Part shown: positions 1-33,998 of the stretch, piece after piece
Numbering within the stretch: position 1 is the stretch's first letter
Layout: each line of letters starts with the position of its first letter
From: Streptomyces nanshensis
Lineage (GTDB): Bacteria; Actinomycetota; Actinomycetes; Streptomycetales; Streptomycetaceae
Length of the DNA stretch: 33,998 nucleotides
Reading direction: 5' to 3'
NCBI RefSeq assembly: GCF_001751255.1
Contig: NZ_LJGW01000252.1
Span: 1-33,998 of the forward strand
Notes under the pieces: model-generated
Told to the model about the DNA's origin: nothing
The model's input: only the letters and a program-made list of their open reading frames with translations
Database searches by the model: none
Program-made: the position numbers and the translations under genes

Positions 1-8
1 GGGCGACG

Positions 9-40
9 GTGGATGCCGGGCGCTCCGCGCCGGCATCCAC
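9..40. repeat. Inverted repeat (hairpin)
   Basis: Arms of 11 bases (9-19, GTGGATGCCGG, and 30-40) are exact reverse complements, with further short pairing inside. No T-tract follows. It may be a terminator or an RNA hairpin at the window edge; its role is unknown. Confidence 0.5.
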
Positions 41-98
41 AACTACAGGCCAGCAGCGGCGCGGGGGCTTCCCGGTCTCGAACGGGCAACTAGACGGG

Positions 99-124
99 CT
101 ACACGGCGACTTGACGCCGTGTAG
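99..124 (-). terminator. Perfect 10-bp hairpin, terminator-like
   Basis: CTACACGGCG (99-108) pairs perfectly with 115-124 around the loop ACTTGA. On the minus strand it lies immediately 3' of the tRNA-like T-arm at 126-155, where a terminator of a small RNA transcript would be expected. It has no U-tract, which is common for actinobacterial terminators. Confidence 0.45.
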
Positions 125-125
125 C

Positions 126-205
126 AGTGAGCCGGTGGGAATCGAACCCACTCCTCCCCCCGTGGGGCATGCACGCCAAACACCGCAGCTCCAGAAGGGC
201 GCTAC
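126..205 (-). other. tRNA-like sequence (T-arm), possible tRNA remnant or att-site half
   Basis: Read on the minus strand, this stretch contains a textbook T-arm: GTGGG, then TTCGATT, then CCCAC, followed by seven bases (CGGCTCA) in the place of a 3' acceptor strand. I looked upstream for the matching 5' acceptor (TGAGCCG), for both short and long variable-arm lengths, and did not find it. No encoded CCA is present, and I could not fold a convincing D-arm and anticodon arm. It is therefore not called as a functional tRNA. It could be a degenerate tRNA, a tRNA-like small RNA, or the 3' tRNA half left at one end of a tRNA-integrating element. Confidence 0.35.
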
Positions 206-491
206 CCTCCCTTACTCCTGACTGGTGATCAGCCAGCCCGGATCGACTAAGACAAGCATCCCATGTTGAGAAGGGGACTTCAAGAGGGTTCTACGACTCA
301 TGTACAGGGTGATGCATCACGGGTAGACTCTGGGGAGTTGGGTGAGCACCACCCACCGATGAATGCCTTGTCGGGTAGCGCCTTCAAGGCCCCACTGAAA
401 ACGATCGCCACCACTCACCGAGCGCAGTTCAGAGAGAGCGGCATTGGGCATCAGGATGCCGAACTGGGCGCGCTTTGAAGGAGCACCGACC
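206..491. other. Intergenic region without a convincing gene
   Basis: Short open frames here overlap on both strands and look like chance frames. The visible features are a perfect 10-bp palindrome TGATGCATCA (310-319) and a possible -10 hexamer TAGACT just after it, upstream of the PP-loop gene. I see no tRNA, repeat array or recognisable protein. Confidence 0.4.
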
Positions 492-1706
492 GTGGACATT
501 CGTTCATGCCTGGCCCTTCTCGATTTGGTCCGGCTTTCCGAACAGGCCGACCGATCATTCGCCACTGCGTGCCGCCGTCACGCGAAGGCGATCACCGCCC
601 GCCGTGCCGCCGAGTCCGCGCTGGCTGACTCCGACTCAGAGGAGGGGAAGGTGCGCGCCGGTCTGGTCTCACGGCTTGAGGCGGCCCGACGGCGGCAGCG
701 TGAGGACTCGCTCAAGGCGCAGCGTGCCTTCCTGGCGGCGCGGGCGGCCGGGAAGCGGCTGAGTCGTGCGTACGCCCCCTACGCGGCGGGGAGTGCTCCT
801 GGTGCGAACCGTGCGGCCTTGTGCCGGGAGTTGTTCGCCGGCCGACTGCTGGAATTGATCGGCCAGGCGGACGTTCTGCCGGTGCAGTCCAGCGGGGGCA
901 AGGACTCGTTGGCGATGCTGCACCGGGTGGTCACCTGGGCGCGAGCGGCCGGGTGTCTGCACAAGGTGGTGGTGGTTCACGCGGACTTGGGCGAGAGCTC
1001 GGAGTGGCCGGGGGTTCGCGAGCTGGTAGCGCGGCAGGCGGAGCGGTACGGCGTCCGGTTCATCGCGGTCGAGGCCGAGGGCGGTCTGTACCGGCTGGTG
1101 GAGAAGCGCGGCAAGTTCCCGGACTCCAAGAACCGACTGTGTACCTCGCAGTTGAAGCGGGACCGTCTCGCCCCCGTCATCACCCTCCTCGTCCAGGAAC
1201 TGGGCCTGAGCAGGCAGGCCGTGGTGGTCAACTTCATGGGCATCCGGGCGGAGGAGTCCGCGGCGCGGCGCCGCAAGCCTGAGCTGGCGCTCGATACCCG
1301 GCTCGGGAACGGCAACCGGCTCGTCGTGACGGCGCATCCGATCCTGGACATGTCCGAGACCGAGGTCTGGCAGACCATCGCGCAGAACGGGCTGGAGTAC
1401 CACCCCGCCTACGACGCCGGGCTGCCGCGCCTGAGCTGCATCCTGTGCGTGCTGGCGGGCCGGGAGTGGCTCATCCGGGCCGCCAGGCTGTGTCTCACGC
1501 TCGGACTCACCCACCCCCAGCGCTACGCCGACCTCGAAGCACGCATCGGCCACACCTTCCAGAAGAAGCTCTCAGTCGCGGAGATCTGGGCCGAAGCACA
1601 GCGGCGAGGGCCGCTGGAGGACTGGGAGCGCGGCGACGCGATCCGGCGGCATCTTGGGGAGGAGGCGGCAGCGCAGTACCTGCGGCGGCTCGAACTCGCC
1701 GCCTAA
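492..1706 (+). CDS. PP-loop protein, PAPS reductase-like family
   Basis: A 404-residue protein of the PP-loop ATP-pyrophosphatase/PAPS reductase-like superfamily. Residues 30-95 are Ala/Arg/Glu-rich and probably helical. The PP-loop SSGGKDSLAML lies at about 133-143, followed by strand-loop VVVVHADLGESSEW. A conserved CTSQLK cysteine sits near 217 and a CxxC pair at 316/319, so an Fe-S cluster or a thiol function is possible. The superfamily adenylates substrates or transfers sulfur; DndC and SspD of DNA phosphorothioation belong to it, but no other dnd or ssp gene is nearby, so the reaction is unknown. I chose GTG 492 because GAAGGAG lies 8 bases upstream; an in-frame ATG at 444 has no such site. 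Confidence 0.85.
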   Translation: MDIRSCLALLDLVRLSEQADRSFATACRRHAKAITARRAAESALADSDSEEGKVRAGLVSRLEAARRRQREDSLKAQRAFLAARAAGKRLSRAYAPYAAGSAPGANRAALCRELFAGRLLELIGQADVLPVQSSGGKDSLAMLHRVVTWARAAGCLHKVVVVHADLGESSEWPGVRELVARQAERYGVRFIAVEAEGGLYRLVEKRGKFPDSKNRLCTSQLKRDRLAPVITLLVQELGLSRQAVVVNFMGIRAEESAARRRKPELALDTRLGNGNRLVVTAHPILDMSETEVWQTIAQNGLEYHPAYDAGLPRLSCILCVLAGREWLIRAARLCLTLGLTHPQRYADLEARIGHTFQKKLSVAEIWAEAQRRGPLEDWERGDAIRRHLGEEAAAQYLRRLELAA

Positions 1707-1935
1707 CGGACGGGCAAGGGGGAGGCGCCGGGGCAGTAGGCGGTGGCCGGGCCGCGCCGAGGCGCTCGACGCGATGGAGGGGTAGCAGCCCTCCCCCGGC
1801 CACCAGCGCGGCATCCCGGGCCACTGAGGCGATCGCCACGCCACCCCGGGGCCGCCGCGGCGTCAGCGTACAGCCGCGTCCGTCGCGGGGCGGCCTCGCT
1901 CCCGCACAGACGGGATGGAGCGGAAGGGAACCAAG

Positions 1936-2361
1936 ATGGGAACGGACGGTCACGCGGTCCTGACCAGCACCCCGGCAGCGGGGATGTGGGACGACGCTGC
2001 AGGCGAACGACGTATCGAGCTGCACGTGGGCAAACTCGCTGCCTGGGCCACGATCCTCGGCGGCGAGACCCTGTGGGTTACAGAGATCGCCGTCCATCCT
2101 CACCACCGTGGCGAGCATCTCGCATCGCGTCTGCTGCGCCAGATCCTCACCGACCACGGGCACGTGACCATCGGCCTGGCCGCGCGCCCGTTCATCCCGA
2201 AGCGGTGGGCTGAACTGGCCGATTCCCTCCCGCCGCTGGAGCAGCGGGATCTGACTGCGTGATACCGCCGCTACGGCTTCACACCCGACCCAGCCCCGGG
2301 CGACGAGGACCGCATGGTCCGCCCCGCCGCCGGACCCAGCACAGGCAGTGTGCCTTTGTAG
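1936..2361 (+). pseudogene. GNAT N-acetyltransferase interrupted by an in-frame TGA
   Basis: The first 108 residues carry the GNAT acetyl-CoA-binding motif (VTEIAVHPHHRGEHLASRLL), so this is a small acetyltransferase. Translation stops at TGA 2260-2262, but the same frame continues at once with YRRYGFTPDP, the usual C-terminal strand of GNAT proteins, to TAG 2359-2361. The family pattern at this point would be W-Y-R-R-Y-G-F, so a single TGG-to-TGA change explains the break. The product would lack its last strand and is probably inactive unless the stop is read through. The start at ATG 1936 is preceded by GGAAGG; ATG 1915 is an alternative. A sequencing error is possible. Confidence 0.7.
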
Positions 2362-2423
2362 GTCCATTCGCTTCGCAACCGAACTTCTTCGTTTCTCTCG
2401 GCCTTATGGAAAGGTGCAGGAAA

Positions 2424-5018
2424 ATGGCCACTGTTCAGCTTCGGAGGAATCAGCAGGAAGCGCTGGATGCGGTCATTCCTGCCCTGGATATTCCTTCCAC
2501 GGGTGAGATTCCTCCGGACGGGATTCGGGCGACGATCATTGCCGCTCCGGGGTCGGGGAAGACGCGTATCGCCGCCGAGGCCGCGCGGAGGCTGACGCCC
2601 GGCGGGCGTGTCCTCGTGCTGGTCCCGACCCTGGACTTGCTGACACGGACGGTCCAGGAGTGGCGGGCCGCCGGGTATCGCGGGCAGGCGGTCGCTGTGT
2701 GTTCCCTGAAGGGGGACAGTCTCCTGGGCAAGCTCGGCGTACGGGCCACAACCAGCGCTCCGCAGCTCGCGCTGTGGGCTGGGCGCGGGCAAGTCGTGAT
2801 GTTCGCGACGTACGCCTCTCTCGCGGCGCAGAACGCCGTCGATGACCTCGTCCTGGAGGAAGGGGAACCTGCTCCCGGGGTGCTGGAGCGGGCCCTTCGC
2901 GGCGTCTACGGACAGCGGCTGGATCCGTTCGACCTCGCGGTGGTCGACGAGGCGCACCGGACTTCTGGAGATGCGGAGAAGGCCTGGGCGGCGATCCACG
3001 ACAACGCGCGGCTACCGGCGGTGCGCAGGCTCTACATGACGGCCACAGCGCGCGTGTGGGAGGTCCCGTCGCCCTCCGGTGCTCCTGGGGGCTCGCAGGG
3101 CCTGGAGGGGGCCGTTGAGGGCCGTCTGGTGGCCTCGATGGACAACGAGGCCATCTATGGCCCGAAGGTGCACGAGTACGGGATGACGGAGGCTCAGGAG
3201 CGGGGGACGCTTGCGCGGTTCGTGGTCCACGTGCTGGAGATCCGCGACCCCGAACCGCCGGAAGACGCCGATCCGGAGGAGATGCGCGGCCGGCGGCTGG
3301 CGGTGCTCCAGCCCGCGCTGCTCAAGCACATGGACGAGACGGGTGTGCGGTCGCTGATGACGTTCCATCACCGCACCCTGGAGGCCATGGCGTTCGCGCG
3401 GGCGCTGCCGCAGACCGCCGCGGAGCTGCATGCGGTGGATCCGGTCGTGTATCCGAAGCGGGTCGGGGCGGAGTGGCTGAGCGGTCAGCATTCCGCGGAT
3501 GAGCGGCGGGCCGTGCTGGACCGGTTCGCGGACGGTCTGGACGAGGACGGCTGGAAGACCGACGTGAGTTTCCTGGCGAGCTGCCGTGTCCTCGGTGAGG
3601 GCGTGGACATCCGCGGCGAGCGCGGGGTGGGAGGCGTCGTCTTCGCCGACACCCGTTCCTCGGCCGTGGACATCGTGCAGAACATCGGGCGGGCGCTGCG
3701 GCAGGAAGAGGGCGAGGGCAAGCTGGCGCGGATCGTCGTGCCTGTCTTCCTCGCGCCGGGTGAGGATCCGCAGAACATGATCGCCTCCTCCAGCTACCGG
3801 CCGCTGGTCGCGGTGCTCCAGGGGCTGCGCAGCTACGAGTCCGCGATCGTGGAGCACCTGGAGCTGCGCAGCCGGCCGACGGGGAGCGGTGTGCCGGAGG
3901 ACGTGCTCGCGTCCGATCCGCAGCGCCACGACGACGAGACGAGCGATGAGGCGGACGGGAAGGCCGCAGGGGGCGGTGAGGGGTCGGGGTCGGCGGAGGC
4001 CGGTCTGCCGCCGCTGCTGAACTTCTCCAGCCCCAAGGACCCGGGGCTGATCGCGGCGTTCGTACGGACCCGCATCCTGCGGCCGGAGTCGGATGTGTGG
4101 CTGACCGGGTACAACGCCTTCCGGCAGTGGGTCGGCGAGCACGGGCACGCCCGGATGCCGCTGGACGCGACGATCGTGCTCGGCGAAGGCGAGGAGGCGC
4201 AGGAGTATCCCGTCGGCCAGTGGGGCAGTGAGCAGCGGCGTGCGCACCGGGATGGGACGCTACGGCCGTGGCGGTTCGAGCTGCTGGACGAGCTCGGGAT
4301 GGTGTGGTCGGTGCCGGACGCGCGGTTCGAGCAGAAGGTGGCGTACTTCCGGCGCTACTACGAGCTGCACGGCACGTTGGCGGCGCCGAAGGACGCGGTC
4401 ATCGAGGACTTTCCAGTCGGGCAGGCGCTGGCCAACCTCCGCAAGCCGCACGGGCTCGGCAAGGACGAGGCCCGGGCCGCGCAGCGCCGCGGCGAGCTCG
4501 CGGCGATCGACCGGGACTGGAACCCGCCGTGGCCGATCGCCTGGCAGCGGCACTGGGTGAAGCTGCGGCAGTGCCTGGATGGCGGCGCCACCCTGGCGGA
4601 GATCCACCCGGGTGTGCGGGTCGGCGGCGACGACGTCGGCGCGTGGCTGGCCGAACAAGTCGCGGCCTGGTGGACGTTGTCCGACGGGCAACGGGAGCGG
4701 ATGGCCGAGCTCGGCGTCCAGGCACCGGCCGACGCCGAGCGGCGTACGGCCGAAGCGGTCGGCAGCACCATCGTGGTGTCGGCGGACGCTTCGTCGCAGG
4801 AGAGGAACCTCGCGGCGCTGCGGCAGTTCCACGGCCGTGAGGGGCACGGGAAGGTTCCCCGGAAGCACCGCGAGACCATCCTCGTCGACGACGGCACAGG
4901 CCACGCGGTGGAACAGCGGGTGGCGCTGGGCGTATGGCGCAGCAACATGCGCACCCGCCGCCACACACTCCCCGCCGAGTTGGAACAACACCTCGCTCAG
5001 CTCGGGCTGTTCACCTGA
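2424..5018 (+). CDS. Superfamily II DEAH helicase with helicase-associated domain
   Basis: An 864-residue ATP-dependent nucleic-acid helicase. The Walker A motif AAPGSGKT is near residues 40-47, the DEAH box VVDEAHRT near 173-180, motif III MTATAR follows, and motif VI QNIGRALRQ lies in the second RecA-like domain. Beyond a charged linker the C-terminus contains aromatic, Trp-rich segments typical of helicase-associated (HA) domains: VGQWGSEQRRAHRDG, and again VALGVWRSNMRTRRH at the very end. Such helicases are common near Streptomyces chromosome and linear-plasmid ends (TtrA is the known terminal example), but membership in that group is not shown here. ATG 2424 is preferred because AAAGGTG/AGGA precedes it; the frame upstream merely overlaps the GNAT remnant. 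No nuclease motif was seen. Confidence 0.88.
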   Translation: MATVQLRRNQQEALDAVIPALDIPSTGEIPPDGIRATIIAAPGSGKTRIAAEAARRLTPGGRVLVLVPTLDLLTRTVQEWRAAGYRGQAVAVCSLKGDSLLGKLGVRATTSAPQLALWAGRGQVVMFATYASLAAQNAVDDLVLEEGEPAPGVLERALRGVYGQRLDPFDLAVVDEAHRTSGDAEKAWAAIHDNARLPAVRRLYMTATARVWEVPSPSGAPGGSQGLEGAVEGRLVASMDNEAIYGPKVHEYGMTEAQERGTLARFVVHVLEIRDPEPPEDADPEEMRGRRLAVLQPALLKHMDETGVRSLMTFHHRTLEAMAFARALPQTAAELHAVDPVVYPKRVGAEWLSGQHSADERRAVLDRFADGLDEDGWKTDVSFLASCRVLGEGVDIRGERGVGGVVFADTRSSAVDIVQNIGRALRQEEGEGKLARIVVPVFLAPGEDPQNMIASSSYRPLVAVLQGLRSYESAIVEHLELRSRPTGSGVPEDVLASDPQRHDDETSDEADGKAAGGGEGSGSAEAGLPPLLNFSSPKDPGLIAAFVRTRILRPESDVWLTGYNAFRQWVGEHGHARMPLDATIVLGEGEEAQEYPVGQWGSEQRRAHRDGTLRPWRFELLDELGMVWSVPDARFEQKVAYFRRYYELHGTLAAPKDAVIEDFPVGQALANLRKPHGLGKDEARAAQRRGELAAIDRDWNPPWPIAWQRHWVKLRQCLDGGATLAEIHPGVRVGGDDVGAWLAEQVAAWWTLSDGQRERMAELGVQAPADAERRTAEAVGSTIVVSADASSQERNLAALRQFHGREGHGKVPRKHRETILVDDGTGHAVEQRVALGVWRSNMRTRRHTLPAELEQHLAQLGLFT

Positions 5019-5382
5019 CTTTTGGGGGCCAACCGAGCACCGGCGGCGTGCGGCCGGCACGCCGGAGCCCTGGGTGTCGCGCGGCGCGGCCTGACAGGGC
5101 AGAGCCACGGAAGCCCGTACGACAGGCCGCGCCGAGATTCAACAGCAAGCGGCGCCGCGGGCCGGGCACCCGCACGGCGGTGGGGTACGGGGCAGGCGCG
5201 CGGCGCTCAGCGTGGCCCGGGGGCGACCACGTACCGGCCAGCGAATGACGAACCTGCGGCCAGTAGCCGGGTCGTGGGCGCGCGCCCAGCTCGAGGAGAC
5301 ACCGACGCAGGCACGACCGGCGCTATGAAACGCGGCGAAAAGCGGGCCAGTCGCCGGACCAACGCGCCCCGGGAAACCGCGC

Positions 5383-5407
5383 GTTGCCAGCAAAGCGGCA
5401 GCAGCCC
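5383..5407. repeat. GTTGCCA...GGCAGCAGCCC hairpin, copy A
   Basis: GTTGCC and GGCAGC can pair with one wobble around the loop AGCAAAGC. The element matches the one at 7717-7742, with the same left arm and the same GGCAGCAGCCC right side. It is also related to the perfect hairpin at 5570-5599. Function unknown. Confidence 0.45.
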
Positions 5408-5569
5408 GCAACGCTCTGACGGCAGGGACTGCTGGACGCCTTCCGTCCGTACGCCGCTGGAGTCGGCCCTGCCACCTGAAGTCGAGTGAACGAGTCCACC
5501 GGAACGGACGCCACACGGGAGCGGAGCCCGGCGACGACGCCGAGCACGGCCAGCACGACTCGGCGAAGC

Positions 5570-5599
5570 GTCGCGTTGCCACCGAAACGGCAACGCGAC
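5570..5599. repeat. Perfect 11-bp hairpin, 8-base loop
   Basis: GTCGCGTTGCC (5570-5580) and GGCAACGCGAC (5589-5599) are exact reverse complements around ACCGAAAC. The core GTTGCCA is shared with the copies at 5383 and 7717. It could be a protein-binding operator, an RNA hairpin or a replication-type site; no gene boundary explains it. Confidence 0.6.
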
Positions 5600-5924
5600 A
5601 ACGATCGGCGAGGCGCTGGTCGGCGACAGAGCATGCGAGCGCGAGCACCACAGGCGCCGACGACGGGCGCCCCGGACGACACCGGGCACGGACCGAAGCG
5701 CGGCGCGTCACTGCCGCACGTGGGGCGATCGCAGTACGAACACCACGGCGCCGCGGGCGCGAGGCCGGGTGGTTCAAGGATCGTCGCGAGAATTGGCTCT
5801 GAGTAGGCGTAACGCGGTGCGCGGTGACTATCGTTGAAGGCACACTCCAGCGGTTCTGTTCCTAGCTGTGGATGCACCCTGGTGGCGGTCGCACATCCTT
5901 GGCAGGGGATGACCGTCTTACGAG

Positions 5925-5976
5925 GCCGGTGTGGTCGGGTCATCTCCCGTTCTCTTGACGGGGCGACCACACCGGC
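5925..5976. terminator. Two-tier inverted repeat, probable bidirectional terminator
   Basis: The outer arms GCCGGTGTGGTCG (5925-5937) and 5964-5976 are a perfect 13-bp match. Inside lies a second perfect hairpin, CCCGT (5946-5950) with ACGGG (5958-5962). TTTC follows on the plus strand. It sits just past the 3' end of the minus-strand gene ending at 6034, so it most simply ends that transcript and shields the region from the helicase side. Confidence 0.65.
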
Positions 5977-6033
5977 TTTCGCTATGCGTACGGCTTTCCC
6001 GTTGGTCCCCGCGCGAGCGCGTGAGCGGGGCAG

Positions 6034-7326
6034 TCAGCACCCGTACAGCCGGAGCACTTCCCGTGACCCGTGGTCGAGCGCATGCAGCGGCTGAGTACCG
6101 CCGTTCTCCGCCGGGCCAAGGCGCAGCGTCCTCTCGCCGCTCAGGGGAATGATGATCAGGGCGCGGCCTTCGACCGTGGACTCCACGTTGGCGGTGCGGT
6201 ACGGGCTGGCAGCCAGACATCCCTGGTCGAACTGCTGGTCGTAGCGCTGCCAGGGGTCAGCGAAGTAGTGGTCGGCGACGGGGCCCTGGAGCTGCCACAC
6301 CGCTACGGCGGCGATGGCCGCCACGATGCCCGGCGCGGCCGCCGTCTTGCCGGGCAGCGACATCAGACGGGGGGCGGTCCGGTAGATCACGGCGACTACG
6401 GCCGCAGCGACCAGCGCCGTGGCCCATAGAAACACCGCGGCGTGGTCGAAGAGGGCGGCTTTGGACATCACCGTCAGCGGAATCCACACCAGCCCCACGC
6501 CGAGCGCGGCCAGGCCGATGAAGGTGATCCTCTGGAACGGGTTCAGTTTGCGCGGCCAGCCGGGCCCGGGCGGCAGGAGATCGGGCTCGCGCCCGATCCA
6601 GTACGCAGCGGCGCGCCTGCGGAGGGGCGGTCCGGGTGCCGACGCTGTCTCGGGATGCCCACGGCACTCGGTGAGGAGTTGGAGTACGGCGTCGCCGAAG
6701 TCGAGGATTCGCTCGTGTACGGCCAGCTCGTCGTGCTTGAGCTGATCGGCTTCCTGGAGGCGGTCAGGCTGGAGGCGTAGCCCGGTTCCCGGCGCGAAAT
6801 TGCGATTGATCCAGTGGCCCGAGTCGTGGGTCCCTGGCAGCAGGCGTGCAGTTTTCCCGGCCATCTGGTCGGCGGGGTCGGGGATGAACTTCTCGTACAT
6901 TCGCGGATGGTCGCGGCGGCCTCGCTTGCTGTCCTGCAAGGCCTTCAAGCGGGCAGCCACCTCGTCCAGCAATGCATCGGCGCCATTTGCCCGTAGTTGC
7001 GCCGAAAGCCTAGCTCCGGGGATGTGCGACCACACTCCGCCGAGCCGGTCTGCTTCCCATCGGTGCCACAGGCTTCGGGCCGGTCCTGGCCACACGCGCG
7101 CCGTGGGTAGGCGCCGTGGAGGGCGTGCGTCGCGGAGGTGCGCCCGCAGCAGCGCGGTTGCGCAGCGCAGGTAGTCGGTCTCGACGACGTGGGAGAGGGT
7201 GACCGCAGCGAGGCGGCTGTCACTTACCGTGCTGCTGTCGCGCAGCTCCTCGACGCGGGCTGCCGCGTCCCGAGCTGCTTGGCCCTGCATGCGCAGGGCT
7301 GCGATCGCCTGATCCCAGCGGCGCAT
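6034..7326 (-). CDS. Hypothetical membrane protein with large cytoplasmic N-domain
   Basis: I do not recognise the family of this 430-residue protein. The first ~260 residues are hydrophilic and helical, rich in Arg/Ala/Leu, with the segment GTHDSGHWINRNFAPGTGL in the middle. Three hydrophobic stretches then follow (starting RITFIGLAALGVGLVWIPL, then FLWATALVAAAVVAVIY, then GIVAAIAAVAVW), consistent with membrane spans. A final ~90-residue domain contains a beta-rich segment (RALIIIPLSGERTLRLG). ATG 7326 follows a GGGGG-type ribosome site after a clear upstream gap. Transcription should run into the hairpin at 5925-5976. No catalytic motif is visible. Confidence 0.75.
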   Translation of the reverse strand: MRRWDQAIAALRMQGQAARDAAARVEELRDSSTVSDSRLAAVTLSHVVETDYLRCATALLRAHLRDARPPRRLPTARVWPGPARSLWHRWEADRLGGVWSHIPGARLSAQLRANGADALLDEVAARLKALQDSKRGRRDHPRMYEKFIPDPADQMAGKTARLLPGTHDSGHWINRNFAPGTGLRLQPDRLQEADQLKHDELAVHERILDFGDAVLQLLTECRGHPETASAPGPPLRRRAAAYWIGREPDLLPPGPGWPRKLNPFQRITFIGLAALGVGLVWIPLTVMSKAALFDHAAVFLWATALVAAAVVAVIYRTAPRLMSLPGKTAAAPGIVAAIAAVAVWQLQGPVADHYFADPWQRYDQQFDQGCLAASPYRTANVESTVEGRALIIIPLSGERTLRLGPAENGGTQPLHALDHGSREVLRLYGC

Positions 7327-7586
7327 ACCCCCATCATCCCCTTCAACGTCGTAGGCGTTGGAGGCTACCCATCAGCACTGACACACCGCACCCCGTGCGC
7401 AGCGGCCCGGATATCCGGACGGGGAGGGCACCGAGCCCCCGGAGACGGGTTCGCGGAACGTCAGCCAGGACGACGGGCGGCATCACAGTGGCGAACAGAC
7501 GCAGGGGGGTGTGAGCGCGCACGGCATTGCGAGCGCGGCCGCGTACGAGTCGCCCGACGTGGGCGGGCGGCGGATGGGACGGTCAG

Positions 7587-7607
7587 CCCGCAACCCGCAA
7601 CCCGCAA
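7587..7607. repeat. Tandem repeat, three copies of CCCGCAA
   Basis: Three exact 7-base units in direct tandem, followed by a partial CCGC. It lies in non-coding sequence. Short GC-rich tandem repeats of this kind arise by slippage; no function is evident. Confidence 0.6.
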
Positions 7608-7716
7608 CCGCGGCCGACGCGCGGACGCCGGGGCATACGACAACAGCGCGACGGAGCGGAACTGACGGAGCCGTAGCGCCCGAGCGGCGGCTGCCAGCGT
7701 CGAGCGGGGCGCGGCC

Positions 7717-7742
7717 GTTGCCAAACGAAGTGGCAGCAGCCC
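7717..7742. repeat. GTTGCCA...GGCAGCAGCCC hairpin, copy B
   Basis: It has the same left arm and the same GGCAGCAGCCC right side as the copy at 5383-5407, separated here by AACGAAGT. It lies about 100 bases beyond the 3' end of the Tpg-like gene. Function unknown. Confidence 0.45.
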
Positions 7743-7848
7743 CACGCGACGAAGCAGGTAGTTGTCACCGGTGCGGCGCGCTGCTTGTCACCGGCAGCGC
7801 GCGACGCATGGTGCGTGGTCTCCCGTACGGGCCGCCGAGGCGCATCGG

Positions 7849-8424
7849 CTATGCCGAGAAGGCGACGGCGGTGACGTATTCGTACATGCCCCATTGGCTG
7901 CCGAGGTCCTGGAGTTTGTTGTCCCATGCGTCGGCGAGGGCGGTGTCGTCCCCCGCGTGCCAGGCGTCGACGATGCGGTCCCAGTTGCGGATGGTCAGAC
8001 GGCGGAAGGGCAGGGTGCGCTGGTGCCGGTTACGGACGGCGGACTGGTCGAGGGGGTGGATCTCCACGCGGGTGCCGCCATCGGCGTTGAGGCGCTGCCG
8101 GAGGTGGGCTGCGACGTTGTGGCGGCGGTAGGCGCGGTAGGCGGCGTCGATGCGTTCGCGGTTGGCGGGGCTCGGGGTCTGGGTGCGCTGCCGCCAGGCG
8201 CGCTGCGTGCGGGGGGTGACGGTGATGCCGGCGTCGCGCATGGCCTGGTATCCGGCGGCGGAGCGGGTGAGGTAGTTCAGGCGGGCGTTGAGGCCGCGGC
8301 GGGTGGTGACCGGTGAGGTGATGCCGCCTTCGAGGGCGAGCCGGTCCAGGACGCGGGCGGCAGCCTCGCTGCCCTTCACGCCGCGAGCACGGAGCAGGCC
8401 GAACTGGATCGTACGGTCAGGCAT
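7849..8424 (-). CDS. Tpg-like putative telomere terminal protein
   Basis: A 191-residue basic protein, close to the ~185 residues of Streptomyces terminal protein Tpg, which caps linear replicon ends and primes the last Okazaki patch. Residues 55-100 form a helix-turn-helix-like segment with GITVTPRTQRAWRQR, comparable in position to the GISQRTVERYVKGQ segment I recall from Tpg. The later RRLTIR (141-146) also matches the RRLTVR element of Tpg, with a similar helical C-terminus. The start overlaps the 3' end of the Tap-like gene by 8 bases and has GGAGG 7 bases upstream, the same tap-then-tpg order as in Streptomyces. The match is from memory of motifs, not an alignment, and overall identity looks low. 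A plain DNA-binding regulator is the alternative. Confidence 0.6.
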   Translation of the reverse strand: MPDRTIQFGLLRARGVKGSEAAARVLDRLALEGGITSPVTTRRGLNARLNYLTRSAAGYQAMRDAGITVTPRTQRAWRQRTQTPSPANRERIDAAYRAYRRHNVAAHLRQRLNADGGTRVEIHPLDQSAVRNRHQRTLPFRRLTIRNWDRIVDAWHAGDDTALADAWDNKLQDLGSQWGMYEYVTAVAFSA

Positions 8425-9985
8425 GAGCCGCCTCCGGGCCGGTGATGGTGTAGGTGTCCTTGATCTTCACCTGGGCGACGTCGCGGCCTTCGACGAAGGC
8501 GGGGCGGTCGTTGACGGTGGCGGCGCGCCAGTCGCCGATAACGTGGAGTTCGTCGGTGCCGAGCATGCCGACGACCGTCAGACCGGCCTGATGGGCCTTG
8601 TACGCCTTCCCCCACAGGTTCCCGAATGCCTGGGAGCGGAGAATGTGCACCCAGTCCTGCCGGTAGAGATGCCGGTTGTAGTTCGAGTGGCCCATGGTGG
8701 ATACGAACTTCGAGTACATCGCCTTCACGTACGCTTCGGTGACCTCGTCGCCGTTCTCCAGTGCCGTCTTGCGTGCGGTGGCGAACCACTTCCGCAGGGT
8801 CTCCAGCAGGTTCTCGCTTTCCCCCGAGGTCCACGACTCGTGGATGAGTGGCTCCTCGGACAGGCCGTCGCGGGTGCAGCGGTGGAGGAGACGCAGGGTG
8901 GATTCGGTCACCCACAACTGGCCGGGTTCTTCGCGGTTGCCGAGCGGGTTGGGCAGGGCGTCGTGGTGCCAGTCGGGCGGGGTGATCAGGTGGACGCCGG
9001 ATCGGCGCTTGTCGTAGGCGGGGCCGCCCTCGGCGGGGCCGAGGTGGTGTTCGAGGGTGCCGATGGGAAGGTGTGCCTTGAGGGCGGAGAGGTAGGCGCC
9101 GTTGATGTCCAGCGCGGTGACCTTCGACTCGCCGTGAGGTAGCACGTGTTCGGGGGCGCTCCACTTCGGGCGGGCTTCCCAGATGTCGTTGCCCTCACGG
9201 CCCGGCTTCTTGGTGAAGATGTCCGGCAGGACGGCGGCATGGTAGGTGAAGTCGTATCGGCCCCCGTCCCGGCTGGTCTCCAGCAGGTGCATGGCGTCGG
9301 GGATCGCTTCGTACTCCAGTTCTGCAATGGCGGCCTCGGCGTCTCCGCCGTGTGCGGTGAGGACCTCGCGGACGCGGTCGTTGATGTACCGCTCCCCCGG
9401 GCTGGGCTCGCTCTGCTTCACCCGGCGTGAGCCCACGGTGCGCCGCGTCGGAGCGGTCCGTCGCGCACGCGCCGGCCGCTCCTGCGACGACGGGGCGGGC
9501 CCGGCGTCCTCGCCCGGAGTTGCGTCAGCCGGGGCTGATCCGGGCGAGGCCACTGCCGTCGCGGCGGCAGGCGACACGGTCACGGGCCCTGCAGGGTTGC
9601 ATTCGGCGGGATCGAGATGCTGGGGGTAGCCCTCGACTTCGTCCGTTGCCAACTCCCCGCACAGAACGCACGGGCGGGCCGTACGAGCGGCTTCGCGGGC
9701 CTTGAGCCGTTCCTTGATACCGGTCAGCAGATGCACGTACAGGGCTCGTTCGGGGCTTCCGGGGTCCGGATCCCACTTTCCCCCCTCCTTGCCCTTCTCC
9801 CATGCACTGATCGTCGGCCGGGTGCGGCCGACCTTCTCCGCGACCTGGTCCTGCGAGAGATTCCAGGCTTTGCGAAGACGTCGGCGCTCGGACGCGGGTG
9901 GTAGTCCGTCCAGGTTGTGGTCGACCGGTCCGGTCTCATCAAGCAGAGCGTCGATGCCGGCGAATGCGCTCCCCTGATCTTCCAT
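8417..9985 (-). CDS. Tap-like telomere-associated protein with palm-like core
   Basis: A 522-residue protein resembling the telomere-binding protein Tap, which recruits the terminal protein in Streptomyces, though shorter than the ~740 residues usual for Tap. Residues 30-90 are an XRE-type helix-turn-helix (RRLRKAWNLSQDQVAEKVG...TISAWEKG). CxxC (106/109) with H123 and C129 could bind zinc. A basic Pro/Ala-rich linker follows. The C-terminal half has ALDINGAYL (D293), YVKAMYSKFVSTMG (419-432) and GTDELHV (D478), spaced like palm motifs A, B and C of family B polymerases. Tap carries comparable segments (IDVNMAF, IKATVKGGLG). ATG 9985 is preceded by AAAGGGGAG. The pairing with the small downstream gene is the main support. 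Confidence 0.62.
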   Translation of the reverse strand: MEDQGSAFAGIDALLDETGPVDHNLDGLPPASERRRLRKAWNLSQDQVAEKVGRTRPTISAWEKGKEGGKWDPDPGSPERALYVHLLTGIKERLKAREAARTARPCVLCGELATDEVEGYPQHLDPAECNPAGPVTVSPAAATAVASPGSAPADATPGEDAGPAPSSQERPARARRTAPTRRTVGSRRVKQSEPSPGERYINDRVREVLTAHGGDAEAAIAELEYEAIPDAMHLLETSRDGGRYDFTYHAAVLPDIFTKKPGREGNDIWEARPKWSAPEHVLPHGESKVTALDINGAYLSALKAHLPIGTLEHHLGPAEGGPAYDKRRSGVHLITPPDWHHDALPNPLGNREEPGQLWVTESTLRLLHRCTRDGLSEEPLIHESWTSGESENLLETLRKWFATARKTALENGDEVTEAYVKAMYSKFVSTMGHSNYNRHLYRQDWVHILRSQAFGNLWGKAYKAHQAGLTVVGMLGTDELHVIGDWRAATVNDRPAFVEGRDVAQVKIKDTYTITGPEAAHA

Positions 9986-10060
9986 ACCACTCCCCTTTGC
10001 GGTTACGTATGACACACATTCTACTTTACATCTACTGGCTGCCGGTGCGGTACGGTTCCT
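9986..10060 (-). promoter_or_regulatory. AT-rich upstream region of the tap-like operon
   Basis: Bases 10001-10036 are markedly AT-richer than the surroundings and lie directly upstream of the Tap-like start. On the minus strand TAGAAT (10018-10023) is one base from a consensus -10 hexamer, but I see no convincing -35 box at the right spacing. Self-regulation by the XRE domain is plausible inference. Confidence 0.3.
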
Positions 10061-10597
10061 TCCCCGGTCCCGCCGTACGACGTCCGGCGCAGTGGACATA
10101 GACGTCAAACGGCCAGTCATCGCGAACAGCGCCGTGCACGCGGAGAGTTGCCCTTCTGGCGTGAAGTGCCTCGCACGCCAGACCTCCGCCGTGGGGCACG
10201 GGAGAGGTGGTGCGACGCATACGGACGGCCGGGCAAGAGGCGGATCCGGCGGCGCGCAGCGTCTCTGCTGTCGCTCGTACGCGCACGCCTCACCTGGCGA
10301 CGGGCGTCACGATCAGCATCGACGTTCCCGTGCCTGTCCGTTCAGTGCGTCGTTGTACGCGGAGACGCGACCATCTGACGCCCAACCGCGCGCGCGACCG
10401 CGTCCCTCCACCGCACCACCGACGAGGACGACCGCATCCGCAGGGCCGCCTCGGGGCTCCTGGCTGTGCTCGCGCACTGGTAGTCGTCATCAAAGTGACA
10501 TTGGGGTTCGTCCCTGATGTCAGTGCCGCTCGTCACCAAGCAGTCAGCGCAGAATTGAGCGCTCGCCGTCCCTCGACCCCCGTGGGTCAAGAATGAA
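10061..10597. other. Intergenic region without a convincing gene
   Basis: Frames on both strands look like random translation of GC-rich DNA. I see only a small hairpin, GACCC-CCGT-GGGTC, near 10575-10588, and the 16-bp repeat at 10585-10600 at its right edge. Confidence 0.4.
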
Positions 10598-10600
10598 CTA
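10585..10600. repeat. 16-bp direct repeat, left copy
   Basis: GGTCAAGAATGAACTA, identical to 11261-11276 and in the same orientation. This copy ends on the stop codon of the winged-helix regulator, whose TAG is the reverse complement of its last three bases. Confidence 0.75.
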
Positions 10601-11209
10601 GCCCGCGTGCGGGGCGAATACCGTCCACTTCCGGATCTCCATGCCCTGGAGGGCGATGGCCCGCACCAACTGCTCGTACAGCTCTGCGTGCGCCGGGTCG
10701 GCGGCAGCCTGAGCGAAGACATCGCGGGTGAGGCTTCGCCTCACCGTCTCCAGCGTGGTGAGTGCCTCCATGAGCACCGCCAGTTCCTCGGGTACGTCGT
10801 CATCGTTCCGGACTGCCTCCAGGGCGCGGTCCGCGGGCGTGGAGCGGCGCGGAGCGAGGTAGCCGATCGGGAAGTGCATGCCGCCGCGCGCCCTGGACGG
10901 GGACTGCGCTGGTGCGTCCGGCGTTTCAAGTACCTGCTGCTGGCGACGCGAGCTCCACGCGGACAGCGCCGCCTCGGCCCGTTCACGCCCCGCCGGCGAC
11001 AGGATGCACAACACCCGGGCCGGCCGGGACGGATGCGGCCCTTCCTCGTCGCGAAGTGTGAGCCAGCCCAGTCCCGTGAGCCGGGCAAGGATCTGCGACA
11101 CCGTGCTCTTCCCGAGATCAGCCAACTCTCCAATCCTCGCTCCCCACAACGGGTCATCCGCCGGCGCCGCCAGCAACAAGCGCAGCACTTCAACTGTCGG
11201 CCGGGTCAT
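10598..11209 (-). CDS. Winged-helix transcriptional regulator (PadR/MarR-like)
   Basis: A ~203-residue DNA-binding protein. The N-terminal ~85 residues form a winged helix: TVEVLRLLL, then IGELADLGKSTVSQILARLTGLGWL as the recognition unit, then a wing with LRDEEG and RVLCILSPAGRERAEAAL. This pattern is typical of PadR- and MarR-like repressors. The C-terminal half is helical and probably mediates dimerisation. ATG 11209 (MTRPTVEVL) fits the domain start, but its ribosome site is weak; a GTG seven codons upstream is possible. A TTGACC within the right-hand 16-bp repeat could be its -35 box. The divergent neighbour at 11347 may be a target. No ligand is evident. Confidence 0.75.
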   Translation of the reverse strand: MTRPTVEVLRLLLAAPADDPLWGARIGELADLGKSTVSQILARLTGLGWLTLRDEEGPHPSRPARVLCILSPAGRERAEAALSAWSSRRQQQVLETPDAPAQSPSRARGGMHFPIGYLAPRRSTPADRALEAVRNDDDVPEELAVLMEALTTLETVRRSLTRDVFAQAAADPAHAELYEQLVRAIALQGMEIRKWTVFAPHAG

Positions 11210-11260
11210 ACGGAGAGCGGGAGTCGTCACGCCACCAACCACAGCAGCCAGATCACCATA

Positions 11261-11276
11261 GGTCAAGAATGAACTA
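11261..11276. repeat. 16-bp direct repeat, right copy
   Basis: Exact second copy of GGTCAAGAATGAACTA, located upstream of the regulator gene. Read on the minus strand it ends in TTGACC, a possible -35 element, so it may also be part of the regulator's promoter or operator. Confidence 0.75.
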
Positions 11277-11346
11277 CAGCTCCAACAGGCCCTCGGGCCC
11301 AACTGCTTCACTGACACCCCGATGACGAATCACCACCGACACTCTC

Positions 11347-11967
11347 GTGCAGACCACCACGCACATCGGCGCCGAGCACCAGGCTCTGACGGCAGAAGAG
11401 CGGGACACCACCGCCAAGGAGCGCCAGGGAACCGTACGGCGCATGGCGGAATCCCTCGTCGACGCCAGCCGTCTCGTGATCAACGCTATGACCATGGTCG
11501 CCACGACCATGGGCTTGCGAGACCTCGGCATCGACGCGCAGATGGCGAAGGACGCCGACGGCCGGGACTACAGCGTCCTGCCGGCAGCCGGAGATCCCAT
11601 CGAGGTGCTCCATGACGCCATCTACTGCCTTCAGATCGCCAGTTCGCACCTGGGCAAGGCGTACGTCCCTACGCGGAAGTACCCGAGCCTGGCAACCGCC
11701 CGCCGGCCGGAGCACATGAAGATGGTCCTCGCCGGCCTGCGCGACGCCCTCACCAGTCTGCGTGACGAACTGCTCGCCCTGGACCTGGAGAACAGCGCCG
11801 ACACCGACCCGTGTATCGCCTCCCTTGCCGAGCTGGAGGCCCGGACATGCCGGGCCGTTCCCGCTCCGGCTGACGGCCCGACCAGAGAAGATGTCGTCGC
11901 GGCGATCCTCTCCCGCCCCGACATCGCGCGCGCTGCTGCTGGCGCGTTGCAACGAGCACGGTGCTGA
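11347..11967 (+). CDS. Hypothetical helical protein
   Basis: I do not recognise this protein, up to 206 residues long. It is hydrophilic and predicted helical by composition, with no signal peptide or membrane span. A central segment has paired aromatic residues (DAIYCLQIASSHLGKAYVP), and a run of leucine/charged repeats follows (LAGLRDALTSLRDELLALDLEN) that may form an amphipathic helix. The GTG at 11347 has no clear ribosome site; ATG 11443 is an alternative start. It is divergent from the winged-helix regulator gene, with one copy of the 16-bp repeat between them, so it may be under that regulator. Confidence 0.6.
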   Translation: MQTTTHIGAEHQALTAEERDTTAKERQGTVRRMAESLVDASRLVINAMTMVATTMGLRDLGIDAQMAKDADGRDYSVLPAAGDPIEVLHDAIYCLQIASSHLGKAYVPTRKYPSLATARRPEHMKMVLAGLRDALTSLRDELLALDLENSADTDPCIASLAELEARTCRAVPAPADGPTREDVVAAILSRPDIARAAAGALQRARC

Positions 11968-12034
11968 CGCTCTCCACGGAGACTGCGCGGGGCGCGCGGC
12001 TTGGCTGACGTCGGAAGGACAGAACCGTGTTCTG

Positions 12035-12808
12035 TCACCCGGACCGGGGCACTGCGGGGTTGGCCGTCTCGTCAGCGCCCTTGTCCCAGGAGTCGCCCAT
12101 GATCCCGTCGTGGCTGGTGTGCAGCGCCAGGAGCGCGGCAAGCATTTGTGGGTTCCAGTCCGGCGCGTGCACCGCGGTCAGGTGGAAATGATTCTGCATG
12201 CCGCTCCCGTAGTCCAGGACGCGGGTGCCGCCGTGGCGGTAGCCGATCCGTCGGGGCGCGCGGAAGATGTCGCCGTCACTGAACAGCATGGCGGGGGCGA
12301 GTACGCACTGCACGGGGAAGATCAGCCACCACACGGCCCACCAGGCCAGGCGGCCCTTGTATCCGACCGCGGCGGCGCGGCCCTCTTGCTGTGCGGTCCA
12401 CCGCGTGCGGAGGTGGCCGTGGGTGAAGCTCCGCTCCCGGGTGACGCTGCCGACGAACCGGTCGCTCCCGTCGTACACCTCGTAGCGCGACGGGGCCTTC
12501 TCGTCGTCCGGGGCGGTGACGACCCGGGCCCACGTCTTCAAGCGGTGCGGATCGGTCCACATCGTGAACGAGCGCACGCCCCTTTTGCGCGCCGCCGTGT
12601 ACTCGCGAGCCCCGCCGGGCGGCAGTTCACGGTCGAGGTAGACCCGGGCGCCCGTGCTTTCCCAGGGGCCGCCGACGATCTCATACCGGGCCCGGGGTTG
12701 GGCTCCGGATTCGGTCTGGGTGCGCGCGCTCGCGTTCTTCGTCTTCTTCGTGCGGGGCTTGTCGTCGGCGGGATCAGCGGCGCGCCGCAGCGCAATGGTC
12801 ATCTCCAT
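12035..12808 (-). CDS. Hypothetical membrane-anchored protein, possibly LURP-one/tubby-like
   Basis: A 257-residue protein. After a basic N-terminus (residues 1-40) comes a beta-rich stretch with YEVYDGSDRFVGSVTRE, which resembles the strand pattern of LURP-one/tubby-like (scramblase-related) domains. One hydrophobic segment (LAWWAVWWLIFPVQCVLAPAM) probably enters the membrane, and a beta hairpin plus a helical tail follow. The family suggestion is weak and rests on pattern only. ATG 12808 follows GGGAGAG by 8 bases. The gene converges on the unrecognised gene ending at 11967, with a gap of under 70 bases. Confidence 0.65.
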   Translation of the reverse strand: MEMTIALRRAADPADDKPRTKKTKNASARTQTESGAQPRARYEIVGGPWESTGARVYLDRELPPGGAREYTAARKRGVRSFTMWTDPHRLKTWARVVTAPDDEKAPSRYEVYDGSDRFVGSVTRERSFTHGHLRTRWTAQQEGRAAAVGYKGRLAWWAVWWLIFPVQCVLAPAMLFSDGDIFRAPRRIGYRHGGTRVLDYGSGMQNHFHLTAVHAPDWNPQMLAALLALHTSHDGIMGDSWDKGADETANPAVPRSG

Positions 12809-13387
12809 GGTCGTGACTCTCCCTCCCTCTGTGCCGGTCCAGGTGCGGCAAGGTACAGCGACAAGTCGAGCAAGGCGTTCTCCGGGAGTCCGGCTCTCGG
12901 AGAGGGCGTCACCCGGTGACGCTGGAGGCGGTGGCGTGTTCCTCTGGCGGGGTGAGGCGGCCCGGTGGGCGGAAGACAGCCGTACGGGGAAGCCTCGTGA
13001 GCGCAGGGGTTGAGGTGTACGAGCGACCGAGAATCTCCCCGGCGAGGCGCGCCGACCTCCGCTACGTGCGTCTCCCGGCACCAGGGGCCGGATTCTCGTC
13101 TCGCAGACCCCTTGTGCGGGGCTTGCTCGTCATGCGGTGACGCTCACCCCGTCCTGGTCTTCCCCCGGTGAGCACCCAGGGCGCTTCGGGGTGGCGCATG
13201 GCGCCGTTCCTGGGAGTCGTGCACCCAGCATCGGGGCCGCGCCCACGCGCCGGGCGGGCGGTTGCCTGTCGCTTCCCTCGCCCAGGCCGGGTGGCGGCCG
13301 CTCTGCTCAAGCCCGGTTGTACCGGGCGTGCTGTGCAGCGGCCCGAACGCCCTCTGTCCGCTCTCAGACCCACTGCCGGGAGAAGTC
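12809..13387. other. Divergent intergenic region without a convincing gene
   Basis: This stretch separates the minus-strand gene starting at 12808 from the plus-strand pair starting at 13388 and should hold both promoters. I see no clear -10/-35 pair, no strong inverted repeat and no coding frame with family resemblance. Confidence 0.4.
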
Positions 13388-14233
13388 ATGTCCTACGAGC
13401 CCCACCCCGTTCCGCCCCCGCCACCGGCCGGGCCCCCGCCCGGCCCTCCCCCTCCGACGCCGACAGCGCAGGGGCATACAGCGCCGCCCTCCGGCGGGGG
13501 CGGAACGGGCCGCCGGCTGCTGTGCGTGGCGTTGAGCGTCGTGGGGGTACTGGTGCTGGTCGCCGGCGGCGGCACCGTCATCAACACCGTGATGAACAAG
13601 ACGCAGCAGGTCTCCAACAGCGAGGCGTTCGGGCCGTCAATGTGGCGGAACGTCCCGGCCGACAAGGTCTTCCCCAAGACCTTGTCGACGAAGCTGAAAC
13701 CGACGGACACCGCCGACAATCCCCGTCACGGCAGTTGGCGCCGGCTGGGCATCGCACGCCCGGCCACGTGCCGGGACGGGCTCGGGGGGCGCCTCGCCAC
13801 GGAAGCGGCGAAGCGCGGCTGCCGGAACGTGCTCCGGGCGACGTATGTCGACCCCACGGGCCAGACCGTGAGCACCGTGGCGGTGATCGTCATCTCTCCC
13901 TCCGACAATGCAGAGGCCGAACTGGGGCGGTTCCTCAACACGGACAAGCGCGGGGACGGGGTCCACGCCTACGCCGTGCCCGGTACGCCCGCCGCCGAGT
14001 GGAGCGATGAGCGCCGCATCGGGGGCGGTGGCCGACAGGCAACGGGCCTGAACCTGCCGTACGGGCTCGCCGCGGTCGCCGGCAACGTCGACGGGCGTAT
14101 GGCCGGTCACCTGCCCGAGGAGTGGGACATCGGTGATCCGTCGCAGCCGCGGCCCTGGCAAGGCGCCGCGAAGGACCTGGCGTCGTCCCTCGACCTGTAC
14201 CTGAGCGATCTGATCAACAAGGAGTCGAAATGA
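13388..14233 (+). CDS. Pro-rich membrane-anchored extracellular protein
   Basis: A 281-residue bitopic membrane protein. The first ~40 residues are Pro/Gly-rich and cytoplasmic, a single hydrophobic span follows (LLCVALSVVGVLVLVAGG, about 44-61), and the remaining ~215 residues should lie outside the membrane. The outer part contains three cysteines that could form disulfides and a strand-rich centre (STVAVIVISPSD). I do not recognise a catalytic domain. The stop codon overlaps the ATG of the subtilase gene (ATGA, 14230-14233), so the two are translationally coupled and the proteins probably act together at the cell surface, as partner, substrate or anchor of the protease. The start has GGGAGAAG upstream. 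Confidence 0.8.
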   Translation: MSYEPHPVPPPPPAGPPPGPPPPTPTAQGHTAPPSGGGGTGRRLLCVALSVVGVLVLVAGGGTVINTVMNKTQQVSNSEAFGPSMWRNVPADKVFPKTLSTKLKPTDTADNPRHGSWRRLGIARPATCRDGLGGRLATEAAKRGCRNVLRATYVDPTGQTVSTVAVIVISPSDNAEAELGRFLNTDKRGDGVHAYAVPGTPAAEWSDERRIGGGGRQATGLNLPYGLAAVAGNVDGRMAGHLPEEWDIGDPSQPRPWQGAAKDLASSLDLYLSDLINKESK

Positions 14234-15402
14234 CCGGCCGTCGTCTCTCCACCGTCGCGGCCGCCGCCGGGCTCAGCGCACTGCTGTGCGCGGGCGCTGC
14301 GGCACCCGCGTACGCGAAATCTCCGTCCCCCACGTGGGAGTCCCGGGCGCTGAAGCTGAAGGACGCGCACAAGAAGGCTCAGGGCGAGGGCGTCAAGGTG
14401 GCGCTGATCGACTCCGGTGTCGCCGACCACCCGGCGCTCGACGGCAAGGTGACCACCGGTCCGAACCTGCTGCAGGACGGCGTGCACAAGGGGGACGCGA
14501 AATTCGGGGTGCACGGCACCGCGATGGCCTCGAACATTCTCCAAGCGGCGCCGAAAGCTCACATTCTTTCGATTCGCGTGATCGACGACGACCCGTCCAA
14601 CGACAGCGACCTCCGCAATGCCACGGACAATCCGATGGCACGCGCCATCCAATACGCCGTCGACCAGGACGTGGACGTGATTTCGCTCTCGATCGGCGGG
14701 GACACGATGGGTGACACATTCGATGAGAAGGACACGGCGGCCCTCGCTGTCGCCTCCGGCGCGAACGTCCCGGTCGTGGCGGCCTCCGGCAACGAGGCGG
14801 ATGAGCTGAATGACACGTCCTATCCCGCCGCCTATCCCAGCGCACTGGCGGTCGCGGCCTTCAAAAAGGGCGGCGCCCACGCCGACTTCTCCAACGTGCA
14901 CACCTACAACGCCATATCGGCGCCCGGTGTCGGCATCACCAGCGCCAGCAACACCGGCGGCTGGGAGAAAATCCAAGGCACGTCACCGGCAACGGCCCTG
15001 ACGTCCGGAGTGGTCGCCTGCATGCTGTCGGCGGCGCCGGAACACCGGCTCTCCCCGGGGCAGGTGCGCACCATCCTCACCCGCACCGCTCACCACCCGC
15101 CGGGCGGCTTCAACCCCGTCTTCGGGTACGGGCGGATCGACGCCGCGGCGGCCGTACGGGCGGCCGCGCAACCACCGCGGGAGGAGACGAAGTCGCGGGC
15201 GCACAAGGGCGCGGCGCACCTGGCCAAGCCCGACGGCATCGAGCCGACGCAGCACCCTGCGTGGGACGTCGCGACGCTGACGGTCGGCCTCTTGGCCTCC
15301 GCGGCCGGCGGCGGGATGGTGGCCGGCGCCGTCCTCATCGCCCGCCGGGCACGCCGTACGGACGGTCCCGCCACCGGTGCCTCTCCGGGGCAGCCGTTCT
15401 GA
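14230..15402 (+). CDS. Mycosin-like S8 serine protease, secreted and membrane-anchored
   Basis: A 390-residue subtilisin-family protease. A signal peptide (1-29, ending AAPAYA) is followed by the catalytic Asp in ALIDSGV (D61), His in VHGTAMAS (H95), the oxyanion Asn in ASGNEA (N188) and Ser in QGTSPATALTSG (S252). A hydrophobic span near 346-370 and a basic tail anchor it in the membrane, the layout of mycosins (MycP) of type VII secretion. The region around Ser reads GTSPATA instead of the more common GTSMAxP. No Esx, EccB/C/D or EccE gene is nearby, so it is an orphan mycosin-like protease, coupled to the membrane protein just upstream. The function is probably processing of surface proteins; the substrate is unknown. 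Confidence 0.88.
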   Translation: MTGRRLSTVAAAAGLSALLCAGAAAPAYAKSPSPTWESRALKLKDAHKKAQGEGVKVALIDSGVADHPALDGKVTTGPNLLQDGVHKGDAKFGVHGTAMASNILQAAPKAHILSIRVIDDDPSNDSDLRNATDNPMARAIQYAVDQDVDVISLSIGGDTMGDTFDEKDTAALAVASGANVPVVAASGNEADELNDTSYPAAYPSALAVAAFKKGGAHADFSNVHTYNAISAPGVGITSASNTGGWEKIQGTSPATALTSGVVACMLSAAPEHRLSPGQVRTILTRTAHHPPGGFNPVFGYGRIDAAAAVRAAAQPPREETKSRAHKGAAHLAKPDGIEPTQHPAWDVATLTVGLLASAAGGGMVAGAVLIARRARRTDGPATGASPGQPF

Positions 15403-15631
15403 CCGACTGACACAGGGCGGCGCGCCGGGGCAGCTCGGCGCGCAGCCGGTCGGGACCCCGGAATCCCCCTGCCCTGTCCCGTCTGGTGACCGCATGGGGA
15501 CGTGGTTCGTCACCTGGCGAACCGAACCGGCTCCGCCACGCGGCTTCTTCGGCGCACCGGAAGCTGCGGCCCGCAGCCTTCTCCCGATTCTCCGGAACGA
15601 CCGGAGGACCTGAGAGAAGGGGCTCGATGCG

Positions 15632-16015
15632 ATGAAACTCCTCACGCGGCGCCTGGCTTCGGCAGGAGCTGTCTCGGTTCTGGCGCTCGGCGGTTGTCTG
15701 ACCGCCGCACCTTCCGCCGCCGCCGACGGGCATTCCCCGGCCACGCAGCAGACCGTGCAGGACCAGGGCCCCAGGCCTATGAAGATGCATCGGCTCAAGG
15801 ACGGCTGCTTCAGCGCTTCCTACAACGACGACATCTATGCCTCGGTGACGCTCTACTTCCACAACCGCTGCGCGAAGGCGCACAAGCTGCGCATCAGGCC
15901 GCTGAGCAACGCGGCCGACACCAAGACCGTGACCATCTCGGGTCACGCCAAGGGCAGCACGCGGTACTGGAACTGGGCAAGCGGCTTCGACATCGACGAC
16001 ATGGGCCGCGCCTGA
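15632..16015 (+). CDS. Small secreted protein
   Basis: A 127-residue precursor with a clear signal peptide (MKLLTRRLASAGAVSVLALGG, then AAPSAAA). The mature part is ~95 residues with two cysteines (GCFSASYNDD and HNRCAKAH) that could form a disulfide, and an aromatic C-terminus (STRYWNWASGFDIDD). The cysteine in LALGGC could be a lipobox, but the AAPSAAA site fits a normal signal peptidase cleavage better. I recognise no family. It lies 230 bases after the subtilase gene in the same direction and could be a substrate, which is speculation. GAGAAGGGG precedes ATG 15632, and a hairpin at 16049 follows. Confidence 0.7.
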   Translation: MKLLTRRLASAGAVSVLALGGCLTAAPSAAADGHSPATQQTVQDQGPRPMKMHRLKDGCFSASYNDDIYASVTLYFHNRCAKAHKLRIRPLSNAADTKTVTISGHAKGSTRYWNWASGFDIDDMGRA

Positions 16016-16048
16016 CCATCATCAGCGAACTGGAAGATCTGCGACGAA

Positions 16049-16089
16049 GGGCTGCCCGGAGCCAACGGCAGCAGGGTTCCGGGCAGCCC
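16049..16089 (+). terminator. 12-bp perfect hairpin, terminator
   Basis: GGGCTGCCCGGA (16049-16060) and TCCGGGCAGCCC (16078-16089) are exact reverse complements, followed by CTCTCT. It lies 34 bases after the stop of the secreted protein and can also serve the converging SpoIIE-type gene. Confidence 0.7.
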
Positions 16090-16184
16090 CTCTCTCCGGT
16101 CCTTCGTCACATTCGCCGCAGGCCCCCGGTCGGGCAGTGCACGTGGCCGCGACACATCCGCCGCGGGGCGGCATGGCATCGAGG

Positions 16185-19175
16185 TCACTCCTCCTCTGAG
16201 ACTCCGAGGCTGCGCTCCAGCTCGTCCAGGTCGACGGCGCCACCGTCGTCGACGCCGATCGCGGGACCGCGCGGCACACCGTCGGGATGGAACTCGACCC
16301 AGATCCATTTGCCGTCGTGGGTCTGGTGCGTGCCCCAGGCCGCCGCGGTCTTTCCGATCATCAGCAGCCCCCGGCCGTTCTCGTCCATCAACTGGAGCGG
16401 CTGCATGTGTGGGGATGAGCGGCTGCCGTCATGGACCTGGATGACCACGACGGGGTTCAGGTAGAGCATCCGCACCCAGAGGGGTCCCGCGTGCGCGTGC
16501 CGTACGACGTTGCCGAGCAGCTCACTCACTGCCAACTGGACGCTCCACTCCATCTCCTCGGCTGCGTGCCACCTGCGCATCTGCTCCACTGCGAGATCGC
16601 GTCCCCGGCTGGCCGATGCCGCGTCGAGGGGGAGATCCCAGCGCACAATGTGGTCGTCCGGCACCCGGTCGAGGCGTGCGAGGAGCAGCGCCGCGTCCCG
16701 TTGCCGGCCGTCGAGGTCTGCCGCGACCTCGTCGGCGAGAGTCTCCAAGCCCGAACCCGGGTCGGGCCTGCTCTCCGCGGCGGCGCGCTCCAGCCTCCGG
16801 GCCATCGCCTCGTCCAGGTGCCGGGCGTTGCTGCCGTCCGCGGCCAGGCCCGCCGTGCTCACGGTCATCAGCGTGCCCGCCGGGACCTGCTGTTCGGACA
16901 CCTCGTACGGCAGGGTCCGTCCGCCCAGCGGCGGGCCGATCGGCAGATCGCAGACCCGGCTTCCGCCGCCGGGAGCGGTGAGCGCGGGCGGCGGGTGGCC
17001 GGCGCTCGCCATCTCGAGGTGGCCGGTGGTGGCGTCGTACGCCGCGACCAGCAGCATCACCCCGGCGTCGTCGGCCTGGCGCGCCACGGACTCGTTGACC
17101 AGCACCATCAACTCGCGCAGCGGATGGTCCTCCCTGGCCAGGGTGGCCACGGCGGTGCGTACCCTGCTCATCGTCACGGCCGTACGCAGCCCGCCGGGAC
17201 CGGTGATCGCGCCGCTGATCAACGCGACACGGCCCCCGGGCAGCGGGATCGCGTCGTACCAGGCACTGGGCTCATCCGCCTGACCGGGCCGGTGGCGGGC
17301 CGCCGTCGCCACGGCGGGCACGTCCGGCAGGATCGTGGGCTGGAGACTGCGCCGCAGTTCCTGTGCCCGTGCGTGTTCGCGGTCGTACGCCCAGGCGCGG
17401 GCCAGAGCCTGCGCCAGCAGGCCGGAGACCGTCACCAGCAGGGTCCGCTCCTCCGGGCCCGGGTCTCGCTCGCGGCTCCAACTGACCGCCAGGTGACCGA
17501 CCCGCTCCCGCCCCGCAGAACCGCCCCCCACATCCAGGGGCAGCAACGCCCAGGCCTGATGGCCGCTCTGTTGTACGAGGCGGGCCAGATGCGGCCACAG
17601 GTCACCGATCTCGGCGCTGGTCACGAACCGCGGCGTCTCGTCGTCCAGCAGCGTCCGCGGCTGCAGCGCGGGGTCGTCCCGGTCCAGCAGCGCGCGGCCC
17701 CAGCCGGCCGGGTAGCCGACTTCGCCGAGCAGGGTTCGCTCGTCGCGCTCGCGGCCGGAGACCCGGCAGATGAGGAGGCCGTCCGCGTCCACGAGCGGCA
17801 GGGCATGCCGGGTGACCACGTCCAGCACGTCGGCCGCGTGGAGGGCCGCCGCCATCTCGCTCCGCAGCCGCTCCACCTGCCGCGCCCGCCCGACTGCCGT
17901 ACGCTCCGCCCGCCGGTGCGCGGTCACATCGACCATCTGCATCACCACGTGCTCCCCGGCGCTGAAAGCCCGGACGGTGTAGGCCGCGGCCATCTGCCCC
18001 TGCGGGTCCTCCACCTCCACCTCGTGCTGAACGGCTGCACCGCCGGCGGTCCGCGCGAACCGCAGCATGTTCGGCAGTCCCTGCTCCTCCAGCCGCGGGT
18101 CGGCCAGCCAGGGGATCTCGCCCACCACCCCGAATCCTCGTACGGCCGTCAGATGCCGCGCAGCGCGGTTATTCCACACGACCCTGTCGTCCGGACCCAG
18201 TGCGCACATGGGGTCCGGGTGCCGCTCCTGCTGAAGCGCCAAGAACTGGAGCCGGTTCTGCTGCCCCGTGACGTCCGCCGCGGTACCGAAGGCTCGTACG
18301 ACCTCGCCGTGCTCGTCACGCCAGATCCAGGCCAGCGTCTGCACCCAGCCGATCCGCTCCTGTGCGTCCCGGACGCGGTAGACGATCGCGGACACGTGCC
18401 CCGCGGCCGCGTCATCCTCGGCCAGGGCCCGCCGCATCTCGCGGTCGACCTCTGAGCGATCATCCTCGTGGATGTGGGACAGCCAGGTCTCCAGCCGCTG
18501 ATCCCATACCGGGGGTGCCACGCCGGTGTGGCCCAGCGCGCGCGCACTCGCCGCGTCCATCTGCACCTTGCCGGTGCGCAGGTCCCAGTCCCACGTGCCC
18601 ATCGGCGTCTCGATGCGGGTGTTGTCGGTCAGCGGCCGTTGCGTTCCGCTGCCCTCCTGCCACCACGGAGGACCGCTCAGACGAGGCATCTCAGTGCCCG
18701 GCAGCCCCCACGCCGCCGCTTCCGCCAGACGCTCCACGCCGGCACGCTCCTCGCCGGAGGTCTCGGCCGCGGTGAGGACCGAGAGGGTGCCGACGAGCAC
18801 ACCGTCGACGCGCAGCGGCGCCGACAGCACCCCCAGCTCCTCCCAGTCCGCGGTGCCGGTGCTGTCGATATCCTCGACGTCCGCCGGTGTGGGCCACGTC
18901 GGCGCCCACACCGCATAGCCCTCCCGTGCGGCCTGGACGGGAGCCGTCTCCTCCCGGTCGGTCAGCCGCTCCCACCTCCGGCATACCGCCGCCGGCAGAC
19001 CACTGGCCGCTTCCAGCCGCAGCGCCTGCTCCTCCGGCTCACGCAGGTGCGCGAATCCGCCCAGGCCGGCGACGGAGGCCATCGCCTGCTGGACCGCCAG
19101 TCGGAGATACTCGGCTTCGCCGAGCCCTTCTACTCCGGAGAGCACCCGCAGGCGCAAGTCATCCGCCCCGCCCAT
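16185..19175 (-). CDS. GAF/PAS/GAF/SpoIIE-like/HATPase multidomain regulator
   Basis: A 996-residue soluble signalling protein. In order: GAF-like domain (about 20-160), PAS (190-305, IETPMGTWDWDLRTG), a second PAS (315-425), GAF (430-600), a SpoIIE/PP2C-like domain (605-838) and an anti-sigma-type ATPase (845-960; SELLGNVVRHAH, VHDGS, NGRGLLMIGK). Streptomyces has many such proteins, which control sigma factors through anti-sigma-antagonist switches. In this copy the phosphatase acidic residues are replaced: SAWYD where GDWYD is usual, GAITGPG for GDVxGHG, and STAGL for YTDGL. It is therefore probably phosphatase-inactive while the ATPase part looks intact. GGAGGTGA precedes ATG 19175. No partner gene is adjacent. 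Confidence 0.9.
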   Translation of the reverse strand: MGGADDLRLRVLSGVEGLGEAEYLRLAVQQAMASVAGLGGFAHLREPEEQALRLEAASGLPAAVCRRWERLTDREETAPVQAAREGYAVWAPTWPTPADVEDIDSTGTADWEELGVLSAPLRVDGVLVGTLSVLTAAETSGEERAGVERLAEAAAWGLPGTEMPRLSGPPWWQEGSGTQRPLTDNTRIETPMGTWDWDLRTGKVQMDAASARALGHTGVAPPVWDQRLETWLSHIHEDDRSEVDREMRRALAEDDAAAGHVSAIVYRVRDAQERIGWVQTLAWIWRDEHGEVVRAFGTAADVTGQQNRLQFLALQQERHPDPMCALGPDDRVVWNNRAARHLTAVRGFGVVGEIPWLADPRLEEQGLPNMLRFARTAGGAAVQHEVEVEDPQGQMAAAYTVRAFSAGEHVVMQMVDVTAHRRAERTAVGRARQVERLRSEMAAALHAADVLDVVTRHALPLVDADGLLICRVSGRERDERTLLGEVGYPAGWGRALLDRDDPALQPRTLLDDETPRFVTSAEIGDLWPHLARLVQQSGHQAWALLPLDVGGGSAGRERVGHLAVSWSRERDPGPEERTLLVTVSGLLAQALARAWAYDREHARAQELRRSLQPTILPDVPAVATAARHRPGQADEPSAWYDAIPLPGGRVALISGAITGPGGLRTAVTMSRVRTAVATLAREDHPLRELMVLVNESVARQADDAGVMLLVAAYDATTGHLEMASAGHPPPALTAPGGGSRVCDLPIGPPLGGRTLPYEVSEQQVPAGTLMTVSTAGLAADGSNARHLDEAMARRLERAAAESRPDPGSGLETLADEVAADLDGRQRDAALLLARLDRVPDDHIVRWDLPLDAASASRGRDLAVEQMRRWHAAEEMEWSVQLAVSELLGNVVRHAHAGPLWVRMLYLNPVVVIQVHDGSRSSPHMQPLQLMDENGRGLLMIGKTAAAWGTHQTHDGKWIWVEFHPDGVPRGPAIGVDDGGAVDLDELERSLGVSEEE

Positions 19176-19362
19176 GTGTCACCTCCGACCCAGCACACGA
19201 ACCTCACCTCCTCATATCACCACGTACAGCATCTATCGGGCTTCCCGTGCCGCGTGCGGCCCCGGCGATACGGCGCCTCGTGGGCGGGGTGTGAGGGTTC
19301 AGCGCGGCGGTGTCCTTCGTCGCGTCCGTCCCACGGCATGTGTACCGGCGCACGAACACTCG

Positions 19363-19376
19363 TAGACTCGCACACA
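19363..19376 (+). promoter_or_regulatory. Possible -10 box of a leaderless mRNA
   Basis: TAGACT (19363-19368) ends 7 bases before the ATG at 19376, and no ribosome-binding site is visible. This spacing is the usual sign of leaderless transcription in actinobacteria. A convincing -35 box is not seen. Confidence 0.35.
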
Positions 19377-19732
19377 TGTCCGAATTTCCGTTGCCGCTGC
19401 CTCCTGACCTGGAGCGCCTCCAGGTGATCCGGGCCTACCTCGGCGATCTGCAAGCACAGCAGGGCACGATCATGCTGTTCCTCGATCTCCTCGCGGCCAC
19501 CGTCGACGGCGCCATCGCCGCGGCGACGCCGTCCGGACCTCCGGAGGGGTATCGCATCCAGAAAATGCGGCTCCCGGAAGGGCGCGCAACGCTGCACAGA
19601 AGCGATTGCTGGATCAACGGCGGTGTGACGATCTCCCGTGCCGACGCGTTGCTGGCGCTGAGCGATGACGTTACGCGGGGTGAGCTGACGATGTGCCAAG
19701 CGTGCCGGCCGGAAGAGATGCTGGAGCCCTAG
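19376..19732 (+). CDS. DUF6233-like small protein
   Basis: A 118-residue protein that resembles a small Streptomyces family of unknown function (DUF6233-like): an N-terminal helix with DLERLQVIRAYLGDLQAQQ, then a Pro/Gly linker, a GYRIQKMRLPEGRATLHRSDC segment and a C-terminal MCQACRPEEML. Cysteines (SDC, CQAC) and histidine in the second half could bind a metal; this is inference. ATG 19376 gives the conserved N-terminus and appears to be leaderless, with TAGACT 7 bases upstream. Members of this family are often found scattered singly in accessory regions, which fits here. Confidence 0.7.
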   Translation: MSEFPLPLPPDLERLQVIRAYLGDLQAQQGTIMLFLDLLAATVDGAIAAATPSGPPEGYRIQKMRLPEGRATLHRSDCWINGGVTISRADALLALSDDVTRGELTMCQACRPEEMLEP

Positions 19733-19829
19733 TCGCGGTGTCGCTTCTCAGTGAGAGCAAGGTGCGGGGTGCCGCCGACGAGGGTCGGCGGCACCCATCG
19801 GTCGGGTGGGCGGTTCGGGTACGTCCCGG

Positions 19830-20357
19830 TTACGTCTTGGCGACGACGAGGGTGTTGCACACCTTGTCGTGCAGGCACTGCCGGCGCTCGTCCCAGCAGC
19901 ACCAGCAGATGTTGAGGATCCCGGCGAAAGGAATCAGGCCGATGAGGACCGGGGCGAACGCGCGGCCGATCGCGCGGCCGACGGAGAGCGGGGAGCCGTC
20001 CTCCAGGCGGACGACGCGCAGACCGCAGGTCAACTTGCCGACGGTGCCTCCGTATCGCCACATCGTATACGGCTCGTAGCCGAGGAGAGCGACGGCGAGG
20101 ATTGTGTAGCCGAGCACCGAGATGACGGTGCCGACGGTGCTGCCCGGTCCGCAGGCGGCGGCCAGGAACGCAGTGATCAAGGCGATCACGACGGCGCCGG
20201 CGATGACGATGACGCCGTCGATCAGGCGTGCTCCCAGGCGTGCCCCCTGGGAGGCGAGCGGCCCGGTGGCCCCCAGTTGGGGAGGGGCGGTGTACGCGGC
20301 GGGCGTGTGCGGGATTCCGGCTGCAGCCGGGCCGTGGGGCATGGGTGGTTGCGTCAT
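19830..20357 (-). CDS. RDD-family membrane protein
   Basis: A 175-residue inner-membrane protein of the RDD family. A Pro/His/Ala-rich cytoplasmic N-terminus (about 40 residues) leads into ARLGARLIDGVIVIAGAVVIAL, the RDD signature region and first membrane span. A second span (VISVLGYTILAVALLGYE) and a third (RAFAPVLIGLIPFAGILNICWC) follow, with GGTVGKLTCGLRVVRLEDG between them as in the family. It ends with the usual LHDKVCNTLVV. The family's role is unclear; transport has been suggested for some members. The start is uncertain: I favour ATG 20357, but an in-frame GTG at 20459 would add 34 residues that look less protein-like. Confidence 0.8.
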   Translation of the reverse strand: MTQPPMPHGPAAAGIPHTPAAYTAPPQLGATGPLASQGARLGARLIDGVIVIAGAVVIALITAFLAAACGPGSTVGTVISVLGYTILAVALLGYEPYTMWRYGGTVGKLTCGLRVVRLEDGSPLSVGRAIGRAFAPVLIGLIPFAGILNICWCCWDERRQCLHDKVCNTLVVAKT

Positions 20358-20568
20358 GCCCGGCAGCATGGAGAGCGCGGGGCTCGGCGTGGCGGCGAGC
20401 GGACCGCGGGAGCGGTACTTCCGTTCACCCGGTGACCACTTCGTGCTCGCGGCCGTCACCCCGTGACGCCCTTCCCGGGTGTACGGCCGTAGTCGAGGCC
20501 CCTCACGCCCACCGAACTGCCGTCTCGGGCGACTTGAGACCCTCGGCCGGGGCCACGGGGCTCTCGGT

Positions 20569-21219
20569 TCAGCAGTTGCGGGCGATCTTCAGCAGCGCGG
20601 CGCGCTCGGCGCGGTCGACGGCGAGGCGGTAGATCTTCTTCGTCTCCGCCCACTCCCTCGCATACCGGCAGTGCTCTGCCCGTACGGGAGGGAGCCACTG
20701 AGCAGGGTCCTTGTCTTGCTTGGACCGGTTGCTGTGCAAGGTGACAGCGACGAGCGAGTGCGGGTGGTCGAGGTCGTTGGCGTACGCCTCTCGCTGGTCC
20801 TGCGTCCAGTCACTCGCTCCGGACTTCGCCGCTTCGGCGATCGGCACCATGTGGTCGATGTCCAGGTCACCGGCATCCGTAATGCGTCGGTGATCGTAAT
20901 ACGACCACCAGGAGCCCCCGGTCAGGCGGCAGTCGGCGCCGCGCCCGGGCCGCAGCTTCGCTTCCTCCAAGAGGACCTCAGCCCGGGTGTCACAGCCGTC
21001 GTGATCAGCGTCGGTCCAGTGCCGGAACGCTTTCCGGTCGTACGTATCCGTGTCGGTCTCCGGGCGCACGGGCAGTTTCTTCACCGTCGCCACCAGGTCG
21101 CCGGCTCCGCCAGTGGGCTTGTGCTCGTCGAGGGGTTCGGCACCGCGGAGGGCCGGGGTGCAGGCGGCAAGAAGTACGCCGGTGACGGCGAGCAGCACTC
21201 CGCAGCGGTGACGGTTCAT
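20569..21219 (-). CDS. Secreted lipoprotein HNH nuclease (GmrSD C-domain-like)
   Basis: A 216-residue exported nuclease. The signal peptide ends in a lipobox, GVLLAAC, so Cys20 is probably lipidated. The catalytic segment is DIDHMVPIAEA (D122/H123), followed by YANDLDHPHSLVAVTLHSNRS with N164 and K167, and DPAQWLPP. This arrangement is that of the DUF1524/HNH family shared with the GmrSD C-domain and common as extracellular nucleases in Streptomyces. It would degrade DNA at the cell surface, for nutrition or competition. ATG 21219 has GGGGAG upstream. The gene is 200 bases from the RDD gene, in the same direction. Confidence 0.85.
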   Translation of the reverse strand: MNRHRCGVLLAVTGVLLAACTPALRGAEPLDEHKPTGGAGDLVATVKKLPVRPETDTDTYDRKAFRHWTDADHDGCDTRAEVLLEEAKLRPGRGADCRLTGGSWWSYYDHRRITDAGDLDIDHMVPIAEAAKSGASDWTQDQREAYANDLDHPHSLVAVTLHSNRSKQDKDPAQWLPPVRAEHCRYAREWAETKKIYRLAVDRAERAALLKIARNC

Positions 21220-21481
21220 TCCATGACTCCCCTGCTGGATGTGGCGGTGGCAGGTTCGAGACTGCCAGGACCCACTGACATCGGCTCAGCACAGCACACG
21301 AGCCCGGCGTCGCGCTCATCCACGGCCTCGTCACCGGCAACGGGACTCTGCTCTGCCGGTCCGCTCTCCTGAACTCGCCTGTGGGCTGCGGGTGTTGGGC
21401 ATCTCGCTGAGGGGCAGTGATGAAACGATCATCTTCTGCTGATGCCGCCGCCGCGGCGCCCGACGTGGAGGAGGAGCCGCC

Positions 21482-22549
21482 GTGCCGTCAGCCCCGCGGG
21501 CACGACAGCAGTTGTCCAGGCCGACGTTCTACTGCCCCATCCCCTCCCGTACGCACCCGCAGTGCGCGGCCTTCGACGCTTCCGCCATGGAGTGGCTACA
21601 GCAACAACAGCTCGCCGACCCGGAGCTGCTGCGGTGGCTGACGCAGGCCGACCTCGGCGAACTGACCGGCCGCACCATGCCGTACGGCGACACAGAGGCC
21701 CTGCACGTCGTCGCGCGTCTCCATGCCGTGCTCTTCGCGCTCGATGACGGCCTGTGCGACGAGGACGAAGAGGCCGCGGACCCCGCTCGGTTGACGCGCG
21801 AGACCGGCCGCATCCTGGCCGCGCTCGACGCCCCGCACGCCGCGTGGAGGGAAGACGCGTCGGCGTACGCGCGCGCCCTGCGGGAGATACGCGAGCAGTT
21901 GGCGACGCGGATGACCGGCAGCCAGATGCGGCGGTGGATCGAGGGGATGCGGACGTACCTGACGTCACTGCCGTGGGAGGCGGAGTGCCGCCGCGGCGCG
22001 ACGCTGCCGTGCCTTGCCGACTACCTGGCGATGTGGATGCGGGCGATCGGCATGGCCCCCTCCACTGCCCTGCTGCCGGCCGTCGGCGGCTACGTGGTGC
22101 CTGACGACGACTTGGACCGGTCGGGGGTGCAGGCCCTGACGGAGATGACGCACGTGCTCGTCGCCCTCGACAACGATCTCTACTCCCGGCACAAAGAGGT
22201 CTCCAGAGTGGGCGACACCTTGAACATTGTGGACGTCCTCGCCCGCGAGTACGGCCTCGGCCTGGCCGAGGCGCAGCACGAGGCCGTACGGCAACGGGAC
22301 GCGGTCATGGTCCAGTTCCTGCGGCTCCAAGAGACGGTGGAGCCGCAGGCCGGGCCGGAACTTCGCTGCTACGTTCGCGACTTGGGGGCGTTCGTCTCCG
22401 GGCACCTGGAGTGGGCGCGCAACTCTCCTCGGTACGACCGCGACGGGCACCACCGCGGGGACTGGTGGCGGCCGCACCCGGCCGTGGGGAGCCGGGCGGC
22501 GCCGGAGGTGTCCATCGCGGGGTGGTGGCAGGGCCTCGCCGCGGCGTGA
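21482..22549 (+). CDS. Class I terpene synthase
   Basis: A 355-residue bacterial class I terpene cyclase, of normal length for the family. The aspartate-rich motif DDGLCDE (D88, D89, D93) binds the Mg-diphosphate. The NSE triad NDLYSRHKE (N231, S235, E239) is intact, the diphosphate-sensor Arg fits R187, and the C-terminal RY pair is R317-Y318. The D-rich motif resembles the DDxxCxD type of 2-methylisoborneol synthase more than the DDHFLE of geosmin synthase, but the product cannot be read from sequence. GTG 21482 follows GGAGGAG by 5 bases. It converges on a P450 only 29 bases away and, with the FAD enzyme, suggests a terpene cluster. Confidence 0.9.
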   Translation: MPSAPRARQQLSRPTFYCPIPSRTHPQCAAFDASAMEWLQQQQLADPELLRWLTQADLGELTGRTMPYGDTEALHVVARLHAVLFALDDGLCDEDEEAADPARLTRETGRILAALDAPHAAWREDASAYARALREIREQLATRMTGSQMRRWIEGMRTYLTSLPWEAECRRGATLPCLADYLAMWMRAIGMAPSTALLPAVGGYVVPDDDLDRSGVQALTEMTHVLVALDNDLYSRHKEVSRVGDTLNIVDVLAREYGLGLAEAQHEAVRQRDAVMVQFLRLQETVEPQAGPELRCYVRDLGAFVSGHLEWARNSPRYDRDGHHRGDWWRPHPAVGSRAAPEVSIAGWWQGLAAA

Positions 22550-22578
22550 CGCGCGGACAGAGGCGGGCTGACGAGTTG

Positions 22579-23886
22579 TCACGCTGCCGGCTGGACACTC
22601 CGCAGGTCCTTGGCCGGCACCGGGGTGAACTGCGCCGGCAGCTCCACCAGCGGGCACGACATCGCCTTGAACTCCCTCCGCAGCTCGTTCTGCCCGATCG
22701 CCGGTGTGATGTCCTTCAGCCGGTCCAGCACAGCGTTCGCCGCCTCGAGGGCGATGGCGCGGCCGATGGGCTCACCGGGGCATTCGTGCGGGCCCTCGCT
22801 GAAGGTGAGGTCCGACTGGTTTCCGTGGCTGAGCCCCATCAGGTCGTCGTCTGCATCCGGCATGATCGTCGGATCGACGTTGGCGGCTCCCAGCCCGACG
22901 ACGACCATGTCGCCCTCACGGATGTAGTACCCACCGAGCTCCGTGTCGCGGGTGGCGAACCGTCCCACGACCTTCGTCAGCGGCGGGTCGACCCGCAGGG
23001 TGTGCTCCATCATCTGGTGGATACCGGTCGCGACGCACCCGAACTCGGCGATCTCCTGGAGCGCGGCGGCCAGGATGCTGGCGATCAGGCTGATCGAGGT
23101 CTCGTTACCGACGATCAGCAGGAGCCGGAGGTGCTCGCGTACCTCTAGATCTGTCAGACCGTCCCCGTCCGCGTCCCGGTGGTGCAGGAGGAGCGAGGTC
23201 AGATCGTCGCCCGGCTGCTGCTTCTTATGGTCGACGACTTCCTGGAGACGGTCGATGAGGAACTGGTTACTTTTTCCGGCAGTGCCGCTTCCGCTCATCA
23301 TGTCGTGTGCGGCCTCGGCGAGCTGCGGGCCGTACTCCGTTTTCATCCCCAGCATCCGGGCCATCACCCGCCCCGGTGCCTGCCGCGCGTACTGGCTCAC
23401 CAGCTCCACACAGCCGTCCTGGGAGAACCCGTTGATCAGCTCGTGGACAACCTTCGCCGTGAAGAAGCGCAGCGCCCGCGAGTTCCTGGCGACCCACTCC
23501 TTGATGGCACCGGTGACGGCCGCCCGAAGACGGCGTGCCTCCGGCCCGTCCATCAAATTGCACAACGGTGCTGGCGTGACGAACGGGGCCAGCGGGTGGT
23601 CCGGAGTGATCTCGCCGCGCTGCACCGGCGGCCACGCCCGCGGGTCGCGAGTGAACGTCTCCGACTGCCGCAGGGTTTCGAGCGTCGCCTGATATCCCAC
23701 GGTGAACCAGGCCGGGTAGCCGTAGTACGTGACGGGGACGACCTGCTCGAACCGCTTGCGCCACTCCTCGTACGCGCCGGGCCCGTCGGGAGCGCCGTCG
23801 AGTCGCGGCAGTTCGGCAGTGCCGCCGTGGTGGGCGGGGCATCCTGGCGGCGGCGCCACGAAGTCGGCGGGGTGCTGGGTGGTCAC
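22579..23886 (-). CDS. Cytochrome P450 with atypical ExxR (HxxR)
   Basis: A 435-residue bacterial P450. The heme loop FSEGPHECPGEPIGR has the ligand C369, and the I-helix reads LLLIVGNETSISL (T263) in place of the common AGxxT. In the K-helix, where EELLR is usual, it has MMEHTLR, so the ExxR glutamate is replaced by His295 while R298 remains. Otherwise the sequence is full length with no gaps, so it is likely a folded enzyme. It is 76 bases downstream of the FAD monooxygenase gene in the same direction, so they probably share one mRNA. The convergent terpene synthase suggests it oxidises the terpene product; this is inference. Confidence 0.9.
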   Translation of the reverse strand: MTTQHPADFVAPPPGCPAHHGGTAELPRLDGAPDGPGAYEEWRKRFEQVVPVTYYGYPAWFTVGYQATLETLRQSETFTRDPRAWPPVQRGEITPDHPLAPFVTPAPLCNLMDGPEARRLRAAVTGAIKEWVARNSRALRFFTAKVVHELINGFSQDGCVELVSQYARQAPGRVMARMLGMKTEYGPQLAEAAHDMMSGSGTAGKSNQFLIDRLQEVVDHKKQQPGDDLTSLLLHHRDADGDGLTDLEVREHLRLLLIVGNETSISLIASILAAALQEIAEFGCVATGIHQMMEHTLRVDPPLTKVVGRFATRDTELGGYYIREGDMVVVGLGAANVDPTIMPDADDDLMGLSHGNQSDLTFSEGPHECPGEPIGRAIALEAANAVLDRLKDITPAIGQNELRREFKAMSCPLVELPAQFTPVPAKDLRSVQPAA

Positions 23887-23962
23887 GGTGTCTCCGGGGG
23901 GTCACGGTGTACAGGTCGGGCAGAGGGGCCGTTCAACAGGAACGGTGGGCGGCGGCGGAAGC

Positions 23963-25378
23963 TTACCGTCCACTCTCGTCAACTGCCTCTGTGGCCTGGG
24001 GGGTTGATGCGGTGCGGCCCCGGACGAGGGCCTTGGTGAGGATGCGGGGAGACGCCATTGCCGCCGGGTGCTGGCGCATGTGGTAGACGTTCAGGAACGT
24101 CTCGAACACCTGGCGGTCGCCTTGGGCGGCCAAGTACAGCAGCCGCTGTTTGTACCCCGCGGCCGCGCGCACCGTCCACGGGATCCGCCGCCCCGTCACG
24201 TGGCGCTCCCAGAACAGGTCCTCACTGATGGACATCAGCCACGGGATCCGCGCGATCCCGGCGATCCGCCGCTGTGCCGTACGCGAGAAGCTCTGGTCGA
24301 CGCGGCTCCCGCGCGAGAGGGCCTGCTCCAGGGCGGCCGCCTGTTGAACGGCCACCGTCATGCCCTGCCCGTAGACGGGGTTGAAGGCGAACAGCGCGTC
24401 GCCCAGCACCAGAAGTCCGGTCGGCATCCGACGGTAGTGGCGGCGCCGGTTCTCCGTCCTGGTGAACCGTTTGACGCCGGAGACGGGCGTGGCCTGGTCG
24501 AGGAGCGCGGTGAGGTCCGTGTTGCCCAACTCGCGTGCGTACGCCTCCCATCCGGCGTCGTCCGTGGGCGGGTGGTCGCCGGCCGCGCCGAACAGGGTGA
24601 CGAGCCATAGCCCGCCTCCGATGTCCGCCGCGTAGGCGCCCCGCGGCCGGTCCGGGGCCTGGTTGATCTGCTGCAGCCCGTGCACTCCCGGCAGCGGCTC
24701 CTGCACGCGCAGGACGCGGCTGGCGTAGGCGAGTTTCGCGTCCACCGCCCTCTCGCGGGGGCGGGGATATCCGGCCTGCTCCAGCAAGTCCGGCAGCCGG
24801 CCGTAGCGTCCGGACGCGTCGACCACGACCTCCGCCGCGATCGTGCTCTGGCCGCCGTCGGCCCCCGTGACGTGCAGGCCCGTGATGCGTCCGGCCTCCA
24901 CCCGCAACCCCCTGGCCGTGGCGCCGTCCCGCACTGTGATCTTCTCCAGTCCGGTGACGCGGCGCCGTACGGCCGCCTCCAGCACATCCCGGTGCACCGT
25001 CTGGACCGCCACCCCGGCCTCAATCTGAGGGATCGTCCCCGCCCACACCCGCGTACAGGCCTGGGCGCCATGGTCGAAGACCGGGGCGCCGCCGGCTCTC
25101 AACTCCTCGCGCAGACCGGGGAACATCGCCTCCAGGCCCTGCGCGCCGAGGTCCAGCAGTCCGTGCACATGCGCGGCCTGCGGCGTACCGCGGCGAGGGG
25201 AGTTGTCGTCGGGGAGCGGATCGCGCTCCACCAGCGTCACCCGGTCCGCGTGGCGTGCGAGGACGCGGGCTGCCGCCAGGCCGGCGATCCCGCCTCCGAC
25301 GACCACAGCCGAATGCAGTTCAGGACCGTCTCCCGAGGTGGAAGCGGAGAGGTCGTCGTCGCCGGCGGGAGATGGCAC
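23963..25378 (-). CDS. FAD-dependent monooxygenase/oxidoreductase
   Basis: A 471-residue flavoprotein of the PHBH/UbiH-like group. The FAD dinucleotide fold is SAVVVGGGIAGLAAARVLA (about 23-41), with the ribose-binding Glu in TLVERD. A second FAD segment, LVLGDALFAFNPVYGQGM, lies near three quarters of the length. The central AEVVVDASGRYGRLPDLLEQ resembles bacterial epoxidase/hydroxylase-like enzymes that act on terpenoids and polyketides. The start is GTG 25378, because GGAGAG lies 5 bases upstream; an in-frame GTG at 25510 would add 44 non-conserved residues. It precedes the P450 gene by 76 bases and is probably its operon mate. The substrate is unknown. Confidence 0.87.
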   Translation of the reverse strand: MPSPAGDDDLSASTSGDGPELHSAVVVGGGIAGLAAARVLARHADRVTLVERDPLPDDNSPRRGTPQAAHVHGLLDLGAQGLEAMFPGLREELRAGGAPVFDHGAQACTRVWAGTIPQIEAGVAVQTVHRDVLEAAVRRRVTGLEKITVRDGATARGLRVEAGRITGLHVTGADGGQSTIAAEVVVDASGRYGRLPDLLEQAGYPRPRERAVDAKLAYASRVLRVQEPLPGVHGLQQINQAPDRPRGAYAADIGGGLWLVTLFGAAGDHPPTDDAGWEAYARELGNTDLTALLDQATPVSGVKRFTRTENRRRHYRRMPTGLLVLGDALFAFNPVYGQGMTVAVQQAAALEQALSRGSRVDQSFSRTAQRRIAGIARIPWLMSISEDLFWERHVTGRRIPWTVRAAAGYKQRLLYLAAQGDRQVFETFLNVYHMRQHPAAMASPRILTKALVRGRTASTPQATEAVDESGR

Positions 25379-25537
25379 CAGGGCTCTCCAGACGTATGCG
25401 GACAGCAGGAGCAGTGGCGGAACCTGGTCCACCACCGTGTGCCCGGAGCATAGCCAGCCCAGAGATCTCCAACACCTCTGCACCGGGGAGGAGTTGGGGA
25501 CGCGACCCACACCCGGGGAGCGCCGTACCCTGGGTTC

Positions 25538-25816
25538 ATGCCTGAGCAGCCCGCATCCCGTCCTGACGTCTCATCTCCTCCGCCCGGGTCTACTGACCCC
25601 GAGGTGTGGTACCAACAGATCGCAGAGCACTTTGAGTCATCCGACGAGGCCCGGTTCCTCACCGAAGGCCACTCCCGGGCCGTGCAGCAGGCGGTCGCCG
25701 ACCTCATACAGAAGAAGGGCCTCACGCTCGAGCAGACCCTCGCGCAGTTGCGCGTCGGGATTCTCGTGCGGTCCGGAGACCAGCGAGACGCGGAGCGGAC
25801 GGCACCGGAGAGCTGA
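25538..25816 (+). CDS. Small hypothetical protein
   Basis: A 92-residue acidic protein with a Pro-rich start (1-20), then two predicted helices (PEVWYQQIAEHFESSDEARF and HSRAVQQAVADLIQKKG). I do not recognise it. TACCCT lies 7 bases before ATG 25538 and no ribosome site is visible, so the mRNA may be leaderless. It is divergent from the FAD monooxygenase gene (start 25378) and convergent with the HATPase gene, with a perfect hairpin between their ends. The length is modest, so coding status rests on composition and promoter position. Confidence 0.55.
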   Translation: MPEQPASRPDVSSPPPGSTDPEVWYQQIAEHFESSDEARFLTEGHSRAVQQAVADLIQKKGLTLEQTLAQLRVGILVRSGDQRDAERTAPES

Positions 25817-25886
25817 CGATCTCGACGCGGATCCTCGAATCTCAGACGCGCACACGCGACGCAGCGGGAGTAGCGCGCCCCTGCTG

Positions 25887-27362
25887 CTACGTCAGTTCCG
25901 GGGCATTCCCCGGAACTGACGCGTCAGCTCCTCCTGCGGGTGTGGGCGCGAGCAGTGCCTCGGGGAGGTAGACGTTGGCGGTAGTGCCACCGGTCGTCCG
26001 GTTCGCCAGTTCGACGCCGATCTCGTTCCGTTGAGCGAGGTTCCCCACGATCAGGATCCCCAGCCGACGTGTGCTCGCGTAGACCGGGGGATTGGCCAAG
26101 CGCTCGTTGAGCAAGGCCAGTTCATCATCCGGCATTCCGATCCCGACGTCATGGATGGACAGCCGAAGCCCGCTGCCGGGACCGCCCCGCTCACCTTCGA
26201 CGATCACCGTCGTTTTCGGGGTGGAGTGCGTGGTCGCGTTCTCCAGCAGTTCAGCCAGCAGGTTACATACCTCAGTGACGGCTTGCCCTTGTACCCGCTC
26301 GGCGGCGATGGTCTCGTCGAGCGTGCTGAGGTCAACGCGGTCGTTGAACTGGATCTTCGCCGCTGCCAACTTCAGGACGTCGCTCACCGGCACCCACGCT
26401 GGCCCTAGCTGTGGCTGCGACTCCCCGGTAAGCGACGCGATGGTGTCCCATTTACGGCGGACTTGCGCTACCAAGAGAGCTGCTGGGTCATGCGGAGCCA
26501 GGACGTCCTGAAGCCGACCCACCAGCGGGAGGGCGCGCTGGGTGGTTTCGGTCAGGATCCTGATCAACTGGTCGTCCCGCTGGCCGAGCACCTCCGAGTC
26601 GCCGACAAGGGGAGAGAGAGCGGGGCGGTCCTCCGCGCGCCGCCGGCTCCGAACGCGGGGTGGAGGATCGGAGTCGGCGGCGGCCTGCGCCCATTCCTCT
26701 GCCAGGCGAGCGTTGAGCCGGTCCTCTGCGGCTTTCAACTGCCGATCGATCTCATCTCGCGCCGCCGACAACTGCTGCACTTCGATCAAAAGTTCCCGCA
26801 ACTCTTGGTCCAGCCGCTCATGGCGTGTGAGCACGTCATCGGGGGTGACCTCCGCTGCGGAGCACGCGTCCTGGCTCCGCACTCCGGCCTTCGATGAGGG
26901 GAGTTCAAGCTGCGCTCTCTCACCGATCAATTGCCAGCGCAGACTGCTTGCCGCCTCCTGGGCAAGGCTGACTCTGCTGTTGGCGTCCTCCAGCGCCCGT
27001 TTCAGCTTCTCTACTTCGGCGCGGTGCGGATCACGTTCCTTCAGCGCCGCGAAATACAGACCCCGGAGCTCGTCCACGGTTTTCTGGGGCACAGCCTTAT
27101 ACGTGGTTTGTTGGATTATCGCGCAGAGACGATCGACGAAGTCGGGGCCCGACGGCAGAGTGCGGCCGGTGAAAATCCGTGAGAGCGTGCTCGTGCTGGC
27201 CCCGGGACCCATGCGTTCTTCCAACTGGACATAGTTCAGTGGCAGGTTCTGGATGATGACCTGGAGTTGCTTGACCCATGCCTGCATGGCCCACGGCAGG
27301 CCCTCGGTCGACACCTTCGCGGGCCGACCCCGCCGTGACGGTTTGCTCCCTTCGTGCACCAT
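25887..27362 (-). CDS. HTH / coiled-coil / HATPase regulator (conservon CvnA-like C-terminus)
   Basis: A 491-residue soluble protein. Residues 41-70 form an XRE-like helix-turn-helix (NYVQLEERMGPGASTSTLSRI). Heptad-rich stretches at 112-155 and 175-225 are probable coiled coils. The C-terminal half is a GHKL ATPase: N-box ELLENATTHS (N375), G1 DVGIGMPDD (D405) and G2 RRLGILIVG. The segment before it matches the layout of conservon sensor CvnA proteins but lacks the DHLATR-type histidine, so autophosphorylation is doubtful. It has no membrane span, unlike CvnA. It faces the P450 pair across a perfect palindrome at 27398 and may bind it. ATG 27362 follows AAAGGGGTAGGA. Confidence 0.82.
   Translation of the reverse strand: MVHEGSKPSRRGRPAKVSTEGLPWAMQAWVKQLQVIIQNLPLNYVQLEERMGPGASTSTLSRIFTGRTLPSGPDFVDRLCAIIQQTTYKAVPQKTVDELRGLYFAALKERDPHRAEVEKLKRALEDANSRVSLAQEAASSLRWQLIGERAQLELPSSKAGVRSQDACSAAEVTPDDVLTRHERLDQELRELLIEVQQLSAARDEIDRQLKAAEDRLNARLAEEWAQAAADSDPPPRVRSRRRAEDRPALSPLVGDSEVLGQRDDQLIRILTETTQRALPLVGRLQDVLAPHDPAALLVAQVRRKWDTIASLTGESQPQLGPAWVPVSDVLKLAAAKIQFNDRVDLSTLDETIAAERVQGQAVTEVCNLLAELLENATTHSTPKTTVIVEGERGGPGSGLRLSIHDVGIGMPDDELALLNERLANPPVYASTRRLGILIVGNLAQRNEIGVELANRTTGGTTANVYLPEALLAPTPAGGADASVPGNAPELT
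25891..25920. terminator. Perfect 13-bp hairpin, bidirectional terminator
   Basis: GTCAGTTCCGGGG (25891-25903) and 25908-25920 are exact reverse complements around CATT. It overlaps the last codons of the HATPase gene (stop at 25887-25889) and lies 75 bases after the small gene ending at 25816. It can therefore terminate both converging transcripts, although it has no T-tract. Confidence 0.65.
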
Positions 27363-27397
27363 TCCTACCCCTTTCCGTGTGCCCGTAGCCCCGACGT

Positions 27398-27423
27398 GAT
27401 TTTCCCGCACCCGCGGGAAAATC
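27398..27423. promoter_or_regulatory. Perfect 11-bp-arm palindrome, probable operator
   Basis: GATTTTCCCGC (27398-27408) and GCGGGAAAATC (27413-27423) are exact reverse complements around ACCC. It lies in the 137-base divergent gap, 35 bases before the HATPase start and 76 bases before the P450 start. A binding site for the HTH-containing neighbour is the simplest reading; a 5' RNA hairpin is the alternative. Confidence 0.6.
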
Positions 27424-27499
27424 CGAAACCCTTGCGGAGCACTGTGCGCTGCATCAACGTGACAAGCACCACCACCGACCCACGACCTGGAGGAGTCCG

Positions 27500-28975
27500 A
27501 TGACCTCTCCTCCCCACCCCCACAACCGGGCGGCCGCCGCCCCTCGCCCGACTTCGGCTGCGGCCGCGGGCGGCCGTTGCCCCGCCCACCCCTTCTACGG
27601 ACCGGAACTCGGCGAGTGGGATCCGAAGGAACTCCTGCGGAACCTGCGCAAGCGTTACGGGCCCGTCATCCCGATTGATCTCCTGCCCGACGGCAGCTTC
27701 CCCGTAAAGCTGGTGGCGGAATACGACCGCGCCCGCGACGTTCTCCACGACTCTGGGACGTTCTCCAGCGACCCCGACCTGTGGCGGGACCGGAATACCG
27801 TCACCCCCGGCCACCCCGTGCAGCAGCACGTGAACAAGCTGAAGCACGTCCAGCACGACGACGGCACCGACCACACACGGATGCGAAAGGCCCTACAACA
27901 GGCCTTGTCCGACCTGGACCGACACGAGCCCGCTGTCCGGGCCTTCATGCAGCACATCGCGGACCAGATCATCGCTGAATTCGCCCATGACGGCTACGCC
28001 GACATCGAAGCCCAGTTTTCCCAGCGTTTCCCCCGGCAGGTGATGATGGGACTGCTGGGAATCGACGGCCAATGGGCAGATGTCATCGACGCCAGCGTCC
28101 ACGAACTGATCCGTTCCGGGCCCCAGGCAGAAGACGCCGCACAGCGTATTCACAGCCTCATGCGCGATTTGGTTCGCGAAAAAATGGCCCGCCCCGGCGC
28201 CGACCTTTCGTCGTGGCTTATCTATTACACCGAGCCTTCTTCGACTCCTGACCGGATGGGCGAGGAAGCGTTCGTCGAGGAACTCAGCGATCAGATCTGG
28301 TTCCTGCTGAACGTGGGCCTCGGCGCGACCGCCGGCTGGATCTCCAACTGCGTCGTCGAACTGATGACCAACGCAGAACTGCGAGCCGAGGTACGGCAGG
28401 GGAAAACATCCTGGACCGAGGTGGCGAACCTGGTCCTGATGAGCGTGGCCCCGCTGCAGAACCTGTTCAACCGGTGGGCCGTCCGAGACACGTACCTCGG
28501 CGGAACCCTGATCGAGAAGGGCGAATTCGTCGGCATCTCTTTCGCCGGCACGGCACCCGAGACCTCGCCGGACGGCGTGGACAAGCGACTTCTCGGAAAC
28601 AAGGCCCACCTCACGTGGGGCCTCGGGAAACACGCCTGCCCGCGCGGGGCGCAGGACCTGGCCTACCAGATCGTCGTCATCGCCCTGGAGCGGCTGTTCC
28701 TGCACCTGATCGGGATGGAACTCGCCATTCCGGAATGCGAGTTGAGGTATCCGCCGCCGCTCGTCGTGCGAAGTCCGGAGCGGCTTCCGGTCCAATTCGA
28801 TCCGCCGTCCGTCCCTGTCACACCTGATTCTGGAGAACCGTGGACCAACAGCCTGTTGTTCTCGACCCCGACCGCCCAGACCTCCACGAAGAGGGAGCAG
28901 CCCTCCGCGAGCAGGGGGCGCTGGCGCGCGTTCGCTTCCCGGGTCTTCCACCGGAGGCCCGGGTCTGGGCGGTAA
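27500..28975 (+). CDS. CYP157-like cytochrome P450 lacking ExxR
   Basis: A 491-residue P450. The heme loop is LTWGLGKHACPRG with C380, and the I-helix carries NVGLGATAGW. The K-helix has NLVLMSVAPLQNLFNRWA, so both residues of ExxR are missing (Leu and Met in their places), while the later NRWAVRD matches the family. CYP157 members of Streptomyces, which occur next to CYP154 in conservons, are known for lost or altered ExxR. The last ~45 residues (after 447) run in a second frame over the start of the next P450 and look non-conserved; the family would normally end near RLPVQFDPP (428-436). GGAGGAG lies 5 bases before ATG 27500. Confidence 0.85.
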   Translation: MTSPPHPHNRAAAAPRPTSAAAAGGRCPAHPFYGPELGEWDPKELLRNLRKRYGPVIPIDLLPDGSFPVKLVAEYDRARDVLHDSGTFSSDPDLWRDRNTVTPGHPVQQHVNKLKHVQHDDGTDHTRMRKALQQALSDLDRHEPAVRAFMQHIADQIIAEFAHDGYADIEAQFSQRFPRQVMMGLLGIDGQWADVIDASVHELIRSGPQAEDAAQRIHSLMRDLVREKMARPGADLSSWLIYYTEPSSTPDRMGEEAFVEELSDQIWFLLNVGLGATAGWISNCVVELMTNAELRAEVRQGKTSWTEVANLVLMSVAPLQNLFNRWAVRDTYLGGTLIEKGEFVGISFAGTAPETSPDGVDKRLLGNKAHLTWGLGKHACPRGAQDLAYQIVVIALERLFLHLIGMELAIPECELRYPPPLVVRSPERLPVQFDPPSVPVTPDSGEPWTNSLLFSTPTAQTSTKREQPSASRGRWRAFASRVFHRRPGSGR

Positions 28976-30138
28976 ACACCCAGGAAGCGGCCCGCGTGCT
29001 CTTCACGCACCCGGGGACGTCCCGAAACGTCCTTGAACACTGGCACCTCAACCAGGAGGGCCATGATCTCAGCGGCTTCCCCCAAGCGGCGATCTTTCAC
29101 AGTCCCTCCATGGGGTTCCGCGACGGCGAAGACCACCAGCGCATGCGTGAACCGGTCCAGCGTGCGCTCAGCCCCAGCCGCATCAAAGCGCTGCGGCCCC
29201 GTATCGAGTCCATCACCGCAGCACTGCTGGACGACCTCGAACGCCGGGCCGCCCAGGGCGGATCCGTTGACCTCAAGCGGTACTTCGCGCTGCCACTACC
29301 GATGGAGGTCATCTGCGATCTCCTTGGTGTGGACGACGTCCAGACGCGCGCCCGCCTGCGGGACCTGTCCGCCCGGGTCGTGGACAACAGCATCCCGGCA
29401 CCTGACGAGGACGCCCCCGACCCTGCTGATTTCCCTCGCGAGGTAGCACGGTTCGTCGCGAGCAAGCGCCAGGGTCGGCGTTCGCGGTGGAGCTGGCCAC
29501 TTCGCGGATGGTCACGGTTCGTCGCGAGGAAGCGCGAGCGTCCCGATGACCTCACGCGAGTTCTGATTGACGAGTGTGACCGAGGCAGCATGACCGAGGA
29601 AGAGCTCGTCGCCAACCTCGTCCTGATCGTGCTCGGCGGCCACGAGACCACGGTCAACCTGCTCACCACCGCCATACAGGCGTTGCTGGACAACCGCGAC
29701 CAGCTCCAGGCCCTGCGGGAGGGCCGGATCGCATGGAAGTGGGTGGTGGAGGAGGCGCTGCGATGGAACTCGCCCTTGGCGTACGACATGTTCCGCGTCG
29801 CCACCGAGGACTTGGAGATCGACGGTCACACCATCAAGGCCGGCGACGCGGTCGCTTTCCCCCTGGCCGCATTGGGCCGCTGCCCCGTAACTCACCCCAG
29901 TAAGGACCGCGACAGGTTCGACATTACCCGCGAGCACAGGCGCCACCTGGGCTTCGGCCACGGCCCGCACCTGTGCGTCGGGGCGCCCCTTGCCCGCGCG
30001 GAAGCCGAAATCGGCCTGGAGGCCCTCTTCGAGAGGTTCCCCGACATGGAACTCGACTCCGAGACGGAGCAACAGCGGCTGCCGAGTCTGACGTCGAACG
30101 GCGTCACCTCACTCCGCGTCAGGCTCACCCGCCCCTGA
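28840..30138 (+). CDS. CYP154-like cytochrome P450 with a 22-residue internal duplication
   Basis: A 432-residue canonical P450: I-helix VLGGHETTVNLL (T270/T271), ExxR as EEALR (E305, R308) and heme loop FGHGPHLCVG (C379). The N-terminus VVLDPDRPDLHEEGAALREQG is typical of CYP154, and GTG 28840 follows GGAGA by 5 bases, inside the previous gene (136-base overlap). Between the G and H helices, RFVASKR (204-210) recurs as RFVARKR (226-232). The intervening QGRRSRWSWPLRGWS is basic and Trp-rich; ordinary members go straight to ERPDDLT. The DNA shows the matching direct repeat, 66 bases apart. It probably works with its neighbour, as CYP154/CYP157 pairs do. Confidence 0.88.
   Translation: MDQQPVVLDPDRPDLHEEGAALREQGALARVRFPGLPPEARVWAVNTQEAARVLFTHPGTSRNVLEHWHLNQEGHDLSGFPQAAIFHSPSMGFRDGEDHQRMREPVQRALSPSRIKALRPRIESITAALLDDLERRAAQGGSVDLKRYFALPLPMEVICDLLGVDDVQTRARLRDLSARVVDNSIPAPDEDAPDPADFPREVARFVASKRQGRRSRWSWPLRGWSRFVARKRERPDDLTRVLIDECDRGSMTEEELVANLVLIVLGGHETTVNLLTTAIQALLDNRDQLQALREGRIAWKWVVEEALRWNSPLAYDMFRVATEDLEIDGHTIKAGDAVAFPLAALGRCPVTHPSKDRDRFDITREHRRHLGFGHGPHLCVGAPLARAEAEIGLEALFERFPDMELDSETEQQRLPSLTSNGVTSLRVRLTRP
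29447..29535. repeat. In-frame direct repeat, 66-base period
   Basis: CACGGTTCGTCGCGAG at 29447-29462 recurs at 29513-29528, followed by CAAGCGC and GAAGCGC respectively. The spacing is exactly 22 codons, so the repeat adds residues without shifting the P450 frame. It looks like a tandem duplication whose central part has diverged. Confidence 0.7.
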
Positions 30139-30171
30139 CCTTGCAACGGGGTGCACGCGTCACGGTGCACC
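30139..30171. repeat. Hairpin between P450 and PucR genes
   Basis: GGTGCAC and GTGCACC pair perfectly around GCGTCACG shortly after the P450 stop. It could be a terminator of the P450 pair or an operator of the PucR gene. No T-tract is visible. Confidence 0.4.
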
Positions 30172-30307
30172 GAGTCCCCTGACTCTCAGGGCCTGGAGCG
30201 CCAGGTCGGCCACCGGTAGATGCCGGCCCGGCCTGGCCCCGGCCCCCGTGAAGAACGACGGGCGGCGCGCCTTGCCTGTTGCGGCTGAGTCCGAAAGGAG
30301 GTGCTGC

Positions 30308-32338
30308 GTGACGGTGACGGTGAACGATTTGACTCGGGAGGCCTCCGACTCGCCTCCCGTGCTGCGGTACCTGGCCCGCCCCTCGGCGGCAGGCGGCACC
30401 TCACCCGTCGTGCGCCGCGTCGTGGTACTCCGCGACGAGGAACCGACCCCCTCCCTGCGGGGAGCCCTGGTGGTTGCTTCGGGGACGGGCATCGGGGAGG
30501 CCGAGCGGTTCATGAGCGGTCTCGCACGTGCCGAGGCCGCCGGGCTCGTCGTCGTCCCCGAGGGGGGAGCCTGCGCCCAGACAGAACTGCTGGCCACTCG
30601 TGTGCGCGTGCCGGTTCTGGAGCCGATACGGGCGCGCAGTCGCGATGCGGTCGCTTCCATGGTGCTGACCCGGCAGTTGGAACTGCTGGAAGCGCGTACG
30701 GAGCGGCTGTGCCGGGTCTTCGATCTGTCAGCGGCGCTGTGCCGCCGGGGCGAGGGGCCCGGAGAGTTGCTGGAGTTGCTGCGGAAGCTGATCGGAGGAC
30801 AGGTGTCCCTGATCGAGTCGCGCGGCGGGGAAGCGTCGGTGGGGGTGCCGCTCAACTGGGACGTGCTGGCGCGTGTGCGGTCCGGGGAGATGCAGTCGGC
30901 CTCCTACGTGGAGCGAGACCGGCATGTGCTGCTGCACCCGTTGACCAGCGCCAACCTCTATACCGGTGAGCTGCTGGTGTTGGCGGCGGCGAGCCGCAGT
31001 CCGTGGACGGGTGGGCAGCAGGAGTTGTTGCTGAAGGCCGCGGCGCAGGTCGACCTGGTGCACCAGAGCCGGCAGCGGCGCGTCCGGCAGCGCGGCATCG
31101 ACGAGGCCCACAGCGTCATACGTGAGAGCGCGCTGATCCATCTGATCCAAGGGGAGGTCGTCCCGGCCTCCATGGTGTTGCGCCGTCTGCTGCCGGAGGT
31201 TCTCACCACCGAGTGGGTCCAGGTGGGGGTGCTGCAATGCGCGCCGGGAGAAGACCGCGGCCTGGTCCGGGACGAGATAGAGCGCGTGCTGGAGGGGAGC
31301 GCTCTGGTCGTGGAATGCCCGGTCGAGCCGTTGGACGTCGTGGTCCTGCACGGGGTGGAGGGTCCGGACCACGACCTGGGTGACGAGCCGGAGCTGGCAC
31401 GGCGGCTCCGGCCCGTCGTCGCCTCTCATGGGGAGCGGCGGCTGGGTATCGCCCAGCTCTCGAAGTGGATTGAGACGTCCGCGGCTTACTTCGATGCCCG
31501 GCAGGCTCTGGCAGGTGCGGTGTCGAGCCCGGACCGGATCTGCACGCACGACGGTGGTGCTCCGCTGGCCATGCGGCTGCCGCCGTCGGCGCGGGCGTGG
31601 GCGGCAGCGCTGCTGCCGAGTACGCACGATCTGCCGAGGGCAGAGCGTGCGCAGTTGCTGACGAGCGTGGGGTATGTGCTGGCACTGGGGCAGCGGCAGG
31701 CTGCCCGGTTGGTGCCGCTCGGTCGGGGAGCGCACCGCAGCACGCTGTCGGACCGCGTCACACAGCTACTGAAGATGACGGGACTTCAGTCCCGTCAGGC
31801 CGACAAGGCGGTGCTGCACCTGGCGCTCCAGCTCGGGGGCGACGAGCCGGACGTCGTGGCCGAGCCGCCGCCGGTGCTGCGGGAGGTGCTCTCCTGTGAG
31901 GAGGCCCAGCGCTGGGCGAAGGAGTTGCTGCACCCGTTGCAAGAGCTGCCGAAGGGGACACGAAAGCTGCTGGAGACGTGGGTGCGTCACGACGGGGTGC
32001 AGGAGAGCGCAGCCGACGCGCTGGGCATCTCGCGTCGTACCTTCCGCCGGCGACTGGATCACATCAGCGCCGCGCTGTCCCTGCCCCTGGCGGGACCTCC
32101 GTGGACAGGGCTGTACGCGGTGCTGTTCGCGCTGGTGATCGAGTCGATGAGCTCACCGAGGTCACCGCGAGCGGGGACCATGCCTCCGGACGTGCTGCCG
32201 GATCCAGTCGCGCAGTCGGTTCGCCGGAGCGGGAACCGGCCGGCGTTAGACGCCGCGCTACCAGTCGAGAGCGCGAGCAGCGGTCGCCCTCGGGATCGGG
32301 GATCGCTGCGTGGTGGACAGCGAGACGTGGCGGCTTGA
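30308..32338 (+). CDS. PucR-type transcriptional regulator
   Basis: A 676-residue regulator. The N-terminal part (about 30-140) resembles the PucR purine-catabolism leader domain, with RGALVVASGTGIGEAERFMSGLARAEAAGLVV. A GAF-like/helical middle follows. The C-terminus is the PucR helix-turn-helix: RKLLETWVRHDGVQESAADALGISRRTFRRRL. A ~60-residue Ser/Pro/Arg-rich tail after the usual end is not conserved in style. Start GTG 30308 fits AAAGGAGGTG just upstream; an ATG at 30248 has no site. It follows the P450 pair in the same direction (170-base gap) and converges on the isopentenyltransferase gene. It probably controls this neighbourhood; no effector is known. Confidence 0.82.
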   Translation: MTVTVNDLTREASDSPPVLRYLARPSAAGGTSPVVRRVVVLRDEEPTPSLRGALVVASGTGIGEAERFMSGLARAEAAGLVVVPEGGACAQTELLATRVRVPVLEPIRARSRDAVASMVLTRQLELLEARTERLCRVFDLSAALCRRGEGPGELLELLRKLIGGQVSLIESRGGEASVGVPLNWDVLARVRSGEMQSASYVERDRHVLLHPLTSANLYTGELLVLAAASRSPWTGGQQELLLKAAAQVDLVHQSRQRRVRQRGIDEAHSVIRESALIHLIQGEVVPASMVLRRLLPEVLTTEWVQVGVLQCAPGEDRGLVRDEIERVLEGSALVVECPVEPLDVVVLHGVEGPDHDLGDEPELARRLRPVVASHGERRLGIAQLSKWIETSAAYFDARQALAGAVSSPDRICTHDGGAPLAMRLPPSARAWAAALLPSTHDLPRAERAQLLTSVGYVLALGQRQAARLVPLGRGAHRSTLSDRVTQLLKMTGLQSRQADKAVLHLALQLGGDEPDVVAEPPPVLREVLSCEEAQRWAKELLHPLQELPKGTRKLLETWVRHDGVQESAADALGISRRTFRRRLDHISAALSLPLAGPPWTGLYAVLFALVIESMSSPRSPRAGTMPPDVLPDPVAQSVRRSGNRPALDAALPVESASSGRPRDRGSLRGGQRDVAA

Positions 32339-32393
32339 GCTTCCCGTCGTCCGCGCGGCAGCGGTCCCTGCTCCTCATCTGGTCAGGGCGGGA

Positions 32394-32407
32394 GCTCCTC
32401 GAGGAGC
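32394..32407. repeat. 14-bp perfect palindrome between convergent genes
   Basis: GCTCCTCGAGGAGC reads the same on both strands and lies between the ends of the PucR and isopentenyltransferase genes. It could form a short hairpin, but with no loop this is weak as a terminator. Confidence 0.35.
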
Positions 32408-32462
32408 GGGAGGTGCTGTGCCGGTCTGCCTCCGGTGAGGTCGGCGTGAGGTGCCGTGGGGG

Positions 32463-33227
32463 TCACGCCGGCACGCGCGTTCCGTGTCGGCGCCGGGTCG
32501 CTTTCTCCTTCACCTGTCCGCCGGTGAGTGCGAGGAGCGGCAGCATCGCGGCGATGTGGAGGCGCTGCTGCCGGGAGTAGTGAAGGTGAGCCTCGACGAT
32601 CGTGTCGGCGAAGACGTAGCGCAGGATGCGTCCTTCCGGTCCGGTCAGGCTGGCGGGATCGATGCCGTAGCGGACGCAGACGGTGATGATGTCGTCGTAG
32701 CCGAGGACCGTCTGCAGGTGGGGGCGGGTGTTCTCGTGCGGCCACAGGTCCGCCAGCTCATCCAGCATCGTCCGGTGCGTCCCGGATCCGTACCCGAGCA
32801 TATGAGCGACGCGTTTGCTGACCCGCTGCTCGTAGCGCTGCGGGTTTTCTTCAAGGCACGGCTCAATGTGGATGGTGTGGCCGTGCGTCCAGGCCGGGCG
32901 GTTGGCCAGTTCCCCGAGGATGGAGATGGAGCCGCCCTCGAGAATGAGCGTGGGCGTGAGCGCGGCATGCTCTTCGAGGAGTTGTTCCAGCCGGTCCGCC
33001 GCCTCGGCTCCGGGAAGGATGCCCTCGTCCACCGGCCGATCAGCAAGGTAGATGCGGCGGGTCCCGGAGAGCTCATCGGGCTCTGGGCGCCCGGAGCCGA
33101 CGGCGAGCTGCGGCGCGCACTGGACCCGGTCGAGGGTGACGACGGGCGCGCCCAGGCGCCTCGCGAGGCGGACCGAGCGTGCGGTCTTCCCGCTTCCGGT
33201 CGGTCCCAGCAGCAGTATCAGGTCCAT
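32463..33227 (-). CDS. ipt: Adenylate isopentenyltransferase (cytokinin synthase), Tmr/Tzs-like
   Basis: A 254-residue enzyme that transfers a dimethylallyl group to N6 of AMP (free adenine nucleotide), making the cytokinin skeleton. The P-loop GPTGSGKT (8-15) is intact. TLDRVQCAPQLAVGSGRP (31-48, catalytic D33) and DELSGTRRIYLADRPVDEGI match Agrobacterium Tmr/Tzs almost residue for residue, and LILEGGSISIL and LWPHENTRPHLQTVLGYDD follow in the same order. It is not the longer tRNA-modifying MiaA. ATG 33227 is preceded by GGAAGG. No LOG phosphoribohydrolase is seen. Plant-associated actinobacteria use such enzymes with a P450 (FasA/FasD of Rhodococcus), but the P450s here are not of evident FasA type. 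Confidence 0.9.
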   Translation of the reverse strand: MDLILLLGPTGSGKTARSVRLARRLGAPVVTLDRVQCAPQLAVGSGRPEPDELSGTRRIYLADRPVDEGILPGAEAADRLEQLLEEHAALTPTLILEGGSISILGELANRPAWTHGHTIHIEPCLEENPQRYEQRVSKRVAHMLGYGSGTHRTMLDELADLWPHENTRPHLQTVLGYDDIITVCVRYGIDPASLTGPEGRILRYVFADTIVEAHLHYSRQQRLHIAAMLPLLALTGGQVKEKATRRRHGTRVPA

Positions 33228-33419
33228 TTCCCGCCTTCCGTCGTGCTCGGCTTCGCACGGGAGCCTTACGCGAGCGATGTCGGCGAGCGGATGTGTGTGC
33301 ATCAGCGGCAGGGTGTGTGCTCACGGGGTGACGGTTGGGCCGCTGACGTCCCCACCGGGTGAACCGGCCGTCAGCGGGATGCTCGTCGCCGAGGACCGCC
33401 CGGAGTTGGCGGCCGGTTG

Positions 33420-33539
33420 GATGAACACCCGCACGATCCGGTGCCCGTGCTCGCGCGCCCACCGCTTCACGGCCCGGGTCTGGTCCTCCAGGCCGTAGCC
33501 CTCCTCGGCCTGCTTGGCGGTGCTGACGCGTACGTGCCT
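33420..33539 (-). pseudogene. Serine recombinase N-terminal remnant
   Basis: On the minus strand, a frame starting near 33533 reads VRVSTAKQAEEGYGLEDQTR, then AVKRWAREHGHRIVRVF, the first strand-helix-strand unit of large serine recombinases (resolvase/integrase type; RVS...Q, with the catalytic Ser in VST). After VFIQP the sequence no longer resembles the family and stops at about 33330, so the catalytic domain is cut after ~40 residues and the DNA-binding part is absent. This is a scar of an integrative element. The IS5-type remnant joins it directly on the right and the isopentenyltransferase gene lies on its left. Confidence 0.6.
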
Positions 33540-33639
33540 CCGGGACCCTGGTGTCGCAGCACTGCTGTACCTGGCGGGGCGTCAGTCGTCAGTCACGGTG
33601 ACAAGGACGATGTGGCCCACCTGGAACGGCAGCTCTTCG

Positions 33640-33970
33640 TACTCGCGGGCGGTGGAACGGTGGAGGCGGCCTTCACGGACTGGGAGTCGATGACGGTGGC
33701 CACCACCCTGGGGGCCTTTCCCGATCTCGCGGCGGATACGGCCAGCGAGCTGGTCGCGGATCTGGCCGATGACGCCAGCAGCAGCCCAGCGGGCCATGAA
33801 GCCCCAGACCGTGCGCCAGGGCGGGAAATCGACAGGCAGGGCCCGCCACTTGCAGCCGGTGTCGACCACGTGGCGGATGGCGTCCACGATCTCCCGCCGC
33901 GGATGCGCCTCCGGTCGGCCACCGGCAACGGACTCACAGGCCGGTGGTGGCAGAAACGGCTCGTTCTCTG
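33640..33970 (-). pseudogene. IS5-family transposase remnant, frameshifted
   Basis: A minus-strand frame reads EPFLPPPACESVAGGRPEAH, then VVDTGCKWRALPVDFPPWR, then WAAAGVIGQIRDQ, the N-terminal region of IS5-type (DUF4096/DDE) transposases. At GK-GP the frame changes: the expected VATVIDSQSVKAAST continues only in another frame, because a G5 run at 33710-33714 (C5 on the minus strand) has one extra base. Homology stops after KAAST, where other sequence begins, so the C-terminal two thirds, with most DDE residues, are missing. The N-terminus is also cut near 33965. It is a decayed, non-functional insertion sequence; I saw no inverted-repeat ends. Confidence 0.75.
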
Positions 33971-33998
33971 AACTACTGGGAAGGCATGGATGCGGTCC

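Follow-up and report, generated by a model that had tools for sequence, protein, structure and literature searches.

Among described proteins, the best match to the protein examined here, in sequence and in fold, is Rv1364c of M. tuberculosis (PDB 3ke6), in which a SpoIIE/RsbU phosphatase domain is followed by an RsbW-type ATPase and PAS domains provide the input (PMC12143880). The metal ligands of B. subtilis SpoIIE are D610, D628, D746 and D795 (PMC3517971, PMC5468089). A non-catalytic, switch-retaining intermediate has been proposed for PP2C evolution (PMC5468089), and use of the PP2C switch without catalysis has been proposed from SpoIIE and RssB (PMC5468089), the pseudo-PP2C of RssB being the precedent (PMC5468089, PMC12143880, PMC7226468).

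The reading frame and its metal site

The window analysed is a stretch of 33,998 nucleotides of Streptomyces nanshensis DNA (contig NZ_LJGW01000252.1). An open reading frame (ORF) of 996 aa lies at 16185-19175 on its minus strand, with an open frame and exactly the limits given by the first-pass annotation, which was made from the letters alone. The encoded protein (the window protein, WIN; L-numbers denote loci of related proteins) matched the Pfam SpoIIE family PF07228 at 85.2 bits (cut-off 25) and HATPase_c_2 at 37.8 bits (cut-off 27.4). No Pfam match up to E = 1 was obtained across the 996 aa for a STAS (anti-anti-sigma) domain, nor for a receiver domain, GAF and PAS domains being present instead. 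The features were as follows, with “active rows” standing for the acid-keeping sequences of the alignment described below.

16185..19175, minus strand: whole ORF, GAF-PAS-PAS-GAF-pseudoSpoIIE-HATPase, 996 aa
19182..19186, minus strand: Shine-Dalgarno-like GGAGG, 6 nt upstream of ATG
18711..19112, minus strand: first GAF domain, residues 22-155 (Pfam GAF_2)
18282..18551, minus strand: first PAS domain, residues 209-298 (Pfam PAS_3)
17901..18260, minus strand: second PAS-like segment, residues 306-425 (limits drawn by hand on the alignment)
17382..17900, minus strand: second GAF-like segment, residues 426-598 (limits drawn by hand on the alignment)
16662..17372, minus strand: pseudo-SpoIIE (PP2C-fold) domain, residues 602-838 (Pfam SpoIIE 646-835, fold match, alignment limits)
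17352..17354, minus strand: R608, linker; Gln in active rows, lost in 5/5 clade members
17340..17342, minus strand: Q612, linker; Leu in active rows, lost in 5/5 clade members
17262..17264, minus strand: A638 instead of metal ligand D610
17208..17210, minus strand: A656 instead of metal ligand D628
17100..17192, minus strand: putative switch-helix region, residues 662-692, kept (so named because it follows the D628 motif)
16851..16853, minus strand: A775 instead of metal ligand D746
16698..16700, minus strand: R826 instead of metal ligand D795
16299..16631, minus strand: HATPase_c_2 domain, residues 849-959 (Pfam; box residues kept)

The second PAS-like segment matched Pfam PAS_4 below its cut-off, in two stretches with a position given for one, and the second GAF-like segment matched GAF_2, likewise in two stretches with a position given for one. 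This second GAF-like sensor is not essential, because the relatives L070 and L071 lack it.

All four metal-ligand acids are absent from the window protein (A638, A656, A775 and R826). The four sites fall on SpoIIE D610, D628, D746 and D795 in a profile alignment to PDB chain 5mqh, from which the offset for SpoIIE residue numbers was also derived. The first-pass annotation had named three sites at which the conserved Asp was gone; these losses are real, alignment with SpoIIE placing A638, A656 and A775 there, and a fourth was added at the C-terminal DD, where Arg826 replaces the first Asp and its neighbor D827 is kept. An alignment with active SpoIIE homologues, suggested at the time as a check, gave no intact Asp at any of the four metal-ligand sites. 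Only for the SAWYD motif does the earlier reading need amendment: the lost ligand is the Asp that precedes WYD, whereas the motif's own D is still present, and PMC3517971 and PMC5468089 do not name that residue as a metal ligand. The metal-ligand Asp that mark a catalytic SpoIIE-type PPM/PP2C phosphatase are missing, and this assignment was rejected because 4/4 mapped ligands are gone.

The ATPase has fared differently from the metal site, as the first-pass annotation had claimed: E885, N889, D916 and G934-R935-G936, which we take to be the N, G1 and G2 box residues, are all present in the window protein. They are also kept in 5/5 members of the clade described below and in both members of another ligand-losing lineage. 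Of 42 ATPase invariants, 31 remain in the window protein, fewer than in any of the other six proteins compared (34-38). A structure model covering residues 590-970 (mean pLDDT 78.5) has a predicted fold of PP2C plus UsfX-like ATPase. It matched Rv1364c (3ke6) with Z 23.7 over 321 residues (rmsd 10.0), SpoIIE 5ucg with Z 19.8, RsbX 3w40 with Z 19.7 and chain C of 8ih8 (UsfX, from the UsfX-RsfB complex) with Z 16.5 and an rmsd of 2.2 over 121 residues. The phosphatase-type domain directly adjoins the RsbW-type domain, as in fused RsbU-RsbW.

Relatives and spread of the loss

The same four-ligand loss was found in four relatives, from S. zhaozhouensis, S. sedi, S. oryzae and one further genome, at 40-43% identity to the window protein. 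The first-pass annotation had proposed conservation in orthologues as a check; the loss proved common to a clade of five divergent genomes, in all of which the frames are open. The five ligand-less proteins form one clade (support 100/100) that was still monophyletic after removal of motif columns. It is rare, being present in 4 of 219 genus genomes and, at a strict threshold, in 3 of 257 family genomes, a sample that overlaps the 219. A further 50 genomes of the genus had a strong match, and every match listed from these has all four Asp. A further 39 family matches, none picked by motif, had Asp at all four sites (39/39; one extra ORF of L181, only partly aligned, was left out of this count); the fortieth additional match was a second degenerate gene in S. 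oryzae, and the match in genome G347 was the S. sedi locus.

After removal of near-duplicate, fragmentary and PAS-only loci, 77 rows were aligned: 5 of the dead clade, 2 of the other dead lineage, 53 acid-keeping and 17 others. The 53 “active” rows were selected for keeping the acids and have their Asp by construction, while the 17 others, from outside the family or with partial losses, were excluded from the comparison set. Three loci inside the family (L063, L075 and L076) have one ligand changed each. The other dead lineage, with two members, separately lost three and four ligands; a single origin of both dead lineages was rejected (AU p = 0.0007, for a group named after an earlier tree had been seen). 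A tree of the N-terminal sensors (37 rows) left an open fork of S. zhaozhouensis/S. sedi, the window protein with L070 and L071 (94/91), and a set of other rows, which speaks neither for nor against a single clade. In viral contigs searched for relatives, 38 stretches fitted a pattern and none was confirmed.

The window genome has 28 SpoIIE-domain genes above the Pfam cut-off (L030, below it, was not counted; L012/L013 are the same gene, as are L027/L029), at least 5 of which lack one or more metal-ligand Asp. Four of the 27 other genes were seen to lack a ligand, with the fourth site unreadable in two (L024 and L026), and loss of all four was seen in this gene only among the 28. No STAS, anti-sigma or sigma gene was present among the 10 window neighbors scanned, 3 of which had no Pfam match, and no neighborhood shared among the relatives was seen from the 10 flanking proteins scanned (neighbors of L091 were listed by GC pattern and left out of the Pfam scan).

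Conservation of the domain and rival explanations

Each clade member keeps 36-41 of the 58 family-invariant columns of the SpoIIE domain; 25 are kept in all five, which, together with the predicted PP2C fold, agrees with the earlier statement that the fold-forming sequence is retained. Eight columns are lost in all five: the four ligands, H660 and Y773 beside ligands, and linker positions 608 and 612. Because ligands make up four of these eight, their loss is not attributable to chance (Fisher P = 0.0008, for five acid columns, including that of D827, among 58). Outside the motifs, identity was 0.41-0.50 at an ATPase identity of 0.41-0.53, compared with means of 0.34-0.39 for active pairs (the pairs are not independent), so that this part is at least as conserved as in active pairs of equal ATPase divergence, the pair L070/L071 excepted. 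In that pair, identity was 0.74 in the dead domain versus 0.90 in the ATPase, just under the values for active pairs in the two closest bins of ATPase identity (0.75-0.95 and 0.82-0.94), and dN/dS was 0.295 versus 0.069; faster divergence of the dead domain than of the ATPase suggests some relaxation there. Values of dN/dS are mostly quoted from NG86, YN00 having scored fewer pairs. In two close pairs, the dead domain gave 0.25 and 0.30 by NG86, with six active pairs spanning 0.08-0.51; YN00 gave 0.06 and 0.27 for the same two, the latter exceeding the five scorable active pairs (0.01-0.08) yet far below 1. More distant NG86 values (WIN/L071 0.41, WIN/L090 0.80, L072/L074 0.59) are unreliable at such divergence. 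Judged from these sequence comparisons, the PP2C domain outside the metal site is not generally decayed.

These data bear on whether the gene is simply decaying and functionless. Its patchy presence (4/219 genus genomes and, at the strict threshold, 3/257 family genomes of the overlapping sample) and the dead domain's accelerated divergence in L070/L071 would fit such a fate, but it is very improbable given that five divergent genomes keep the frame open, that dN/dS is about 0.25-0.30 in close pairs and that losses cluster at the metal site; a pseudogene was rejected on the latter two grounds. Selection for a non-catalytic role, as the first-pass annotation had suggested, is instead supported by clade-wide loss at 40-43% identity, the open frames and these ratios. 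That D827 and other residues serve as ligands for a residual or altered metal catalysis is barely conceivable. Although D714 and D827, both invariant in active rows, remain in the window protein, every mapped ligand is gone, and the D827 position is G in L090 and L091 and E in L070.

Of the 20 ligand positions in the five clade proteins, 18 now carry A, S, T or G, the other two being R826 in the window protein and E in L071. All five share S654 and S773, positions that hold I/V/A and Y/F, respectively, in active rows. Such residues could mean that a small molecule now occupies the vacated metal pocket, making the domain a further sensor, but they may merely repack an empty site, and we regard a new ligand site as improbable. 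Somewhat less far-fetched, though still unlikely, is a substrate trap or decoy, in which the dead domain would dock a phosphorylated STAS protein, shield it from active paralogues and so antagonize the other SpoIIE phosphatases of the cell. The 27 further SpoIIE-domain genes of the genome are in its favor, as is the docking of SpoIIE and RsbU through three surface loops (PMC11418112).

Proposed function and known systems

The reading we favor, with a probability of roughly 0.6, is that the protein is a sensor-gated RsbW/UsfX-type ATPase whose former phosphatase serves as a non-catalytic relay or docking module. The dead domain is probably kept in that capacity, and not as an enzyme, because the ligands were lost clade-wide and the key residues of the ATPase were kept. 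The ancestor of this sensor-regulator would have been a fused SpoIIE-type phosphatase and RsbW/UsfX-type ATPase. With phosphatase activity presumably absent, the GAF/PAS domains could sense a signal and transmit it along the linker helix, and via the switch region that the dead PP2C domain still has, to the ATPase. The ATPase in turn may phosphorylate or hold an anti-anti-sigma (STAS) partner, or bind a sigma factor. In this way a two-way kinase/phosphatase would have been reduced to a one-way kinase or anti-sigma factor gated by the signal, and the dead domain would act as relay, dimerizer or docking surface. Counting against this reading are the lack of a STAS, anti-sigma or sigma gene among the 10 neighbors scanned and of a shared neighborhood among the flanking proteins scanned, the relaxation in L070/L071, the higher NG86 values of the distant pairs, the low count of ATPase invariants in the window protein, the dispensable second GAF-like segment and the rarity of the clade. 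A broader and more tentative proposal, which we hold to be possible without favoring it, is that Streptomycetaceae turned a two-way sensor into a one-way device more than once by removing the metal site, so that the PP2C switch is an allosteric relay to the fused ATPase and a bacterial pseudophosphatase controls a kinase in cis, an intermediate of the type proposed for PP2C evolution (PMC5468089).

A Pfam match alone would label all 28 SpoIIE genes of this genome phosphatases. If the dead domain does relay to the ATPase, it would provide a natural test, repeated in the second lineage, of a PP2C switch without catalysis. No paper on a dead SpoIIE domain in Streptomyces was found among the matches listed from titles and abstract openings of the open-access literature. 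The 2004 work of Zhang and Shi on the Streptomyces PPM family, cited in PMC11418112, may already mention cases of this kind.

Unlike the window protein, Rv1364c has intact Asp motifs (GGDWFD, GDVVGHG, YTDG and NDD) and a C-terminal anti-anti-sigma domain (PMC12143880), where no STAS match was obtained here. SpoIIE, too, carries the metal ligands that the window protein has lost. RsbU and RsbP (B. subtilis) and OsaC (S. coelicolor) are active phosphatases. These three and SpoIIE resemble the window protein in their PP2C fold and their architecture of sensor and linker (PMC12143880). The animal proteins TAB1 and PHLPP2 differ in being eukaryotic. We know of no GHKL ATPase fused to either. Both have nevertheless been described as PP2C pseudophosphatases with altered metal-site residues (PMC13358185). 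E. coli RssB likewise has a PP2C fold without the active-site residues (PMC7226468) and a switch that regulates without phosphatase activity (PMC5468089), and RssB of P. aeruginosa is a fold match of the window model. Its input is a receiver domain in E. coli, where RssB hands sigma-S over to ClpXP, whereas the window protein has GAF/PAS domains and a fused GHKL ATPase.

The window protein and its metal site

The gene lies in a draft genome of 7.7 Mb, on contig C364. Its open frame and the Pfam domains of its product were as follows.

16185-19175, minus strand: open reading frame of 996 aa, ATG start, GGAGG six bases upstream
Residues 22-155: GAF domain
Residues 209-298: PAS domain
Residues 646-835: SpoIIE domain (85.2 bits)
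Residues 849-959: HATPase_c_2 domain (37.8 bits)

GAF_2 and PAS_4 each gave a second stretch. The best match with a solved structure is 3ke6, from the M. tuberculosis protein Rv1364c, which has RsbU and RsbW domains. In an alignment of 77 rows, the window protein carried Ala, Ala, Ala and Arg (A638, A656, A775 and R826) at sites occupied by Asp in 53 comparison rows, which were picked for having Asp there. A profile of the window protein and its relatives aligned to 5mqh placed these sites at D610, D628, D746 and D795 of Bacillus subtilis SpoIIE (numbered by an offset that we derived from that alignment). In published SpoIIE structures the bound Mn is coordinated by D628, D746 and D795, and a putative second metal site has D610, D628 and G629 as its ligands (PMC3517971; PMC5468089). 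The loss of conserved Asp reported in the first-pass annotation was therefore real, but its count of three was too low, as ligand Asp was absent at all four sites in alignments with SpoIIE homologues. At SAWYD the missing ligand is the Asp preceding WYD, whereas the motif's own Asp is kept.

An AlphaFold2 model of residues 590-970, built from six sequences, had a mean pLDDT of 78.5 and a pTM of 0.79. Its top fold match was 3ke6 (Z 23.7 over 321 residues); the rmsd of 10.0 indicates that the two domains are probably placed differently in the model. Further matches were SiaA (6k4e, Z 20.3), Pseudomonas aeruginosa RssB (Z 19.9), SpoIIE (5ucg, Z 19.8) and RsbX (3w40, Z 19.7), while the ATPase part resembled UsfX in 8ih8 (Z 16.5, rmsd 2.2, 121 residues).

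Distribution of the ligand losses

Loss of all four ligands was common to four relatives in the alignment.

L090: Streptomyces zhaozhouensis, same locus as L032
L091: S. sedi, same locus as the G347 match
L071: S. oryzae, same locus as L092
L070: genome G088

With the window protein they formed a single clade (hereafter the dead clade) with support of 100/100 in a SpoIIE-HATPase tree of 77 rows, and again 100/100 after removal of the motif columns (41 rows); an N-terminal tree (37 rows) left the fork around it open. The same architecture was seen in L072 (336-3329), lacking three of the four ligands with D628 kept, and L074 (411-3389), lacking all four; in this lineage the first Asp is His and the third site reads HTSG or HAPA. 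It is separate from the dead clade: a tree forced to unite the two was rejected (AU P = 0.0007; the tool cautions that such a group should be chosen in advance). On another branch, a more distant SpoIIE-HATPase protein of S. hygroscopicus (L097, 6001-7224) looked degenerate at three of four sites (TAWFD, YSASL and RGAAVL), with D628 kept.

Profile searches matched 54 of 219 genus genomes (E ≤ 1e-150), with clade members in 4 and, for the remaining 50, all four Asp kept throughout the matches listed, and 14 of 257 family genomes (E ≤ 1e-200), with clade members in 3; the two samples overlap. The dead clade is rare and its distribution patchy. The window genome yielded 30 PF07228 matches, 29 above the cut-off and counted as 28 genes. 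Among these the window gene was the only one observed without any of the four ligands; L024 and L026 could not be read at the fourth site. Partial losses are not uncommon in this genome, since one or two ligands were missing from four further genes.

L007: D746 to G
L020: D628 to G
L022: D628 to N
L023: D628 to G, fourth site reading ED

HATPase_c_2 gave 62 matches in this genome (E ≤ 0.001), a mixed set including fused proteins.

Conservation and selection in the dead domain

Columns were called invariant when ≥95% identical across the 53 comparison rows. All five dead rows kept 25 of 58 such columns in the SpoIIE domain (36 to 41 per row) and 27 of 42 in the ATPase, where two were lost in all and the window protein kept fewest (31). 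Eight SpoIIE-domain columns were lost from all five; besides the four ligands these were H660 and Y773 and, in the linker, positions 608 and 612, an enrichment in acid columns (Fisher P = 0.0008); residues fixed in the clade alone include S654 and S773. Retention of the fold-forming sequence and of the C-terminal ATPase motifs, as first annotated, is borne out by a largely kept PP2C core with a predicted PP2C fold and by the ATPase box residues of the window protein.

NG86 dN/dS of the dead domain was 0.248 for S. zhaozhouensis/S. sedi and 0.295 for L070/L071, inside the range of six active pairs (0.078, 0.141, 0.189, 0.212, 0.287 and 0.507), in line with the selection first proposed behind loss with an intact frame. 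By YN00 the values were 0.064 and 0.273, and L070/L071 looks less constrained because five scorable active pairs gave 0.011 to 0.075. Elsewhere in L070/L071, NG86 gave 0.069 for the ATPase and 0.23 to 0.24 for the first GAF and PAS; values for the L072/L074 lineage (0.594), window/L071 (0.406) and window/L090 (0.800) are unreliable at these divergences. Non-motif identity in the dead domain was 0.41 to 0.50 (pairs with ATPase identity 0.41 to 0.53) against active-pair means of 0.34 to 0.39, and in the putative switch region (residues 662-692) 0.48 to 0.65 against means of 0.39 to 0.51. L070/L071 reached 0.74, against 0.75 to 0.95 or 0.82 to 0.94 in active pairs of like ATPase identity. Together these values indicate that selection maintains the dead domain and is somewhat relaxed in a single pair (L070/L071).

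Gene neighborhoods and proposed working

The window gene is flanked on one side by a small secreted-type ORF and an S8 protease, and on the other by DUF6233, RDD and GmrSD_C-type proteins, a terpene synthase, a P450 and an FAD oxidoreductase; none of these flanking genes in the window suggested a partner. The last three, encoded next to one another at 21482-25510 (the P450 being a cytochrome P450), perhaps make up a small terpenoid cluster. Flanking proteins differed among S. zhaozhouensis, S. oryzae and G088 (10 proteins scanned). The S. oryzae clade member has two genes of note in its surroundings. About 4.3 kb downstream is one of the sigma-70 family, whose product ends in a SnoaL-like C-terminus (12807-13838 of L092), and ∼5 kb upstream is a second SpoIIE-HATPase ORF (L150, 325-2766, G287:C266; 814-aa frame). 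The latter is likewise degenerate, with S, E and N replacing D610, D746 and D795 and only D628 retained, so two such genes stand close together in one genome. In G088 (L070), the dead-phosphatase gene has an IS481-type transposase gene close by (features at 1862-2854 and 3225-5753 of L070), possibly a mobile setting; the contig measures 74.6 kb.

Sequence comparison shows that the metal ligands are lost, the PP2C core is largely kept, the ATPase box residues are kept, and the losses are common to a divergent clade; the window protein is inferred to lack phosphatase activity. Input from the GAF/PAS domains would reach the ATPase by way of the linker and switch, and the ATPase would then act on a STAS (anti-anti-sigma) or sigma partner. 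Alternatively, the dead domain might trap a phospho-STAS protein. In RsbU, linker-driven PP2C dimers are reported to relay the signals of such sensors, and the same is predicted for OsaC and Rv1364c (PMC12143880). Among the open-access literature matches listed, none concerned a pseudo-PP2C from Streptomyces or one joined to an RsbW-type ATPase. Pseudo-PP2C proteins as such are already known (RssB, TAB1 and PHLPP2), and RssB is an example of a dead PP2C domain whose switch can be retained for binding (PMC5468089; PMC7226468).
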